Shown here: positions 1 to 64,000 of the stretch, piece after piece | How the letters are laid out: the number at the start of each line of letters is the position of its first letter | Numbering within the stretch: position 1 is the stretch's first letter | Source: Thalassospira sp. MCCC 1A03138 | Lineage (GTDB): Bacteria; Pseudomonadota; Alphaproteobacteria; Rhodospirillales; Thalassospiraceae | Direction of reading: 5' to 3' | NCBI RefSeq assembly: GCF_002115785.1 | Contig: NZ_JFJY01000005.1 | Coordinates: 124,001 to 188,000, forward strand | DNA: 64,000 nt | The notes under the pieces: generated by a model | What the model saw: the letters and a program-made list of their open reading frames with translations, nothing else | Database searches by the model: none | Told to the model about the DNA's origin: nothing | Translations under genes and position numbers: made by a program

Positions 1-1257
1 GCGTTCGAGGTTTGCGCACATTGCCGCGGTGTCGGCCTTGTCCGTTCGATCGAAAGTGCCGCCCTTCACCTTCTGCGCGTTCTTGAAGAAGAAGGCATGC
101 GTCGTCGTTCCGGTGCACTTACCGTGCATGTTGCAAGCGAAGTCGCACTCTATATCCTGAACCGCAAACGCGATACACTGGCCGAAATCGAACAGCGTTA
201 TGGCTTCACCGTCATGATCTTTGGCGATGACAGCCTGATTTCGCCAGATCACCGGATTGAACGGTCACGTGCGAAAAAAGGTGACGAAGAAGAAGCCCTG
301 CCGGTTCTGAACACCGACAGCGTATCTTTGACCGCGATTGAAAGCCCGGTTGAACCGGACGAAGACGACGAAGAAGAAGACGTCGCCGAAGCCCGTGATA
401 CCCGTGATCAGCGCGACGACGATGATCAGGGTAATAAACGTCGCCGTCGCCGTCGCCGCCGTCGTGGCCGAAATGATGAACGTGATGACCGTGATGATCA
501 GAACCAAGCCGATGATGCATCAGATGATGCAGCCGGTTCGTCGGATCGCGGTGATCAGGACGATAACGAAGATGATGACGACGACGAAGCACAGCGCAAA
601 CGCCGCCGTCGCGGCAAACGTGGTGGACGCCGTCGTTCACGCCGTCAGGAATTTGAAAACGCACCGCGTGTCAAATCGCCTGCCGATGATGCACAGGCAA
701 CTGCCCTTCGCCGGGATCGTGATCACAGCGCACCGGAAGGCCATGCTGATGATCAGGTTGTTGATGCCGACAGCGAAGATCAGGATGCAGACAGCTTTGA
801 TCAGGAAGGTATCCGCGCCGGTCGCCAGCGCAGCACAACCGCACCGGCACCGGCACGGCCGCGCCGCGAACGTCGTGATCGCAATGACAATCGTCGCAAC
901 AGGCGGGATCGCAATGACCGGGGTGATGTGAAAAACATCCCGATCCAGAGCGGCCCGGCCCCCGAAACAGCGCAAGAAATCGCCAAGGAAACGGCTTCGG
1001 CACCCGCTCAAAGCCCAGCCGAAAAATCGGTAGCAACCCCGGCGGAAACCGCGGTGGAAAAACCGGCAAGCTCGGCCCCTGCCCCCACGGGAGCACCAGC
1101 AGCGGAGAAATCCGAACCGAAGGCAGAGCCGAAAAAACCGGCACCAAAAGCCGAAAACACATCGGAACCGGTGGCGAGTGAACCCGCGGCTGACGAACCG
1201 GCAAAAGACGAAAAACCCAAGTCGAAGAAACGCGGCTGGTGGAGCCTTGGTCGTTAA
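1..1257 (+). CDS. rne: Ribonuclease E, C-terminal part (5' end outside window)
   Basis: The frame is already open at base 1, giving the last 418 residues of the protein. The first residues contain Cys-Ala-His-Cys (bases 13-24), the zinc-link CxxC of the RNase E/G family, followed by the small domain (HLLRVLEEEG, HVASEVALYILNRKR). The remaining ~300 residues are a low-complexity scaffold: acidic Asp/Glu blocks alternate with Arg-rich blocks (a run of about ten Arg near 437-470), then an Ala/Pro/Glu/Lys tail. Such basic tracts bind RNA in RNase E enzymes. The protein ends KKRGWWSLGR; in Caulobacter a C-terminal GWW peptide of RNase E binds PNPase, so this probably anchors a degradosome. RNase E is the main endonuclease of mRNA decay and rRNA processing. 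Identification is firm; the catalytic part is not visible. Confidence 0.93.
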   Translation, partial: AFEVCAHCRGVGLVRSIESAALHLLRVLEEEGMRRRSGALTVHVASEVALYILNRKRDTLAEIEQRYGFTVMIFGDDSLISPDHRIERSRAKKGDEEEALPVLNTDSVSLTAIESPVEPDEDDEEEDVAEARDTRDQRDDDDQGNKRRRRRRRRRGRNDERDDRDDQNQADDASDDAAGSSDRGDQDDNEDDDDDEAQRKRRRRGKRGGRRRSRRQEFENAPRVKSPADDAQATALRRDRDHSAPEGHADDQVVDADSEDQDADSFDQEGIRAGRQRSTTAPAPARPRRERRDRNDNRRNRRDRNDRGDVKNIPIQSGPAPETAQEIAKETASAPAQSPAEKSVATPAETAVEKPASSAPAPTGAPAAEKSEPKAEPKKPAPKAENTSEPVASEPAADEPAKDEKPKSKKRGWWSLGR

Positions 1258-1280
1258 GATCAGGACCCGATAAAACCCAA

Positions 1281-1312
1281 AAGGGCTGCCGAACATTCGG
1301 CAGCCCTTTTTC
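1281..1312 (+). terminator. Rho-independent terminator of rne (probably bidirectional)
   Basis: A perfect 13-bp stem (1281-1293 with 1296-1308) with a 2-nt apex is followed by a T-run. It lies 23 bp after the rne stop and just before the end of the convergent aminotransferase gene. The T-poor left flank makes it weaker for the minus strand. Confidence 0.85.
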
Positions 1313-1339
1313 GTTGCACCCTGTTTTAAGATGAGGGGC

Positions 1340-2491
1340 TTATCGCTTCCAGTTCTTCAATGCCTTGACCGCGCCCAGCATTGTTGCTTCGCTATGAGCG
1401 AACGAGAAGCGGACATAATGTTTGCCGCGCAGGCGATCAAAATCGGTACCCGGCGTGGTGGCAACACCGGTTTCGTCGAGCATGCGACGGCAGAATGCCT
1501 CGCTATCATCCGTCAGGTTGCGGACATCTGCATAGAGATAAAACGCACCATCTGCCGGGGCGAAGTTGGTGAAGCCCGCAGCGGGCAGTTCATTTCGCAG
1601 AATTTCGCGATTGCGGGCATAGGCTGCGACATTGGCCTGCAATTCGTCCTCACAATCAAACGCCGCAACGGCGGCGATCTGTGATAATGCCGGGGCCGAA
1701 ATGAACAGGTTCTGTTGCAGGCATTCGACCGCACGCATCAGATCGGGGGGCACCACCGCCCAACCCAGACGCCAGCCGGTCATCGAGAAATATTTCGAGA
1801 AGCTGTTGATGATGATCGCATCATCGCCGAATTCAAGTGCGGTGCATTCCCGGACATCGCCAAACGAAATGCCCTGATAAATCTCGTCACTGATCAGGCG
1901 AATACCATTTTCCCGGCAATAGGTCGCCAGTTCACGGTAGGTTTCAACGTCAATCATGCTGCCCGCCGGGTTAGACGGGCTTGCAACAATCAGACCGTCA
2001 ATCGGGGCTTCGAGGTCACGCAGCATGGCCACGGTTGGCTGATAATGGCTTTCGGGTCCCGTAGGAAGATTGACGGTTTCAATTCCAAGCGCGGTCAGGA
2101 TGTTGTGATAGGCCGGATAGCCAGGTGCCGCCATCGCCACCCGATCCCCGGCATCAAAGGCCGCCAAAAACGCCAGCACGAAGATCGAGGAAGAACCACT
2201 GGCGACACAGATGCGTGACGGATCAACCGATGCGTTGAATTTACGCTGATAATGCCCGGCTATGGCTTCGCGCAGGGGATCAATCCCCATGGCATTGGTA
2301 TAACCGATCAGATCGTTATCAAGGGCGCGGGCCGCGGCCTCGCGGACCTTGCGTGGGGCCGGGGTGCCCGGCTGCCCGACTTCAAGATGAAAGACGGCCT
2401 TGCCGTCAAGTTCGCGCGCATTGGCGGCACGCATCACATCCATGACAATAAACGGCGAAATGGCACCGCGGCGCGATTGTTTCAAAGCCAT
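1340..2491 (-). CDS. PLP-dependent aminotransferase, class I/II
   Basis: A 383-residue fold-type I aminotransferase of the aspartate/aromatic aminotransferase superfamily, expected in the cytoplasm. The PLP-binding signature SFSKYFSMTGWRLGW is present with the Schiff-base lysine at residue 233. The upstream ASPSNPAG (cofactor-contacting Asn) and SDEIYQG (Asp/Tyr) motifs are intact, and the C-terminal substrate-carboxylate Arg lies in HYVRFSFA. Full length and catalytically complete. Substrate cannot be told from sequence; annotated relatives include aspartate and alanine-type enzymes. It lies 75 bp downstream of the GGT-like lipoprotein gene on the same strand and could share its transcript. 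Confidence 0.88.
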   Translation of the reverse strand: MALKQSRRGAISPFIVMDVMRAANARELDGKAVFHLEVGQPGTPAPRKVREAAARALDNDLIGYTNAMGIDPLREAIAGHYQRKFNASVDPSRICVASGSSSIFVLAFLAAFDAGDRVAMAAPGYPAYHNILTALGIETVNLPTGPESHYQPTVAMLRDLEAPIDGLIVASPSNPAGSMIDVETYRELATYCRENGIRLISDEIYQGISFGDVRECTALEFGDDAIIINSFSKYFSMTGWRLGWAVVPPDLMRAVECLQQNLFISAPALSQIAAVAAFDCEDELQANVAAYARNREILRNELPAAGFTNFAPADGAFYLYADVRNLTDDSEAFCRRMLDETGVATTPGTDFDRLRGKHYVRFSFAHSEATMLGAVKALKNWKR

Positions 2492-2566
2492 TTGTGGGGT
2501 CCTGCTTTGTATCGTGAAAATCGGGGCTGGAAATCCTGCCCCGATGAAATGTCTGTAAAGGGTGGC

Positions 2567-3955
2567 TTACTGGGTACCCGCCATACCACCGCCCGCAGGA
2601 TCGGCAATGAACTGGCAGCTTTCCGGATGCGGCGGCACCCCTTCAAGGCAACGCACGATATTGACCGCCGGTTTGCCCGCCGAATTCATCGGGACATTGG
2701 CAGCCGTCCCCTTTTCGATCAGGTCTTCGGCCATGGTGGCAATCTGTTTGGTGGCACCGGCCGGAGTCCCGGTGCCAGCGATCCCATAGTAATATTCCCA
2801 GACAAACGGGTTGACCATAAGTGCCGGGCCCATCAACGGGGTCTGGACATAACCTGCATCCCCGGCGGCAAGGTTAAGGCCGAACGCATCGGCACCAAGC
2901 CCCGCACCAAACGGTTTGTTCATCGTGGTCATGCAGGCAACCGCATTGGCCTGACGGTCGAGCACGACAAAGCCGCTGCGCCCGGTATTGGCTTGAATGT
3001 TGCTGTCAGCAGCTTCGATATCAGCCAGATAGCGGTTCAGGATCGCGCCAAGTTCCGTTTCCGCATCAATAACAGAACGCCCGTTATCGGAACGCGGCGG
3101 ATAGACAAGGTAAAGCGTTTCGTTGCCAACCTTGACCTCGGTCGCGGCTTTCCATTGCGGTTTGTAGGAACGCATGTCTTCGGCCGTTAGCGTGCCACCT
3201 GCATTCTGAACCGCGGTTGCGATCTGGGCGCCAAGGGCACCGTTATAAAACTCGCCCGGTCCCTTGACCCGAAGAGAGGTCAGAAGTGCGCCAAGATTGA
3301 CGGAACGAATCCGGTCACCGACCTGCAAGGTTTTACCATCTGGCATGAAAACATCGCGCAGGATCGGGCTAGATTCGATCCGGTCGCGATTGGCTTCGAT
3401 ATCATCAACCATCGAACGCGATACCGGCACGCCAAGACGGGCATACTGTTCGGCTGCCGAAAGAAGCTGCGGCCATTGCAGACGACCATAACGCGCACTA
3501 AGTGCGTAAAGGCCGCGCGGGACACCAGGCACGGTCGTTGCGACTTGGCCATCTGCGGTGCGAGTCCCCGGACGTGGCCAGAAATCAAGGACTTCGACCT
3601 TTTTCGATTCCCGATCATGAACAACGCAAACCCCGCCGCCACCAATACCGGCAACCGATGATTTGGTCACCGTCATGGTGGCATAAAGCGCAACAGCCGC
3701 GTCGGCCGCCGTGCCGCCAGCCGAAAGAACATCGCGCGCGATACGGACCGCACGGGGTTCATCGGCGACCACGCCACCAAGGAAACCACTGACGGCCCCT
3801 ATTTGGCCAAGATTTTCAGTATTATCACTACTGCAGGCAGCAAGACCGGCAGTCATTGCGATTGCCGCCATGATCCGCCATGATGGCTTGCGCGTCGGGA
3901 ACCTGTCCGCACGGGTCGGGTCGACATAAGATGAACGAGAACACGGAACGCACAT
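2567..3955 (-). CDS. Gamma-glutamyltransferase-family lipoprotein, probably inactive
   Basis: About 462 residues with a lipobox (GLAAC, Cys at residue 41 from the start used), predicting a lipid-anchored envelope protein. The GGT fold is recognisable: VLSAGGTAADAAVAL near the N terminus, GIGGGGVCVV, and NAVACMTTMNKPFGAG aligning with the start of the GGT small subunit. At the position of the autoprocessing Thr nucleophile (TTH in E. coli GGT) it reads Arg-Ser-Gly, and the downstream Ser-Ser/Gly-Gly oxyanion region is not conserved. It is also shorter than typical GGT (about 580). Maturation and transpeptidase activity are therefore doubtful. The start is uncertain: ATG at 3955 gives a long n-region with basic residues; an internal ATG at 3871 would leave no positive charge. 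The start lies 2 bp from that of the divergent protease gene. Confidence 0.72.
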   Translation of the reverse strand: MCVPCSRSSYVDPTRADRFPTRKPSWRIMAAIAMTAGLAACSSDNTENLGQIGAVSGFLGGVVADEPRAVRIARDVLSAGGTAADAAVALYATMTVTKSSVAGIGGGGVCVVHDRESKKVEVLDFWPRPGTRTADGQVATTVPGVPRGLYALSARYGRLQWPQLLSAAEQYARLGVPVSRSMVDDIEANRDRIESSPILRDVFMPDGKTLQVGDRIRSVNLGALLTSLRVKGPGEFYNGALGAQIATAVQNAGGTLTAEDMRSYKPQWKAATEVKVGNETLYLVYPPRSDNGRSVIDAETELGAILNRYLADIEAADSNIQANTGRSGFVVLDRQANAVACMTTMNKPFGAGLGADAFGLNLAAGDAGYVQTPLMGPALMVNPFVWEYYYGIAGTGTPAGATKQIATMAEDLIEKGTAANVPMNSAGKPAVNIVRCLEGVPPHPESCQFIADPAGGGMAGTQ

Positions 3956-3956
3956 T

Positions 3957-5303
3957 TTGCTCAGACGCATTATTACTCTCACTGCCATTTTCCTTGTTGC
4001 CCTGCCCAGCACAGTTTTTGCGCAGGGTCGTTCTTTTATCCGGGATACCGAGATTGAGGAAACCCTTCATCTCTATGCGACCCCGATATTCAAGGCTGCC
4101 GGGCTCGATCCGCGCGGCGTTACTGTCTATATCGTCTCAGATCCCAGCCTGAACGCATTCGTTGCAGGTGGCCAAAAGCTTTTTATCAATACTGGCCTCT
4201 TGTTGAAAGCCCAGACTCCCGAACAGGTTATGGGCGTGATGGCCCACGAGACCGGCCACATTGCGGGCGGGCATCTTTCACGTGTTCATGATCAGCTTCG
4301 AAATGCGTCTGCGGTATCGATTCTGTCAACCATCGTCGGGGTTGCTGCCGGTGTTGCCGCCGGGCGTGCCGATGTGGGTACGGCAGCCGTGCTTGGCGGT
4401 CAGAACGTTGCCGAACGTAATTTTCTGGCCTATTCGCGAACACAGGAAAGCAGTGCCGATCAGGCCGGCGTCAAATTCCTGAGCGAAGCAGGCATATCAT
4501 CGCGCGGCCTGATGGAATTCATGGAAACGCTTGAAGGTCAGGAATTGCTGAGCACCGCGCGTCAGGACCCGTATTTGCGCAGTCACCCGCTGACGACCGA
4601 ACGTGTTGATTTCCTTGAAAATTACGTTGCGACCTCGCCCCTGAAAGACGCCAAGGTCGACCCGGTGCTTTATGAACGCCATGATCGCATGCGCGCCAAG
4701 CTGTATGCCTTTACCAACCATATCCAGCATACTTTGCGCACCTATCCCGAGTCCGATACCAGCGTTTCGGGGCGCTATGCGCGCGCCATCGCCTATTACC
4801 GGGACTCGCAGATCGAACCGGCGATGAAACTGATTGACGGGCTGATCGCCGAAGAACCCGAAAACCCGTATTTCGAGGAGCTTAAGGGTCAGGTCCTGCT
4901 GGAATTCGGCAAGGCCAAGGAAGCCACCGATCCGCTGCGCAAATCGGTCGAATTGTCCAATGGCGCCCCTTTGATCCGCCTTCTGCTGGCGCATGCCCTG
5001 ATTGAAAGCGGCGATGACGCGGTTCTGGGCGAAGCCAAGGAAAACCTTCTGGGAGTTCTTTCGGTGGAACGTGGCAATGCATCGGCATGGCGATTCCGGG
5101 CAATCATTGAAAACCGTCTTGGCAATGAAGGCGAAGCATCACTGTCACAGGCGGAATACAGCCTTTTGACCGGGGATCGCGAAGCCGCGAAATATCATGC
5201 GGTGCAGGCCGACCGGAAACTTGAAAAGGGCACCGCGACCTGGCAGCGCGCCCAGGACATCATTCGGGCGACCGATCCGGAAGGCAAGGACAAGCCCAAT
5301 TGA
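3957..5303 (+). CDS. M48-family periplasmic zinc metalloprotease with TPR region (BepA/YfgC-like)
   Basis: 448 residues starting at TTG; I chose it because GGAA lies 8 nt upstream and the resulting N terminus (LRRIITLTAIFLVALPSTVFAQ) is a good signal peptide. The HExxH zinc motif is His97-Glu98-Thr-Gly-His101 inside VMAHETGHIAGGHL, with the third-ligand region SSADQAG. The C-terminal half is helical and TPR-like (residues ~270-440). This is the architecture of BepA/YfgC, a periplasmic protease/chaperone involved in outer-membrane protein assembly and turnover. Its stop overlaps the region just before the next lipoprotein gene, so the two are probably co-transcribed. Confidence 0.87.
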   Translation: MLRRIITLTAIFLVALPSTVFAQGRSFIRDTEIEETLHLYATPIFKAAGLDPRGVTVYIVSDPSLNAFVAGGQKLFINTGLLLKAQTPEQVMGVMAHETGHIAGGHLSRVHDQLRNASAVSILSTIVGVAAGVAAGRADVGTAAVLGGQNVAERNFLAYSRTQESSADQAGVKFLSEAGISSRGLMEFMETLEGQELLSTARQDPYLRSHPLTTERVDFLENYVATSPLKDAKVDPVLYERHDRMRAKLYAFTNHIQHTLRTYPESDTSVSGRYARAIAYYRDSQIEPAMKLIDGLIAEEPENPYFEELKGQVLLEFGKAKEATDPLRKSVELSNGAPLIRLLLAHALIESGDDAVLGEAKENLLGVLSVERGNASAWRFRAIIENRLGNEGEASLSQAEYSLLTGDREAAKYHAVQADRKLEKGTATWQRAQDIIRATDPEGKDKPN

Positions 5304-5341
5304 TATCGGTTCTGTCGCCGGGGGCGGGCGTCATTTCGAGA

Positions 5342-5989
5342 ATGTCGCGCCGTCTCGGCGTTGCTTTTATCGCGGTTTACGTCCTTGCCGGGTGCAGCCT
5401 GCCCGATGCCGGGGTCAGCGTCGAGGGAGATCTGAAGCTTCTTTATGCCCCCTTCTCACTTGGCAATCCGCCGCGCTACTGGCATTACGCCGACCGCCCG
5501 GCAAAGCTGGATACCGGGGAACAGTCAAAAGCCAACAGTCTTTACTGGGACGACATCGACGGGCGTATCACCCTTGCCATGCGCCCGGCAATTTCCGCAT
5601 TTGAGCTTGGCCGCCGAACCAATATTTCGGTTCTTGCGTCCCCTTATCTTTCGTTTGACTGGCTGATGAACGCGTCCGCCCGCCCCGGCGATGCCGAGCT
5701 TGTGCTTGGTTTCCGGTCGCAGTCACAGGGAGATTGGAGTGAAAGCGATCTGGGTGTTGGCAAGCCGCCGGTGGATCATGTAATCCGCCTGCCAATCGGC
5801 GGCGATATTTCGGACATTGCCGGATGGCAGCGCGACTATTTCGATCTTTCGACCCTGCACCGGCGATACTGGCCCGACACAGATACTGTCGATGTTCGTC
5901 TGGTATGGATCGGGTTTGCATCCTCGCACGATCAGCATCCCGATGTGGCCGGTGTCACATATCTCTCGCATATTTTACTTTCCCGTTAG
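5342..5989 (+). CDS. Uncharacterised lipoprotein
   Basis: 215 residues. The ATG at 5342 gives a compact lipoprotein signal (MSRRLGVAFIAVYVLAGCSL, lipobox LAGC). A TTG at 5300 overlapping the protease stop would add 14 residues ahead of it and fits the signal less well. The mature part is Trp/Tyr/Asp-rich and appears to be a beta-sandwich (e.g. WHYADRP, SPYLSFDWLM, LVWIGFASSHDQ). It faintly recalls the DUF3047 family, but I do not claim membership. It sits directly behind the M48 protease, so an envelope role is plausible; function unknown. Confidence 0.75.
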   Translation: MSRRLGVAFIAVYVLAGCSLPDAGVSVEGDLKLLYAPFSLGNPPRYWHYADRPAKLDTGEQSKANSLYWDDIDGRITLAMRPAISAFELGRRTNISVLASPYLSFDWLMNASARPGDAELVLGFRSQSQGDWSESDLGVGKPPVDHVIRLPIGGDISDIAGWQRDYFDLSTLHRRYWPDTDTVDVRLVWIGFASSHDQHPDVAGVTYLSHILLSR

Positions 5990-6076
5990 GGTGCGTGTCT
6001 CGTATCAATGATTTAGAGAAATCAGGTCCTGCGCGGTGTCAGAAACATCCGGGACAAAGACAACAAGGGATTTTCG

Positions 6077-6838
6077 ATGAATTCGCACATGATCAAACGC
6101 CTTCTTGGCGGTGCCGCCATCATGCTTTCGCTTGGGTTCGCCACGGGCATCCCCGCTCAGGCAGCAGACCTTAGCGACGCACAAAAGGCCGAGATCGAAA
6201 GCGTGATAGAACGGTATCTGATGGAAAACCCGGATGTTCTGTTGCGCGCCATCCAGAATGTTCAGGTCTGGCAGACAACCGAACAGGCCCGTCAGCAGGC
6301 CGAAGCCATTCAGCCGGTCTGGGACGCGCTGGTTGCCGACAGCTCGGTGCCATCGGTTGGCCCGCTTGACGCACCGGTGACCGTGATCGAATTTTTTGAT
6401 TATCACTGCGGTTATTGCAAACGCGCCTTTGACGGCGTGAAGGAACTTGCGGAAAATTCCGACGGTAAAATCCGCACCATGTTTGTTGAATTCCCGATCC
6501 TGCGCGAAGAAAGCGCCGATGCCGCGCGCGCGGCGCTGGCCGCGGCCAAACAGGGAAAATACATGGAAATCCACGCGGCCTTCATGGAAAACCGCGGTGT
6601 GCTTGACGAAGCACAGATCAATAAGCTGGCCGAAGATGCCGGTGTTGATGTTGATCAGATGCGCAAGGACATGCAATCGCCGGAAATCAACGGCATGTTG
6701 CAGCAATATTCCGCCATGGCGCGCAGCATCGGGGTTAATGGCACCCCGGCCTTCCTGATCAACGGTCATATGGTGTCGGGTGCGGATATGGAACGCGTGA
6801 ATGCACTGGTCAAAGCCGGGCTTGAAGAAGCGTCCTGA
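6077..6838 (+). CDS. DsbA-family thiol:disulfide oxidoreductase
   Basis: 253 residues with a signal peptide ending AQA (about residue 27). A short helical N-terminal segment (IESVIERYLMENPDVLLRAI) as in Com1/ScsC-type proteins precedes a thioredoxin fold with the active site Cys111-Gly-Tyr-Cys114 (FFDYHCGYCKRAF). The cis-proline loop is NGTPAF. These features predict a periplasmic disulfide oxidase or isomerase; the N-terminal helix often mediates oligomerisation in ScsC-like isomerases. AAGGGA lies 7 nt before the ATG. The gene is followed by a strong bidirectional terminator. Confidence 0.9.
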   Translation: MNSHMIKRLLGGAAIMLSLGFATGIPAQAADLSDAQKAEIESVIERYLMENPDVLLRAIQNVQVWQTTEQARQQAEAIQPVWDALVADSSVPSVGPLDAPVTVIEFFDYHCGYCKRAFDGVKELAENSDGKIRTMFVEFPILREESADAARAALAAAKQGKYMEIHAAFMENRGVLDEAQINKLAEDAGVDVDQMRKDMQSPEINGMLQQYSAMARSIGVNGTPAFLINGHMVSGADMERVNALVKAGLEEAS

Positions 6839-6897
6839 TTTTACGCCAAGCCGCTACTACGGATGCAGTCAATCCGTTGCGCAGCCTTAATAAAACA

Positions 6898-6935
6898 AAA
6901 GCCCCCGTTTCGGTATCGAAACGGGGGCTTTTTAT
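6898..6935 (+). terminator. Bidirectional Rho-independent terminator
   Basis: A perfect 15-bp inverted repeat (6898-6912 with 6917-6931) with a GTAT loop, flanked by A-rich DNA on the left and T-rich on the right. It serves the DsbA-family gene on the plus strand and thiSG on the minus strand. Confidence 0.92.
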
Positions 6936-6950
6936 CGGGCGTTTGCGCGA

Positions 6951-7946
6951 TCAGATCAAACCGGCCAGCGGCGAGGACGGATCGGCATATTTTTTCTTGG
7001 CCATACGACCGGCAAGGAAAGATTCCCGACCAGCGATGATTGCGTGTTTCATGGCGCGCGCCATGCGGATCGGGTCCCTGGCACCGGCAATCGCGGTATT
7101 CATCAGAACACCGTCACAGCCCAGTTCCATGGCAAATGCCGCATCGGATGCGGTGCCAACACCGGCATCGACGATCACGGGCACATTGGCGTTTTCCTTG
7201 ATGAGTGCGATATTGACCGGGTTCAGAATCCCCATGCCCGATCCGATCAGGGAGCCCAGCGGCATGATCGCGACACAGCCCATATCTTCAAGCATCTTGG
7301 CCTGAATGGGATCGTCGCTGCAATAAACCATCACGTCGAAACCGTCCTTGATCAGGGCTTCGGCCGCCTTGAGGGTCTCGGGCATGTTGGGATACAGCGT
7401 TTTCTGATCGCCCAAGACTTCAAGCTTCACCAAGTTCCAGCCGCCGGCTTCGCGGGCCAGACGCAGGGTGCGAACCGAGTCATCGGCCGTAAAGCAACCT
7501 GCCGTATTGGGCAGATAAACGTATTTTTTCGGATCGACATAATCGACCAGCATTGGCTGCGACGGGTCGGTCAGGTTAACACGACGCACCGCAACCGTAA
7601 CCATTTCGGCACCCGAGGCATCAATCGCGATGCGGGTTTCTTCGAAATCCTTGTATTTGCCGGTACCGACGATCAGACGCGATTTGAATTTGTGACCGGC
7701 AACAACAAAGCCCGCGTCATCGGCCGACGCAAGATCGGAATCCGACGAACCGCCACCAATGAAATGAACGATTTCAAGTTTATCGCCATCGGCAAGGGCG
7801 GTATCGCCATAGGCCGTTTTTGGCACGATTTCGAGATTGCGTTCCACCGCGACCTTTGTCGCCGTGATCCCGAGTTCGCCGAGAAGATCGGCAACGGTTG
7901 CTGCGGTTTCGATGGTGCGGTCTTCACCGTTGATGGTCAGGCGCAT
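6951..7946 (-). CDS. thiG: ThiS-ThiG fusion: sulfur carrier / thiazole synthase
   Basis: 331 residues. Residues 1-65 are a ThiS ubiquitin-like domain ([13 protein letters not shown] ... IVHFIGGG). The rest is ThiG, a TIM barrel making the thiazole phosphate of thiamine from 1-deoxyxylulose 5-phosphate and glycine imine; the imine-forming Lys is in [10 protein letters not shown] and the phosphate loop is [10 protein letters not shown]. ThiS normally needs a free C-terminal Gly-Gly for thiocarboxylate formation, but here the Gly-Gly-Gly is followed by an 18-residue acidic/serine linker. ATG 7946 is preferred (AAGGA 12 nt upstream, standard ThiS start); a GTG at 7982 lacks a ribosome site. Other thi genes are not in the window. 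Confidence 0.93.
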
Positions 7947-8129
7947 CTGTTCGTCTTGTCCTTGTGGTATCAAAATATTCACCTATTGGCGCGCAGTATG
8001 CGCAGCTGCCGGGCGAGAGGCAAGCTGTGATCGGCGGATTCTGCCATGCGGGGCACACAAAGCTGTCCCGATGGCGATGATGCCAGCATCATCTTGCGGT
8101 TACAGTCATAGCCTCGTCCGAATGCAACG

Positions 8130-8157
8130 TTGCGTCAGACTTTGGTCGTGTTATAAA
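8130..8157 (+). promoter_or_regulatory. Candidate sigma-70 promoter for aroQ-accBC with overlapping palindrome
   Basis: TTGCGT (8130-8135), 16-bp spacer, TATAAA (8152-8157), about 30 bp upstream of aroQ. A perfect 10-bp palindrome GCAACGTTGC (8124-8133) overlaps the -35 element and could be an operator. Motif reading only. Confidence 0.45.
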
Positions 8158-8189
8158 CGCATCACTATATGTTGGGCATGTGGGAACGG

Positions 8190-8636
8190 ATGACAAAACC
8201 CGTCTACATTCTGAATGGGCCGAATTTGAACCTGCTGGGACAGCGTCAGCCGGAAATTTACGGTGCGACCACCTTGCAGGATATCGACGACATGTGTGAT
8301 GCACATGGGTCGCGAATTGGCCTGCCCGTCGTCTTTCGCCAAAGCAATCACGAAGGCGAGCTGGTTGACTGGATTCAGGAAGCCCGGCAAGAAGCTGCTG
8401 GTATTATTATCAATGCTGGGGCATATACGCACACATCGGTTGCGATCCTTGACGCCTTGCTGGCATCCGATTTGCCGGTCGTCGAGGTGCATCTTTCAAA
8501 TATTCATCAGCGGGACGCATTCAGACATCATTCTTACGTCTCAAAAGCTGCAAAAGGCATGATCTGTGGTTTTGGCGCGCAGGGTTACATTCTTGGCCTT
8601 GATGCCATCAGATCACTGATCCACACACCATCATAA
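8190..8636 (+). CDS. aroQ: Type II 3-dehydroquinate dehydratase
   Basis: 148 residues, the usual size for the dodecameric type II enzyme that converts 3-dehydroquinate to 3-dehydroshikimate in the shikimate pathway. Signatures: [17 protein letters not shown] (with the catalytic Tyr), [31 protein letters not shown] and [17 protein letters not shown], all complete. The ATG at 8190 has GGGA just upstream and matches family starts; an ATG at 8169 would add seven residues. It is first in an aroQ-accB-accC operon, a common alpha- and gammaproteobacterial order. Confidence 0.95.
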
Positions 8637-8647
8637 AAGATATCGAA

Positions 8648-9094
8648 ATGAGCAAGTTCAACATCGACAACGACACCATTCGCCAGCTTGCCGAGCTGCT
8701 GGACGAGACCAACCTGACCGAGATCGAAGTTGCCGCAGGCGACAATCGCATTCGCGTCGCCCGTCAGGGCACCATGGTTGCAGCCGCTCCGGCTGCTGCA
8801 CCGGTTGCGGCTCCTGCTGCGGCGGCTGCTCCGGCGGCACCTGCTGATGCAGGTTCCCATCCGGGTGCTGTAAAATCGCCGATGGTTGGCGTGGTCTATT
8901 TCGCACCGGAACCCGGCGCTGCACCGTTTATTTCGGTCGGTTCCAGCGTTTCCGAAGGCCAGACCCTGATGCTGATCGAAGCAATGAAGACCTTCAACCC
9001 GATCCGCGCGCCGAAATCTGGCAAAATCAGCCAGATCATCGCAACCGACGGCCATCCGGTCGAGTATGACGAGCCGCTGGTCATTATTGAATAA
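8648..9094 (+). CDS. accB: Acetyl-CoA carboxylase biotin carboxyl carrier protein
   Basis: 148 residues: an N-terminal helical segment (residues 1-40), an Ala/Pro-rich flexible linker (about 45-70), and a C-terminal biotinyl domain with EAMKTFNPI, Lys being the biotin site. The residues after Lys (Thr-Phe) differ from the commoner Met-Met but the motif is otherwise intact. AccB carries CO2 from AccC to the AccAD carboxyltransferase in the first step of fatty-acid synthesis. It lies 11 bp after aroQ and 17 bp before accC. Confidence 0.96.
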
Positions 9095-9111
9095 GCCGGG
9101 GTAAACACCGC

Positions 9112-10455
9112 ATGTTCGACAAACTACTGATTGCCAACCGTGGCGAAATCGCGCTGCGTATTCAGCGCGCCTGCCGCGAAATGGGCATCAAAACTGTCGC
9201 GGTGCATTCCACCGCCGATGCAGATGCCATGCATGTCCGCCTGGCAGACGAAGCCGTCTGCATCGGCCCGGCAGCATCGAAAGACAGCTATCTGAATATT
9301 CCGGCGATCCTGTCGGCGGCCGAAATCACCGGGGCGGAAGCCATCCATCCGGGTTACGGCTTCCTGTCGGAAAATGCCGACTTTGCCGCCATGGTCGAAG
9401 AACACGGCTTTGCCTTTGTCGGTCCGTCGGCGGAACATATCCGTATGATGGGTGACAAGATCACCGCCAAACTGACCGCAGCCAAACTGGGCATTCCGGT
9501 TGTTCCGGGGTCGGACGGAGAAATCACCACCGTTGCCGAAGCCCAGAAATGCGCCAAGGAAATCGGCTATCCGGTCCTGATCAAGGCATCGGGCGGCGGC
9601 GGCGGTCGCGGCATGAAAGTGGTCGAGCGCGACGAAGACCTTGCAGAAGCCTTTTCCATGACCCGCAAGGAAGCATTGCAGAACTTTGGCAATGCCGCGG
9701 TTTATATGGAAAAATACCTTGGCAAACCGCGCCATATCGAACTTCAGGTTATCGGTGATTCCCACGGAAATGCCGTCCATCTGTTCGAACGTGACTGTTC
9801 GTTGCAGCGCCGCCATCAGAAAGTGCTTGAAGAAGCCCCTTCCCCGACGCTGACACCGGAAGAACGCGAACGTATCGGTTCGACCGTTGCCAACGCGATG
9901 CGTGGCATGGGGTATCGCAATGCCGGTACGATCGAATTCCTGTATGAAAATGGCGAGTTCTATTTCATCGAAATGAACACCCGCCTGCAGGTCGAACATC
10001 CGGTGACCGAAGCCATTTCGGGCGTTGACCTTGTGCGTGAACAGATTCGCGTTGCCGCGGGCCTTGAACTATCCTTTACGCAGGAAGATCTGGAAATTCA
10101 CGGCCATGCGATTGAATGCCGCATCAATGCCGAAGATCCGGAAACCTTTGTGCCGTCACCGGGCAAGATCAAGGAATATCATGCACCGGGCGGTTTGGGC
10201 GTTCGTGTCGATAGCGGTATCTATACCGGTTATTCGATCCCGCCCTATTACGACAGCATGATTGCAAAGCTGATCGTGCATGGGCGTGACCGCGAAGAAT
10301 GCATGATGCGCCTGCGCCGTGCCTTGGCCGAATATGCGATTGGCGGGATCAAAACCACCATTCCGCTGCATCAGAAGCTTCTGGCGCAGCCTGATATCCA
10401 GAAAGGTGATTACGATATTCACTGGCTGGAAAAATTCATGGGCATGAAGAAGTAA
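9112..10455 (+). CDS. accC: Acetyl-CoA carboxylase, biotin carboxylase subunit
   Basis: 447 residues, standard for AccC, which carboxylates biotin on AccB using ATP and bicarbonate. N-terminal [16 protein letters not shown], the ATP-grasp glycine loop [10 protein letters not shown], the [14 protein letters not shown] stretch, [16 protein letters not shown] and the catalytic [14 protein letters not shown] are all present. Last gene of the aroQ-accBC operon, followed by a terminator. Distinct from the MCC alpha subunit at 48689, which carries its own biotinyl domain. Confidence 0.97.
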
Positions 10456-10473
10456 CCTTCTTTATCCCGATCA

Positions 10474-10509
10474 AAAAACGGGGCTTCCTTTCGGGAGTCC
10501 CGTTTTTGT
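10474..10509 (+). terminator. Rho-independent terminator of aroQ-accBC
   Basis: A 15-bp stem with one G/T mismatch (10474-10488 with 10493-10507), TTTC loop and T5 tail, 19 bp after the accC stop. The left A-run makes it usable from the minus side too, for the lysE-family gene. Confidence 0.88.
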
Positions 10510-10539
10510 TTGGGAATTTCCGTCAGCCCGGCAACGCCC

Positions 10540-11154
10540 CTAGCGAGAGGCAATGGCAACCGCAGCCCCGGCCATAACCGTTGCACTGGTCCGGTTGGCA
10601 ATTTTCATAGCACGTCGGCTGCGGATCAGATGACGCAGGCGCGACGCCATGAAAACCCAGGTCAGGTCGACCGCGACCAGAACCACCATCAGGGCGACGG
10701 ACAGTTCGAACCAGCCAAACAGCGACACGGATGCAAGATCAATCACCGTCGGAACCAGAGCCATATAGAACAGCATGATTTTCGGATTGCCCATCGTCAC
10801 CGTCATGCCCGCGATGAACATCCGGACACCGGATTTTGTATCGGGGATGGTTTCGGCATCGACATCAACAGGCCCGTGCCACATTTTCCACGCCAGATAC
10901 AAAAGATAAACCACACCGACATATTTGATGATGGTGAACAGAAGATGGAAGCTGTTTGCGATGGCCGAAAGGCCAAGTACGGCAAAGCTGAGCCATATCA
11001 GTTCGCCAATCCACAATGCGGCCAGAAACGGCAGGATATCGCGGTATCCGCGTGCAAGAACCCGGGCCACCAGTGCCGCAACACTTGGTCCCGGCGATCC
11101 TGATGCCACCAGCAACGCCCCGGCAAAAATAATCAGCGAAGAAATTTCGAGCAT
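10540..11154 (-). CDS. LysE/RhtB-family amino-acid exporter
   Basis: 204 residues, about six hydrophobic segments, with the family hallmark GSPGPSVAALVARVLARG near residue 20 and the conserved NPKIMLFYMALVPT stretch. LysE/RhtB proteins are inner-membrane exporters of amino acids and related metabolites; the substrate cannot be inferred. The gene stands alone and is divergent from aat. Confidence 0.87.
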   Translation of the reverse strand: MLEISSLIIFAGALLVASGSPGPSVAALVARVLARGYRDILPFLAALWIGELIWLSFAVLGLSAIANSFHLLFTIIKYVGVVYLLYLAWKMWHGPVDVDAETIPDTKSGVRMFIAGMTVTMGNPKIMLFYMALVPTVIDLASVSLFGWFELSVALMVVLVAVDLTWVFMASRLRHLIRSRRAMKIANRTSATVMAGAAVAIASR

Positions 11155-11310
11155 TTTACAATTCCGGCGCGAAAGAATTAATCATACATTTCGATTATCA
11201 TGCCAAACATAGTCGATGGACTGCAAGCTGCTATCTTGTCAGAACAGTGCCCGTTCACATATGTAAACAGAAGATTTGCAAACAGGACCGAAACCATTAT
11301 CACCGCGATC

Positions 11311-11958
11311 ATGTCGAACCAACTGACCCCTGATCTGTTGATCCGTGCCTATTCGGTCGGCCTGTTTCCCATGGCCGAAAGCCATGATGACCCGACCCTT
11401 TACTGGATTGACCCGGAATGGCGTGGCGTATTGCCGCTTGACGGCTTCCACGTGCCCAGAAGCCTGCGTAAGGCCGTGCGCAAGGGCACATTCAAGGTCC
11501 ATGTGAACAAAGCCTTTCCCGACGTCATTCGTGCCTGTGCGGAGCCAACCGACAGCCGGGATGATACCTGGATCAATGATAATATCCTTGATGCCTATTG
11601 CGCGCTTCACAAGATGGGGTGCGCCCATTCGATCGAGGCATGGCTTGATGACAGGCTGGTTGGTGGCCTTTATGGCGTCAGCCTTGGGCAGGCGTTTTTT
11701 GGCGAAAGCATGTTTTCGCGTGCGACCAATGCATCAAAGGTGGCACTGGTACATCTCGTCGCCCTTTTACGCCAAGGCGGCTATACCCTGCTTGATACCC
11801 AGTTCGTCAATGATCACTTAAAACAGTTCGGGGTGGTCGAAATTCCCCGGGAACGCTATCGTTCCGATCTTGCCCGGGCGCTGGCCGGACGCGCAAGCCT
11901 GCCGTTTGAAGCCGACCCCGAATTTATCGAACAGGTCTTGCAGCAAGGTGACCGGTAA
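11311..11958 (+). CDS. aat: Leucyl/phenylalanyl-tRNA--protein transferase
   Basis: 215 residues from ATG 11311; this matches the family start ([19 protein letters not shown]). Motifs include [48 protein letters not shown], and [20 protein letters not shown]. The enzyme adds Leu or Phe to proteins starting with Lys or Arg, creating type 2 N-degrons read by ClpS and degraded by ClpAP; clpS and clpA are 10 kb away. Reading further upstream in frame gives no plausible extra domain. Confidence 0.95.
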
Positions 11959-12017
11959 CATCCCTTACTATCATACCCTGCCCGCCTCCTTATCCCCGAG
12001 AAAGACTGATCGTTATA

Positions 12018-12500
12018 ATGCAGATACGCCCTGCCACCGAAAATGACGTCGCCAAGATCCTTGAAATCGTTGGCCCGGTCCTGCGCGCCGGTGAAACCTA
12101 TGTCATGCCGACCGACATGACCGATGAAGAAGTGCTGGCTTATTGGATGGGTGCAGACAAGGAGACCCTTGTTGCCGAGGAAGACGGGAAGATTGTCGGC
12201 ACCTATTACCTGAAAGCCAATCAGCCCGGCAATGGCGCGCATGTCGCCAATTGCGGCTATATGACCGCCCCGGATGCAGGCGGGCGCGGAATTGCGCGGC
12301 GAATGTGCGAAGACTCGCTGATCCGTGCAAGGGATCGGGGCTTTAAGGCCATGCAGTTCAATTTCGTCATCGCCAGCAACAAGGCTGCCGTCCATCTTTG
12401 GCCACAGCTTGGCTTTGAAATTGCCGGGCGATTGCCCGGTGCCTATATGCACCCCTTACATGGCGAAACCGACGCGCTGATCATGCATCGCAAACTTTGA
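12018..12500 (+). CDS. GNAT-family N-acetyltransferase
   Basis: 160 residues with the GNAT fold: N-terminal MQIRPATENDVAKILEI, an acetyl-CoA pyrophosphate loop region around APDAGGRGIARRMCEDSLIRA, and C-terminal SNKAAVHLWPQLGFEIAGRLPGAY. Related to predicted acetyltransferases of the YhhY/PhnO type, but substrate is not predictable. It follows aat by 59 bp on the same strand. Confidence 0.85.
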   Translation: MQIRPATENDVAKILEIVGPVLRAGETYVMPTDMTDEEVLAYWMGADKETLVAEEDGKIVGTYYLKANQPGNGAHVANCGYMTAPDAGGRGIARRMCEDSLIRARDRGFKAMQFNFVIASNKAAVHLWPQLGFEIAGRLPGAYMHPLHGETDALIMHRKL

Positions 12501-12528
12501 TCTTTTGTGCCGTCTTCCCAAAAGAAAA

Positions 12529-12565
12529 CTGACGCCACATGGACGTCAGTTCTTTGTTTTACTGG
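12529..12565 (+). terminator. Rho-independent terminator after GNAT gene
   Basis: AACTGACG pairs with CGTCAGTT, extended by CC/GG with one bulged A, followed by a T-rich tail (TTCTTTGTTTT). It lies about 30 bp after the GNAT stop, before the end of the convergent DUF218 gene. Confidence 0.7.
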
Positions 12566-12582
12566 CATTTTCAAGTGCCTGA

Positions 12583-13644
12583 TTACTGCTGCAGGCCCGG
12601 GAACGCCCAGATGCCCGATACGCGCAGCATATCGCGATAGACGACCAGCTTTTCGCTGTCGCTGACTTTCGATGCTTCTTCGATGCTGTCGAAATCCAGT
12701 GCGATCAGCGGATGAACCGGTGCATCCAGACCATACTGATCCAGCGCATCCTGAAGCACGGTTTTCGCGCGACGCATATGGCTGGCACTGGTAACCAGAA
12801 TGACGTCATCGGTTGTATGCCGGTTCAGAAGGTTTGCGATATTCAGCATATTACCGACGGTGTCTTTTGATTTGTCCTCGACCATGATCCGGTCGCGATC
12901 AACGCCCTGCTCCACCAGCCAGCGCATCATCATGTCGCCTTCGGTCACACCCGATTGCGGCTGCCCCCCGGTTACCATCACACGGGCGGTCGGATTTGCC
13001 TTGGCCGCCTTCAGACCGATTTCAAGACGCTGCATCAGCGGTTCGCGCATTGTGCCATCTTCGGCAAGCGCATAACCCAGAATGACGATGGTGGATTTTT
13101 CGCCCAGTACCGGGACGTCCTGATTGGGGGCCTCCGCCATATTGGCATCGGCCCGCAGGAAACGTTTGCGATAGGCATCCGCACTGTCGCGGTCAATTCC
13201 GGCCATCGCATCCATATAGTTGCGATACTGATTCTCATCGCCGCGGATATGCGCCAGTGCTGCCAACCATGTATAGGCATCAAAGGCATGTGGATCGACA
13301 CGGGTAATCCCGATATAGGTTTCTTGCGCCTCGTCGAGTTTCTTTTGCAGAATACGGGCCGATGCGATTCCGTAGCGCAGATCAATCCGTTCCGGCGCCA
13401 GTTTCGATGCCTCGGCAAAGGCCTGTTCGACGACATCGTATCGCCCGTGCAGGGTAATGCCCTTGAACACCTCGGCCTCGGCCTTTTTGATGTCACCACC
13501 CGACCAGTAATAATGCATTCCCGTGTCGACCAGTTCGCGAATACGCGCCCCATCCGTGGCATCGGCCGCCATTGCCGGGCTAAAACCAGCCCCCGCCAGC
13601 ATTAGCGATATGCCAAACCCGACTGCCATTCTCTTTATTGTCAT
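12583..13644 (-). CDS. Exported TPR-like / DUF218 (YdcF/SanA-type) protein
   Basis: 353 residues from the ATG at 13644, where AGGAG lies 8 nt upstream. The signal peptide ends in AMA (about residue 26). Residues ~30-170 are helical and TPR-like. Residues ~185-340 are a DUF218 domain (STIVILGYAL, MVTGGQPQSGVTEGDMMMRWL, ILVTSASHMRRAKTVL, with the invariant Ser-His-Met-Arg-Arg region). DUF218 proteins such as ElyC and SanA act in envelope or peptidoglycan homeostasis; the biochemical reaction is not established. This one lacks the usual transmembrane anchors and should be periplasmic. Confidence 0.85.
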   Translation of the reverse strand: MTIKRMAVGFGISLMLAGAGFSPAMAADATDGARIRELVDTGMHYYWSGGDIKKAEAEVFKGITLHGRYDVVEQAFAEASKLAPERIDLRYGIASARILQKKLDEAQETYIGITRVDPHAFDAYTWLAALAHIRGDENQYRNYMDAMAGIDRDSADAYRKRFLRADANMAEAPNQDVPVLGEKSTIVILGYALAEDGTMREPLMQRLEIGLKAAKANPTARVMVTGGQPQSGVTEGDMMMRWLVEQGVDRDRIMVEDKSKDTVGNMLNIANLLNRHTTDDVILVTSASHMRRAKTVLQDALDQYGLDAPVHPLIALDFDSIEEASKVSDSEKLVVYRDMLRVSGIWAFPGLQQ

Positions 13645-13810
13645 TTTTCTTCTCCTACTGTGAAGCCAACCAAACGCAGCAGGACAATCCAATCATGAAA
13701 AATACCTTTTGAATACCACAATGTTACAAATTTATTGCAAACCCGGATTTCAGACAGAAATGGTATTTATTGGTATTATTTTTAAGATACCAATCAGCTT
13801 GGCGACAAAA

Positions 13811-13840
13811 AAAGAGGGCGGCGCATTTTGCGCCGCCCTC
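13811..13840 (-). terminator. Rho-independent terminator of serA
   Basis: A perfect 12-bp GC-rich stem (GAGGGCGGCGCA / TGCGCCGCCCTC) with a TTT apex, followed on the minus strand by a T7 run. It is about 30 bp beyond the serA stop. Confidence 0.9.
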
Positions 13841-13866
13841 GTCATTTTCAGTAATTTCTGGTCCGA

Positions 13867-15108
13867 TCAGAACAGGAAGCGAACCCGAAGCGTACCGTCG
13901 ATGGCTTCGAGTTCCTTGCGGATACCAAGCCCTGGCTGGATTTCCTCGTCGACTTCGACAACCACGTAACCCACACCGCCTTCGGAACGCAGATACTGAC
14001 CGCTGATATTCATGCCACGCGTTGCAAACACGTCGTTGATTTTCGACAGAACGCCCGGAACGTTGCGGTGAATATGCATGAAGCGGGTGTGCTTGCGATC
14101 CTTGACCGGCAGCGAAACTTCCGGGAAGTTGACCGCCCCCAGCGTCGACCCGTTATCGGAATAGGTGATCAGCTTGTCGGCAACTTCGACACCAATATTT
14201 TCCTGTGCTTCCTGGGTGGAACCACCGATATGCGGGGTCAGGATCACGTTCGGCATACCGCGAAGCGGGCTCTGGAATTCCTCGTCCTTGCCCGCAGGCT
14301 CGACCGGGAAGACGTCAAGGGCTGCACCGGCCAGATGGCCGCGTTCCAGGGCCGCAGCGAGGTCTTCGATCACGATGACATTGCCACGTGCCGCGTTGAT
14401 CAGGTGCGCCCCCGGCTTCATCTTGGCGATTTCGGTCGCGGTGATCATGTTTTTGGTCTGCTCGTTGGCCGGAACATGCAACGAAACGACATCAGATTTC
14501 GCCAGCAATTCATCCATCGAGCTGCACGAGGTTGCGTTGCCCATCGCAAGCTTATTGATCACATCATAATAAATGACGTTCATGCCAAGCGATTCCGCCA
14601 GAACCGACAGCTGCGACCCGATATGGCCGTAGCCGATGATGCCCAGGGTTTTGCCGCGCGCCTCGTACGAGCCCTTGGCATTTTTAAGCCAGCCACCAGC
14701 ATGGGCGGCCTTGTCACGCTGCGGGATACCGCGCATCAGCATGATGATCTGACCCAGAACCAGTTCGGCGACCGAACGGGTATTGGAATAAGGCGCGTTG
14801 AAAACTGGAATACCGCGCATGGCGGCAGCTTTCAGATCAACCTGATTGGTGCCGATACAGAAACAGCCGATCGAGGTCAGCTTGGATGCCGCGTCGATAA
14901 CATCTTCGGTCAGTTTGGTGCGGGAACGGATGCCCAGAAAATGCGCTTCGGAGACGACGGATTTCAGTTCATCCGCATCCAGAGCAGCAGGGTAGTGGTC
15001 GACATTTGAGTAGCCGGCCTCTTTGAACATCTTTACAGCGTTTTCATGGATACCTTCGAGCAGGACGATCTTGATCTTGTCCTTCTCCAACGAAAGCTTG
15101 CTGTTCAC
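13867..15108 (-). CDS. serA: D-3-phosphoglycerate dehydrogenase
   Basis: 413 residues, the E. coli-type length with one C-terminal ACT domain. The Rossmann motif is GKTLGIIGYGHIGSQL, the NAD-domain catalytic residues lie in NAARGNVI and LTPHIGGSTQEAQ, and the N terminus is IKIVLLEGIHENAV. The ACT domain begins at about residue 340 (RFMHIHRNVPGVLSKIN), where serine feedback inhibition acts in the E. coli enzyme. The GTG at 15108 is preferred because AAGGA lies 9 nt upstream. It oxidises 3-phosphoglycerate to 3-phosphohydroxypyruvate, the first step of serine synthesis. serC is not in the window. Confidence 0.94.
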   Translation of the reverse strand: MNSKLSLEKDKIKIVLLEGIHENAVKMFKEAGYSNVDHYPAALDADELKSVVSEAHFLGIRSRTKLTEDVIDAASKLTSIGCFCIGTNQVDLKAAAMRGIPVFNAPYSNTRSVAELVLGQIIMLMRGIPQRDKAAHAGGWLKNAKGSYEARGKTLGIIGYGHIGSQLSVLAESLGMNVIYYDVINKLAMGNATSCSSMDELLAKSDVVSLHVPANEQTKNMITATEIAKMKPGAHLINAARGNVIVIEDLAAALERGHLAGAALDVFPVEPAGKDEEFQSPLRGMPNVILTPHIGGSTQEAQENIGVEVADKLITYSDNGSTLGAVNFPEVSLPVKDRKHTRFMHIHRNVPGVLSKINDVFATRGMNISGQYLRSEGGVGYVVVEVDEEIQPGLGIRKELEAIDGTLRVRFLF

Positions 15109-15164
15109 GGCGCACCATCCTTTTCTTTGCGAGGGCGACACGGGCATTTCCCGAGCCGTAGGGC

Positions 15165-15176
15165 CGTAACGTTACG
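15165..15176. promoter_or_regulatory. Palindrome upstream of serA
   Basis: CGTAACGTTACG is a perfect 12-bp palindrome 57 bp upstream of the serA start, inside a longer imperfect inverted repeat (AGGGC...GCCCT). It lies between serA and a divergent gene and could be an operator. No regulator is identifiable. Confidence 0.35.
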
Positions 15177-15336
15177 CGCCCTTGGCCCAATGAAATAGGG
15201 CCTAAGGCAACGTCCGTCAAAGGCTTTCCCTTGCGCAAACATGCAATGCGCCTATCTTCTGAACGCATATACCGGCTATTGCGTATAGAATGCAGGCCCG
15301 AACGGCGACCAAGGATTGAACACAGGGGACCCCATC

Positions 15337-16485
15337 TTGCCTGCCGAGATAAGAACCGTTACCGATATCCATAAAATCGGCGAAACCGACTGGGACAAAT
15401 GCGCAGGCACGGCGAACCCGTTTGTCAGCTTTGCCTTTCTTTCCGCAATGGAAGATAGCGGCTCGGCCAATGCCGATACCGGTTGGCAGCCGTTTCATCT
15501 GGTGGTTACCGATGATGACGATACGGTTGCCGGTATTGTGCCGCTTTATGTCAAATCGCATTCCTATGGCGAATATGTCTTCGACTGGAGCTGGGCGGAA
15601 GCCTATGAGCGAGCGGGTGGACGGTATTATCCGAAATTACAGGCCGCAGTACCCTTTTCACCGGTTCCGGGCCCGCGGCTTTTGATTCGGTCCGATCATC
15701 CAGCCCCCGACCGCGTTCGCACACTTCTGATTGGTGCGCTTTGTGCCCTGCCCGAACGGCTTGGCATTGCCAGCCTGCATGTAACGTTTTGCAGTGGCGA
15801 TGAAAGCCGGGCGATGGAAAATGCCGGATTTCTTCCGCGAACCGGCATTCAATATCACTGGTACAATCGTGGTTACGACAGTTTTGACGATTTCCTTGGC
15901 GCGCTGAATTCGCGCAAACGCAAAAATCTGCGCAAGGAACGCAAACAGGTGCGCGATGCGGGATACAGTTTCGAGGTGCTATCGGGTGATGACCTTAAAG
16001 CCGCCCATTGGGATCGGTTTTATGCCTTTTATCACGACACATCGGATCGCAAATGGGGGCAGGCCTATTTAACACGGGAGTTCTTTGATCTTCTGCATGA
16101 ACGGATCCGGGACCGGACCGTTTTGGTTGCCGCCTTTCGCGATAGCGACATGGTTGCCGGGGCGCTTAACCTGATCGGATCGGACACATTGTACGGGCGC
16201 AACTGGGGCACCATCGACCGGACACCGCTTTTGCATTTCGAAACCTGTTACTATCAGGCGATCGATATCGCGATTGAGCGCGGCCTTAAAACGGTTGAGG
16301 CCGGGGCACAGGGTGAACACAAAATTCAGCGCGGCTATGAACCTGTTCTGACCCATTCCGCCCATCTGATCGCAGACACCGGTCTTCGCAATGCCGTTGC
16401 CCGTTTTCTGGATCAGGAACGCAGCCACATCGCGCAGGACCGTGAATTCATCATGGCCGAACACAGCCCGTTCAGACAGGAATGA
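15337..16485 (+). CDS. COG3146-family (GNAT-like, DUF482) protein
   Basis: 382 residues from the TTG at 15337; AGGGGA sits 7 nt upstream, whereas the TTG at 15316 would place its AAGGA with no spacing. The sequence matches the family annotated as predicted N-acyltransferases with a double GNAT fold: NPFVSFAFLSAMEDSGS, FDWSWAEAYERAG, YYPKLQAAVPFSPVPGPRLL, LNSRKRKNLRKERKQV and EAGAQGEHKIQRGY. No reaction is established. It is divergent from serA. Confidence 0.85.
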   Translation: MPAEIRTVTDIHKIGETDWDKCAGTANPFVSFAFLSAMEDSGSANADTGWQPFHLVVTDDDDTVAGIVPLYVKSHSYGEYVFDWSWAEAYERAGGRYYPKLQAAVPFSPVPGPRLLIRSDHPAPDRVRTLLIGALCALPERLGIASLHVTFCSGDESRAMENAGFLPRTGIQYHWYNRGYDSFDDFLGALNSRKRKNLRKERKQVRDAGYSFEVLSGDDLKAAHWDRFYAFYHDTSDRKWGQAYLTREFFDLLHERIRDRTVLVAAFRDSDMVAGALNLIGSDTLYGRNWGTIDRTPLLHFETCYYQAIDIAIERGLKTVEAGAQGEHKIQRGYEPVLTHSAHLIADTGLRNAVARFLDQERSHIAQDREFIMAEHSPFRQE

Positions 16486-16503
16486 ACCGGTAACAAGCCA
16501 AAC

Positions 16504-16542
16504 AAAAAGGGCGCGATGCAACACCACCGCGCCCCTTCCGAT
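16504..16542. terminator. Weak terminator-like hairpin between convergent genes
   Basis: AAAGGGCGCG pairs with CGCGCCCCTT with one A/C mismatch and a 12-nt loop, 20-55 bp after the COG3146 gene. The T tail on the plus side is poor. On the minus strand (TTTTTGTTTGG) it would terminate the chemoreceptor gene better. Confidence 0.45.
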
Positions 16543-16562
16543 TCCCACGAAACTCGGTTATT

Positions 16563-18245
16563 TTATACGGCCCTGACGTCGTTCAGGAAGCCGTTCACAT
16601 GGGATCTCAGTTCGTCATTGGCGGCGGCAAGACGGCCAACACAATCAAGCTGACCATGTGAAAGATCACCGCTTTCCGTTGTTGCCTCGGCCACGTTTTT
16701 CACCGCGTTCGAAATGGCGACGTTGCCATTGGCAGCCCCTTCGACACTCCGTGAAATTTCTTCGGTTGCAGCGCCCTGCTCTTCCACCGCACTGGCAACA
16801 ACCGACATCAGTTCATCAATTTGATGAATGGTTTCGGCAAAGCCGCGAACGGCTTCGGCGGCGGCACCTGTTTCACCCTGCATTTCGGTAATTTTTGCAG
16901 TGATCTGTTCGGTTGCCTTCACCGTCTGGGCAGCAAGGTTTTTGACCTCCCCCGCCACCACCGCAAAGCCCTTGCCCGCATCGCCAGCACGTGCCGATTC
17001 AATTGTCGCGTTAAGTGCCAGGAGGTTTGTCTGATCAGCAATGTCGCTGATCAGACTGACAACTTCACCAACACTTTGCGCCGCCTCGTTCAGCATTTCG
17101 ACACGCTGATTGGTGCGTTCGGTTTCCGCAACGGCATGCTGGGTGATTTCGGTAACACGTGCGATCTGCGATGCTATTTCAGAAATCGACGCGGAAAGCT
17201 GCGCGGTTGCCGATGCAACGGTTTCAATGTCTCCCGATGATTCTTCGGCCTGCTCAGCCACACTTTTCGCATCCTGATTGGCGCGCACCGAATGTGACGA
17301 AAGCGTTTCCGATGCACTGCGGACTTCGTCCAATGCGACATTAACAGCCGAAAGAACTTCCTGGATCTTATGATCGAAACCGGCGGTCAGCGTGCCCATG
17401 CGTTTGCTGCGCTCAATCTGGCGTTCGGCTTCGATCCGCTCCTGCTCGGCCATTCGGGCCCGTTCACGGGCGTTCTCACGGAAGACTTCAAGCGATTTCG
17501 CCATTGCACCAACTTCGTCGGCACGTTTCATATCAAGGATTTCGATATCCAGATTACCGGAAGCCAGACTTCCCATCGCATCGGTCATCTTGCGGATCGG
17601 CGTTGCAATCAGACGCGACAGCGTACCGCCAAACAAAGCAGCCATGGCAATCAGCAAAACAACGCCAATGCCCAGCGTCGATTGGAACAGTATCATTGCC
17701 CGTTCGACACGGTTCTCAACATCAAGGTTCATCTCGTCGATGTTTTTCGCCAGCTCCTGCGCAATCATCGATACGCTATCGGACAATTCGCGCGGTTCGC
17801 CGGATGCCTCAATCGCGCGGGCGTGGTTGACCGTCAGATAATGGCGCATCAGTTTCGCCTGTTCGCTCGCGATTTCTTCCCAACGATCAATTGCACCATC
17901 CATCTGTTCAATCAGATCGGCAATTGTCGGGTTGATGGTGGCGTAAGATTTCAGAACATCGGTACGTATATCGATCTCGGCCAACGATTTTTCGTAGCTT
18001 TCAAGCCCGGTACGATCACCGGTTGTCAGGAAATAGACCAGTTCCTGCCGCGCCATAAGATACGAGCGGTCCAGATTGCGATAGTCGCGTTCGAAATCGG
18101 CCAGATAATCACGCTGATCATTGGCGGATTTGACCTGGAAGGTCGCAAACATCCCGGCGCCCGCAACCATCAGAATGACCACTATCATCACTGCAAAGCA
18201 GGTCGTCAGCTTGGCCGGTATGGAAAGATTTTTAAAGAAGTTCAT
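16563..18245 (-). CDS. Methyl-accepting chemotaxis protein
   Basis: 560 residues. TM1 lies near residues 10-32 (LTTCFAVMIVVILMVAGAGMF), followed by a ~155-residue periplasmic four-helix-bundle-like domain, TM2 around 188-212 (LGIGVVLLIAMAALFGG), a HAMP domain (LIATPIRKMTDAMGSLASGNLDIEI), and a signalling domain with the CheA/CheW hairpin tip DQTNLLALNATIESARAGDAGKGFAVVA. No C-terminal CheR pentapeptide is seen. It lies 12 bp downstream of the gene for a soluble periplasmic Cache-like protein, so the two are very probably one operon and may act together in sensing. Confidence 0.93.
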   Translation of the reverse strand: MNFFKNLSIPAKLTTCFAVMIVVILMVAGAGMFATFQVKSANDQRDYLADFERDYRNLDRSYLMARQELVYFLTTGDRTGLESYEKSLAEIDIRTDVLKSYATINPTIADLIEQMDGAIDRWEEIASEQAKLMRHYLTVNHARAIEASGEPRELSDSVSMIAQELAKNIDEMNLDVENRVERAMILFQSTLGIGVVLLIAMAALFGGTLSRLIATPIRKMTDAMGSLASGNLDIEILDMKRADEVGAMAKSLEVFRENARERARMAEQERIEAERQIERSKRMGTLTAGFDHKIQEVLSAVNVALDEVRSASETLSSHSVRANQDAKSVAEQAEESSGDIETVASATAQLSASISEIASQIARVTEITQHAVAETERTNQRVEMLNEAAQSVGEVVSLISDIADQTNLLALNATIESARAGDAGKGFAVVAGEVKNLAAQTVKATEQITAKITEMQGETGAAAEAVRGFAETIHQIDELMSVVASAVEEQGAATEEISRSVEGAANGNVAISNAVKNVAEATTESGDLSHGQLDCVGRLAAANDELRSHVNGFLNDVRAV

Positions 18246-18257
18246 TGTCCGTCTCCC

Positions 18258-18875
18258 TTACAACTTCTGACGACGCGCGAGTTCATTAAGATTGACCTCG
18301 ATCGTGACGGCACCGATTGGCGTCCCTTGCTGATCGCTCATGGTCATATTGAGCTGTGAACGCCAGGTATCAGAATCTTCATCATATTCGGCTTCATCAA
18401 TGAAGACGGCGTTGGCTCCGTTGGGGAAGGTGTTTTTGAACTTGGCCTCGTCCCCCTGCCAGAAATCGGAAGTGATCGAGCTTTGCCCGACATTAAGGCC
18501 GGCAGCGTCCATGACAAATATTTCGGCAAACAGACCACCGGAACGCGCCTGGATCTGTGTCAGATAGCTGGAAAGAGGATTGGTCAAAATGGCTGCGACC
18601 AGCGGCTGATCCTCGGCTTCGCGTTCCGCCACCCATTGTTTGTCGGCAGCATCGATCTGATCCTGCGTCATTCCTTTGCGCAAACGGTTCTGTGACGAGA
18701 TCGAAAGTTCAACCACAGGGTTCGCAAGCCATTCCCTTACACCACGGATGGTGTCATCCGTAATCAACTGATCAGGCGCGCCAGGCAAATCCGACTTGGC
18801 ATTCGCAGCAGTAATGCCAAACGAAGTGCCAATCATCAGACCCGTCACCATAACAAGGTGTTTTGTCACTTTCAT
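18258..18875 (-). CDS. Periplasmic PDC/Cache-like sensory domain protein
   Basis: 205 residues with a signal peptide cut near residue 27 (ITAANA|KS) and no other membrane segment. The core (residues ~90-200) resembles a stand-alone Cache/PDC domain: SGGLFAEIFVMDAAGLNVGQS, TSDFWQGDEAKFKNTFPNG, YDEDSDTWRSQLNMTMSD and GTPIGAVTIEVNLNELAR. Such domains normally sit inside receptors. Here it is a free periplasmic protein encoded just ahead of a chemoreceptor whose own sensor is a helical bundle, so it may be its ligand-binding partner (inference). AGGA is 7 nt before the ATG. Confidence 0.78.
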   Translation of the reverse strand: MKVTKHLVMVTGLMIGTSFGITAANAKSDLPGAPDQLITDDTIRGVREWLANPVVELSISSQNRLRKGMTQDQIDAADKQWVAEREAEDQPLVAAILTNPLSSYLTQIQARSGGLFAEIFVMDAAGLNVGQSSITSDFWQGDEAKFKNTFPNGANAVFIDEAEYDEDSDTWRSQLNMTMSDQQGTPIGAVTIEVNLNELARRQKL

Positions 18876-18925
18876 AACGCTTCCTACCCCTCCGTATGTA
18901 TGAATAAAGCTATCCCTTGGTATAG

Positions 18926-18953
18926 ATTATACAGAGAAAAACCTGTTCATCAA
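18926..18953 (-). promoter_or_regulatory. Sigma-70-type promoter for the Cache-MCP operon
   Basis: On the minus strand, TTGATG (18953-18948), a 16-bp spacer, then a perfect TATAAT (18931-18926). A start at about 18919 would leave a ~44-nt leader. This separates the operon's transcription from the small-RNA unit upstream. Confidence 0.65.
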
Positions 18954-19071
18954 CTACTTTTAGGCGCAAGGGGATATATACAGACACGCATACGCCATCC
19001 GATATCCCCATATGGGGATGCCAGTTAAGCCATTGGAGGGGCTGAAAGATAATAAAGGGGGGGCAATAAAG

Positions 19072-19097
19072 AAAAAAGCGGCGGGAAAACCGCCGCT
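19072..19097 (-). terminator. Rho-independent terminator of the candidate small RNA
   Basis: Perfect 8-bp all but AT-free stem (19097-19090 with 19084-19077), 5-nt loop and six Ts on the minus strand. No protein gene ends nearby on that strand: the next one upstream ends at 19389. This is the main reason to postulate a short transcript. Confidence 0.85.
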
Positions 19098-19135
19098 GAG
19101 TTTGGTTGGGACACGAGCAAACTGCAGAAGATTAC

Positions 19136-19174
19136 GTTGTTCCAGGCGCAAGATGCGCCCCTGCAAAGAACAAC
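19136..19174 (-). other. Long nested hairpin within the candidate small RNA
   Basis: The outer arms GTTGTTC (19136-19142) and GAACAAC (19168-19174) are perfectly complementary. The inner arms GGCGCA/TGCGCC (19145-19150, 19154-19159) are also perfect, joined by a CAG/CTG extension with a small bulge. Such a 39-nt structure is unlikely by chance in non-coding DNA. Confidence 0.65.
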
Positions 19175-19189
19175 TGTCCGATCACATAT

Positions 19190-19206
19190 ATGCATAGGGT
19201 GTGCCA
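19190..19206 (-). promoter_or_regulatory. Sigma-54 (-24/-12) promoter
   Basis: On the minus strand TGGCAC-ACCCT-ATGCA: the invariant GG and GC have the correct spacing, and only one base of the TTGCW -12 element (T to A) and the optional G at position 7 differ from TGGCACG-N4-TTGCW. A TGCCA-N5-TGGCA inverted repeat (19202-19216) overlaps the -24 box. Confidence 0.62.
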
Positions 19207-19289
19207 GTTTTTGGCATCATCTTGAAATCGCAGAATTTGGCCGATTATTGATTGAAAAAATCTGATAAGACAACTACTTCAAAATTAAT

Positions 19290-19354
19290 TTGCAATTTGC
19301 GACATCAATATTTGCAAAATGCAACAATCATTCTTTGCATTTTGCAAAACGCAA
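19290..19354. promoter_or_regulatory. Phased TTGCA-N3-TGCAA enhancer cluster (LuxO-type)
   Basis: Two perfect sites, TTGCAAAATGCAA (19312-19324) and TTGCATTTTGCAA (19335-19347), plus two with one mismatch, 19290-19302 and 19342-19354 (overlapping the second). Centres at 19296, 19318 and 19341 are 22-23 bp apart, about two helical turns. They are about 115-160 bp upstream of the inferred sigma-54 start, the usual position for an enhancer-binding protein. The pattern equals the TTGCAWWWTGCAA consensus reported for LuxO sites at Vibrio qrr promoters. Confidence 0.6.
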
Positions 19355-19388
19355 TTTAAGTCAAATGGCAGCAGGATTGATCTGTAGA

Positions 19389-19943
19389 TCAACCGGCGTT
19401 GCGGCGTGCCGGCTTACGCTTTTTCCGGTTTCCGAAATTCAGCAAAGCAGGAGCGTTTTCAATGATTTCCTGAAGAATTTCCTTGGCAATCTCAAGGTCA
19501 TCCTTGGCACCTTCATCAAGGTGGCTGATATATCGCGGATTGGAAATCATGCGCTCGGCTTCATAAAGCGTGCGAAGCTCGCTTTGAAACATCTCGCGCG
19601 CACCAAGCGGCAGAACCGGCTTGGCACTCATCACAAAGAAGAATTTCAGGCTGGTTTTGATCACGATGCGTAGCATCAGAATCTGCAATTTATGGAATTG
19701 CTCTTCGAGCTCGTCCTTTTTCGGATGCTTTTCAAGCTTTGCAAGGCGGTCCGTAATCACCAGCGAAAGCGCTTTGAAATTATCGACTTCCTCGCGGAAA
19801 GGCCGGTAACCTGTCACTTCCGTTGTATCGACCGTCTTCTCGATCACATCTGCCAAAGCCACAAGCCTGCGCGCCTGCGCTTCAAGTTTGGACAGAAACT
19901 TCTCGACTTCATCCCGATATTTTCGCTGTGTCGCCTGGTTCAT
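19389..19943 (-). CDS. Uncharacterised alpha-helical cytoplasmic protein
   Basis: 184 residues from the ATG at 19943 (MNQATQRKYRDEVEKFL). No signal peptide or membrane segment is evident. Heptad-rich helices with coiled-coil potential span residues ~5-90 and ~135-165. A hydrophobic centre (LQILMLRIVIKTSLKFFFVM) is flanked by MSAKPVLPLGAREMFQSELR, and the C-terminal tail is strongly basic (NRKKRKPARRNAG), which could bind nucleic acid. I do not recognise a family. It is 101 bp downstream of clpA on the same strand. Confidence 0.7.
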   Translation of the reverse strand: MNQATQRKYRDEVEKFLSKLEAQARRLVALADVIEKTVDTTEVTGYRPFREEVDNFKALSLVITDRLAKLEKHPKKDELEEQFHKLQILMLRIVIKTSLKFFFVMSAKPVLPLGAREMFQSELRTLYEAERMISNPRYISHLDEGAKDDLEIAKEILQEIIENAPALLNFGNRKKRKPARRNAG

Positions 19944-20044
19944 TGTTTTTATATGCCACCAAAAGCAATTGCCCGAAACAACTGTTCCGGGCAATCACAA
20001 TAACGCGCCAAAACTTAATGACAAGGTAATCGATCACAGGGCAA

Positions 20045-22366
20045 TCAGTTTGCCATTTCCGGATCTTTTTCCTTTTTCGACCCGCCACCATTTTCTTCTG
20101 GATAACGGAAGATAACGGCATCGTCTTCGATATCGACCAGAACAGCCCCGCCCTTTTCGAGTTTGCCAAACAGCAATTCCTCGGCCAGCGGCTTTTTGAC
20201 GTGTTCCTGAATGACACGCCCCAGCGGACGCGCCCCAAAGGCCGCATCATAGCCCCGTTCGGCAAGCCATGTCCGCGCAGCTTCGGTCAGTTCAATCGAG
20301 ACATTCCGATCCGCAAGCTGGACCTCAAGCTGCAGGATGAACTTGTCGACAACCATTTTGACGACATCGGGCATCAGATTGGCAAACGGAATTACCGCAT
20401 CCAGCCGGTTCCGGAATTCCGGGGAGAAGGTCCGCTTGATCGCTTCTTCGTCCTCGCCGGTACGCATTTCGCGTTTGAAGCCGATTGGCGGCTTTGCCAT
20501 ATCCGATGCACCGGCATTCGTTGTCATCACAAGAACGACATTCCGGAAATCAACCGTCTTGCCGTTATTGTCCGTCAGCTTGCCATGATCCATCACCTGC
20601 AAAAGAATATTGAACAGGTCCGGATGGGCTTTTTCGATTTCGTCAAGCAGGACAACCGCATGTGGGTGCTGATCAACGGAATCGGTCAGAAGCCCGCCCT
20701 GATCAAACCCGACATAGCCGGGCGGAGCCCCAATCAGGCGAGAAACGCTGTGGCGTTCCATATATTCCGACATGTCGAACCGTATGAATTCGATCCCCAT
20801 GACATGCGCCAGCTGCTTAGTCACTTCGGTTTTACCAACTCCCGTCGGGCCGGAAAACAGATAGCTGCCAATCGGCTTTTCCGGTTCGCGCAGACCGGCA
20901 CGCGCCAGCTTGATCGCGCTGGCAACAGCCTCAATCGCCTTATCCTGACCAAATACAACGGTCTTGAGATCGCGTTCGAGATTGGCCAACGCCTTGCGAT
21001 CATCCGTCGACACCGATTTTGGTGGTATGCGGGCAATCTTGGCGACGATTTCCTCGACATCGCGTTTGGAAATCGTGCGCTTGCGCTTGCTTGGCGCCAC
21101 CAGCATCCGGGATGCCCCGACTTCGTCAATCACATCAATCGCGCTATCAGGTCGCTTGCGGTCATTGATATAGCGTGATGCCAGCTCGACCGCGGACCGA
21201 ATGGCCTCGTTGGTGTATTTGACGTGATGATGTTCCTCGTAATAGGGCTTGAGCCCCTTGAGGATTTTAATGGTATCTTCGGGTGACGGTTCTTCGACGT
21301 CAATTTTCTGGAAACGACGCACAAGGGCGCGGTCCTTTTCGAAATGACCGCGGAATTCCTTGTAAGTCGTCGAACCGATACAACGAAGCGAGCCGCTGGC
21401 CAAGGCCGGTTTCAACAGGTTAGAGGCATCCATCGCCCCACCCGATGTCGCGCCCGCGCCAATCACCGTGTGAATTTCATCAATGAACAGAACCGCACCA
21501 TCAAACTCTTCAAGTTCCTTGACGACCGCCTTCAGGCGCTCTTCGAAGTCACCACGATACCGCGTCCCCGCCAGAAGCGCCCCCATATCAAGAGAGAAAA
21601 TGGTGGCATCCGCAAGGACCTCGGGGACATCACCATCAACAATGCGACGCGCCAAGCCTTCGGCGATGGCGGTTTTACCGACCCCCGGATCGCCAACATA
21701 AAGCGGGTTGTTCTTGGTGCGACGGCACAGGACCTGAATAGTGCGTTCAATTTCGCTCTGGCGACCGATCAACGGATCAATCTTGCCATTCTGCGCCTTG
21801 ACATTAAGGTTCACGCAATAGGCCTTGAGCGCCTCGCCCTCGCCAGCGGCGGCACCTTCTTCAGCATCGGTTGTCGCACCGGGTGCAACTTCTTCCTCGG
21901 CACCACGCGGAATGCGGCGTTCGTTCAGTTCTGGCGCCTTGGCAATTCCATGGGAAATGTAATTGACCGCATCCAGACGGGTCATGTCCTGCAATTGCAG
22001 GTAATAGACCGCATGCGATTCACGTTCAGAGAACAGTGCAACCAGCACATTCGCCCCTGTTACCTCTTCTCGCCCGGAAGACTGAACATGAATGGCTGCG
22101 CGCTGTATCACGCGCTGGAAACCAGCCGTCGGTTTGGGATCCACCAAACGCGCACTGATCAGGCCGGAAAGCTCGCTATCAGCAAACTCCAGCAGATCCG
22201 AACGCAGACGATCAACGTCCACCCGGCAGGCTTTCAGAACAGATAACGCGTCCTGATCTTCGGTCAATGACAACAGAAGATGTTCCAGCGTTGCATATTC
22301 ATGACGCCGCTCAGAGGCATATGCCAGCGCACGATGTAAGCTTTCTTCAAGGTTACGTGAGAGCAT
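20045..22366 (-). CDS. clpA: ATP-dependent Clp protease ATP-binding subunit ClpA
   Basis: 773 residues. The double Clp N-domain (residues 1-145) receives ClpS. D1 has Walker [16 protein letters not shown] and Walker [17 protein letters not shown]2 has Walker [16 protein letters not shown] and Walker [15 protein letters not shown]. The ClpP-docking loop is [10 protein letters not shown] (IGF in place of IGL). No ClpB-type middle coiled coil is present, which separates it from ClpB. ClpA is the hexameric unfoldase that feeds substrates into ClpP. It starts 3 bp after the clpS stop: a clpS-clpA operon. Confidence 0.97.
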
Positions 22367-22369
22367 GTT

Positions 22370-22696
22370 TCACTCCTTCTCTAACGTGCACTGCAGCGGA
22401 TGCTGATTTTGCCGCGCCAGATCCATGACCTGGTTGACCTTGGTTTCCGCAATCTCGTAGGTGAAAACCCCACAAATTCCGACCCCCTTACGGTGGACCT
22501 GAAGCATGATCGCGGTCGCCTCTTCCCGGCCCTTTTCAAAGAACCGTTCAAGCACATGGACAACGAATTCCATGGGGGTGTAGTCGTCATTCAGCAACAA
22601 CACCTTGTACATGGACGGCTTCTTCGTCTTTGGCCGTGTCTTCGTTACGATCCCCGTATTCGGGAGACCACCACCGTCATTGTCCTGATCACTCAT
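22370..22696 (-). CDS. clpS: ClpS adaptor protein
   Basis: 108 residues from ATG 22696, with an alternative ATG at 22747 that would add 17 residues. Core signatures are complete: [24 protein letters not shown] (with the Asn-Asp-Asp loop and Met gate of the N-degron pocket), [23 protein letters not shown]. The flexible Asp/Lys-rich N terminus is typical. ClpS binds proteins with N-terminal Leu, Phe, Trp or Tyr and delivers them to ClpA. Together with Aat at 11311 it completes the N-degron pathway. Confidence 0.95.
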
Positions 22697-22804
22697 AATC
22701 TGCTTACCGGAACCCTTTTGTTCTGCATTGTCTCCATGATAGGTCATTGAACATCTGTTTCAAAGTCCGCAGCGACAAAACGTTTCTAACCTCATCCCAA
22801 ATTC

Positions 22805-22832
22805 ATGTAGGCCGAGAATTCCGTGCTGCAAG
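22805..22832 (-). promoter_or_regulatory. Candidate RpoH-type promoter for clpS-clpA
   Basis: Minus strand CTTG (22832-22829), 18-bp spacer, CTACAT (22810-22805), five of six bases matching the CTATAT-like -10 reported for alphaproteobacterial heat-shock promoters. Located about 110 bp upstream of ClpS. Motif resemblance only. Confidence 0.35.
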
Positions 22833-22881
22833 ATCATTGATCAAACTTCATCATCTTTGCCGTAAATATCGGTACAAAAAA

Positions 22882-22912
22882 TAAAAACGGACATGGCTGC
22901 CAGCCATGTCCG
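22882..22912 (-). terminator. Rho-independent terminator of the phasin gene
   Basis: A perfect 12-bp stem (22888-22899 with 22901-22912) with a single-base apex; on the minus strand it is followed by TTTTTATTTTTT. It is 46 bp past the phasin stop. Confidence 0.85.
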
Positions 22913-22957
22913 TCCCGATACATTAACTACGGCAAAATCCTAAGTGCGTCGGGTTGC

Positions 22958-24166
22958 TTACTTGAGCGGAACACCAGCAGCCTTGGACATTGCAGCAAAT
23001 CCGTCGGTGAAAGCAGCGAACATCATTTTCTGAATCTTTTCGCCTTCGGACATGCCGGACTCGACATAGCGCTTCAATATACGCTCGTTCAGTTCCTGCA
23101 GTTCAGAAAGGCTTTCGACCTTTGAAAGCGCTTCGAAATCAGCTTGGGATGCATCAACTTCCCGCTGCGCCCAGGATGCCAGCTCAGCACCAAAGGAACC
23201 GCTTTTTTCCATCAGTTCAGATGAAACCTGCCATACGCCTTCGAAACTTTTTTGCTGCGTTTCGATCAGTTCTTCGTATCTGGCCATCATTTGCGTTCCT
23301 GCATCGGAGAATATGTCAGCCTGCTCGGTAATCTTTTCTGTCACCTGAGCAAGAACGTCATTGACCGCCGTTAGACTTCCTTCCAGAGCATCCTGGGTTG
23401 CTGCAACCATGGTATCGACTTCCGGTGCTTTCCAAAGCTCTGTGAACGGCTCAAGGCTGATCGCACCAAACGCGGGCACATCACCGGCGGCTGTCGGTTG
23501 GGCTGCAACCTTTACCTCGACAGCAGCTTTTTGGGTGTCTTTAGCTTTCGTCTCTGCCTTTACCGCCGCTGTCACTTTTGCGGGAGCAGCCTCTTTCTCT
23601 TGCTCTGTCACGATGGAGGCCTTCTTTGCTGGGGGGGGCGTTTCGGAAATCGCACCAGATACCTTATCGCTGGAAACCGAAACTTTGGATTCGCTGGCCG
23701 CTTTGGGGGCAGACATAACCGTATTCTTTTTCGATGTGGTTGTTGCCTTCGGACGGCTTGCCGGTTTGGGGCCCGCCGTTGTCTTCTTTCTGGCTTGCTC
23801 GGGCGCAGATTTGCTTTCCGCTGCTTCTGCTTTTACCGGGTCATCAGCCTTGGCCGGAGCCTCAGCCCCTTTAGCGGCAACAGGTTCTTTCTTCGCCTCC
23901 GGCACTACAGCATCCGGTTTTGAAGGCTCCGCAACCGGAGGATGGCGCAATGCCTCTGCCTCAAGCGCGCTTGCGGTTGTGACGACACGCTTCGGCCGCT
24001 CTGTTGCAGCCTCGGAAATTTCAGCTGTCTCGACCTTTGCCGGGGAAGCAGCCGACTTTTTACCGCCATCAGAAGCTGTTTTTTGAGGCACTGCCTTTGG
24101 GCGAGAGACCTTCACCGGATTAGCATTTGTTGAAGCGGGCGCAGATTTTTTGCGAGGAGTCACCAT
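22958..24166 (-). CDS. Phasin-family protein with long Lys/Ala/Pro-rich N-terminal tail
   Basis: 402 residues from the ATG at 24166 (AAGGAGGT 6 nt upstream, an unusually strong site). The C-terminal ~160 residues are a phasin-like amphipathic helical domain (AATQDALEGSLTAVNDVLAQ, SDAGTQMMARYEELIETQQKSFEG, LSELQELNERILKRYVESG). The first ~240 are low-complexity Ala/Lys/Pro/Glu, reminiscent of histone-H1 tails. Phasins coat polyhydroxyalkanoate granules; in PhaF an Ala/Lys-rich tail (there at the C terminus) binds DNA and helps granule segregation. A similar role here is inference. The phaR-type palindrome upstream is listed separately. Confidence 0.8.
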   Translation of the reverse strand: MVTPRKKSAPASTNANPVKVSRPKAVPQKTASDGGKKSAASPAKVETAEISEAATERPKRVVTTASALEAEALRHPPVAEPSKPDAVVPEAKKEPVAAKGAEAPAKADDPVKAEAAESKSAPEQARKKTTAGPKPASRPKATTTSKKNTVMSAPKAASESKVSVSSDKVSGAISETPPPAKKASIVTEQEKEAAPAKVTAAVKAETKAKDTQKAAVEVKVAAQPTAAGDVPAFGAISLEPFTELWKAPEVDTMVAATQDALEGSLTAVNDVLAQVTEKITEQADIFSDAGTQMMARYEELIETQQKSFEGVWQVSSELMEKSGSFGAELASWAQREVDASQADFEALSKVESLSELQELNERILKRYVESGMSEGEKIQKMMFAAFTDGFAAMSKAAGVPLK

Positions 24167-24203
24167 GTGCCGACCTCCTTGAATTGGGCTTGGCATTCAG
24201 AAA

Positions 24204-24224
24204 TTATGTTGCATCGCAACATAA
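24204..24224. promoter_or_regulatory. Perfect inverted repeat upstream of the phasin gene
   Basis: TTATGTTGC-ATC-GCAACATAA: 9-bp perfect arms around 3 bp, about 40 bp upstream of the phasin start. The TGC...GCA core resembles the TGC-rich operators reported for the PHA-sensing repressor PhaR, which controls phasin genes in Paracoccus. Assignment to PhaR is inference. Confidence 0.55.
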
Positions 24225-24413
24225 CCCTAGATGGAATAGCAGTGCGCCGTCAAGGTTGCTTTGGTGACATTTTAAAAGTCGTGAATGGGTCAAGCACGCC
24301 CGGGAGAACGGATTATCTTGATTCTCGGAAACCGATTGTAAAAAACCGGCATACGTTCAACCGCTTAGGCGGGAAATTACGTTAATCCTGATATTCAGGA
24401 CGCTAAAAAAACA

Positions 24414-24443
24414 AAAATGGCACGGGTTATGCCGTGCCATTTT
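24414..24443 (-). terminator. Rho-independent terminator of the lipoprotein gene
   Basis: AAAATGGCACGG (24414-24425) pairs perfectly with CCGTGCCATTTT (24432-24443), 6-nt loop. It is followed on the minus strand by a T-rich run, 27 bp after the stop of the gene at 24471-25220. Confidence 0.85.
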
Positions 24444-24470
24444 CATCGAAGATTCCTGAAACGGATCAGC

Positions 24471-25220
24471 TTATTTCAGCTGATTTCCCCGCACGGTACG
24501 ATAGAAATGGCGAGACTCGGCTTTCTTGTCATTCTTGCTGAAAAACGGATCAGGCTGCTTTGGCGCACCGAAAGCTGGCGGCTGTGGAAGTGTTTTTTCC
24601 AAACCCGACAGGTTTTCGAGCACATTCGGGAAAGTCAAAGCGCGCAGATCATCCTTGGTAGACGTCCAGGCGGCGAGCGTGATGCTTTGCGATGAACAGC
24701 CAATCGCAACCCAGTAATAATCGTCAGAATGCAGGCGCAATCCGTCGCGGCTTTGATATCCGAAACCATCGGCCTGAAGCGCATCGGTCAGTGCAAGATA
24801 TTGTCCGCGCGACAGGTTTTCCCGCGATTCCGTCCCGCCGAAAGCACCAAGGGGGGCTGTGACCTCGACATTGACCTCGCTTACGTCAAGCGGACCGAAT
24901 ATCCGCGACACCATCTCAAACTGCTCTGCACCGTTCCTGGGAATAAGGTCGTAGCTGCGCGTTTCTTTATAATAATCAGCATTATAGACGATGCGAATCC
25001 GTCCTTCTGCATCCCCGGCAGAACATGCGGTTCGAATGTCATCCGCATTGATAAACGAGAACCAGCTACCCTTGCGCACCAGCGGATTTTCGATATCGCT
25101 TGTACCGGTAAAACTGCACGCAGAAAGCGCCATCAAACCTGCTGCACACAGCGCGCCACCACTTAAAATTGATGATTTTGTTCTTATGTTACTGACAACA
25201 GACATTATTTTTTTACGCAT
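24471..25220 (-). CDS. Uncharacterised lipoprotein
   Basis: 249 residues from ATG 25220 (GAGG 5 nt upstream). The lipobox is LSAC in AGLMALSACSFTG. The mature protein contains NADDIRTACSAGDAEGRIRIVYNADYYKETRSYDLIP and an acidic/Gly mid-region, ending in a Pro/Lys-rich tail (PQPPAFGAPKQPDPFF). Two Cys of the mature part (in TACSAG and AIGCSS) could form a disulfide. I do not recognise the family. The upstream in-frame ATG at 25349 would add residues with no signal character and is less likely. Confidence 0.72.
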   Translation of the reverse strand: MRKKIMSVVSNIRTKSSILSGGALCAAGLMALSACSFTGTSDIENPLVRKGSWFSFINADDIRTACSAGDAEGRIRIVYNADYYKETRSYDLIPRNGAEQFEMVSRIFGPLDVSEVNVEVTAPLGAFGGTESRENLSRGQYLALTDALQADGFGYQSRDGLRLHSDDYYWVAIGCSSQSITLAAWTSTKDDLRALTFPNVLENLSGLEKTLPQPPAFGAPKQPDPFFSKNDKKAESRHFYRTVRGNQLK

Positions 25221-25396
25221 TCGATCCTCGATTTTTAACCTTCTGGCGGATATAAATTGAGTCTGACGAAAAAATAAGACCGCAACAAGGCGACTACTCA
25301 GATTATCTGAACAAGCGTTAAGCATTTTTTTAATGCCGCGATGAGACACTAACCATATTTCGTCTTGGGGATCACCGTTAAAGCCGAGCCCGTCAA

Positions 25397-26707
25397 ATGC
25401 GTTTTAAGACCCGTCTTGGGCCAAAAGCGATGGCCACCGTTAGTACTGATCAGAGTCGACCGATGTGGCAATCGCAGGGTCGCAGGATTTACTGCGTCCT
25501 GTCCGTGATGCTGCTGATCATCGCTGCTGTTGTATTCACAACACCGGCAGCAATGGCACGCACCTATACAGCGATGGTTATCGACGCCGAAACCGGCGAT
25601 GTCCTTCATGAATATCGCGCCGACCACAAAGTTTACCCTGCGTCACTGACCAAGATCATGACGCTTTACATGCTGTTTGATGCGCTGGATTCCGGTAAGG
25701 TATCGCTTTCGACACGCATGGAAGTTTCCAAACGCGCATGGGGACAGGCCCCTTCGAAATTAGGCCTTCAGCCTGGTGAGAAGATTTCGGTCGAGGATGC
25801 CATTCTGGCACTCGTTACGAAATCGGCAAACGACATTGCCGTTGTGGTCGCCGAGCATCTTGGCGGAACCGAGGTGAAATTCGCGCAGATGATGACCGCG
25901 AAAGCGCGCCAGATCGGCATGAAGAACACCACCTTTCGCAATGCATCAGGCCTTCCGAACCGTGGCCAGTTGACCACAGCCCGCGATATGATCCGGCTTG
26001 CGGTTTCGCTGCGCAAGGATTACGGCAACTACTACCATTATTTCAGCACCCAGAAGTTCAGCTATGGTAAGCGCACCTATGGCAACCATAACAATCTTCT
26101 GGCGTCCTATTACGGTACGGACGGCATCAAGACCGGCTATATCAATGCGTCGGGCTTTAACCTTGTCGCATCGGTCAACCGCAATGGTCGCCGTTTGATC
26201 GGCGTTGTCTTTGGTGGCCGGACAGCGCGGTCACGCGATGACCAGATGAAAAAGCTTCTTGATCAGGCCTATCTTGAACTGAAAAAAGACGGCGAAATCA
26301 TCGCGCCGCGTCCCCGCATCAGCCCCGATGGCAAAATTCTTCCGGCTGATACCCAGCTTCTGATGGCCAAGCAGAACAACGCCAATGAAGTCGAACAGCC
26401 CGGCCGCATTGATACCGAAACCGTTGTCGCCCGCCTGTCGCCGGAAACCGGCGGATGGGGCATTCAGGTTGGTGCGTTCAGCGATCAGCGTCGCGCACAG
26501 GAAGCCGTCCTTGCTGCGGCCCGCACAGCGCCGGAAGTCCTTCGGCTGACCCGTGCCGCTGTCGAGCAGCAAAGCAACGGATCGGGTGTTGTTTATCGTG
26601 CCCGCCTGCTTGGGTTTGGTGGCGAACAGGAAGCACGCAGTGCCTGTGCTGCCCTACGCAAGGAAAAGGTCGCCTGTATCCCGGTTAATGCCGGTGATGC
26701 CGGGTAG
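25397..26707 (+). CDS. D-alanyl-D-alanine carboxypeptidase (S11/PBP5-6 type) with SPOR domain
   Basis: 436 residues. Signal peptide around residues 30-56 (LSVMLLIIAAVVFTTPAAMA). The penicillin-binding motifs are intact: Ser83-x-x-Lys86 (PASLTKIM), Ser-Ala-Asn (KSANDIAVVVAEHLGG) and Lys-Thr-Gly (DGIKTGYIN). A C-terminal SPOR domain (GWGIQVGAFSDQRRAQEA ... VVYRARLLGFGGEQEA) should bind denuded glycan strands at the division site. The enzyme trims the terminal D-Ala of peptidoglycan pentapeptides in the periplasm. It lacks the amphipathic membrane-anchor helix of E. coli PBP5, so the SPOR domain may provide localisation. Start could also be the ATG at 25430. Confidence 0.92.
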   Translation: MRFKTRLGPKAMATVSTDQSRPMWQSQGRRIYCVLSVMLLIIAAVVFTTPAAMARTYTAMVIDAETGDVLHEYRADHKVYPASLTKIMTLYMLFDALDSGKVSLSTRMEVSKRAWGQAPSKLGLQPGEKISVEDAILALVTKSANDIAVVVAEHLGGTEVKFAQMMTAKARQIGMKNTTFRNASGLPNRGQLTTARDMIRLAVSLRKDYGNYYHYFSTQKFSYGKRTYGNHNNLLASYYGTDGIKTGYINASGFNLVASVNRNGRRLIGVVFGGRTARSRDDQMKKLLDQAYLELKKDGEIIAPRPRISPDGKILPADTQLLMAKQNNANEVEQPGRIDTETVVARLSPETGGWGIQVGAFSDQRRAQEAVLAAARTAPEVLRLTRAAVEQQSNGSGVVYRARLLGFGGEQEARSACAALRKEKVACIPVNAGDAG

Positions 26708-26724
26708 ACAACCTGCCTCAAATC

Positions 26725-26760
26725 AAAAAGCCCGCTGAATTTCTTCAGCGGGCTTTTTTG
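26725..26760 (+). terminator. Bidirectional Rho-independent terminator
   Basis: A perfect 15-bp stem (26725-26739 with 26744-26758) around TTTC; A-run left, T-run right. It separates the carboxypeptidase gene from the convergent pgm gene. Confidence 0.93.
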
Positions 26761-26778
26761 TGCCTTCCAGAAAATGAT

Positions 26779-28194
26779 CTAGTGGCCACCACCGGGTGCA
26801 AAGAAATCATCCGAAGTCAGACCGCTTTTTTGCAGCTGTTCGGTTACCTGTGCTTTCAACCGCAGCAAACCGCTTTCATCAGCGGCCTCGCAACGGGCCA
26901 CGATCGCAGGCTGGGTATTGGAAGCACGCAACAACCACCAGCCGTCATCCGTGCTTACACGCACACCATCAATTCCACTGACTTCAGCACCAGCTTCGGA
27001 CAAACGACCACGTACTTCTTCGATCAGGGCGAACTTGCGGTCATCCAGGCAGTCGATGCGGGTTTCCGGGGTATTGACGGCCACCGGCATCGCATCACGC
27101 CAGTCATCAAGGCTTTTGCCACTCTGAACCAGAATGCGATACAGCCGGACCGCTGCATACATTGCATCGTCATAGCCATAGTAGCGTTCGGCAAAGAAGA
27201 TATGGCCGCTCATTTCACCGGCAATCGGTGCCTTTGACTCAACCATTTTGGTTTTGATCAGGGAATGGCCGGTCTTCCACATGATGGCGTTGCCACCAAG
27301 GCGAGTAACCTCGTCAAACAACGTCTGGCTGGCTTTGACATCGGCAATGATCGATGCACCCGGTAGACGCCCGAGAACGTCGGCAGCATAAATCTGCAGC
27401 AGCTGATCGCCCCACAACACACGCCCCTGCCCGTCAACAACACCGATACGATCACCATCGCCGTCAAAGGCGACACCCCAGTCGGCATTCAGCGATGCCA
27501 CCTTGGCCTTCAGATCGACCAGATTGGCCTCGACCGTCGGGTCCGGGTGATGGTTTGGGAAAGTGCCATCGATCTCGTCAAACAGCAGATGGTGGTTGCC
27601 CGGAAGCTTTGCAGTCAGTTTGCGAACCACATCGCCCGCGGCACCATTGCCACAGTCCCAGACAATCGTCATCGGCTTAGCAACATCACAATCAAGTTCC
27701 GTCAGTAACCGTTCGACATAGTGGTCTTCGATATCAATGTCGGTAACCGAACCAGTACCGATTTCGAAATCACCCGATGCAGCAATACGGCCCAACTCCT
27801 GAATGGCTTCGCCAAACACCGACTTTCCAGCATTGAGCATCTTGAAACCATTGTAATTCGATGGATTATGCGACCCGGTCACCATGATGCCAGCATCGGT
27901 TTTCTGGTCATAAACCGTGAAATAGAGCATCGGAGTTGGCCCACGCCCGATCCGGACAACTTCACAACCGGTCGAAACGATCCCTTCGACAAGCGCCCTT
28001 GCCAGTTCGGGCGAACTCAGCCGTCCGTCCCGGCCAACGGCAACCCGTTTTCCGCCAGACTGGCGCACTTTCGTTCCGAATGCCTTGCCAAGAGCAAGCG
28101 CATCGGCCGCATGCAGGGTTTTGCCCACGATACCGCGCACATCATATTCGCGCAGCACGGAAGGATCAAAATTGTGTCCGGCAGAGATGGTCAT
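26779..28194 (-). CDS. Phosphomannomutase/phosphoglucomutase
   Basis: 471 residues, AlgC-like. The phosphoserine loop is GIMVTGSHNPSNYNGFKML, the metal-binding loop DGDGDRIGVVD, the sugar-binding loop GEMSGHIFFAE, and the phosphate-binding C-terminal motif RASNTQPAIVARCE. It interconverts hexose 6- and 1-phosphates. Third gene of a galU-ugd-pgm run on the minus strand (9 bp after ugd), so the likely in-context role is supplying glucose 1-phosphate for UDP-glucose. Confidence 0.94.
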   Translation of the reverse strand: MTISAGHNFDPSVLREYDVRGIVGKTLHAADALALGKAFGTKVRQSGGKRVAVGRDGRLSSPELARALVEGIVSTGCEVVRIGRGPTPMLYFTVYDQKTDAGIMVTGSHNPSNYNGFKMLNAGKSVFGEAIQELGRIAASGDFEIGTGSVTDIDIEDHYVERLLTELDCDVAKPMTIVWDCGNGAAGDVVRKLTAKLPGNHHLLFDEIDGTFPNHHPDPTVEANLVDLKAKVASLNADWGVAFDGDGDRIGVVDGQGRVLWGDQLLQIYAADVLGRLPGASIIADVKASQTLFDEVTRLGGNAIMWKTGHSLIKTKMVESKAPIAGEMSGHIFFAERYYGYDDAMYAAVRLYRILVQSGKSLDDWRDAMPVAVNTPETRIDCLDDRKFALIEEVRGRLSEAGAEVSGIDGVRVSTDDGWWLLRASNTQPAIVARCEAADESGLLRLKAQVTEQLQKSGLTSDDFFAPGGGH

Positions 28195-28203
28195 AGTTCT
28201 AAC

Positions 28204-29520
28204 TTAGCCTCCGATTGATGCACGCCCGATGCAGGAATAGCTGAAACCCTGTTCTGCCATCTCGCCGGGGTCATATACATTTCGCAAATCCACCACGATC
28301 GGGTGTTTCAGCGCAGATTTGATGCGATCCAGATCCATCCCGCGGAACTCGTTCCATTCGGTCAGAACCACCATCGCATCGGCACCTTCAAGGGTGTCAA
28401 AGGCGGTATCGCAATAAATTATGTCTTCAAGAAGCTTTTTTGCTTCTGTCATGGCTTCCGGGTCATAGGCCTTGACCGTTGCGCCCGCCGCAATCAGGGC
28501 CGGCACAATGTCAAGGCTTGGCGCATCGCGCATATCATCGGTATTAGGCTTGAACGCCAGCCCGAGGATACCGATGGTTTTGCCCGAGACCGAGCCACCA
28601 CAGGCCGAAATGATGCGATCAGCCATGGCCTTTTTGCGCTGCGTATTTACATCGACCACAGTTTCAATAATGCGCAGGGGGCTGTTATGTTCCTGTGCGG
28701 TACGTACCAGCGCCAAAGTGTCTTTCGGGAAACATGACCCGCCATAACCCGGCCCGGGATGCAGGAATTTCTTTCCGATACGTCCGTCAAGCCCGATACC
28801 GCGCGCAACATCATGAACGTCGGCACCAACCTTTTCACAAAGATCGGCGATTTCGTTGATGAAGGTGATCTTGGCTGCAAGGAAGGTATTGGCCGCATAT
28901 TTGATCATTTCCGACGTTTCGCGCGAGGTGAAGACAATCGGTGTTTCAATCAGATAAAGCGGACGATAAAGATCACGCATCACGTCACGGGCGCGTTCGT
29001 CGGTCGTTCCGATCACAACACGATCAGGCCGCATGAAATCACCAATTGCGGACCCTTCGCGCAGAAATTCGGGGTTGGAAACCACCGCGAACTCCGCATC
29101 CGGTCGCCGTTCACGAATAATGCGTTCGACTTCGCGCCCCGTGCCGACCGGTACGGTCGATTTGGTCACGATGACGGTAAAGCCTTCCATTGCGTCTGCA
29201 ATTTCTTCGGCTGCGGCATAAACGTAGCTGAGATCGGCATGACCATCACCACGACGCGTCGGCGTGCCAACGGCAATAAAGACCGCCTCGGCACCTTTCA
29301 CCCCTTCCTTAAGATCGGTCGTGAATGTCAGACGCCCCGCCTTGACGTTATTTTCAACAAGAACATCAAGGCCCGGTTCGTAGATCGGCATGATGCCGTC
29401 TTCAAGACGGGCAATCTTTGTTTCATCCTTGTCAACACAGATAACGTCTGTGCCAAATTCCGAGAAACAGGCGCCGGAGACAAGCCCAACATATCCGGTC
29501 CCGATCATTGCTATGCGCAT
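28204..29520 (-). CDS. ugd: UDP-glucose 6-dehydrogenase
   Basis: 438 residues. The NAD Rossmann motif MRIAMIGTGYVGLVSGACFSEFG starts the protein, with the catalytic Cys in HPGPGYGGSCFPKDT, the conserved EFLREGSAI and KYAANTFLAAKITFINE segments, and C-terminal DMRDAPSLDIVPAL. It oxidises UDP-glucose twice to UDP-glucuronate for exopolysaccharide or LPS. It follows galU by 75 bp and precedes pgm by 9 bp. Confidence 0.95.
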   Translation of the reverse strand: MRIAMIGTGYVGLVSGACFSEFGTDVICVDKDETKIARLEDGIMPIYEPGLDVLVENNVKAGRLTFTTDLKEGVKGAEAVFIAVGTPTRRGDGHADLSYVYAAAEEIADAMEGFTVIVTKSTVPVGTGREVERIIRERRPDAEFAVVSNPEFLREGSAIGDFMRPDRVVIGTTDERARDVMRDLYRPLYLIETPIVFTSRETSEMIKYAANTFLAAKITFINEIADLCEKVGADVHDVARGIGLDGRIGKKFLHPGPGYGGSCFPKDTLALVRTAQEHNSPLRIIETVVDVNTQRKKAMADRIISACGGSVSGKTIGILGLAFKPNTDDMRDAPSLDIVPALIAAGATVKAYDPEAMTEAKKLLEDIIYCDTAFDTLEGADAMVVLTEWNEFRGMDLDRIKSALKHPIVVDLRNVYDPGEMAEQGFSYSCIGRASIGG

Positions 29521-29595
29521 GGATGCTTTACCCCAATAGTCGTCATTGGCAGGAGTCTGTCCCGGCTCCTGCCAAAAGATATTAAGTGAATTCTA

Positions 29596-30483
29596 TTATT
29601 CCGCGGCTTCGCCGGCGGCGAATTCGTGAATAAGATTGCGAACGTCATCACGCATGTCTTCGCGTGCCAGAGCGAAAGACATGGTGGCCTTCAGGAATCC
29701 GATCTTGTTGCCGCAGTCAAAACGACGACCTTCGAAGCGATAGCCGTAAAACGGAACTTTTCCAATCATGGCCGCCAGCGCATCCGTAAGCTGGATTTCA
29801 TTGCCCGCACCACGCGGAATATTCTCAAGGACTTCAAAGATACCCGGATCAAGGATGTAGCGGCCAATCGCCGACAAGGTCGATGGCGCGTCTTCGGGCT
29901 TGGGCTTTTCAACCATGCCGCAGGCGCTGACCAGTCGGCCATTGGTGCCTTCGACTTCAAGCACCCCGTAACGCTGGGTTTCCTCGCGCGGGACGTCCAT
30001 AACGGCAACCATATTGCCACCCGTCCGGCCATAGCTTTCGACCATCTGCTTCATGCAAGGCACTTTTGACTGGATCAGGTCATCGGCCAGAAGAACGACG
30101 AAGGGCTCGTCACCGACAAGAGATTTGGCGCACAATACGGCGTGACCAAGCCCCAGAGGATTGCCCTGACGGGTATAGGTCACACGACCATTTTCCGGGA
30201 TCATCGCAAGCGAGGTTTCAAGCGCATCATGTTTGCCGCGCTCCATCAGGATCGCTTCGAGTTCGGCAGAACGGTCGAAATGGTCTTCGATTGCGGTTTT
30301 GCCACGACCGGTTACGAAGATGAATTCTTCGATGCCCGCCGCGATTGCCTCTTCAACTGCATATTGAATAAGCGGCTTGTCTACCACTGGCAGCATTTCC
30401 TTGGGCATTGCCTTGGTTGCTGGCAAAAAACGGGTTCCCATACCCGCAACCGGGAATACAGCCTTTTTGATTCGCTTCGACAT
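29596..30483 (-). CDS. galU: UTP--glucose-1-phosphate uridylyltransferase
   Basis: 295 residues from ATG 30483 (AAGG-rich leader). The nucleotide-binding signature is KAVFPVAGMGTRFLPATKAMPKEMLPVVDKP, broken here into its parts: GxGTRFLP and the Lys of PKEMLP. VLLADDLI and YGVLEVEG follow, and GCGNKIGF-like RRFDCGNKIGFLKA lies near the end. Converts glucose 1-phosphate and UTP to UDP-glucose. First gene of the galU-ugd-pgm run. Confidence 0.95.
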   Translation of the reverse strand: MSKRIKKAVFPVAGMGTRFLPATKAMPKEMLPVVDKPLIQYAVEEAIAAGIEEFIFVTGRGKTAIEDHFDRSAELEAILMERGKHDALETSLAMIPENGRVTYTRQGNPLGLGHAVLCAKSLVGDEPFVVLLADDLIQSKVPCMKQMVESYGRTGGNMVAVMDVPREETQRYGVLEVEGTNGRLVSACGMVEKPKPEDAPSTLSAIGRYILDPGIFEVLENIPRGAGNEIQLTDALAAMIGKVPFYGYRFEGRRFDCGNKIGFLKATMSFALAREDMRDDVRNLIHEFAAGEAAE

Positions 30484-30597
30484 GCCTTTTTTCCTTTGTT
30501 TTGACCGCGTCATACCCGCCTCATTCGCATTCGGCCAATCTTATGCTTCTGCCACATTTCAAGAACGCGGATCAAGCGAGTGCGCTGTTTATTCAGT

Positions 30598-31407
30598 TCA
30601 ATCTTTAAAAAGCTGTAACAGGAGGCTCCGGGCCGCATTGATTTTGGATGCAAGATAATCCGATCCGCCATGATCCGGGTGAACTGCCTTGATCAAGACC
30701 TGATAGGCCCGATTAATCTCCTCGCGCGTCGCCTGTTCGGAAACACCAAGGATTCTTCGGGCCTCACCTGCATTCATCTCTCCGCTACGAAATCCACTGT
30801 CAGCTTGCTCGTAATCGTTTCCGGCACGGCCGTTTCCATTATCATTTTCACCCCGGGACGCCTGCCAGTTCTGCCATCCTGAACAATCCGGTCGGCGTTC
30901 CAGATAGGTTTCCAGAACAGTCTGGCTTTGATCTTGTGCGCCGCAACATTCGACATAAAGCACGCGCATCTCGTCAACCCCGAGCGTATCCAGATTCCGC
31001 CCAACCATCGAGCCGCGCACGATTGTGCCAGCCAATTGACCGCTGTCGTGATCAAGATACATGTGCAGATAATCCGTTTTTATCTCCGATACCCGTCCTG
31101 AACTGGCAGACGCACGCCCGGAAGGCCTGCCACCGCCAGAGCGGGCAAAACCGAACATCCTGCGCAATAATGGCCACAATAAGCCAATTTTGAGGATTCT
31201 AGAGAGGAAGGGTATGGCAGCAACAAGGGCGGCAACCATGGCCGCAAGCTTTCCGGTCAGAAGCAACCAAGCTGCCAGCACGCCCAGCGACAGAACGACG
31301 ACCCACATCCCGATCTTTCTGACGTCCTTTGGCTCGGCTGACGATAACCATCTGATGATAAATCCGGCAGCAACGAAAAGCCCTATCCCCAACAAGAACC
31401 ATTGCAT
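30598..31407 (-). CDS. Membrane-anchored DnaJ-domain protein
   Basis: 269 residues. N-terminal hydrophobic segments at about 2-20, 35-52 and 55-72 anchor it in the inner membrane. A Gly/Ser/Arg linker follows, then a middle domain (KTDYLHMYLDHDSGQLAGTIVRGSM ... LYVECCGAQDQSQTVLETYLERRPD). The C-terminal J domain (ARRILGVSEQATREEINRAYQVLIKAVHPDHGGSDYLASKINAAR) keeps the HPD triad that stimulates DnaK. The gene is coupled to the VWA gene upstream by a TAATG overlap and is the third gene of a mipZ-VWA-dnaJ operon. Confidence 0.87.
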   Translation of the reverse strand: MQWFLLGIGLFVAAGFIIRWLSSAEPKDVRKIGMWVVVLSLGVLAAWLLLTGKLAAMVAALVAAIPFLSRILKIGLLWPLLRRMFGFARSGGGRPSGRASASSGRVSEIKTDYLHMYLDHDSGQLAGTIVRGSMVGRNLDTLGVDEMRVLYVECCGAQDQSQTVLETYLERRPDCSGWQNWQASRGENDNGNGRAGNDYEQADSGFRSGEMNAGEARRILGVSEQATREEINRAYQVLIKAVHPDHGGSDYLASKINAARSLLLQLFKD

Positions 31408-32177
31408 TATCGGGGTTTCCGCAGTTGGGAGCCCAGCAGTTTGACATCCTGCGATGATGTTTTATGGCCGTATTCCTCGAGCGCGTTGATCCCGCCAACC
31501 GCATAACTTGCAACCGCGCCAAGCAAATCGCGTAAACGGTCTGCTGCACTGGCATCAAAACGGGCAAAAGCACCACCGGTGATCCGGGCAATTTCGCGGA
31601 AGGCAGTCTCGGCTTTCACGTCATATCCTTCCTGAAACATGAATGCCTTGATCCCCTTTAACGCCAGTTTCCCCGCCAGCCCGGCGAGATTATCGATATC
31701 TTCCTCGAGGCAATCCCCGACATAAATCAAGGCGTTGATCTTTTTATCGCGCGCCTGCCCTTCAACATGACCAAGCACCCGGGCAAGCTGTGTATGCCCC
31801 GCACGACAGGTGACTTTTGTCATGGAGTCACGCAACCTTGCCGCATCCCGATACCAGGCACTGGCCTTGCATTCCGAAATACCACGGAAGAAAACAAGCT
31901 GAATATCCAGTGTGCTGCCAATGCCTGCGACGGCATCAAACATTTCAGCCTGCAGAACCGCAGCACTATCCCAGCTTGGCTGACGGCTGGCCGTTGCATC
32001 CATCGCAAAGATCAAACGCCCGCGCGCAGGACCAGAAGCCGGTGCAACAGCAGCCAAAGTGCGCGCCTGCTTCACAAAGGCGGTCACGTCTGTATGGTTT
32101 GAGACATCAGACGCAACACGGCTTTGCTGTTTGGCTTGTGTTTCGGGTGTCGATTTGTTTCCGGGCACGGGCACCAA
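31407..32177 (-). CDS. VWA-domain (vWF type A-like) protein
   Basis: About 256 residues. After a polar N terminus (~50 residues) comes a vWA-like Rossmann fold: RLIFAMDATASRQPSWDSAA carries a variant MIDAS (Asp-x-Thr-x-Ser), LQLVFFRG-like IQLVFFRGISECKA, a Thr in AGHTQLARVLGHV, and NALIYVGDCLEEDIDNLAGLAGKL. No signal peptide or transmembrane segment. The start is unclear: TTG 32177 or the GTGs at 32174/32168, with no good ribosome site. Lies between mipZ (43 bp) and the DnaJ gene (overlap). Function unknown; a metal-dependent protein-binding module is expected. Confidence 0.8.
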   Translation of the reverse strand: MVPVPGNKSTPETQAKQQSRVASDVSNHTDVTAFVKQARTLAAVAPASGPARGRLIFAMDATASRQPSWDSAAVLQAEMFDAVAGIGSTLDIQLVFFRGISECKASAWYRDAARLRDSMTKVTCRAGHTQLARVLGHVEGQARDKKINALIYVGDCLEEDIDNLAGLAGKLALKGIKAFMFQEGYDVKAETAFREIARITGGAFARFDASAADRLRDLLGAVASYAVGGINALEEYGHKTSSQDVKLLGSQLRKPR

Positions 32178-32220
32178 CCATTTTTCAGGGCACGATCACC
32201 CTGATATAGGGGCGCTTATA

Positions 32221-33120
32221 TCAGATCGGCAACTCTTCGCCATCTGCCGGTGTGAAGCCGATTATTTCCAGCAGGGCACGAACTTCCTGCCGGGCTGCCA
32301 TGTGCGACATGCTAAGCGGGATTCCCACCCCCTTCTCGCGAAGGTCAAGTAGGGTCAAACCTTTCAGGAACAATTCCCGGTAGATCACGCGTTCGCCAAA
32401 GCCGGGCGCCACACGGAACCGGATACGCGCTGCCAGCTTTTCGACGATTTCGGCGATATCACGTTTGTTGCGTGCATCAAGGTGTGACAGACGATTACGC
32501 ATGACGATCCAGTCAATCGTGCCGCCATCTACCGCTGCACGGCGTTTACGTGCATCCCAGACCATTTCGGCATAGATACTGGGTCCTTTGATATCAAGGG
32601 TGTCCGGATCGATCCTAGCGAGCATATCAAGATCGATATAGCTGTCATTAATCGGGGTCACCAGCGTATCGGCACAGGAATGCGCAAGACGCGACAGGTA
32701 ATTGTCACTGCCCGGGCAATCCATCACCACAAAATTGCAGCCCATCACCAGTTCGCCAAGTGCATTGGTGAAACGCTCCCGCTCGTCAAGCTTGGCGGCA
32801 TTGCCATCATCAAGCTCGCTGCGGTAAATCGGACGATGATCCGGAACAGGCAGTTTCAGCTTTTTCTGTTCGTTAAATGAAATCCGGTTTTCAACATATC
32901 GGGTCAGGGTCCCCTGACGGGCGTCAATATCGAGCGAACCAACGGAAAATCCCATTTTCATCAACGATACGATCAAATGCATCGCCGTTGTCGACTTTCC
33001 GGATCCACCTTTTTCGTTGCCAATCACGATCACATGGGCGCGCTTCGCGCCTGGCTGCTTGGCGGTAGCGATCTGTTGGCCTGCGCTTTCCCCGGTTGCG
33101 CTGGTCTCGTGCACCGTCAT
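32221..33120 (-). CDS. mipZ: MipZ-type ParA/MinD ATPase
   Basis: 299 residues. The deviant Walker A HVIVIGNEKGGSGKSTTAMHL and the following AMHLIVSLMKMG... LDIDARQGTLTRYVENR are characteristic of Caulobacter MipZ, not ParA or MinD. VVMDCPGSDNYLSRLAH is the Walker B region, and no MinD amphipathic C-terminal helix is seen. MipZ forms a bipolar gradient through ParB and inhibits FtsZ away from midcell. It opens a possible mipZ-VWA-dnaJ operon; a parAB locus is not in the window. Confidence 0.9.
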   Translation of the reverse strand: MTVHETSATGESAGQQIATAKQPGAKRAHVIVIGNEKGGSGKSTTAMHLIVSLMKMGFSVGSLDIDARQGTLTRYVENRISFNEQKKLKLPVPDHRPIYRSELDDGNAAKLDERERFTNALGELVMGCNFVVMDCPGSDNYLSRLAHSCADTLVTPINDSYIDLDMLARIDPDTLDIKGPSIYAEMVWDARKRRAAVDGGTIDWIVMRNRLSHLDARNKRDIAEIVEKLAARIRFRVAPGFGERVIYRELFLKGLTLLDLREKGVGIPLSMSHMAARQEVRALLEIIGFTPADGEELPI

Positions 33121-33329
33121 TGAAGTTTGCTCCGTTATTCAGGCAATTTTCTGTCCCCAGGGCCGAAACCCTGCTTCCAATGAGCGTCTTTGCCCGTAAA
33201 AATCAAGAACAAAGAATTTCATTGAAGGCAAGTTGTCTACTGGCCCCTAGCCAATCTATCACCGTACAGGTAAAGATAGGAGTAGGGAAAAATGATTTCA
33301 CCAGCAATAACATGAAGGAAGGACGCAAA

Positions 33330-34364
33330 GTGACCAATCGGGGGGCCCTTTGGGGTGGCGTAATTGCCGGCACTTTGATGATGCCCGGAATGTCGTCTGC
33401 GAACGCGCAGGATGTTGGCGGGTTCGAGCAGATTCCAGCGGATCAGAGCCCGCTTTCATTTAAATCCGATATACCGGTTACAATGGTCTTTCTGCGCCAA
33501 TATCGCGAAAACAGCACCGTTTTTGTTGGTCGCTGGCTGTCGCCTGCGGCGGAAGGCAGTATCAAAGGCGCAAGCGATGATCTGTTTGTTGAAAGCGTTT
33601 TTTCGACTTCCGCCCCGGGCTTTGCCTTTAACAATGAAATGTCGTCCGAACAGCTTTTGGAGATGTTTGACGGATTACGCGGACGAAGTGCCACCAATGG
33701 CATGAATTTCATGCAAGATACCCGATACGGGCCGATTGAAATGACCCCCTTCATTCGCGCCGGTTCACAATGCGTGTCGTTTGTCGGTCAATGGAACCCG
33801 GATAAACCAACCGTGCGTGGCAGTCGCCTGCTTGGTTACTATTGTGACCCGGTCGCGCGCCAGACCATGACAGATTTCACAGCCCCGCCTAAACAGCTTG
33901 ATGCGGTTGATGCCCAGCTGTTCGGGGCTAATTTCTTTGCACGGTTTGACGTGCAGCTTCCCGATGGTGTCGTGATCCCGTCAACGCAAGCAACCCCGGA
34001 AATTGTCGAAACACCGTCACCAGCGGCACTTCCAGATAGCAATACGACAGACACACCGTCCGAAGGATTACCGATCACCACCAACTGGCAAGGATCACGC
34101 GGACAGGGAATGCTGAAATTTGATCAGCCCTCCGGCGAAGGCACAATGATTATCGATAGTGACCTTCGCCATTGTGAAGGCATCTGGCGGCATGATGGCG
34201 GCGCTTATCAAAGCAACACATTGCCGTTTGGCAGCTGGTATGTGTTCTGTGACGACGGGGCATCTGCACGTGGCCATTACACAAGCGAAGACCCCGGCAG
34301 CGTGACCGGCGAAGGTCAGGACAATCAGGGCCAGGCCGTTTATTTCCGTCAGATCAACCCTTAA
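33330..34364 (+). CDS. Uncharacterised exported protein
   Basis: 344 residues from GTG 33330; GAAGGA is 6 nt upstream, and the result is a clean signal peptide (TNRGALWGGVIAGTLMMPGMSSANA|QD). An ATG at 33312 has no ribosome site. The mature part has a beta-rich first half (FLRQYRENSTVFVGRWLSPAAEGS, SQCVSFVGQW), a Pro/Thr/Ser linker (about residues 225-260), then a small C-terminal domain rich in Gly/Trp/Cys (GEGTMIIDSDLRHCEGIW, WYVFCDDGASARGHYTSE). Four Cys could form two disulfides. Family not recognised; divergent from mipZ. Confidence 0.75.
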   Translation: MTNRGALWGGVIAGTLMMPGMSSANAQDVGGFEQIPADQSPLSFKSDIPVTMVFLRQYRENSTVFVGRWLSPAAEGSIKGASDDLFVESVFSTSAPGFAFNNEMSSEQLLEMFDGLRGRSATNGMNFMQDTRYGPIEMTPFIRAGSQCVSFVGQWNPDKPTVRGSRLLGYYCDPVARQTMTDFTAPPKQLDAVDAQLFGANFFARFDVQLPDGVVIPSTQATPEIVETPSPAALPDSNTTDTPSEGLPITTNWQGSRGQGMLKFDQPSGEGTMIIDSDLRHCEGIWRHDGGAYQSNTLPFGSWYVFCDDGASARGHYTSEDPGSVTGEGQDNQGQAVYFRQINP

Positions 34365-34385
34365 GCCCCGGACAATTTTTTCAAC

Positions 34386-35519
34386 ATGACCACCGATATT
34401 CAAACCGTCATCATCGGCGCCGGCGTTGTCGGCCTTGCCTGCGCACGCGCCCTGGCCAACGCCGGTCGGGAAGTTCTGATTATCGAACGTCACGATGCAA
34501 TCGGAACCGAGACCAGCGCACGCAATAGCGAAGTCATCCATGCCGGTATTTACTATCCAAAAAACAGTCTGAAGGCGAGGTTCTGCGTGGCAGGACGAGA
34601 TATGCTGTATCGCTATTGCGCAGAAAACGGCATTGATCATAAACGAACCGGCAAGCTGATTGTCGCAACCCACGACGATCAGATACCCGCCCTGCGCGAT
34701 ATTGAAAAACGGGCGCAGGAAAATGGGGTCCATGACCTTGTCTGGCTTGACGGACATGACGCGATTGCGCGCGAACCGGCCCTGAACTGCGTGGCAGCAC
34801 TTGAAAGTCCGTCAACCGGCATTATTGATTCCCATCAGCTGATGGTGACCCTATTGGGCGAGGCAGAGGCAAACGGGGCAACTTTGGCACTTAATACCGA
34901 TGTTGTGTCCGCGAAATTTGAAAACGGCATTTTTGCCATCGAAACGCGTGACCGCGACGGTCAGGAGATGAGCCTGACCTGTACCGAGCTTCTGATCGCC
35001 GGGGGCCTGCATAGTCAGACATTGGCGCATAATTTTACCGGCCTGCCAGAACAGAGCATTCCGCCACAGCATTATGCACGCGGATGCTATTTCACGCTTT
35101 CGGGCAAGGCCCCCTTCTCCACCCTGATTTATCCGGCCCCCGAACAGGCCGGGCTTGGCATTCATCTGACCCTTGATCTGGGGGGACAGGCGCGTTTTGG
35201 CCCGGATGTGACCTGGGTTGAAGAACCAAACTATGACGTGCCCGAAGAAAAACGTGCGGGATTTGCAGCTGCCATTCGCAAATACTATCCGGCACTGGAC
35301 GAAAATGCCCTGCAAACCGGTTATGCCGGTGTCCGACCAAAAATTCAGGCACCGGGCGAAGCCGCCCGCGACTTTCTGATTTCGGATCGCGAAACCCATG
35401 GCATTGATGGTCTGGTGATACTCTATGGCATTGAATCACCGGGATTGACGGCATGCCTTGCAATAGCGGACCATGTCCAAAATGTCTTTTCACGACCGCA
35501 GGCAAAGGCAGCGTCATGA
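34386..35519 (+). CDS. FAD-dependent oxidoreductase, L-2-hydroxyglutarate oxidase-like
   Basis: 377 residues of the DAO/GlpD superfamily. N-terminal FAD motif TVIIGAGVVGLACARALANAGREVLIIER, then the L-2-HG oxidase-type stretch GTETSARNSEVIHAGIYYPKNSLKARFCVAG, and C-terminal GYAGVRPKIQAPGEAARDFLI ... GIESPGLTACLAIADHV. This matches the LhgO/L2HGDH branch, which oxidises L-2-hydroxyglutarate to 2-oxoglutarate, a metabolite-repair or lysine-degradation step. Substrate is inferred from family resemblance. The stop overlaps the next gene's ATG (ATGA). Confidence 0.86.
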   Translation: MTTDIQTVIIGAGVVGLACARALANAGREVLIIERHDAIGTETSARNSEVIHAGIYYPKNSLKARFCVAGRDMLYRYCAENGIDHKRTGKLIVATHDDQIPALRDIEKRAQENGVHDLVWLDGHDAIAREPALNCVAALESPSTGIIDSHQLMVTLLGEAEANGATLALNTDVVSAKFENGIFAIETRDRDGQEMSLTCTELLIAGGLHSQTLAHNFTGLPEQSIPPQHYARGCYFTLSGKAPFSTLIYPAPEQAGLGIHLTLDLGGQARFGPDVTWVEEPNYDVPEEKRAGFAAAIRKYYPALDENALQTGYAGVRPKIQAPGEAARDFLISDRETHGIDGLVILYGIESPGLTACLAIADHVQNVFSRPQAKAAS

Positions 35520-36706
35520 TGGCAGAAGCAGGCTGGCAAAAAGTACGCGATTTGAGCCGGGGAAAAGTTTCGGGCAAATTGACCATCAATCCGCGAAGCA
35601 GATTTCGCTGGAAACGCTCCCTTGTCGCCTTTGGTTTGGTAGTTGGCAGCCTTTGCGCGCCTGTCACGTTGACAGCTCCGGCAAACGCCCAGCAGTTGGA
35701 ACCTTTCGTTCCTCCCCCCAACAGTCTTAGTTCACCGCGCAAACGAAGCGAGGCAACCGGAACGGAAAAGCCGGATGTTCAGTTTGCCGATGAAATGCGA
35801 AATTTCGTCATTCAACTCAGTCGGTGGGCGAAGTCCTATCGCAGCGATTTTTCGATCATTGCCCTTAATGGTCTGGAACTGACGGAATATCTTGAAACCA
35901 CGCTGTTTGCATCGCGCGGGACGGCAGAGCCTGCACGCAACTATCTGCGTGCGCTTGACGGTATCATGATCGAAGCCCCGTTTTACGGTTTCGATAAATA
36001 TGGCGAGCCCACAGATAGCGAGGAAACCAAATATATCCTTGGCTATCTGGATCGTCTGAAATCATCCGGGCTTGAATATTTCGCGCTGGACTACACCGAT
36101 AAAAGCGATGCACAGCAGGCCGCACGCCAGAAGTTGCGGGACCTTAACGCACTTTATTACGCGGCTCCGCCGCCCGATAAGCAGCTTTCGACATTGGCGA
36201 AAGTACCGCGCACACCAATTGGCGCGAACCCGCATATCATCGATAATATTCGCGAAGCCAAAAATTACGCGATCGTGCTCGACAGTTCACCTTATGGAAC
36301 CAAGGACGCATTTATCGACGCAATGATCGACACCAATTACGATGTCCTGATCATTGATCCGTTCCATCGCGGCACGATCCCGCTGACCTATGACGACATG
36401 AAGCGTCTGCGCTATAAAAAAGTCGGCACGCCGCGCACCATCCTTGCCTATCTGAATATCGGAACGGCTGAAACATATCGCTACTACTGGCAGAATAACT
36501 GGCGTGCGGGCAGCCCTGAATTCATCGGCGAAGGCAACCTTGATGCGCGCTGGGGGCAGGAACACCATGTCTATTACTGGTCACAGGCATGGCAGAATAT
36601 TCTGTTCGGCAGCGAAAACAGCTATCTGGGCGGTATCATGAAGCTTGGGTTCGATGGTGTGGTGCTGGGCGGGCTGAATGAATATAGCTGGTGGCTGGAT
36701 TACTAG
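35516..36706 (+). CDS. GH114-like (endo-alpha-1,4-polygalactosaminidase-related) exported protein
   Basis: 396 residues. The ATG at 35516 overlaps the oxidoreductase stop (ATGA); ATG 35519 is an equally good alternative. A long basic n-region is followed by a hydrophobic segment and AxA site (VTLTAPANA|QQ). The C-terminal ~250 residues form a TIM-barrel of the GH114/TM1410 family: YDVLIIDPFHRG, TILAYLNIGTAETYRYYWQNNW, DARWGQEHHVYYWSQAWQNILFG, and GFDGVVLGGLNEY. In the last motif the Asp usual in GFDGVxLD is a Gly, so catalytic competence is uncertain. The N-terminal domain (~100-200) also has a helical barrel-like start. Export points to polysaccharide handling in the envelope. Confidence 0.78.
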   Translation: MMAEAGWQKVRDLSRGKVSGKLTINPRSRFRWKRSLVAFGLVVGSLCAPVTLTAPANAQQLEPFVPPPNSLSSPRKRSEATGTEKPDVQFADEMRNFVIQLSRWAKSYRSDFSIIALNGLELTEYLETTLFASRGTAEPARNYLRALDGIMIEAPFYGFDKYGEPTDSEETKYILGYLDRLKSSGLEYFALDYTDKSDAQQAARQKLRDLNALYYAAPPPDKQLSTLAKVPRTPIGANPHIIDNIREAKNYAIVLDSSPYGTKDAFIDAMIDTNYDVLIIDPFHRGTIPLTYDDMKRLRYKKVGTPRTILAYLNIGTAETYRYYWQNNWRAGSPEFIGEGNLDARWGQEHHVYYWSQAWQNILFGSENSYLGGIMKLGFDGVVLGGLNEYSWWLDY

Positions 36707-36846
36707 ATCCTGATCATGGCCACCTGCGAATTCATCACAACTCCGGGATATGCCGTCAGACCATTTGACGGTGACAGAGCAGATCGGGCAATCTTGCATC
36801 ATTCCAAAACAATATGCCGCTGACAGGCAGTCCCCGGAGGTTTCGA

Positions 36847-37440
36847 ATGTCTACGCCCATCATCCATTATTTCTTTGTTCAGTCCCCCTGGTCGTTCTTC
36901 GGGTTTAACCGCGTTGTCGAAATCGCACGCAAACATGATACACCGATCATACATAAGCCATGCCGGGCAGCGGATGTCTGGCAACATGGCGGCGGTGTTC
37001 CCTTGGCGCAACGCCCCAAACCGCGCCAAGAATATCGCATGGTCGAAATGAAGCGCTGGGCAGACTTTTTGAACATTCCGGTCAATCTGACCCCTGCCGC
37101 GTTTCCGGTGGACGAAACATTGGCCGCGCGCACCATTATCGCGGTTCAGGACGAAGACAAGGACCCGACCGGACTGATCCATACGCTGATGGGAGATATC
37201 TGGCTTCGAGATCGCAATATTGCCGAGCCACAGGTCGTCCGCGAGGCGCTTGTGACGAACGGATTGTCGGGCGAATACATCGAACATGCCGATTATCCGG
37301 CGATTGCCAAAATTTATGATGCCAACAGCGAAGCTGCAAAAGCAGACAATATCTTTGGCGTTCCGACATATTTTGCCAATGGCGAAATGTTCTGGGGACA
37401 GGACCGGCTTGATTTCCTTGATCGCGCACTTGCGAAGTAA
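36847..37440 (+). CDS. 2-hydroxychromene-2-carboxylate isomerase-family (GST kappa/DsbA-fold) protein
   Basis: 197 residues from ATG 36847, with GGAGG 7 nt upstream. N-terminal HYFFVQSPWSFFGFNRVVEIA contains the Ser-Pro-x-Ser active-site region of HCCA isomerases instead of a CxxC. A helical insertion (RPKPRQEYRMVEMKRWADFLNIPVNLTPAAFPVDE) and IFGVPTYFANGEMFWGQDRL at the cis-Pro loop complete the fold. HCCA isomerases are glutathione-dependent and act in naphthalene-type catabolism, but many homologues act elsewhere. A second paralogue is at 45377. Confidence 0.87.
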   Translation: MSTPIIHYFFVQSPWSFFGFNRVVEIARKHDTPIIHKPCRAADVWQHGGGVPLAQRPKPRQEYRMVEMKRWADFLNIPVNLTPAAFPVDETLAARTIIAVQDEDKDPTGLIHTLMGDIWLRDRNIAEPQVVREALVTNGLSGEYIEHADYPAIAKIYDANSEAAKADNIFGVPTYFANGEMFWGQDRLDFLDRALAK

Positions 37441-37461
37441 GGCATTCCGATCATCACCGAA

Positions 37462-37502
37462 AACAACAAGGGCGGGTTGAAACCCGCCCTTGTTGTTTTG
37501 GC
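37462..37502 (+). terminator. Bidirectional Rho-independent terminator
   Basis: A perfect 17-bp stem (37462-37478 with 37481-37497) with a GA apex and T-rich tail. It lies between the HCCA isomerase-like gene and the convergent small ORF at 37530. Confidence 0.93.
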
Positions 37503-37529
37503 CGCTGGCCGGAAATCCCGTTGTGCCGG

Positions 37530-37769
37530 TTAGTCACGGCGTTTGACGTGATCGACAACAAAACCGTCGCAAGACGGGTAGGTGTTTTCGATCATGGCAA
37601 GTGCCTTGTATTCGTCCTTGGCAGCAACTTCGTGGGTCTGCACATCGGCCCAGCGATCATCAAAAACCTCGTGGGAACGATTCTCTTTGACGCATTCACG
37701 AACGGCCTGGTTGTGCAGTTCAACCTGATAAACGGTTTGACGTGGGTCTGTGAAAGCAGACATGTCCAC
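37530..37769 (-). CDS. Small uncharacterised protein
   Basis: 79 residues. The GTG at 37769 has AAGGAG 5 nt upstream; an ATG two codons in (37763) is also possible. The sequence (SAFTDPRQTVYQVELHNQAVRECVKENRSHEVFDDRWADVQTHEV, in parts) is acidic, soluble and has two Cys (in RECVKEN and PSCDGF). No recognised domain. Flanked by a strong terminator on one side and a strong ribosome site on the other, it is very likely a real gene. Confidence 0.7.
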   Translation of the reverse strand: MDMSAFTDPRQTVYQVELHNQAVRECVKENRSHEVFDDRWADVQTHEVAAKDEYKALAMIENTYPSCDGFVVDHVKRRD

Positions 37770-38339
37770 CCGGTCTCCTTACTTTTGCCTGCGGCGCCCG
37801 CCCGACGCCGCCTGTGTCCTGAACCGGGAATTTCATAAAAATGAAACGCCCAACCACGAGTGTGGAACAAGTGGCTTAACGAGCCGTAAATCATCCGGCT
37901 GTATTCCATATTTAAATGAATTGATCCGGATTGAAGTGTGACGGTTTTGCATGGCTGGGTCCAAAATGGCGTAATTCTGCGGTGCGGCACGAATTCCTAT
38001 CGCAGCGCAACTTATCTATTTCAGTTTATCCTTATACTTGGATTTCGGCCTTTCAAGCGCCGTTTGAACAACAAAAACGGGGTTGCGACGCGCAACGACA
38101 AATGCACAAGATAACCATAAATCGCAAAATACGCATTTCAGTACGCGAAAGATTATTTCAAAGCATCCTCCTCACGATCACAAAATTCCATCTTTTGTCG
38201 CGCGTTTTACCGAAACGGTCTTTTTTTAACCCAAAGGTGATTTTGAAATTGATCAAAAGCACGAAGCATCAAACATAAAGGAATAACCAAGGACCGACCC
38301 TTGCAGAATAACGAGCTTGCGCCAGGAGGCGACACCAGG
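37770..38339. other. 570-bp AT-rich intergenic region
   Basis: No supported gene. It has an inverted repeat TTTCAT-AAAA-ATGAAA near 37830-37846 (upstream of the small gene) and repeated TACGC/CGC-rich half-sites (CGCAAAATACGCATTT, CAGTACGCGAAA) near 38124-38153, 190 bp upstream of the dehydrogenase gene, which might be regulator sites. A 115-codon open frame in it has coding features unlike its neighbours and is not called. Confidence 0.55.
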
Positions 38340-39386
38340 ATGAACGTTTTTTCCGACACCGCATTTGACGGCCATGAAGAGGTTGTTTTCGCCAGTGATC
38401 CCGACACCGGCCTCAAGGCCATTATTGCAGTGCACAATACCAATCTTGGCCCGTCGCTGGGCGGATGCCGTATGTGGCCTTATGCGTCGGAACAGGAAGC
38501 CATTCACGATGTGCTGCGACTGTCCCGTGGCATGACCTATAAATCAGCGCTTGCAAATCTGCCACTTGGTGGCGGCAAATCGGTTATTATCGGTGATCCG
38601 CGCAGTCAGAAAACGCCCGAGCTGTTTCGCGCAGTAGGTCGGGCTGTTGAACGGGTTGGCGGTCGCTACATCGTGGCCGAAGATGTTGGCACCAGCCCCG
38701 AGGATATGGAACAGATCGCCAGCCAGACCAAGCATGTCGGTGGTATTAATGACGGCAAAGATCCAGCACGGACCGGCGATCCGTCCCCCTTCACCGCCTA
38801 CGGCGTTTTTATCGGCCTGAAAGAAGCGGTTCGCTTTAAAAACGGTCATGACGATCTTGCGGGGTTACGCGTTGCCGTTCAGGGGCTTGGCAATGTCGGC
38901 TATCACCTGTGTCGCATGCTGCATTCGGCGGGTGCACGACTGGTTGTGTCGGACCTAAATGCCAACAGCGTTAACCGGGCGGTCGAAGAATTCGGCGCTA
39001 CTGCGGTTTCAACCGACGAAATCCTGTTCATTGATGCCGATATTCTGGCCCCCTGCGCGTTGGGGGGCGTCGTTAACGACCGCAGCATCGATAAAATCCG
39101 CGCCCGCATCATTGCAGGTGCCGCTAACAACCAGCTTGAAGCCGACCGGCACGGCGAAATGCTGCGCGAGGCGGGCATTCTTTATGCGCCGGATTATGTG
39201 ATCAATGCGGGTGGCGTTGTCGAAGTCTATTATTGCCGCGAAGGCAGGCCGGTGAGCGAAACCAACAAGCATATCGAAGGTATCGCCGCCACCGTGCGCG
39301 AAATCTTTGAACGTGCAGACCGCCAAAACCTGTCGACCGGTTTTGTTGCGGACCGCCTGGCCGAGGAACGGTTCGGGAAGCGCTGA
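38340..39386 (+). CDS. Leucine dehydrogenase-type Glu/Leu/Phe/Val dehydrogenase
   Basis: 348 residues from ATG 38340 (AGGAGG 10 nt upstream). The catalytic dimerisation domain carries LGPSLGGCRMWPYASE and MTYKSALANLPLGGGKSVIIGDPR, in which the second Lys (LGGGKS) is the conserved catalytic Lys. The NAD domain has VAVQGLGNVGYHLCRML. The size and motifs fit leucine/valine dehydrogenases, which reversibly deaminate branched-chain amino acids to 2-oxo acids, and not the larger glutamate dehydrogenases. This would feed the leucine-degradation operon at 46247. Substrate is inferred. Confidence 0.89.
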   Translation: MNVFSDTAFDGHEEVVFASDPDTGLKAIIAVHNTNLGPSLGGCRMWPYASEQEAIHDVLRLSRGMTYKSALANLPLGGGKSVIIGDPRSQKTPELFRAVGRAVERVGGRYIVAEDVGTSPEDMEQIASQTKHVGGINDGKDPARTGDPSPFTAYGVFIGLKEAVRFKNGHDDLAGLRVAVQGLGNVGYHLCRMLHSAGARLVVSDLNANSVNRAVEEFGATAVSTDEILFIDADILAPCALGGVVNDRSIDKIRARIIAGAANNQLEADRHGEMLREAGILYAPDYVINAGGVVEVYYCREGRPVSETNKHIEGIAATVREIFERADRQNLSTGFVADRLAEERFGKR

Positions 39387-39391
39387 TTTTC

Positions 39392-39426
39392 AAACCTGCC
39401 TGCATTCCCGGAACGCAGGCAGGTTT
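39392..39426 (+). terminator. Terminator-like hairpin after the dehydrogenase gene
   Basis: AAACCTGCCTGC (39392-39403) pairs perfectly with GCAGGCAGGTTT (39415-39426), 11-nt loop, starting 6 bp after the stop. The T-tract is short. Confidence 0.7.
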
Positions 39427-39495
39427 CCGGGTCTGAAAACAGCAAAGCCCCCGCTTGCGGAGGCGTCATCAAAATTTCCCGATCTATATTGGAGC

Positions 39496-39729
39496 TTATT
39501 CGGCGGCAATCGGAGCCACATTTGCGGTGACAGCGGCCGCATCATCGCAATCGCAATTGCCGCATGTTTTCGCCTGAAGCAATTCCGCACGCATGTGGCA
39601 GGCGCATTTCCCGCATTGCGGGGCACAGCCATGGAAACGGAATACGTCCGCAGGGCGCGTTGCACCACCTTCCTCGGCGGCACGACGAACATCGCGTTCT
39701 TTTATGGCGTTACAAATGCAAACATACAT
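39496..39729 (-). CDS. bfd: Bacterioferritin-associated ferredoxin-like [2Fe-2S] protein
   Basis: 77 residues. The Cys4-x-Cys6 and Cys39-x-x-Cys42 set (QCGKC) of the Bfd family is intact, with extra Cys at 35 and 44. Bfd reduces bacterioferritin to release stored iron and is normally iron-starvation induced. The C-terminal tail is unusual for its own cysteines (TCGNCDCDD) followed by an Ala-rich end. No bfr gene is in the window. Confidence 0.88.
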   Translation of the reverse strand: MYVCICNAIKERDVRRAAEEGGATRPADVFRFHGCAPQCGKCACHMRAELLQAKTCGNCDCDDAAAVTANVAPIAAE

Positions 39730-39825
39730 CGGCGTAATTGCAATCAGTTATTAATGACAGCAACCTACCTGTAATCCACATGCGAATAGTTTTCAAACAC
39801 TTTTGCAACACGCAGATAAAAAAAG

Positions 39826-39859
39826 ATCCCCCGCAAACTGGCAGATTTGCAGGGGATCG
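39826..39859 (-). terminator. Rho-independent terminator of the BON lipoprotein gene
   Basis: GATCCCC-GCAAA and TTTGC-GGGGATC pair with one bulge; on the minus strand it is followed by seven Ts. 28 bp past the stop of the BON gene. Confidence 0.82.
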
Positions 39860-39886
39860 CGAGAAAATCTTTTAATCACAAGGTGA

Positions 39887-40516
39887 TCAGACAGTTGCGA
39901 TATGGCTGACGACGCGCTTGACACCCTTGATACGACGAACGATTGACAGCACTTTGTCGAGCTCTTCGCTGCTTTGGGCATCCCCCATGATGTAGACGAT
40001 ATTGTTCACGGACTGCCAACGGTAGTTCACCGAACTGACACCTTTTTCGGCCAATAACAATGCCTTGATCTGGCTTTCGATCCAAACGTCTGAACCTGTC
40101 TGGGTCGCCGAATCCGCCGGCACGGCATTTTTGCCATATTCGTCTTCTGCCTTGTGATAGGCCTCGATGGTTGCCGCATCGGCGACTTCAAGATGGTCAT
40201 AGACAGTCTTGATGCGGCTGTCCTGTTTGACCAGCGACATCACATCAAAATATTTGCCTTTGGAATCGACCATGCCGGTGACCATCACCTGCTGTTTCCA
40301 GATATCGACATTCACGTCGATAAGGTAGGTATGGTCGACCTTAGAGAACTCGCCAAGGATGCCTGACTTGATCTGGGTATCAAGCCACTGGTCATTCCCG
40401 GTCCGGTCTTCCAGCGGCATCTGTAACGGCCCACAGGCCGCAAGCGGCGTCGCCAGCAAGGCACATACCGAAACAGCCTTCATCGCGTTGCGCCAGCCTC
40501 GGGAAATCGTGATCAT
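39887..40516 (-). CDS. BON-domain lipoprotein (OsmY/YraP-like)
   Basis: 209 residues from ATG 40516, with AAGGAG 7 nt upstream. Signal peptide with lipobox LAAC (LATPLAACGPLQ). Two BON domains: residues ~40-110 (WLDTQIKSGILGEFSKVDHTY ... QQVMVTGMVDSKGKY) and ~140-205 (VWIESQIKALLLAEKGVSSVNYRW ... NIVYIMGDAQSSEELDKVL). BON domains bind membranes and appear in envelope-stress proteins such as YraP/DolP. Location is predicted at the inner leaflet of the outer membrane. Confidence 0.88.
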   Translation of the reverse strand: MITISRGWRNAMKAVSVCALLATPLAACGPLQMPLEDRTGNDQWLDTQIKSGILGEFSKVDHTYLIDVNVDIWKQQVMVTGMVDSKGKYFDVMSLVKQDSRIKTVYDHLEVADAATIEAYHKAEDEYGKNAVPADSATQTGSDVWIESQIKALLLAEKGVSSVNYRWQSVNNIVYIMGDAQSSEELDKVLSIVRRIKGVKRVVSHIATV

Positions 40517-40727
40517 CTTTGTGCTCCTTCTCATGCCGATGGATCGACATATTCAAATTCTTTCGAACCACTAATACAGCAGATCGCAATAAAGCTTTAA
40601 CGCCCTGAACTGCCCGTGGTTCCGGCACATCTTGTGGCAGGCGATTATGACGAAAAAAAGCCCGCACACAATTGCCTGGGCATGTTTCGTCACAACACAA
40701 AGGCACAATATCGCCCCCCCAAAGAAA

Positions 40728-40752
40728 AGACCGGGGTATATCGCCCCGGTCT
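40728..40752 (-). terminator. Rho-independent terminator of putA
   Basis: AGACCGGGG/CCCCGGTCT perfect 9-bp stem, 7-nt loop; on the minus strand followed by TTTCTTTG. 29 bp past the putA stop. Confidence 0.83.
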
Positions 40753-40780
40753 CTGGTGACGGATATAGCGATCCGTAAGA

Positions 40781-43700
40781 TCAGTTTTCTTCCATCGACA
40801 TCAGCGACGCGTTACCGCCCGCCGCCGTCGTATTGATGGTAATGGTTTTTTCGGTCGCAAAACGATGCAGGAATGTTTCGTCAGGCAACGCACCGTCATC
40901 GTCAGCACCGCTATCGGAAATCAGCGACAGGATCGCGCCGTCACGTTTTGCCAGAAGCTGCTTGAACGCCGTTACACGATCAAGGGGCGCAATACAGGAT
41001 ACACCGGCGACATCGCCATCATACATCACGGCAACGCCGACCTTAGATGACACAACGCCGACAAGCTTTATCGGGAGGCCTGCTTCGAGCGCAAATACCG
41101 GAAGATCACCAAGCCATTTCTGATCGCCTGCCACAATTACCGCATTGCCCGCAGCAAGGGCTGCGGCAATATGACGGATAATCCGGGATGGCTCGGCATC
41201 CTTTTCGGCCTGAACCAGATAGACACCACGTCCCAGCATATAAAGGTCGTTGGTTTCACCGGTCGGCCCGGGCATCCGGGTCGGCGCAACAAAGCCGTTT
41301 TCCGAAATTGCGGCAAAATTCGCGATCAGTTCGGCATTTTCCGACAATTCACTGACCGGGGCGGCTGCCAGTTTGGTCGCGAAATTTTCCAGAAGACGAA
41401 CACGTTCATTGCCATCCGTCGCCTGCCATTTGACCTGTGCTGCCTGCAGGAAGCGGTATTCCTCGTCTGCCAGCGATGCCTTGATCACGATAGGCGAGCG
41501 GTCATCGGCAATGGCGGCACTACCAGCGGCCTTTTGACCGGCTTCAGTCACCGGCTTGGCAAAGCGTTCGACATAGTGCGGACCGCCTGCTTTCGGGCCG
41601 GTACCAGATTTACCCTGACCGCCGAACGGCTGCACGCCAACAACAGCCCCAATCATGTTGCGGTTCACATAGCAGTTGCCAACACGCAGCTTTTGCGAAA
41701 TCTGGCGCACGGTGCTGTCGATACGCGAATGGATGCCCATCGTCAGGCCATAACCGGACGCATTGATCTGATCGAGAACCTTGTCCAGATCGCGCGCCTT
41801 GTAGCGAACAACGTGAACAACCGGGCCAAACACCTCACGTTCAAGAACATCAAGCGACGGAATTTCAAAGCAATGCGGCGCAAAGAATGTGCCGTCCTTG
41901 CATTCGGGCAAGATGTCACAGGCATGCAGCAGCTTGGCTTCCTTGGTCATGCGTTCGGCATGCGCGACAAGGGTTTTGCGCGATTTTTCGTCAATCACTG
42001 GTCCGACGTCGATATCAAGGAATTTTGGGTCACCAACGCGCAGTTCCTTCATCGCCCCGACCAGCATGTGGCAAAGTTTATCGACGATGTCTTCCTGAAC
42101 GAACAGGACACGCAGGGCTGAACAACGCTGCCCGGCGGACTGGAATCCGGAAATGATCGCATCCTGAACAACCTGTTCCGGCAATGCGGTTGAATCGACA
42201 ATCATCGCATTCTGGCCACCGGTTTCGGCGATCAAAGGCAACGGAACACCCGGGCGCTTTGCCAGCGCCTGATTTATGACCTGCGCCGTTTCAGTCGAAC
42301 CGGTAAATGCCACCCCCGCAATACGCGGATCATTGATCAGGATATTGCCGATCACGCGCCCCGGCCCCGGCAGCAGCGTAAATGCAGCCCCCGGCACACC
42401 TGCGGCAAGGATAAGCTCGGCGGCCTTAGCCGCGACAAGCGACGTCTGTTCGGCCGGTTTGGCGATAACGGCGTTACCAGCCGCCAGTGCCGCACTGACC
42501 TGGCCCAAGAAAATCGCAAGCGGGAAGTTCCACGGGCTGATGCAGACGAAAATGCCGCGACCTTCAAGGATGCAGCCCTCGCGGAAGTTTTCTTCTGCCC
42601 GGTTGGCATAATAACGGCAGAAATCGACAGCTTCGCGTACTTCGGCAACACCGTCGGAATAGAGCTTTCCTGCTTCGCGTTGACAGAGCGCGATAAATTC
42701 GTCCATGTTGTCTTCAAGAAGATCACCTAGACGGCGCAGGCACGCGGCACGCTCAGTCGCCGCGGTCTTGTTCCAGATTTCATAACCTTTGGCGGCGGCA
42801 ACAATCGCGGCCTCGACATCGGCTTCACCGGCCTGAACCAGTTCGCCGACTTTTTCGTTCCGGTTTGACGGGTTTAGAACATCAATCGCCTCACCCGAGA
42901 CAAGCTTGCCATCAATCAGCGGTGCAGCATGCCAGATTTTACCCTCAATCGAGGCCAGCTTTTCGGCCAACGGCAGAAGCTTGGTCGTATCGGTCAGATC
43001 AATGCCCTTGGAATTGACTCGACCAGCACCATAAAGATCAACCGGTGCCGGAATTTTCGGATGGGCCTTGCGTGGCAGGGCAGCCATCTTTTCCACCGGA
43101 TCGGCGATCATTTCCTCGATCGGTAGCTGTTCGTCCTGAATACGGTTTACAAAGCTGGTATTGGCACCGTTTTCAAGCAGACGTCGGACGAGATAGGCCA
43201 GCAAATCCTCGTGGGTGCCAACAGGTGCATAAACACGGCACGGCACGTTTTCACCATTTTTATCGACAATCTGTTCATACAGGGCTTCGCCCATGCCATG
43301 AAGACGCTGGAATTCAAACGTCCGGTCATTGCCAGCCATTTCCAGAACCGATGCCACGGTGTGGGCATTGTGGCTGGCGAACTGGCAATAGAATGCGTCG
43401 CGACGCGACAGCATGAAACGTGCACACGCCAGATAGGAAACATCGGTTGCGGCCTTGCGGGTGAAGACCGGATACCCTTCAAACCCGTTTTCCTGACTGT
43501 TCTTGACCTCGGTATCCCAGTAGGCCCCTTTGACAAGGCGCACCATCATTTTGCGCCCGACCTTGACCGACAGGTCGGCAAGCCATTCCAGCACGTGATA
43601 GGCACGTTTCTGATAGGCCTGCACCGCAAGACCGTATCCTTCCCATCCATCAAGATCGGGATCGGCAAACACTGCCCCGATCACATCAAGCGACAGGTCC

Positions 43701-44590
43701 AGACGATTGGCTTCCTCGGCATCAACAGTAAAACCGATGTCATATTTCTTGGCCAGCAGCGCAAGCTGTTTGAGGCGCGGCACAAGTTCATTCATGACGC
43801 GATCATAATTGGCGAAATCATAACGCGGATGGATCGCCGAGAGCTTTACCGAGATGCCAGGGCTGTTGATCGGGCCGCGATTATTCGCGACCTTGCCGAT
43901 ATCGTTGATCGCATCGACATAGGATTTGAAATAGCGATCCGCGTCTTCCATGGTACGCGCGGCCTCGCCCAGCATGTCATAGGAATAGCGATAGCCTTTT
44001 TCCTCGTTCGCCTTCGCCCGTTCGGCGGCCTCCGCAATCGTGCGGCCCATAACGAACTGACGCCCCATAATACGCATGGCATGGTTGAATGCCTTACGGA
44101 TTACCGGCTCGCCCGAGCGTGCGATCATGCGTTTAAGCAACGCGCCCGGATCGGCCTTTTCCGCCTTGCCGAACTTGATCACCTTCCCCGTTAACATCAG
44201 TCCCCAGGTCGATGCATTGACAAAGAAGCTGTCGGAATGGCCAAGGTGACTTTGCCAGTTGGCGTCAAACAGCTTGTCCTGGATCAGCTTGTCGGCGGTG
44301 ACCGCATCGGGAACGCGCAAAAGTGCCTCAGCAAGGCACATCAGGATGACGCCTTCCTTGCTTGAAAGCTCATACTCATGAAGCAGCGCATCGATGCCGC
44401 TTTTGCCATTATCGGCTTTGCGAACCCGCGCTACAAGCTGATAAGCCCGATCCTGAACGCGCGCAGATTGTTCGGGAGCCAGTCGGGCAGCCTCAATCAT
44501 GCGTTCAACAACAACTTCTTCGTCAGTCCGATATGTTTCGCGGATTTTTGCGCGGACTTCGTTGGCTTGGGGCATATCGATGCGGAACAT
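40781..44590 (-). CDS. putA: Bifunctional proline dehydrogenase / P5C dehydrogenase
   Basis: 1269 residues from ATG 44590. The PRODH half (residues ~60-480) has KLVKGAYWDTEVKN-type RLVKGAYWDTEVKNSQENGF, FTRKAATDVSYLACARFML and the RRLLENGANTSFVNRI end. The ALDH half (~540-1000) has EGRGIFVCISPWNFPLAIFLGQ, ETGGQNAMIVDSTALPEQV and the catalytic Cys at about 822 (GQRCSAL). A further ~250-residue C-terminal ALDH-superfamily-like domain follows, as in long PutAs. The E. coli ribbon-helix-helix DNA-binding N terminus is absent: PRODH-linked sequence begins at once. It oxidises proline to glutamate through a channelled P5C, FAD- and NAD-dependent. The divergent Lrp-type gene is its likely regulator. 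Confidence 0.95.
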   Translation of the reverse strand: MFRIDMPQANEVRAKIRETYRTDEEVVVERMIEAARLAPEQSARVQDRAYQLVARVRKADNGKSGIDALLHEYELSSKEGVILMCLAEALLRVPDAVTADKLIQDKLFDANWQSHLGHSDSFFVNASTWGLMLTGKVIKFGKAEKADPGALLKRMIARSGEPVIRKAFNHAMRIMGRQFVMGRTIAEAAERAKANEEKGYRYSYDMLGEAARTMEDADRYFKSYVDAINDIGKVANNRGPINSPGISVKLSAIHPRYDFANYDRVMNELVPRLKQLALLAKKYDIGFTVDAEEANRLDLSLDVIGAVFADPDLDGWEGYGLAVQAYQKRAYHVLEWLADLSVKVGRKMMVRLVKGAYWDTEVKNSQENGFEGYPVFTRKAATDVSYLACARFMLSRRDAFYCQFASHNAHTVASVLEMAGNDRTFEFQRLHGMGEALYEQIVDKNGENVPCRVYAPVGTHEDLLAYLVRRLLENGANTSFVNRIQDEQLPIEEMIADPVEKMAALPRKAHPKIPAPVDLYGAGRVNSKGIDLTDTTKLLPLAEKLASIEGKIWHAAPLIDGKLVSGEAIDVLNPSNRNEKVGELVQAGEADVEAAIVAAAKGYEIWNKTAATERAACLRRLGDLLEDNMDEFIALCQREAGKLYSDGVAEVREAVDFCRYYANRAEENFREGCILEGRGIFVCISPWNFPLAIFLGQVSAALAAGNAVIAKPAEQTSLVAAKAAELILAAGVPGAAFTLLPGPGRVIGNILINDPRIAGVAFTGSTETAQVINQALAKRPGVPLPLIAETGGQNAMIVDSTALPEQVVQDAIISGFQSAGQRCSALRVLFVQEDIVDKLCHMLVGAMKELRVGDPKFLDIDVGPVIDEKSRKTLVAHAERMTKEAKLLHACDILPECKDGTFFAPHCFEIPSLDVLEREVFGPVVHVVRYKARDLDKVLDQINASGYGLTMGIHSRIDSTVRQISQKLRVGNCYVNRNMIGAVVGVQPFGGQGKSGTGPKAGGPHYVERFAKPVTEAGQKAAGSAAIADDRSPIVIKASLADEEYRFLQAAQVKWQATDGNERVRLLENFATKLAAAPVSELSENAELIANFAAISENGFVAPTRMPGPTGETNDLYMLGRGVYLVQAEKDAEPSRIIRHIAAALAAGNAVIVAGDQKWLGDLPVFALEAGLPIKLVGVVSSKVGVAVMYDGDVAGVSCIAPLDRVTAFKQLLAKRDGAILSLISDSGADDDGALPDETFLHRFATEKTITINTTAAGGNASLMSMEEN

Positions 44591-44776
44591 GGCGATGGCT
44601 TCTCCCTGCAAATGCAATTCTCCGGTTCCTTATGGGGAACGCAGAGTTTTCTCCTCATGTGGCCACAGACAATATATATGCACTCAAAAAATGTGCTGCC
44701 ATTTTCCCCAAAAATACGATATATCATCCATTGAAAAACTTTTAGTGCAGTTATAAACACTGGTTATTAGATTAAA
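44591..44776. promoter_or_regulatory. Divergent putA / Lrp control region
   Basis: 186-bp AT-rich spacer. A -10-like TATAAA (44752-44757) with TTGAAA 15 bp upstream serves the regulator. AGTG-N10-CACT (near 44745-44762) and TGCACT...AGTGCA half-sites (44688 and 44744 regions) form an inverted arrangement that could bind the Lrp-type protein. Confidence 0.4.
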
Positions 44777-45250
44777 ATGCAGAAGAATCATAAAAGCCTA
44801 GACAAGATTGACAAACAGATCCTGCGCGAACTTCAAAACGACGGACGCATGTCGAACGTTGAACTGTCACGTCGCGTCAATCTTAGCCCGACACCGTGCC
44901 TCGAACGTGTTCGCCGCCTTGAACAACACGGCTTCATCACCGGTTATATGGCGCTACTTGACCCCCGCAAACTCAATCAGTCGCTGGTGGTTTTTGTCGA
45001 AATAACGCTGGATCGGACGACCCCGGACGTATTTGACGTGTTTGCCACAGCGATCCGCAAACTGCCGGAAATCGAAGAATGTCACATGGTCGCAGGCGGC
45101 TTTGATTACCTGATGAAACTTCGGGTTGCCGATATGTATGCCTATCGCGAATTCCTTGAACGCCTGTCCTCTGTTCAGGGTGTCAGCCAGACTCATACAT
45201 ATGTCGTGATGGAAGAAGTAAAAGTACGCCCCGGCATCACGATCCCGTAA
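44777..45250 (+). CDS. Lrp/AsnC-family transcriptional regulator (putative PutR)
   Basis: 157 residues: N-terminal winged HTH (LDKIDKQILRELQNDGRMSNVELSRRVNLSPTPCLERVRRLEQHGFI) and C-terminal RAM/AsnC ligand domain (FVEITLDRTTPDVFDVFATAI, VAGGFDYLMKLRVADM). Divergent from putA, the arrangement of PutR, the proline-responsive Lrp-type activator of putA in Agrobacterium and Rhodobacter. Regulator identity from context; the family is certain. Confidence 0.9.
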   Translation: MQKNHKSLDKIDKQILRELQNDGRMSNVELSRRVNLSPTPCLERVRRLEQHGFITGYMALLDPRKLNQSLVVFVEITLDRTTPDVFDVFATAIRKLPEIEECHMVAGGFDYLMKLRVADMYAYREFLERLSSVQGVSQTHTYVVMEEVKVRPGITIP

Positions 45251-45376
45251 ATTCGATAAATTTTGTTGCAATACAAATGCTTAGTGGCACACTATGACCA
45301 AGCCATCCTGCCAATGGCTTTGCCGGTATCGCCACGTGGCACACAGTTTCGCGTCATTATTTACGGGCCCCACAAC

Positions 45377-45985
45377 ATGTCGGAAGTCACTTTCTATTTC
45401 GATTTCTCGTCACCTTATGGTTACCTTGCGGCGGAACGCATAGACGCCTTTGAGGCCAGAACAGGCGTTACGGTCAATTGGTATCCGTTCATGATCGGGG
45501 CAGCCTTCAAGCAAACCGGACAAAGCCCGCTACTGGACCAGCCAATCCGCGGCGACTATTTCAGGCACGACATGGAACGCTGCGCAAAGATGCAGAACAC
45601 ACCGTTCTGCATCCCCGAAAAATTCCCCTATGCCGCACTGGTCCCGACCCGTGCCTATTACTGGATTGCATCAACCAAGCCCGCATTGGCGATCAAGTTC
45701 GCCAAGGATGTCTATCGCGGATATTTTGCCGACGGACTTGATATGTCGGACCCGGAAGTTGTCTTTGCTACAGCCACCCGGCACTCCATCAATGCCGGAG
45801 AAATCCGCGCTGCCGTCGAAAATCCGAAATGGAAACAACACGTCCGCGAAGTTACCGACGAAGCCATCGCACGCGGAGCCTTCGGGTCGCCGTTCTTTTT
45901 CTATGAAAACGAAGCATTTTTTGGCAATGACCGGCTTGAACATCTTGAACGCTGGATCAAACTGCGCAAGCAGATCGACGACTGA
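45377..45985 (+). CDS. 2-hydroxychromene-2-carboxylate isomerase-family protein (second copy)
   Basis: 202 residues from ATG 45377, with poor ribosome site but matching the family start (SEVTFYFDFSSPYGYLAAERIDAF). The active-site Ser-Pro-Tyr-Gly, FMIGAAFKQTGQSPLLDQPIRGDYFRHDMER, AKMQNTPFCIPEKFPY and FGSPFFFYENEAFFGNDRLEHLERW (cis-Pro loop) are intact. Closer to canonical HCCA isomerases than the copy at 36847. It may act on glutathione adducts; actual substrate unknown. Confidence 0.9.
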   Translation: MSEVTFYFDFSSPYGYLAAERIDAFEARTGVTVNWYPFMIGAAFKQTGQSPLLDQPIRGDYFRHDMERCAKMQNTPFCIPEKFPYAALVPTRAYYWIASTKPALAIKFAKDVYRGYFADGLDMSDPEVVFATATRHSINAGEIRAAVENPKWKQHVREVTDEAIARGAFGSPFFFYENEAFFGNDRLEHLERWIKLRKQIDD

Positions 45986-46140
45986 TCCGATCAGAAAACG
46001 TGCCCATCGAAAATCCATAACCAATTAAAATATATAAGAATTTTACGACACTTTCCCTCACTCGAGATATCATTTCGCGATCCCAATATACTGTCCATTT
46101 TTGATATACGTAAATTCGGTACTGGATTACCTATTTAATC

Positions 46141-46169
46141 TTGACGTTTACGTAAACTTCCACCATAAC
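46141..46169 (+). promoter_or_regulatory. Candidate promoter with LiuR-like ACGT palindrome
   Basis: TTGACG (46141-46146) could be a -35, with a weak CATAAC -10 at 46164. The perfect palindrome GTTTACGTAAAC (46146-46157) lies between them, where MerR-family activators bind. Similar ACGT palindromes are described upstream of liu genes regulated by LiuR. No regulator gene is in view. Confidence 0.5.
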
Positions 46170-46246
46170 AGCAGTCATAAGCGCCATTCACCACGGGGTC
46201 GTTTCCTTGCATAAACAGCCCCGGCAACAAACGGTGTCAATTGACG

Positions 46247-47857
46247 ATGACGGTTCTGAAATCTGCGATAAATCCCCGCTCGGAAGATTTCCGCAACAAT
46301 GCCGAACAGATGGAAAAACTGGTTGCCGATCTACGTGATCAGATCACGCAGATCAAACTTGGCGGCGGTGAACGCGCGCGCGACCGCCACACAGGGCGCG
46401 GCAAACTTCTGCCCCGTGAACGTATCCGTCAATTGCTGGATATCGGGTCCCCGTTCCTTGAACTTTCACAGCTTGCCGCCTATGGCATGTATGAGGATGA
46501 AGACGTTCCTGCGGCGGGCATCATCACCGGGATTGGTCGGGTTTCAGGCGTTGAATGCGTCATCGTTGCCAATGATGCTACGGTCAAAGGCGGCTCCTAT
46601 TACCCGATGACGGTGAAGAAGCACCTTCGCGCGCAGGAAATCGCGCTCGAAAACAATCTGCCCTGTATTTATCTGGTCGATAGCGGCGGGGCGAACCTGC
46701 CACGGCAGGATGATGTTTTCCCGGATCGCGACCATTTCGGCCGCATCTTTTTCAATCAGGCAACCATGTCTTCCAAAGGCATTCCGCAAATCGCGGTTGT
46801 CATGGGGTCCTGTACGGCGGGTGGCGCCTATGTACCGGCCATGTCCGATGAAAGCATTATCGTTCGTAAACAGGGCACGATCTTTTTGGGGGGCCCGCCC
46901 TTGGTGAAGGCCGCAACCGGCGAAGTTGTCTCGGCCGAGGACCTTGGCGGTGCGGATGTTCATTGTAAAACATCGGGTGTGACCGATCACTATGCACAGG
47001 ACGATGCTCACGCATTGTCGATTGCGCGCAATATCGTCAAGAACCTGAACTGGACGAAAAATCCCGGTTTGACCCTGACCACGCCGCGCGACCCCGCCTA
47101 TGACTCACGCGAAATTTATGGCGTTATTCCAAGCGATTCCAAGAAACCCTACGACGTGCGCGAAGTCATTGCACGCATCGTAGACGGATCAGACTTCGAC
47201 GAGTTCAAGGCCCAGTATGGTACGACACTGGTTACCGGCTTTGCCCGCATTTTCGGCTATCCGGTCGGGATTATTGCCAATAACGGCATCCTGTTTTCCG
47301 AAAGTGCGCTTAAAGGCACGCATTTCATCGAACTTTGCTGTCAGCGCGGTATCCCATTGGTGTTCCTGCAGAACATCACCGGCTTCATGATTGGCCGAAA
47401 ATATGAAAGCGGCGGTATTGCCAAGGATGGTGCGAAGCTTGTGACCGCCGTTGCGACCGCCAATGTTCCCAAATTTACCGTCCTGATCGGTGGATCATTT
47501 GGTGCGGGCAACTATGGCATGTGTGGCCGTGCTTATAGCCCGCGCTTCCTTTGGATGTGGCCAAATGCAAGAATTTCAGTCATGGGCGGGGAACAGGCGG
47601 CAAACGTTTTGACCCAAATCCGCGCCGATGCACAGGAAAAGCGCGGTGAAACATGGCCCATAGAAGAACAGGAAGCCTTCAAAGGCCCGATCCGCGACCA
47701 GTACGAAGAACAGGGTCATCCCTATTACGCGTCTGCGCGACTTTGGGACGATGGGGTGATTGATCCGGCCGATACCCGCATGGTTCTTGGGCTTGGTCTT
47801 TCGGCAGCACTTAACAAAGCGGTTGCGGAAACACGCTTTGGCGTGTTCCGGATGTGA
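46247..47857 (+). CDS. liuB: Methylcrotonyl-CoA carboxylase beta (carboxyltransferase) subunit
   Basis: 536 residues from ATG 46247. Family markers: [93 protein letters not shown] and [26 protein letters not shown]. These define the MCC beta rather than propionyl-CoA subunit. With the alpha subunit at 48689 it carboxylates 3-methylcrotonyl-CoA to 3-methylglutaconyl-CoA in leucine breakdown. First gene of the liuBCDE run. Confidence 0.94.
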
Positions 47858-47864
47858 GGCTGGC

Positions 47865-48686
47865 ATGAGCAATGTAAACACCGATAACACCGATCCATCT
47901 ACCGATGCCGTGATATGCCAGATCAGCGCATCGGGCGTTGCCCGCATTACGTTAAACCGTCCGGAAATCCACAACGCGTTTGACGATATCCTGATCGGCG
48001 ATCTGACGGCCAAGCTGGAATCGCTGAATGCCGATCCGCTTGTGCGGGTAATCATTTTGTCCGGCGCTGGCAAAAGCTTTTCTGCCGGGGCCGACCTGAA
48101 TTGGATGAAGCGCATGGCCGGTTACAGCCATGACGAAAATCTTGAAGATTCCCGCAAGCTTGCAAAACTGATGAAGGTTTTGAACTTTGCGTCAAAACCG
48201 ACCATCGGGCTTATCAACGGGGCCGCATTTGGCGGCGGGGTTGGGTTGGCCGCGTGCTGTGACATCGTGATTGCATCTGATCGGGCCAGTTTCTGCCTGT
48301 CAGAGGTCAAGCTCGGCCTGATTCCGGCGGTTATTTCGCCCTATGTGGTCGAGGCCATCGGTGTATCGCAGGCCCGTCGCTATTTTCTGACGGCGGAACG
48401 CTTTGATGCAGCGACCGCCCATGCCATCGGATTGGTACATGAAATTGTTTCAGGTGACGATCTGACCGCACGGGGTGATGCCATGGCAAAGCTTTTGCTG
48501 GCGAATGGCCCGGGTGCCATGGATGCAGCAAAATCGCTGATTTATGCGGTTGCCAACAAACCGATTGACGATGATGTCATTGACGATACCGCACAACGCA
48601 TTGCCGATCAGCGCGCAAGTGCCGAAGGCCGTGAAGGTGTCAGTGCATTTCTTGAAAAACGCCCCGCGAAGTGGAGTGAGAATTAA
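47865..48686 (+). CDS. liuC: Enoyl-CoA hydratase family; likely methylglutaconyl-CoA hydratase
   Basis: 273 residues from ATG 47865 (GAGG 5 nt upstream). Crotonase-fold motifs: AGKSFSAGADLNWMKRMAGYS (oxyanion loop and substrate), LINGAAFGGGVGLAACCDIVIAS, and SEVKLGLIPAVISPYVVEAIG with the acidic catalytic residue region. The NWMKRMAGYS stretch is typical of methylglutaconyl-CoA hydratases, and position between MCC subunits supports the same role: hydration to 3-hydroxy-3-methylglutaryl-CoA. Confidence 0.9.
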   Translation: MSNVNTDNTDPSTDAVICQISASGVARITLNRPEIHNAFDDILIGDLTAKLESLNADPLVRVIILSGAGKSFSAGADLNWMKRMAGYSHDENLEDSRKLAKLMKVLNFASKPTIGLINGAAFGGGVGLAACCDIVIASDRASFCLSEVKLGLIPAVISPYVVEAIGVSQARRYFLTAERFDAATAHAIGLVHEIVSGDDLTARGDAMAKLLLANGPGAMDAAKSLIYAVANKPIDDDVIDDTAQRIADQRASAEGREGVSAFLEKRPAKWSEN

Positions 48687-48688
48687 TC

Positions 48689-50692
48689 ATGCCGCGCAAA
48701 ATACTGATCGCCAACCGTGGTGAAATTGCCTGCCGCGTGATTGAAACCGCACGCCGCATGGGTATCCAGACCGTCGCAGTTTATTCCGATGCAGATGCCA
48801 ATGCCCTGCATGTCAAACGTGCCGACGAAGCCTATCGCATCGGCGGTTCGGCCCCGAAAGACAGCTATCTGCGCGTTGATCGTTTGCTTGAAGTCATTGC
48901 GCAGTCGGGGGCCGATGCGGTTCACCCGGGTTACGGTTTCCTGTCGGAAAATGCAGGGTTTGCAGATGCCCTTGGGAAAGCAGGCTGTGTCTTTGTTGGC
49001 CCACCGGCAAATGCGATCCGTGCGATGGGATCGAAATCCGAAGCCAAGAAAATCATGGGAAAGGCGGGTGTTCCACTCGTTCCCGGTTATCACGGCGAAG
49101 ATCAGGCCCCGGATCTTCTGGCAGCAGAAGCAGACAAGATCGGATATCCGGTTCTGATCAAAGCGTCGGCAGGTGGCGGCGGCAAAGGCATGCGTGCGGT
49201 TGAAAAACCCGCCGATTTCAGGGACGCGTTGATCAGTTGCAAGCGCGAGGCTGCAAGCAGCTTTGGCGATGATCATTGCCTGATTGAAAAGCTGATCGTC
49301 AAACCGCGCCATGTTGAAATTCAGGTCTTTGCCGATAGCCATGGCAATGCGGTTTATCTGTTTGAACGCGACTGTTCCCTGCAACGCCGTCACCAGAAGG
49401 TGATAGAAGAGGCCCCTGCCCCGAACATGCCCGAAGATATTCGCGCCGAGATGGGCAAGGCTGCCGTCGATGCTGCCAAGGCGATTGGTTATCAGGGGGC
49501 TGGTACGGTCGAATTCCTGCTAGATGCGTCGGGTGCGTTCTATTTCATGGAAATGAACACACGCCTTCAGGTCGAACATCCGGTGACCGAGATGATCACC
49601 GGCGAAGACCTTGTTGAATGGCAATTGCGTGTTGCTGACGGTGAAAAGCTGCCCAAGGCACAGGAAGAACTGACCATTAACGGGCATGCCTTCGAAGTCC
49701 GCCTGTATGCCGAAGACCCGCATAATGATTTCCTGCCCGCCACCGGCACACTTGTGCATATGCGCATGCCCGCGGCCAATGATCACGTGCGGATAGATAC
49801 CGGCGTATACGAAGGCTGCGAGGTTTCCATTCATTATGACCCGATGATCGCAAAGCTGATCACCTGGGATACGGATCGCACATCGGCACTGCGCCGGATG
49901 GCAACGGCACTTAACGATGTACAGATTGTCGGCGTGACAACCAATACCGGTTTTCTTGCCAATATTGCGCGCCACCCGGCCTTTGAACGCGGCGAAGTCG
50001 AAACCGGTTTCATCGGTCAGTATCTCGACGATCTGATCCCCGCCCCGGCGGCGCCTGACAATGATGCCCTTGCCTTTGCCGCACTTGATATCCTGATGCT
50101 TCGTGATGCCGAGGCCAAAAGCCATGCCGCACAAAGCAGCGATCCCTATTCCCCATGGCACAGCACATCGGGATGGCGTCTGAACGATGATAATCACCAT
50201 GATCTGATCCTGCGTCATGACGGGGCGGACCTGAAGATCAAGGTGCATTATCGCGCAGCCGGTTATGTGATTGATATGCCCGACGGCAGTTCGATCACAG
50301 CCCACGCCGAGATTGCCGTTGATGGCACCATTCAAGCTACCTTTGACAAGGTCCGAAAACGCGCCAGCATCCTTCGTGATGGCAATCGACTGACGATTTT
50401 CCGCGATGGACGATCTGACCGGTTGGAAATTTTTGACCCGGTCGCAGCCGCAGGCGCCCATGAAGGTGCCGGTGGCGGGTTAACCGCGCCGATGCCCGGT
50501 AAAATCATTGCCGTGCTGGCCGAACCGGGGCAATCTGTTGTGGCAGGCGACAAGCTTGTTGTGATGGAAGCAATGAAAATGGAGCACACCATTTCAGCAC
50601 CGGTTTCTGGCAAGGTTCGCGAGATATTCTTTGCTGTTGGCGATCAGGTTGATGACGGCGCCGAATTGATCGCCATCGAGGAGGCAGAGTAG
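48689..50692 (+). CDS. liuD: Methylcrotonyl-CoA carboxylase alpha subunit (biotin carboxylase + BCCP)
   Basis: 667 residues. Biotin carboxylase domain to about 450: [20 protein letters not shown]-grasp loop [49 protein letters not shown] linker/BT domain follows, then a biotinyl domain with [15 protein letters not shown] (Lys at about residue 629 carries biotin). Unlike acetyl-CoA carboxylase, BC and BCCP are fused. It starts 2 bp after liuC, indicating tight translational organisation. Confidence 0.95.
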
Positions 50693-50693
50693 A

Positions 50694-51623
50694 ATGCCCC
50701 GCCTTTCCGGTCTGCCAGAACAGGTCAAGATCGTCGAAGTCGGTCCGCGTGACGGATTGCAGAACGAAAAGACCATGGTATCGACCGACATCAAGGTCGA
50801 ACTGATCCATCGCCTTTGCGATGCAGGTCTTTTGGTCATCGAAGCCACCGCCTTTGTCAGCCCGAAATGGGTGCCACAAATGGCCGACGCATCCGACGTC
50901 ATGGCCCGCATCTCGCGCAAACCGGGCGTCACCTATCCGGTTCTGGTCCCCAACCTGAAAGGGCTTGAAGCCGCGATTGAGGCAGGTGTAACCGAAGTCG
51001 CGGTTTTTGGGGCGGCATCGGAAAGCTTTTCGCAGAAGAACATCAATTGTTCCATTGCCGAAAGCCTTGATCGGTTCCGTCCGGTTGTGAGCGCCGCACG
51101 CGATGCCAACATCGCCGTGCGCGGGTATATTTCCTGCGTTCTTGGCTGCCCGTACGAGGGCGAGATTGCCCCGCAAAAGGTCGCCGATGTCGCAAAGGCC
51201 CTGTTTGACATGGGGGCATATGAAATCAGCCTTGGCGATACCATCGGCACCGGGACACCGGGCAAGGCGCAGGCGATGATCGAAGCCGTAGCAAGCCATG
51301 TCGCCATCGAAAACCTCGCCGCTCATTTCCACGATACCTATGGTCAGGCACTGGCAAACCTGCTGGCCGTTCTGCAGATGGGGATTGCAACGATTGACAG
51401 CTCGGTCGCCGGGCTTGGCGGATGCCCCTATGCCAAGGGTGCAAGCGGCAATGTCGCCACTGAAGATGTCGTCTATATGCTGAATGGCTTGGGCATCGAC
51501 ACCGGTATCGATCTTGAAAAGCTTGCCAAAACCGGGAGCTGGATCACCGGGAAAATCGGTCGTCAGTCTGGATCGAAGGCTAACTTGGCGCTAGCCGCCA
51601 AACGCGACACTGTCGGGGCCTGA
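50694..51623 (+). CDS. liuE: Hydroxymethylglutaryl-CoA lyase
   Basis: 309 residues. Catalytic loop [47 protein letters not shown] (with the catalytic Cys-containing glycine loop [26 protein letters not shown]) and metal-binding [13 protein letters not shown] are complete. It cleaves HMG-CoA to acetoacetate and acetyl-CoA, the last step of leucine degradation. It starts 1 bp after liuD. liuA (isovaleryl-CoA dehydrogenase) is not in the run. Confidence 0.95.
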
Positions 51624-51628
51624 TCGCC

Positions 51629-52129
51629 ATGGCCAGCGCCGAAACATATCGTTTCCGGCGGGCCCTCCCCAATGATTTACCCATGATACGACGCTGGCTG
51701 CGTGTGCCGGAAGTCGCGCGTTGGTGGGGAACACCGGACGAACAGATAGAACTAATCGCCGAAGATGTCGAACTGGCCGAAATTGCGACACTGATCGTAT
51801 CCTATCGCAATCGCCCCTTTGCCTTTGCACAGCATTATGACGCGCATCAATGGCCCCAAGCCCATTTTGAGCATCTGCCGGAAAACACCCGCTGCATCGA
51901 CACATTTATTGGCATACCTGACATGATGGGGTGCGGGCATGGAAAGATGCTTTTGAAAATCCTGATACAGATGCTGATTGACCGCGGATCTCCGATGATT
52001 GCCATTGATCCTGACCCGGCAAATGAACGCGCCATCCGCTGTTACGAAGCAATTGGATTTATGGCCCACCGAGAATATGAGACGTCTGAAGGTCCCTGCC
52101 TGCTGATGACTTACACATCGGGCGCGTGA
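51629..52129 (+). CDS. GNAT acetyltransferase, AAC(6')/Acetyltransf_8-like
   Basis: 166 residues. RFRRALPNDLPMIRRWLRVPEVARWWGTPDE, ENTRCIDTFIGIPDMMGCGHGKMLL and IDPDPANERAIRCYEAIGFMAHREY follow the pattern of AAC(6')-type and siderophore-type acetyltransferases. The Acetyl-CoA loop (GCGHGKM) is present. It follows liuE by 5 bp and may be co-transcribed with the leucine genes. A resistance role should not be assumed from similarity alone. Confidence 0.82.
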   Translation: MASAETYRFRRALPNDLPMIRRWLRVPEVARWWGTPDEQIELIAEDVELAEIATLIVSYRNRPFAFAQHYDAHQWPQAHFEHLPENTRCIDTFIGIPDMMGCGHGKMLLKILIQMLIDRGSPMIAIDPDPANERAIRCYEAIGFMAHREYETSEGPCLLMTYTSGA

Positions 52130-52151
52130 ATATCACGCATGATCTGCTAGT

Positions 52152-53525
52152 TCAGCATTTTGCCGCTTGTCCTTCGTCACGCGCATCATCAATCACTGGG
52201 GGCCGCATGGCACAGGCCACACGGTAACTGACAATCCCGGTAATCGCTCCAAATACAACAATCCCGGCTGCTTGCCCAATCAGCACACCAGCCGCACCAA
52301 GGTAATAGCTAGCCAGCCAGACAAGCGGGATTACTCCCAAAAGCTCCTTCGCAAGATCGAATATCATTGCAAGATTGGGCCGCCCGGTGACGTTAAAGAA
52401 GGTATGTGATGAAAATTGCAGACCGAGGAACATATAAAAGGGGGCTGTAAAACTGCAAAAAATCGATAGATACGCCGTTGTTTGATCGGTCGCACTGAAA
52501 AGCACCGCAATCTGGCTTTGAAATAGGAACAGAGCAGCGCAGACAGTACCCCCGTAAACTGCCACCAATCCCCAGACATTATGCCAGATGCTGCGCACCC
52601 GTTCGGCCTTTGCCGCAGCAAAATTCTGGCCGATGATCGGGCCGATTGCCTGGGGTAACGCCATGTAGCCAACAAAGACGAATGGCGCAATACGTTCAAT
52701 GATCGCCATGGCGGCCACCGCATCGGGCCCATATTTTGCCATGCTGGACATGATAAAGGCGCTGGCGATTGGCGGCCCGATCTTTGCCAATCCGACTGGT
52801 ACGGTTACACGGGCAATATCGCGGATGTCCTTGCTAAACAGTGCCGCATCAAACCGGCCAAGCATGTGGTGAACGTTTCGAACACCATAAAAGGCCACCG
52901 CCATGATCGCGATCCGTGACACGACGGTTGCCCATGCCGCCCCTTCGACACCCCAATCAAAACCAAAGATGAAAATGGGATCGAGGACCGCATTGACCAC
53001 CGCCCCGGCCATTTTCGACCACATGGCGCGCTGCTTTGCCCCGATGGCGCGCAACAACGCGCCCGATGACATGCTAAGCACCAGAACCGGCAAGCACAGG
53101 ATCACGATCTGTACATAAGTGATGCCGATATCACGGGCCTTGCCGGTAGCCCCGAACATATCAAGCATCCAAGGTGCCGACAGCCACAAGACGACGGTCA
53201 TCACGACCGATAGCACAAGACCGAATACCATAACATGCGTGGCATAGACTTTTGCCCTGTCCCGATCACCAAGCCCCTCGGCATGGGAAACAAGTGCTGT
53301 CATTGCGGTCGATATGCCAAGCGACACGGCAAGTGTGAAAAAGATAATCGGCCAGGCAAATCCAAGACCGGCAATGATTTCCACATCCCTCAGAAGGCTC
53401 AGGAAAAACAGATCAAGCGCATCAACCAGAACCATTGCCACCAGCGCAAACATGCTGGTATGCACCATTGAAAAGATGTGACGCAGGATTGAACCGGAGA
53501 CAAAATATTGCGACTGCATAGCCAT
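52152..53525 (-). CDS. MATE-family multidrug/metabolite efflux transporter
   Basis: 457 residues with about twelve predicted membrane spans. GSILRHIFSMVHTSMFALVAMVLVDALDLFFL, LQ-type FPLFMIFSS-like region FVGYMALPQAIGPIIGQNFAAAKAERV, and SGALLRAIGAKQRAMWSKMAGAVVNAVLDPIFIFGF are the family landmarks. MATE proteins exchange Na+ or H+ for drugs or metabolites; the substrate is unknown. Convergent with the acetyltransferase gene, with only 22 bp between stops. Confidence 0.9.
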   Translation of the reverse strand: MAMQSQYFVSGSILRHIFSMVHTSMFALVAMVLVDALDLFFLSLLRDVEIIAGLGFAWPIIFFTLAVSLGISTAMTALVSHAEGLGDRDRAKVYATHVMVFGLVLSVVMTVVLWLSAPWMLDMFGATGKARDIGITYVQIVILCLPVLVLSMSSGALLRAIGAKQRAMWSKMAGAVVNAVLDPIFIFGFDWGVEGAAWATVVSRIAIMAVAFYGVRNVHHMLGRFDAALFSKDIRDIARVTVPVGLAKIGPPIASAFIMSSMAKYGPDAVAAMAIIERIAPFVFVGYMALPQAIGPIIGQNFAAAKAERVRSIWHNVWGLVAVYGGTVCAALFLFQSQIAVLFSATDQTTAYLSIFCSFTAPFYMFLGLQFSSHTFFNVTGRPNLAMIFDLAKELLGVIPLVWLASYYLGAAGVLIGQAAGIVVFGAITGIVSYRVACAMRPPVIDDARDEGQAAKC

Positions 53526-53559
53526 CGAATTTCACACTGTGCAGAGCTGAAAAGCGCGT

Positions 53560-54909
53560 TCAGCTATCATTATTTGGCCGCAGGATAAATTCGAATTCGC
53601 GTTCTTCGGTGGCTGCACAATCATCCCCGGAAAGCAGCGGCATGCGCGAGAGACCTTCGCGGTTCACTGACGATGCCGATATTCTGGCGGCATCCGGACC
53701 GATTTTCCATTTGGCGGCAATCACGCTGGGATTTTCGGCATCGAACTCGTCCAGCTTGCGCCCAATGCGAGACTGCAAAACCGGCGCATAAGGAAATTTC
53801 TGCTGGGTCCAGAAACGTTTAGAAGGCTGAAAATATCCAACTTCGTCCAGAAACGAGACACCAAAATAATAACAGGACTCAAGCGAGTTATAGAAACGAC
53901 TGTCAGGGACGAAGCTGCCATCGGGCTTAAGGGAATGCCCAACACACCAATCAAGCATGGCGGCAATCTGTTCGCGCGCCAAGGCCCGTTCTGCCGACTT
54001 CATATGCGGCCACCCATAGCGAAAGATTTTCGCGACATCATAGTTGTTGTGATTATTAAATTCACCGCGGCTGAGCCATCCTTGCGGATATTCCATCTGG
54101 CGGCTTTCAAGAGTGGTGCGGATTATATCGGACCAATGCCCGACCCGCCCCTTGCGATAGGATACGATATGAAAAGTATAGCTGAGATCATCGTAACGAT
54201 GGGTTTTGCCATCCGAAATGTACCAAGGGCCCCAGTAACCGGTTTCGGGGTTCTGGATTTCATCAAGGAATTTGCGGAAGGCATCAACATAGTTTTGATC
54301 AAGATTGATGCCGCGCACATGTTTCTGCGCATAGCGTCGCAAGGACGGCTTGAAACAAAGCTGCGCCAGACAGCAGATCACACTGCCGAATTCATCGCGC
54401 TGATTGCGTCCGGTGGTGGCAATATCGGAAACAAGAAGCTTTTCCAGATAGTTTCGCATTGCCGGAGCCGTTGCAATCGGTTCTAGGAAATGCAGCGGAT
54501 AACGCGGCGCGCGGCCTTCATTGGACAATTCATGCAAACGCACGATTGTCGCATCAAATTTGTGGTGGAATTCGTTATATTGCCAACCCCATGAACCATC
54601 GAACGAAGACTGACTTGCGACATAACTTTGATCGACATCATCAAAGCTGTTTTCCAATCTGTCGACAAGTTGGTCAAGTTCCGGCCAGTATGCCGTGTAT
54701 CGCGCCAGCCATTTGGCATAGATATACAGTTGCTGGGATGCCAGCATTGTCCGGCTGTATTCGGAAAATTTACGCAACGCCAGCGATAGCGCCCCCAGAT
54801 AATCGATATATTTGAGCGCCTTGTCCTGATAGCCGTGATCGTAACGCGTAAAATCCCGCGTAATCACGCAGCTATTACCAATCCCTGTCAGGCTTTGCTC
54901 AATCGACAT
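53560..54909 (-). CDS. Uncharacterised protein, possible alpha/alpha-toroid fold
   Basis: 449 residues from ATG 54909 (AAGG 5 nt upstream). No signal peptide or membrane span. Repeating helices with Trp/Tyr/Gly-rich loops: YAKWLARYTAYWPELDQLVDRLEN, SSFDGSWGWQYNEFHHKFDATI, NPETGYWGPWYISDGKTHRYDDLSY, NNHNNYDVAKIFRYGWPHM and LKPDGSFVPDSRFYNSLESCYYFGV. The spacing resembles glycosidase, lyase or terpene-cyclase alpha/alpha toroids, but I cannot assign a family. It has a long AT-rich leader and stands alone after the MATE gene. Confidence 0.75.
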   Translation of the reverse strand: MSIEQSLTGIGNSCVITRDFTRYDHGYQDKALKYIDYLGALSLALRKFSEYSRTMLASQQLYIYAKWLARYTAYWPELDQLVDRLENSFDDVDQSYVASQSSFDGSWGWQYNEFHHKFDATIVRLHELSNEGRAPRYPLHFLEPIATAPAMRNYLEKLLVSDIATTGRNQRDEFGSVICCLAQLCFKPSLRRYAQKHVRGINLDQNYVDAFRKFLDEIQNPETGYWGPWYISDGKTHRYDDLSYTFHIVSYRKGRVGHWSDIIRTTLESRQMEYPQGWLSRGEFNNHNNYDVAKIFRYGWPHMKSAERALAREQIAAMLDWCVGHSLKPDGSFVPDSRFYNSLESCYYFGVSFLDEVGYFQPSKRFWTQQKFPYAPVLQSRIGRKLDEFDAENPSVIAAKWKIGPDAARISASSVNREGLSRMPLLSGDDCAATEEREFEFILRPNNDS

Positions 54910-55046
54910 TGGTTGCCTTTTCCTGTTGAACCCAGAAATGCGAACCTGCTTCCTTGCATCGGCCGTTACCGATGCCAACTGTCAGGAGATGCGTGAATTC
55001 CCCAATCCGCTTGGCAGGATTGCATCCTGTTTTTGGGACTGATGTT

Positions 55047-55071
55047 TTCGGGCTCTCCTTTTTAGCCCGAA
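55047..55071 (-). other. Perfect hairpin in the leader of the orphan helical protein gene
   Basis: TTCGGGCT pairs with AGCCCGAA; on the minus strand the 9-nt loop (AAAAAGGAG) holds a ribosome-site-like AAGGAG. It is ~140 nt upstream of the ATG at 54909 with no T-tail, so not an ordinary terminator. Confidence 0.4.
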
Positions 55072-55301
55072 GGACAACCAAGTATTTTACAATGGTTGCC
55101 ACGCAAATACACTTAAACAGCTAATAAGTGTATAGCTTGAAACCGATCACAACACCACTCTAAAGGTGAACTCTGGGCAGTTTTTTATATACAAAAGAAT
55201 AACCATTGAGCCGCCGATATCAATTCCCTGCCCAGAAATGACAACTGGGGCACCGCTATCACTGACAGAAAATACCGGCATTATAAGGCCAAAAGAAAAG
55301 A

Positions 55302-55325
55302 CGCCCACAACGGGCGCCTTAACGG
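55302..55325 (-). terminator. Rho-independent terminator of the cysI-DUF934 operon
   Basis: Minus strand GGCGCCC/GGGCGTC stem (one G-U pair), 4-6-nt loop, then TTTTCTTTTG. 41 bp after the DUF934 stop. Confidence 0.72.
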
Positions 55326-55365
55326 AAATGCTATTTAAAGCCAGGCTTGATCAAACCAGATGAAA

Positions 55366-55890
55366 TCAGGACGCCGATTTAAGAGCCGCCCGACGCCGTT
55401 CACGAAGCGATGCAGCCGTAACCCGCCCATCCCCTGTCGGTTGATAATAAACCGTCATTTCCTTTAATGCGGCGCGCACTTTTGTCAGCGATACATCGTC
55501 GTCATTTTTCAACTCATATGCGTCAAATCCGCAGCGATGCATATAGAGAATCTGGTCGCGCAACACGTCACCAATTGCACGAAGTTCACCCTTGAAACCA
55601 AGACGTTCGCGCAGAACACGCGCATAAGAATATCCGCGACCGTCGGTATAGGCCGGGAAATGGACGGTGATGATCGAAAGACGATCCAGATCGTTTGCCA
55701 AATCTTCCGGCGCATCGCCGGGGTTAAGCTGCACGCCAAGACCACCATTGCGGCCGATCAGCGTTTCGCGTTCTTCCTTAAAACGCGCAAGAGGCACGAT
55801 AATGTTTTCCTCCCCCGGCGGAAGGTCGGCCTCGGCGTCAAGCGTGATCCATTCCTGATCAATCACACTGTCATTCTTAACGATCGCCAT
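55366..55890 (-). CDS. DUF934 protein
   Basis: 174 residues from ATG 55890; AGGAGGT is 6 nt upstream. Recognisable DUF934 segments: GLGVQLNPGDAPEDLANDLDRLSIITVHFPAYTDGRGYSYARVLRERLGFKGELRAIGDVLRDQI (in parts) and MHRCGFDAYEL. Family members are regularly adjacent to sulfite/nitrite reductase and are proposed to act in sulfur assimilation; no activity is proven. It overlaps the end of the upstream reductase gene by 14 bp. Confidence 0.85.
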   Translation of the reverse strand: MAIVKNDSVIDQEWITLDAEADLPPGEENIIVPLARFKEERETLIGRNGGLGVQLNPGDAPEDLANDLDRLSIITVHFPAYTDGRGYSYARVLRERLGFKGELRAIGDVLRDQILYMHRCGFDAYELKNDDDVSLTKVRAALKEMTVYYQPTGDGRVTAASLRERRRAALKSAS

Positions 55891-57532
55891 AAAGCACCTC
55901 CTTGAACGGGTCCATGCCGACACGGCGATAGGTATCGATAAAACGTTCGCCGGTTTCGCGAATGCCAAGATATTTGGTCACCAGACTTTCAATGGCATCG
56001 ACGACTTCGGCTTCGGAGAAACCGGCACCGGCGATTTTACCGATTTCGGCATTCTCACTGGCGTCGCCGCCAAGGGTGATCTGATAGAATTCCTTGCCAC
56101 GTTTATCGAGGCCCAGAATACCGATATGACCAACATGGTGATGCCCGCAGGCATTGATGCAACCGGAAATCTTAATCTTGAGTTCGCCGATATCATGCTG
56201 ACGATCCAGATCGGAAAAACGTTCCGAAATGCGCTGTGAAAGCGGGATCGAACGCGCTGTTGCCAGGGCGCAGTAATCCAGCCCGGGGCAGGAAATGATG
56301 TCGGTAACATAGCCAAGGTTTGCCGTTGCCAGATTGGCGTTTTTCAGCTCCGCCCAAAGCGAGAACAAATCGGCCTTTTTCACGTGCGGCAAAACCAGAT
56401 TCTGTTCGTGGGTTACACGGACATCACCAAAACTGTACTGCTCCGACAGATCGGCAACCAGTTCCATCTGGGTATCGGTTGCATCACCCGGAATACCACC
56501 AATCGGCTTCAGCGATACGTTGGCAATCGCATAACCCGGTTGCTTGTGCGCAATGACGTTCGAACGCACCCAGTTGGAGAATTCCCGGTTTTCGGCCTTA
56601 CGACGTTCAAATTCGGAATCATCGTCGGAAAGGGTTTCGAATGCCGGAGGGGCGAACTGTTCGATGTAATGCGCAATTTCGGCATCATCGACGCGCAGTG
56701 ATCCGCCCTTGATCTGTGCCCATTCTTCCTCGACCAGACGCTGCATTTCCTCGACCCCGATTTCATGGACGAGGATTTTGATGCGTGCCTTGTACTTATT
56801 GTCACGACGGCCAAAGCGGTTATAAACCCGCAGGATCGCCTCAAGATACGAAAACAGATCGTTCTTGCCGATAAAGTCACGCACGGTTTTACCAACGAAT
56901 GGCGTGCGACCAAGACCACCACCGACGATGACTTCAAACCCGACCTCGCCCGCATCATTCTGATGCATGCGAAGTCCGATATCATGGACCTTTACTGCGG
57001 CGCGGTCATTTGGCGACCCGGTCACCGCGATTTTGAATTTGCGCGGCAGATAGGTGAATTCCGGATGGAACGTTGACCACTGGCGGATCAGTTCGCAATA
57101 GGGCCGCGGATCTTCGATCTCGTCGGCGGCTGCTCCTGCGTACTGGTCAGTTGTCGTGTTGCGGATGCAATTGCCCGATGTCTGGATCGCGTGCATTTCG
57201 ACCTTGGCAAGATCAAGCAATGCATCGGGAATTTCATCAAGCTTCGGCCAGTTATACTGGATATTCTGCCGGGTCGTGAAATGTCCGTATCCCTTGTCAT
57301 AACGGCGCGCGATATAGCCAAGCTGGCGCAACTGATCAGCGCGCAGCGTACCATAAGGAACGGCGACACGCAGCATGTAGGCGTGAAGCTGAAGATAAAC
57401 ACCGTTCATCAGACGAAGCGGGCGGAATTGATCCTCGGTAATGTCGCCGGACAGGCGACGTTTGACCTGCTCGCGGAATTGCTCGGTACGTTCCAGCACC
57501 AGCTGGCGGTCGAAATCATCATAGCGATACAT
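55877..57532 (-). CDS. cysI: Assimilatory sulfite/nitrite reductase (siroheme, 4Fe-4S)
   Basis: 551 residues. Siroheme/4Fe-4S motifs: CPGLDYCALATARSIPLSQRISE and ISGCINACGHHHVGHIGILG, with the four cluster Cys spread over the pair; QIPWSGVGLRMHQNDAGEVGFEVIVGGGLGRTPFVG-type AVKVHDIGLRMHQNDAGE. Ferredoxin-type (CysI-like without a flavoprotein) or nitrite reductase cannot be told apart by eye; flanking DUF2849 and DUF934 favour sulfite reduction in cysteine synthesis. Confidence 0.9.
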   Translation of the reverse strand: MYRYDDFDRQLVLERTEQFREQVKRRLSGDITEDQFRPLRLMNGVYLQLHAYMLRVAVPYGTLRADQLRQLGYIARRYDKGYGHFTTRQNIQYNWPKLDEIPDALLDLAKVEMHAIQTSGNCIRNTTTDQYAGAAADEIEDPRPYCELIRQWSTFHPEFTYLPRKFKIAVTGSPNDRAAVKVHDIGLRMHQNDAGEVGFEVIVGGGLGRTPFVGKTVRDFIGKNDLFSYLEAILRVYNRFGRRDNKYKARIKILVHEIGVEEMQRLVEEEWAQIKGGSLRVDDAEIAHYIEQFAPPAFETLSDDDSEFERRKAENREFSNWVRSNVIAHKQPGYAIANVSLKPIGGIPGDATDTQMELVADLSEQYSFGDVRVTHEQNLVLPHVKKADLFSLWAELKNANLATANLGYVTDIISCPGLDYCALATARSIPLSQRISERFSDLDRQHDIGELKIKISGCINACGHHHVGHIGILGLDKRGKEFYQITLGGDASENAEIGKIAGAGFSEAEVVDAIESLVTKYLGIRETGERFIDTYRRVGMDPFKEVLYGDR

Positions 57533-57544
57533 GGTGTATCCTCC

Positions 57545-57838
57545 TTACCCGGCCTGATAGCCGAGATCCTGCCGCACGCTGGGACCCTTGGTGCGCAAGA
57601 CTTCACGGTATTTCGTCGGAACCAGTCCGTCGTCCTGTTGCTCGACCTCGATCAGATACGGGCCGACGATGACAGTATCGAGCTCGGGTACACTGGCCTC
57701 GGCCAGCAAGGCGTCACCCGCCTCTTTTCCATCGGCTATACGCGACTGGTCGATATTTTCACTCCAACCGCCATCTGCGGTCAGGAAAACGACCAACCCG
57801 TCATCAAGACGGTTTGCCGTGACAACTTGCAGGGACAT
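57545..57838 (-). CDS. DUF2849 protein
   Basis: 97 residues. TANRLDDGLVVFLTADGGWSENIDQSRIADGKEAGDALL and PYLIEVE mark the DUF2849 family, regularly found beside sulfite reductase in alphaproteobacteria. No fold-based function known; a role in the same pathway is inferred. Opens the operon (cysI begins 12 bp later). Confidence 0.87.
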   Translation of the reverse strand: MSLQVVTANRLDDGLVVFLTADGGWSENIDQSRIADGKEAGDALLAEASVPELDTVIVGPYLIEVEQQDDGLVPTKYREVLRTKGPSVRQDLGYQAG

Positions 57839-57923
57839 TCGGTTCTCTCAGCCTGTAAATCTCTCTGGGTGATGCCCTGTCTGTGGACATTTTCTGCATC
57901 AGAATTTGGATGATTACGCACTA

Positions 57924-57995
57924 TTGGTCAAGTTTTTTTGTGAAATACATATAATTACAATTATTATTTGTAATTATTAATCCCCCCTTGACCAA
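57924..57995. promoter_or_regulatory. Nested inverted repeats in the divergent control region of the sulfur operon
   Basis: The outer 9-bp arms TTGGTCAAG/CTTGACCAA (57924-57932, 57987-57995) and inner 10-bp arms ATAATTACAA/TTGTAATTAT (57951-57960, 57968-57977) are nearly concentric, and TTGACC on each strand points outwards like paired -35 elements. The inner palindrome fits a LysR-type (T-N11-A) operator; CysB-like control is possible. Confidence 0.55.
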
Positions 57996-58056
57996 ACCAC
58001 GCATGACTTCTAGGTCAGATAACACCCTGTCTCGCCCGAAAGAATACGAACAAACC

Positions 58057-58473
58057 ATGCCCCTTCACCTGATCAAACTCAGCGTCGGTACAGAAAGCCC
58101 TGAAACCCTGCGTCAATGGCAGGCCTATTTTGGCGGGCTTCACGGCCGGATTTACCACACCACACGAATGACTCCGAAACGCAAGACGGAGATTCTGGAG
58201 GGTGGTTCAATCTATTGGGTGATCAAGGGGGCCATTCGTGCCCGCCAGCGCGTTGTCGATCTGGAAGAATTCATTGACGAGGAAGGCATCAAACATTGCC
58301 GCATCGTCCTTGATCCCGAACTGGTCGAAACCCGCACATGGCCCCACCGCGCATTTCAGGGCTGGCGATACCTTACCGAAGACAAATGCCCACCGGATGA
58401 AAAGCAGGCCGGTGGCGCAGAAGCACTTCCCGAAGACATGGCAGACGAATTGCGCGAACTTGGCCTGATCTGA
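58057..58473 (+). CDS. DUF1489 protein
   Basis: 138 residues from ATG 58057, matching the family start (MPLHLIKLSVGTESPETLRQWQ). RIYHTTRMTPKRKTEIL, GGSIYWVIKGAIRARQRVVDLE and RPHRAFQGWRYL-like WPHRAFQGWRYLTEDKCPPD are conserved DUF1489 features. Function unknown. Divergent from the sulfur operon, with its stop 2 bp from the end of the convergent LysR gene. Confidence 0.87.
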   Translation: MPLHLIKLSVGTESPETLRQWQAYFGGLHGRIYHTTRMTPKRKTEILEGGSIYWVIKGAIRARQRVVDLEEFIDEEGIKHCRIVLDPELVETRTWPHRAFQGWRYLTEDKCPPDEKQAGGAEALPEDMADELRELGLI

Positions 58474-58475
58474 AT

Positions 58476-59438
58476 TCAGGCATCGGGATTGGGCGTAATG
58501 ATTGTCAATGCCGGCTGACTTTCCTCGATATCCGTAAGCGTTGCGGCAACTTCATCCTTTAACCAGCGGATAAAGGCCTGCACACGCGGCCGGTTCAGGT
58601 TTTCCTCGGGACAGGTCAGATAATAGGCATAGCTTGACGCGACGGTTTGCGGGAACGGCCGGACAAGCAAACCGGCCTTCAGGTCCTGCGCAGCCAGACT
58701 GGTGCGTGCCATACCAACACCATGCCCCATCAGGGCCGCCTGAATAACCATGTCGCCGGAATTGAAGCGTAGCCCGCGACGCAGATCAATACCCTTGACG
58801 CCAACCCCTTCCAACCAGAACTGCCAATCCGCAGCACGGGGCTGTTCTATATGTGAAGTCGCATCATGCAACAGTTGGTGCCCTGCTATGTCGGCCGGTT
58901 TATTCAAAGGAGGACTTGATGCCAGATAATCCGGACTGCAAACCGGGAAAACCTCGTCACGCATCAACAGTTCGGTATAGAGATTGGGATAACGCCCTCG
59001 CCCAAAGCGTACCGCCAGATCAATGCCTTCGTTACGGAAATCAACCAGACGGTCATCAGCGTGAATGCGTACATCGATATCAGGATGTGCCTCGCGAAAA
59101 TGCCCCAGACGCGGCACCAGCCATTTGACGGCAAAGGATTGCAATACGCTGACCGTGACGACCCCGGCCTCCTCCACCGCCCGGAGACTTTCGATTTCCC
59201 CGGCAATGCGTGAAAAGCCTTCATACGTTGCCCGCGCCAGACGGTCACCTTCGTCAGTCAATTGCAATCGCCTCGGCAACCGAAAGAACAGCCGAAAACC
59301 CAAATATTCCTCGAGCTGGCGGATCTGCTGGCTAATAGCCCCCTGGGTCACAAAAAGTTCCTCGGCTGCACGGGTAAAATTAAGATGCCGGGCAGCCGCA
59401 TCAAACGCACGCAGGGACTGTAACGGGGGTAAACGCAT
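58476..59438 (-). CDS. LysR-family regulator, GcvA-like
   Basis: 320 residues from ATG 59438. The winged HTH starts MRLPPLQSLRAFDAAARHLNFTRAAEELFVTQGAISQQIRQLEEYLG, the GcvA-subgroup signature. The effector domain follows (VTVSVLQSFAVKWLVPRLGHF, LLMRDEVFPVCSP). GcvA controls glycine cleavage in E. coli; in alphaproteobacteria related regulators govern varied targets. Divergent from a DUF1127 gene, with a probable operator between. Confidence 0.9.
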   Translation of the reverse strand: MRLPPLQSLRAFDAAARHLNFTRAAEELFVTQGAISQQIRQLEEYLGFRLFFRLPRRLQLTDEGDRLARATYEGFSRIAGEIESLRAVEEAGVVTVSVLQSFAVKWLVPRLGHFREAHPDIDVRIHADDRLVDFRNEGIDLAVRFGRGRYPNLYTELLMRDEVFPVCSPDYLASSPPLNKPADIAGHQLLHDATSHIEQPRAADWQFWLEGVGVKGIDLRRGLRFNSGDMVIQAALMGHGVGMARTSLAAQDLKAGLLVRPFPQTVASSYAYYLTCPEENLNRPRVQAFIRWLKDEVAATLTDIEESQPALTIITPNPDA

Positions 59439-59461
59439 TTTTTGCCTCAAGCCAGCCAATC

Positions 59462-59476
59462 ATTAGGTCAACTAAT
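59462..59476. promoter_or_regulatory. LysR/GcvA-type operator ATTAG-N5-CTAAT
   Basis: A perfect inverted repeat of the CTAAT pentamer, which is known in E. coli GcvA binding sites, between the LysR gene and the DUF1127 gene. A second ATTAG lies at 59552 within a CCTCT-CATT-AGAGG hairpin just before the DUF1127 ribosome site. Confidence 0.55.
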
Positions 59477-59581
59477 ACTTAACCCCAGAAATACTCGTTT
59501 GTCACGCAAGACGTTTGGCGTGAATATGGGTCTCAACCATAGAAACCTCTCATTAGAGGAACTTAATTCAGGAGAACGAAC

Positions 59582-59830
59582 ATGGCACATTCAATCTGCC
59601 AGACGACTTCTGGCCAGCACACGACACGCCACAACCATATCAGCGGCTTTCAGCAATTTTCCGGAAACCTGCAGCAGGGACTAAACACGGCACTGAACAT
59701 TATTGCCGCCACCATGGCCAAAAGGTCGCAACGCCGTGCCCTTATGCGGTTGAGCGACAGCCAGCTTGCCGATATCGGCCTGTCACGCACCGATGCCGAA
59801 GCCGAATATCGGAAATCCTATCCGATCTGA
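59582..59830 (+). CDS. DUF1127 small protein
   Basis: 82 residues, preceded by AGGAG 7 nt upstream. The C-terminal DUF1127 motif is clear: RALMRLSDSQLADIGLSRTDAEAEYRK. The first ~45 residues are polar and then amphipathic (LNTALNIIAATMAKRSQRR). DUF1127 proteins in alphaproteobacteria, such as CcaF1, act as small RNA-binding or stress-linked regulators; this copy is unexamined. Divergent from the LysR regulator. Confidence 0.86.
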   Translation: MAHSICQTTSGQHTTRHNHISGFQQFSGNLQQGLNTALNIIAATMAKRSQRRALMRLSDSQLADIGLSRTDAEAEYRKSYPI

Positions 59831-59971
59831 TCAGACGAGACCACCGACTGCGCCATGATCGAAAACCCGATCCGCCCCCACGGATTTGACATACCTCCTT
59901 GCGCCCCCTTTCGATCATGGCGCATTTATGCCACTGTAATTTCCCATCAAGGTTGCAGAGGCATCAGCAGA

Positions 59972-61009
59972 ATGGCCGCGAAAAAGCAAGGCACCCCGAC
60001 AAAGAAGACAGGAAGCAGCGACAATACGATCCGCAATGCAGTGAAACATACTGCACGCAGCCGCAAGGCCTCAAAACAGCATCCCGATCTTTCCAGTCTT
60101 GATAGCGAAGCCCGCGACCGTTTTTTGCTGGATGCCGAAAACATGACGATGGATCGCCTTGATGACCTTCCTTCAAGAAAACACAGTGCTTCTGAAAGAA
60201 CACCTTCCGGCGACGATCTTCCTCCGGATGTTGATCTTGATCCCAATTCACATGCCAAAAAGATGCATGGCAAACAGTATCTTGAGCTGATTGCGCCCCT
60301 GCATATCGAACTTCTCAAACTGCAAAACTGGATCAAATCCGAAAATATCAAATCCCTGGTCATCTTCGAAGGCCGCGATGCAGCAGGCAAAGGCGGCACG
60401 ATCAAACGCTTTACCGAACATCTTAATCCGCGCGGTGCACGTGTCGTCGCACTGGGCAAACCGAACGACCGGGAAGTGACCCAATGGTATTTCCAGCGTT
60501 ATGTCGAACATCTGCCGTCCGGCGGGGAAATCGTCCTGTTTGACCGGTCCTGGTATAACAGGGCGATGGTTGAACGGGTCATGGGCTTCTGCAACATGTT
60601 CGAAGTCAGCGAGTTCCTGCAATCGGTTCCAGCTTTGGAACGCATGCTGATCCGTTCCGAAATCCACATGACCAAATTCTATTTTTCGGTCAGTAAAAAA
60701 GAACAGGCGCGCCGGTTTGATCAGCGCAAACAAGACCCGCTTAAACAATGGAAACTAAGCCCGGTTGATCTGGCATCGCAAAATCTTTGGGATGCCTACA
60801 CCGAAGCAAAGACAGAGATGTTTTTCCATACCTCGACCACCGACAGTCCTTGGATCATTGTAAAGTCAGACGACAAGAAGCGCGCACGTGTAAACGCTAT
60901 CCGCTATTACCTTTCGCAGTTCGAATATCCCGGAAAAAGGCCTGAACTTCTGACCTATGACCGGCGGATCATTCACACCGTCAGCGAGGAACTGGCACTC
61001 GACGACTGA
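59972..61009 (+). CDS. ppk2: Polyphosphate kinase 2
   Basis: 345 residues from ATG 59972 (an upstream in-frame ATG at 59855 would add residues without PPK2 character). Catalytic P-loop domain: VIFEGRDAAGKGGTIKRFTEHLNPRGARVVALGKP (Walker A), FDRSWYNRAMVERVMGFC (Walker B) and FYFSVSKKEQARRFDQR. A ~95-residue basic/disordered N-terminal extension (Lys/Arg/Ser-rich) precedes it. PPK2 uses polyphosphate to phosphorylate nucleotides or the reverse; class and direction cannot be decided by eye. Confidence 0.91.
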   Translation: MAAKKQGTPTKKTGSSDNTIRNAVKHTARSRKASKQHPDLSSLDSEARDRFLLDAENMTMDRLDDLPSRKHSASERTPSGDDLPPDVDLDPNSHAKKMHGKQYLELIAPLHIELLKLQNWIKSENIKSLVIFEGRDAAGKGGTIKRFTEHLNPRGARVVALGKPNDREVTQWYFQRYVEHLPSGGEIVLFDRSWYNRAMVERVMGFCNMFEVSEFLQSVPALERMLIRSEIHMTKFYFSVSKKEQARRFDQRKQDPLKQWKLSPVDLASQNLWDAYTEAKTEMFFHTSTTDSPWIIVKSDDKKRARVNAIRYYLSQFEYPGKRPELLTYDRRIIHTVSEELALDD

Positions 61010-61129
61010 CAGATGAGTGATCCGATGTATTCCGGATCGTGGAAACATTGTCTCCATGACATTCCGCTGCATTGACATTCGCAAGGTGGCCTCCTTTACT
61101 GGTAACACCAATTACACGGGAGGCACGAA

Positions 61130-61999
61130 ATGGCAAAATGTGCATTTATCGGGCTGGGCGTCATGGGCTATCCCATGGCCGGCCACCTGCAAAAGGCAGG
61201 GCACGACGTTACTGTTTTCAACCGCACCGCCGCAAAAGCAGATAAATGGGCGGGCGAATATGGCGGAAAATCCGCCCCTACCCCTGCCGAAACCGCCAAC
61301 GGGGCAGAATTTGTTTTTATCTGCGTTGGCAATGACGATGATCTGCGAAGCGTCGTCCTCGGCGATACCGGTGCTCTCGCCGGGGCGGCAAAAAATGCTG
61401 TGATGATTGACAATACAACAGCATCAGCCGATGTCGCCCGCGAACTATATGCGGCTGCCAAAGATGCTGGTGTTTCCTTTATCGATGCCCCCGTATCGGG
61501 CGGACAGGCGGGTGCTGAAAACGGTGTTCTTACCGTCATGTGCGGCGGTGATCAGGCGGCATTTGATCGCGCGGCACCGGTTATTGATGCGTTTGCGCGC
61601 TCCTGCAAGCTGATGGGCGAGAGCGGATCGGGCCAACTGACCAAGATGGTGAATCAGATTTGCATCGCAGGCCTTGTTCAGGGTCTTTCCGAAGGTGTGA
61701 ATTTCGGTCGCAAGGCTGGCCTTGATATGGAAAAGGTTCTTGATGTGATTTCGAAAGGTGCCGCTGGCAGCTGGCAGATGGAAAACCGAGGCAAGACAAT
61801 GGTCGAAGACAAGTTTGACTTTGGCTTTGCCGTTGACTGGATGCGTAAAGATCTTGGGATCTGCCTTGAAGAATCGAAGCGCAATGGCGCGCGCCTGCCG
61901 GTAACCGCGCTTGTTGATCAATTCTATGCGCAGGTTCAGGAGCGTGGAGGAAACCGTTGGGATACATCCAGCCTGATTGATCTTCTGGCGCGTGGATAA
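61130..61999 (+). CDS. Beta-hydroxyacid dehydrogenase (3-hydroxyisobutyrate dehydrogenase family)
   Basis: 289 residues. NAD-binding AFIGLGVMGYPMAGHLQKAGHDVTVFNRT, substrate motif FIDAPVSGGQAGAENGVLTVMCGG, catalytic Lys in GQLTKMVNQICIAGLVQGLSEG, and C-terminal KDLGICLEESKRNGARLPVTALVDQFYAQVQERG. Members reduce/oxidise 3-hydroxyisobutyrate, tartronate semialdehyde or glyoxylate-like substrates; valine genes that would settle it are not adjacent. Confidence 0.88.
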   Translation: MAKCAFIGLGVMGYPMAGHLQKAGHDVTVFNRTAAKADKWAGEYGGKSAPTPAETANGAEFVFICVGNDDDLRSVVLGDTGALAGAAKNAVMIDNTTASADVARELYAAAKDAGVSFIDAPVSGGQAGAENGVLTVMCGGDQAAFDRAAPVIDAFARSCKLMGESGSGQLTKMVNQICIAGLVQGLSEGVNFGRKAGLDMEKVLDVISKGAAGSWQMENRGKTMVEDKFDFGFAVDWMRKDLGICLEESKRNGARLPVTALVDQFYAQVQERGGNRWDTSSLIDLLARG

Positions 62000-62030
62000 G
62001 CAGCACCGCAGACCTTTCAAAACACACAAA

Positions 62031-62062
62031 AAAACGCGGCCTTTTGCAGGGCCGCGTTTTTT
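62031..62062 (+). terminator. Bidirectional Rho-independent terminator
   Basis: AAAACGCGGCC (62031-62041) pairs perfectly with GGCCGCGTTTT (62050-62060), A-run left and T6 right, between convergent dehydrogenase and protease genes. Confidence 0.9.
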
Positions 62063-62077
62063 GACAATTTATCGCAA

Positions 62078-63595
62078 TTAGAGCCCCGCGCGCAAAAGTG
62101 GCTCCACCTGATCCCTATACACAGCAAGCTTACCGTCACTGAAATAGCCCACGGCACATTCAAGAACAGTATCGCGCTGCAATTCCTTGGCTTTGGCCTC
62201 GCCATCGCCTTCGGCGTCCAACGGGTTATCATTTGTTGCAGATTTGCCGATACGGGTAACCTCTATATCGCGTTCGCAACTTGCTGCATCCATTGATGCA
62301 AGAACCTTGCGCGGATCGCGGCGACGCGGCGGCAAGGCGTGCTCAAGGTCAACCTCCCGCTCGAACTCTTCGGCATCAGGAAGTTTGACTTCGATATCCG
62401 GGACAACACCATTGCCCTGCACGATGTGGTTTTCCGGCGTCGTGTAATAACCAGTCGTGATTTTAAGACCACCGCCAGAAGTCAGCGGCATGATGCGTTG
62501 CATTGAACCTTTACCAAACGACTGTTCGCCGATGATGACACCTCGCCCGTTTTCACGCAGGGCGGCCGCCATCAATTCGGCGCCCGACGCCGATCCACGG
62601 TCAAGCAGAATAGCCATGGGCGCCCCGTCAAAATAATCGCTGCTGTCTGCTTCATAGCTGCGCAATTTACGTTCGCCCCGCCCTTCGGTCGCAACAATCA
62701 GCCCCTTGCTCAGGAATTGATCGGCAATATCGGCGGCACTATCAAGCAATCCACCCGGGTTGCGTCGCAAATCAACGATTACGCCCCGTGGTGACCCAAT
62801 CCTGTTTTCCAGCATTTCAAGATATTCGCGTGTCTGATCCAATGTGCTGGCATCAAAACGCGACACACGGATGTAGGCCAAATCGTTATCGATGATTGAT
62901 GCGGTAACCGACGGCACCTCGATCCGTGCACGTTTCACGGTGACGTCAAAGTTTTCCTGCTTGCGCTGTATCGACAGTGTCACCGGGTCGCCGATGCGAC
63001 CGCGCATAAGACGGACAGCCTCGGCAATGGGCTCGCCCTTCATTTCATGACCATCAATATGCGTGATCCGGTCATTGGGTTGCAGGCCAGCCCGTGCGGC
63101 AGGTGTATCGTCAATCGGTGACACGATACGGATCAGCTTGTCCTCATCCTGCGAAATCACGATGCCAACACCGGCAAAACTTCCCTCAGTACTTTCCTGC
63201 AAACGGCGGAACATATCGTCGGTCATATATGCGCTATGCGGGTCCAGGTCGTGCAGGCTTTCGTCGAGTACTGCACCAACGATGCCGTCTGGCGTGTGAT
63301 CATCAGTTTCAAGATTTGGCAAACTGGCAATCGCGCGCTCGACAAACGCCGGGCGATCAATATTTTCCACATAGGTATCGGAGAGAACCTGAACCGCTTC
63401 GACGAACAGTTTATCGGCGCGATCATATTGGTCGCTGGTCGCACTTTCGTCGACATAGTCGCGGTAGGCATCCAGAAACTGCTGTTCATCATCGCTTGGC
63501 CAAACCGGACCGGCACACGCCACCAACCTCGTTCCGGCAAATGAAATCACCACCGCAAGCAAAATTGGTAATATTCCTTTGCGCAGCACCGCCAT
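62078..63595 (-). CDS. S41-family C-terminal processing protease
   Basis: 505 residues. N-terminal hydrophobic export signal (LPILLAVVISFAGTRLVAC); an LVAC lipobox is possible but an Arg interrupts it. A PDZ domain spans ~115-210 (GSFAGVGIVISQDEDKLIRIVSPIDDTPAARAGLQPNDRITHIDGHEM). The S41 catalytic region has RGSASGAELMAAALRENGRGVIIGEQSFGKGSMQ, giving the Ser and Lys of the dyad. A Cys-bearing C-terminal domain (~420-505) is extra. Tsp/CtpA proteases cut periplasmic or membrane proteins at the C terminus. Confidence 0.93.
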   Translation of the reverse strand: MAVLRKGILPILLAVVISFAGTRLVACAGPVWPSDDEQQFLDAYRDYVDESATSDQYDRADKLFVEAVQVLSDTYVENIDRPAFVERAIASLPNLETDDHTPDGIVGAVLDESLHDLDPHSAYMTDDMFRRLQESTEGSFAGVGIVISQDEDKLIRIVSPIDDTPAARAGLQPNDRITHIDGHEMKGEPIAEAVRLMRGRIGDPVTLSIQRKQENFDVTVKRARIEVPSVTASIIDNDLAYIRVSRFDASTLDQTREYLEMLENRIGSPRGVIVDLRRNPGGLLDSAADIADQFLSKGLIVATEGRGERKLRSYEADSSDYFDGAPMAILLDRGSASGAELMAAALRENGRGVIIGEQSFGKGSMQRIMPLTSGGGLKITTGYYTTPENHIVQGNGVVPDIEVKLPDAEEFEREVDLEHALPPRRRDPRKVLASMDAASCERDIEVTRIGKSATNDNPLDAEGDGEAKAKELQRDTVLECAVGYFSDGKLAVYRDQVEPLLRAGL

Positions 63596-63918
63596 ACTCC
63601 TGTGTTTTCTTGTTCTTCAGATCGTGTCCCGATCACCGGAAGGGCAGTCTAGCTTGCCAAAGCCCGAATGGCGACCCTGCAACGGTTTTCACACCTGATT
63701 TATATCGGAACCATTATATATTACCGCCAGTAGTGCGGCGCAACACTCGCTGGTTTTCCAGAAGAACATCCAACTAATAGCTTAGAGTAATTTGGTACTT
63801 TCAGAAGGAAACAGACTCGATCTTCTCCCGCCTTGTGATTATGCTATATAGCAACAAAGCCCCGAAACGAGGGCGATACCGAGCGGGCGCCTCACAATTC
63901 AGGGAGACGTCTTTTTCC
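63596..63918. other. 323-bp intergenic region with palindrome
   Basis: The perfect palindrome TGCTATATAGCA (63842-63853) lies 66 bp upstream of the acyl-CoA dehydrogenase start and could be a -10/operator. GGGAGA at 63902 is a leader ribosome site about 12 nt before the ATG. Nothing else assignable. Confidence 0.5.
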
Positions 63919-64000
63919 ATGAGCGACTATACGCCACCACTCCATGATCTGCGGTTCCTGATCCACAATGTGATCGGTTTGCAAACCGTTTCGGATATCC
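63919..64000 (+). CDS. Acyl-CoA dehydrogenase, N-terminal start (runs off the window)
   Basis: Only 27 codons are visible: MSDYTPPLHDLRFLIHNVIG then LQTVSDI. This opening is typical of the long, N-terminally extended acyl-CoA dehydrogenase family (beta-oxidation, FAD-dependent), whose members begin with MSDYxAPL-like residues. The catalytic parts lie beyond the window, so the call rests on this short match. Confidence 0.6.
   Translation, partial: MSDYTPPLHDLRFLIHNVIGLQTVSDI

Follow-up and report, generated by a model that had tools for sequence, protein, structure and literature searches.

The Qrr system of the Vibrionaceae combines a sigma-54 promoter, upstream LuxO-type boxes, a short terminated RNA, an activator of the LuxO family and Hfq, and the alphaproteobacterial genome described here shares each of these features, the short terminated RNA being a predicted one. 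The published LuxO site of Vibrio is TTGCAWWWTGCAA, and of 21 Vibrionaceae taxa with LuxO, 20 have a Qrr gene opposite luxO, as given in PMC10162802. The same source describes SypG of V. fischeri, a LuxO paralogue that also activates qrr1, and among the rows listed there SypG and LuxO of the same Vibrio are 47-48% identical. Alanine scanning of V. cholerae LuxO has identified eleven critical residues in the helix-turn-helix (HTH) (PMC11407668), and a glycine in the linker, described as conserved in all LuxO proteins, is part of the autoinhibition of the activator (PMC4878744). A survey from 2004 recorded LuxO homologues in many bacteria and orthologues of LuxP and LuxU only in Vibrio (PMC524169).

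Among the literature matches listed, control of a small RNA (sRNA) by LuxO appears to be known only from Vibrio and its family. Literature searches found no paper that pairs Thalassospira with LuxO, the titles listed included no report of LuxO- or sigma-54-dependent sRNAs in alphaproteobacteria, and in a Caulobacter sRNA paper (PMC12559287) LuxO is present solely in the reference list.

A terminated unit behind LuxO-type boxes in Thalassospira

The window, a stretch of 64,000 nucleotides of the genome of Thalassospira sp. MCCC 1A03138 that was analysed as a whole, contains on its minus strand, read from 19420 to 19060, four TTGCA-N3-TGCAA-type boxes, a -24/-12 promoter and a 111-nt terminated unit, in this order (Table 1). 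An initial annotation of the window had reported that these signals share one direction, and all elements were confirmed on the minus strand. The observation of an sRNA-type unit behind a sigma-54 promoter and boxes is, at the level of the sequence, confirmed.

Table 1 Features of the predicted sRNA locus, its neighbours and the LuxO-like activator gene.
Feature	Position	Strand	Remarks
Methyl-accepting chemotaxis protein gene	16563..18245	-	CHASE3 and HAMP domains
Downstream gene	18258..18875	-	205 aa, small exported sensor-like protein (by eye)
Predicted sRNA, 111 nt	19069..19179	-	5' GGACAGUUGUUCU... through terminator tail; predicted start 19179-19180
Intrinsic terminator	19072..19097	-	8-bp GC-rich stem and T6
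Accessible single-stranded stretch CAACCAAACUC	19098..19108	-	candidate pairing region; unpaired probability 0.82-0.99
Stem-loop of the RNA	19136..19174	-	8 bp, 6-nt bulge, 7 bp, 3-nt loop
Sigma-54 promoter CTGGCACACCCTATGC	19192..19207	-	GG-N10-GC spacing
LuxO-type box TCGCAAATTGCAA	19290..19302	-	one mismatch
LuxO-type box TTGCATTTTGCAA	19312..19324	-	perfect; matches published LuxO site TTGCAWWWTGCAA
LuxO-type box TTGCAAAATGCAA	19335..19347	-	perfect
LuxO-type box TTGCGTTTTGCAA	19342..19354	-	one mismatch; overlaps the 19335..19347 box
Upstream gene	19389..19994	-	clpA and clpS beyond
LuxO-like activator gene	G000:C1:97689-99290	-	best NCBIfam model LuxO

The promoter had been placed at 19190-19206 with a single base of the -12 box off. 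The promoter was confirmed in the sequence; it occupies 19207-19192 and shows two departures from the -24/-12 consensus. The pattern YTGGCAY-N6-TGC[AT]T is present in all 29 Thalassospira genomes, which answers the proposed check on conservation of the -24/-12 bases in close relatives, and the distance from the -12 GC to the GGACAG of the RNA start is exactly 12 nt in every one of them. With this distance fixed, the conserved block begins at the expected start of a sigma-54 transcript.

The repeats reported upstream resolve into two perfect boxes and two with one mismatch between 19290 and 19354. TTGCA-N3-TGCAA sites occur six times in the genome, and only the two in front of the sRNA match the published LuxO site; three of the remaining four lack a sigma-54-like site up to 350 nt away, and the fourth, on contig C12, is 329 nt from a TGGCA-N7-TGC. 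In 29/29 genomes of the genus the promoter is preceded by one or more boxes with no more than one mismatch. Two or more such boxes, overlaps counted, are found in 25 and a single box in four, and a perfect box is present in 20 promoters and absent from nine. In 150 simulated 64-kb sequences (first-order Markov model), a perfect box never occurred within 180 nt upstream of TGGCA-N7-TGC (0/150), the means being 4.5 such promoter-like sites and 0.19 perfect boxes per sequence, compared with nine sites and two perfect boxes in the window, where one site has both boxes upstream.

The unit of about 110 nt in the initial annotation corresponds to a 111-nt unit with terminator, 19179-19069, found in 29/29 genomes of the genus. 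Its terminator is as annotated, with an 8-bp stem at 19077-19097 and T6 at 19072-19077, the first T closing the stem. The hairpin at 19136-19174 is likewise real but is not the long perfect one described, since its 8-bp and 7-bp stems are separated by a 6-nt one-sided bulge; it is enclosed by a longer closing stem (19179-19175 with 19113-19109). The predicted minus-strand fold of the sRNA has an energy of -41.6 kcal/mol (z-score -3.68), equalled by none of 200 shuffles. In the aligned sequences the CAACCAAA part of the accessible stretch at 19098-19108 does not vary, and an A is inserted behind the stretch in six of the 21. A competing fold, in which UGCAG pairs with CUGCA, is the minimum in two of the six species' RNAs folded (G009 and G025). 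Among 34 consensus pairs, both partners vary in three, of which two belong to the 19136-19174 hairpin, and four are broken, each in one of 21 sequences; one stem pair of the terminator changes from G-C to A-U on both sides in 5/21. Covariation is sparse, as the RNA shows so little variation.

A 301-bp query from the locus matched all 29 genomes of the genus, that of the window included. Across the 28 relatives, the RNA is on average 94% identical to the copy in the window (range 80-100%), compared with 50% for the 75 nt that precede the promoter and 43% for the 120 nt that follow the terminator. The exact 21-mer of the 5' end of the RNA was found in 22 named genome records, 21 from Thalassospira and one a metagenome-assembled genome (MAG) of the Rhodospirillales, a count from which the window's own record may be missing. 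A covariance model built from 21 sequences recognised 29/29 Thalassospira genomes at 112-142 bits; in the rest of the order it gave matches of 28-31 bits in 2/288 genomes. A covariance search in related genomes had been among the proposed checks. The 31-bit match outside the genus (L076) was rejected as chance, being by eye a terminator behind a flagellin-like gene. Within the 317 genomes of the order, the sRNA would appear to be confined to Thalassospira.

All loci with sufficient flank preserve the order clpS, clpA, upstream gene, sRNA, sensor-like gene, methyl-accepting chemotaxis protein gene. The upstream gene stands beside the sRNA in 21 of 22 named loci (the remaining one has 93 nt of flank), and the sensor-like gene adjoins it in 19 (the other three have at most 316 nt). 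Neither product has a Pfam match up to E = 1e-5. In the window a sigma-70-like promoter with a 10/12 match precedes the sensor-like gene at 18953-18926, and matches this good before the gene were found in only three of the 29 genomes.

The LuxO-family activator and the comparison with Qrr

A LuxO homologue had been named as something to look for, and the genome encodes one, with a LuxO model match of 655 bits and a place in a clade with support 100/100. RpoN and Hfq are both encoded as well. The protein contains a receiver domain (REC) with the phospho-acceptor Asp, a sigma-54 AAA+ domain with GAFTGA and a Fis-type HTH, and is one of 12 full sigma-54 activators of the genome. The next NCBIfam model, NtrC, reaches 395 bits, and the 655 bits lie below the equivalog cut-off of 800 for LuxO. 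Its best match among PDB chains is LuxO of V. angustum (483 bits, compared with 326 for the next protein), with 58% identity over the receiver and AAA+ domains (5ep0). In a maximum-likelihood tree of 35 proteins, 28 LuxO-like rows, including LuxO of V. angustum and Aeromonas, form one clade with support 100/100, and seven other activators of the genome fall outside it; this tree is midpoint-rooted, has long branches flagged, gives no order inside the clade and has no SypG row.

The HTH shares 17 of 22 residues with that of Vibrio LuxO and 9 of the 11 critical residues, compared with at most 10/22 and 7/11 in the remaining 11 activators of the genome. The HTH of Thalassospira is not specially Vibrio-like, as other alphaproteobacterial and Aeromonas LuxO-like proteins reach 11-17/22 in this comparison, from which one truncated protein (L192) is omitted. 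Proteins similar to LuxO (E of 1e-100 or better) were found in 96 of the 317 genomes and 36 of the 115 genera of the order, and in 29/29 Thalassospira.

At the position of the linker glycine (Gly141), all 12 Thalassospira LuxO proteins aligned (L054:9189-10790, minus strand, and relatives) have Asp, and Gly is found in 20 of 23 other proteins of the clade, one of the 23 being a second LuxO-like protein from the same genus. This second, more distant protein (G024:C2:254776-255957, L208) was seen in one genome. Because of the linker Asp, control of the activator may differ from that in Vibrio, and autoinhibition of LuxO may be weaker in Thalassospira. On the protein comparisons, there is good support for placing the activator in the LuxO family; one hallmark residue differs, and the score falls short of the NCBIfam cut-off.

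Divergent from luxO and beside it are genes for a STAS protein and for a protein with HATPase, REC and SpoIIE-phosphatase domains (Pfam; L054:10948-13323), and both also adjoin luxO in 5/5 other Thalassospira examined. A hybrid kinase with an Hpt domain is encoded nearby; in the five other Thalassospira regions, at least 659 of its residues are matched in three, 115 in one and none in one. No luxU was noticed among the neighbours of luxO when these were read by inspection. The V. fischeri pair SypA and SypE has the same architecture, a STAS protein with a serine kinase-REC-phosphatase (PMC3610818), and what is shared with SypA/SypE/SypG of that species is a LuxO-type activator beside STAS and kinase-REC-phosphatase proteins.

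The likeness to the qrr genes that the initial annotation drew is borne out by boxes matching TTGCAWWWTGCAA and by the sigma-54 promoter in 29/29 genomes. Its description of the unit as a parallel and not a copy also came through the tests made: the RNA has no Rfam match, and the genus as a whole conserves it together with its promoter and boxes. The search of Rfam with the sRNA returned no match at the gathering score, and Qrr was absent from the 19 sub-threshold matches up to E = 10, on the assumption that Rfam includes a Qrr model. For mmgR (RF00519), an alphaproteobacterial sRNA that is likewise short, the match was sub-threshold, with 17 bits where the gathering score is 41. Unlike Vibrionaceae Qrr, the Thalassospira RNA matches no Rfam family at the gathering score, only a single gene was found, and sRNA and luxO lie far apart, on contigs C29 and C1, respectively. 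On the activator side the likeness goes beyond a parallel, since activator and site are both of the LuxO family and the RNA alone shows no relation. The unit is likely to work like a Qrr gene, and on this evidence it is not classed as a Qrr, because family match and gene place were both tested and neither agreed.

Box-plus-promoter units elsewhere in the order

The 317 genomes of the order were searched for a box followed after 55-115 nt by TGGCA-N7-TGC. The pattern was found in 20 genomes, 11 of Thalassospira and nine others, and a reversed control gave 0/317. Outside Thalassospira it is present in 6 of 67 LuxO-bearing genomes and in 3 of 221 without LuxO (one-sided Fisher p = 0.006, a rough value as the genomes are related). 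Four of the nine, G142, G143, G187 and G188, share with Vibrio an AT-only box middle, which G109, G133, G203, G221 and G231 lack. Strict tandem boxes were found in 12/317 genomes, nine of them Thalassospira; two of the three others have no sigma-54 site (one lies at a contig end) and G143 has one.

One or two of the nine units outside Thalassospira look like sRNAs. In the LuxO-bearing genome G231 (L225, about 1582-1800), the box TTGCAGACTGCAA and the sigma-54 promoter TGGCACGCTCGATGC precede a unit about 189 nt long that closes with a T9 terminator and within which no open reading frame of 60 codons starts. This unit is a candidate for a second sRNA, unrelated to that of Thalassospira. In G203 (L223, minus strand, from about 1515 down), which also bears LuxO, a box and sigma-54 promoter are followed by a terminated unit of about 170 nt and, by eye, a chemotaxis-receptor gene; a long stop-free frame crosses the unit, and the order of the parts resembles that in Thalassospira. 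In G221 (L224) the box and sigma-54 promoter lie directly before what is by eye a STAS-like gene, a hint that LuxO might control a partner-switching protein there, and in G188 (L222) a receiver-kinase gene, also read by eye, follows.

Predicted mode of action and implications

We consider it probable that the unit is an sRNA gene driven by the LuxO-family activator with sigma-54, that its product is an Hfq-type pairing RNA and that its input is a phosphorelay. The phosphorylated activator, encoded on contig C1, would bind the box cluster about 110-175 nt upstream and drive sigma-54 RNA polymerase at the -24/-12 promoter, yielding a stable RNA, about 111 nt long, with its 3' end at the terminator. 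Together with Hfq, this RNA would most likely pair in trans with mRNAs, and the invariant unpaired stretch that precedes the terminator may be the region used. A phosphorelay would probably supply the input, given the hybrid kinase with Hpt and the SypA/SypE-like partner-switching pair near luxO. The gene, its promoter and boxes, the family of the activator and the conservation are read from the sequence; transcription, LuxO binding, dependence on Hfq and the mode of action are inferred.

Possible targets were sought with the complement of the invariant stretch, TTTGGTTGGG, which occurs three times in the genome of the window, once as the sRNA gene itself. Among the genus matches listed there are 30 TTTGGTTGGG loci, of which one (L173) is the sRNA gene and 12 are near a possible start codon; nine of the 30 make up four groups, each of them one site that two or three genomes have in common. 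The largest group (L151, L155 and L166, the genome of the window included) was rejected, as its site is by eye inside a coding sequence, and no widely shared site at a translation start was found among the 30. A duplex scan of 74 gene starts, covering the window and L054 and ignoring accessibility, ranked an S41 peptidase gene (62081-63589) at the top with a z-score of -3.9. Twelve regions of relatives were fetched, one of which had no match, and in the 11 readable ones the pairing site is full only in the nearest relative and partial in two more; this gene was also rejected. Neither search, within its limited scope, brought up a conserved target. Of ten short words taken from the RNA, none had a fitting match in the main text and tables of a study of 18-35-nt RNAs by RNA-seq in nine Thalassospira species (PMC6413936), published in 2019, which deposited its reads (PRJNA505357). 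These two negative results count against the proposed reading, as do the linker Asp, the LuxO score below the cut-off, the thin covariation and the promoters that have no perfect box or a single box.

Instead of being a free sRNA, the unit could be a leader, transcribed from the sigma-54 promoter and carrying an attenuator, for the sensor-like and chemotaxis-receptor genes downstream. In the named loci with enough flank, both genes come after the unit and have its orientation, and the terminated unit of the LuxO-bearing G203 precedes, by eye, a chemotaxis-receptor gene. This is made unlikely by the strong terminator that closes the unit, by the drop to a mean identity of 43% behind it compared with the conservation of nearly all 111 nt, and, for the genome of the window, by the sigma-70-like promoter in front of the downstream gene itself, though a match this good was found in only three of the 29 genomes. 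There is little chance, too, that a different activator of the NtrC family works at the boxes in place of the LuxO homologue. A genome with 12 full sigma-54 activators offers alternatives, and the action of SypG on qrr1 in V. fischeri (PMC10162802) gives a precedent, but an HTH of the LuxO type is found only in the LuxO homologue (17/22 residues, compared with no more than 10/22 in the other 11).

As to the product, CrcZ and CsrB-type RNAs are protein sponges, and near-invariance along most of the RNA together with the failure to find a target would suit an RNA that binds a protein instead of pairing with mRNAs. No repeated protein-binding motif was seen by eye, and the RNA, U-rich at its end, has a shape that suits an sRNA of the Hfq type, so a sponge seems improbable. 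That the conserved element is a short translated frame and not an RNA is hardly credible. TTG-started frames of 63 and 68 codons do begin within the unit, but the 111 nt of the window copy contain no ATG, and the single-base insertions before the terminator in 6/21 aligned sequences shift the frame.

If the Hfq-type sRNA under LuxO-family control is real, a LuxO-type operator before an unrelated RNA shows that an activator and its site can persist while the RNA changes, and Thalassospira becomes a tractable case for asking what signal feeds LuxO outside Vibrio. A broader reading is that, throughout the Alphaproteobacteria, activators of the LuxO family use this one kind of operator to drive sRNAs that are unrelated and specific to each lineage, activator and site being kept and the RNA exchanged. 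Thalassospira would have one such RNA, and G231 and G203 provide further candidates. We hold this only tentatively, and think it rather doubtful, because the boxes of G231 and G203 are without the AT-only middle, their middle three bases differing from those of Vibrio. If it is true, the LuxO-sRNA switch regarded as that of "Vibrio" would be an old device of the Proteobacteria whose RNA outputs can be replaced.
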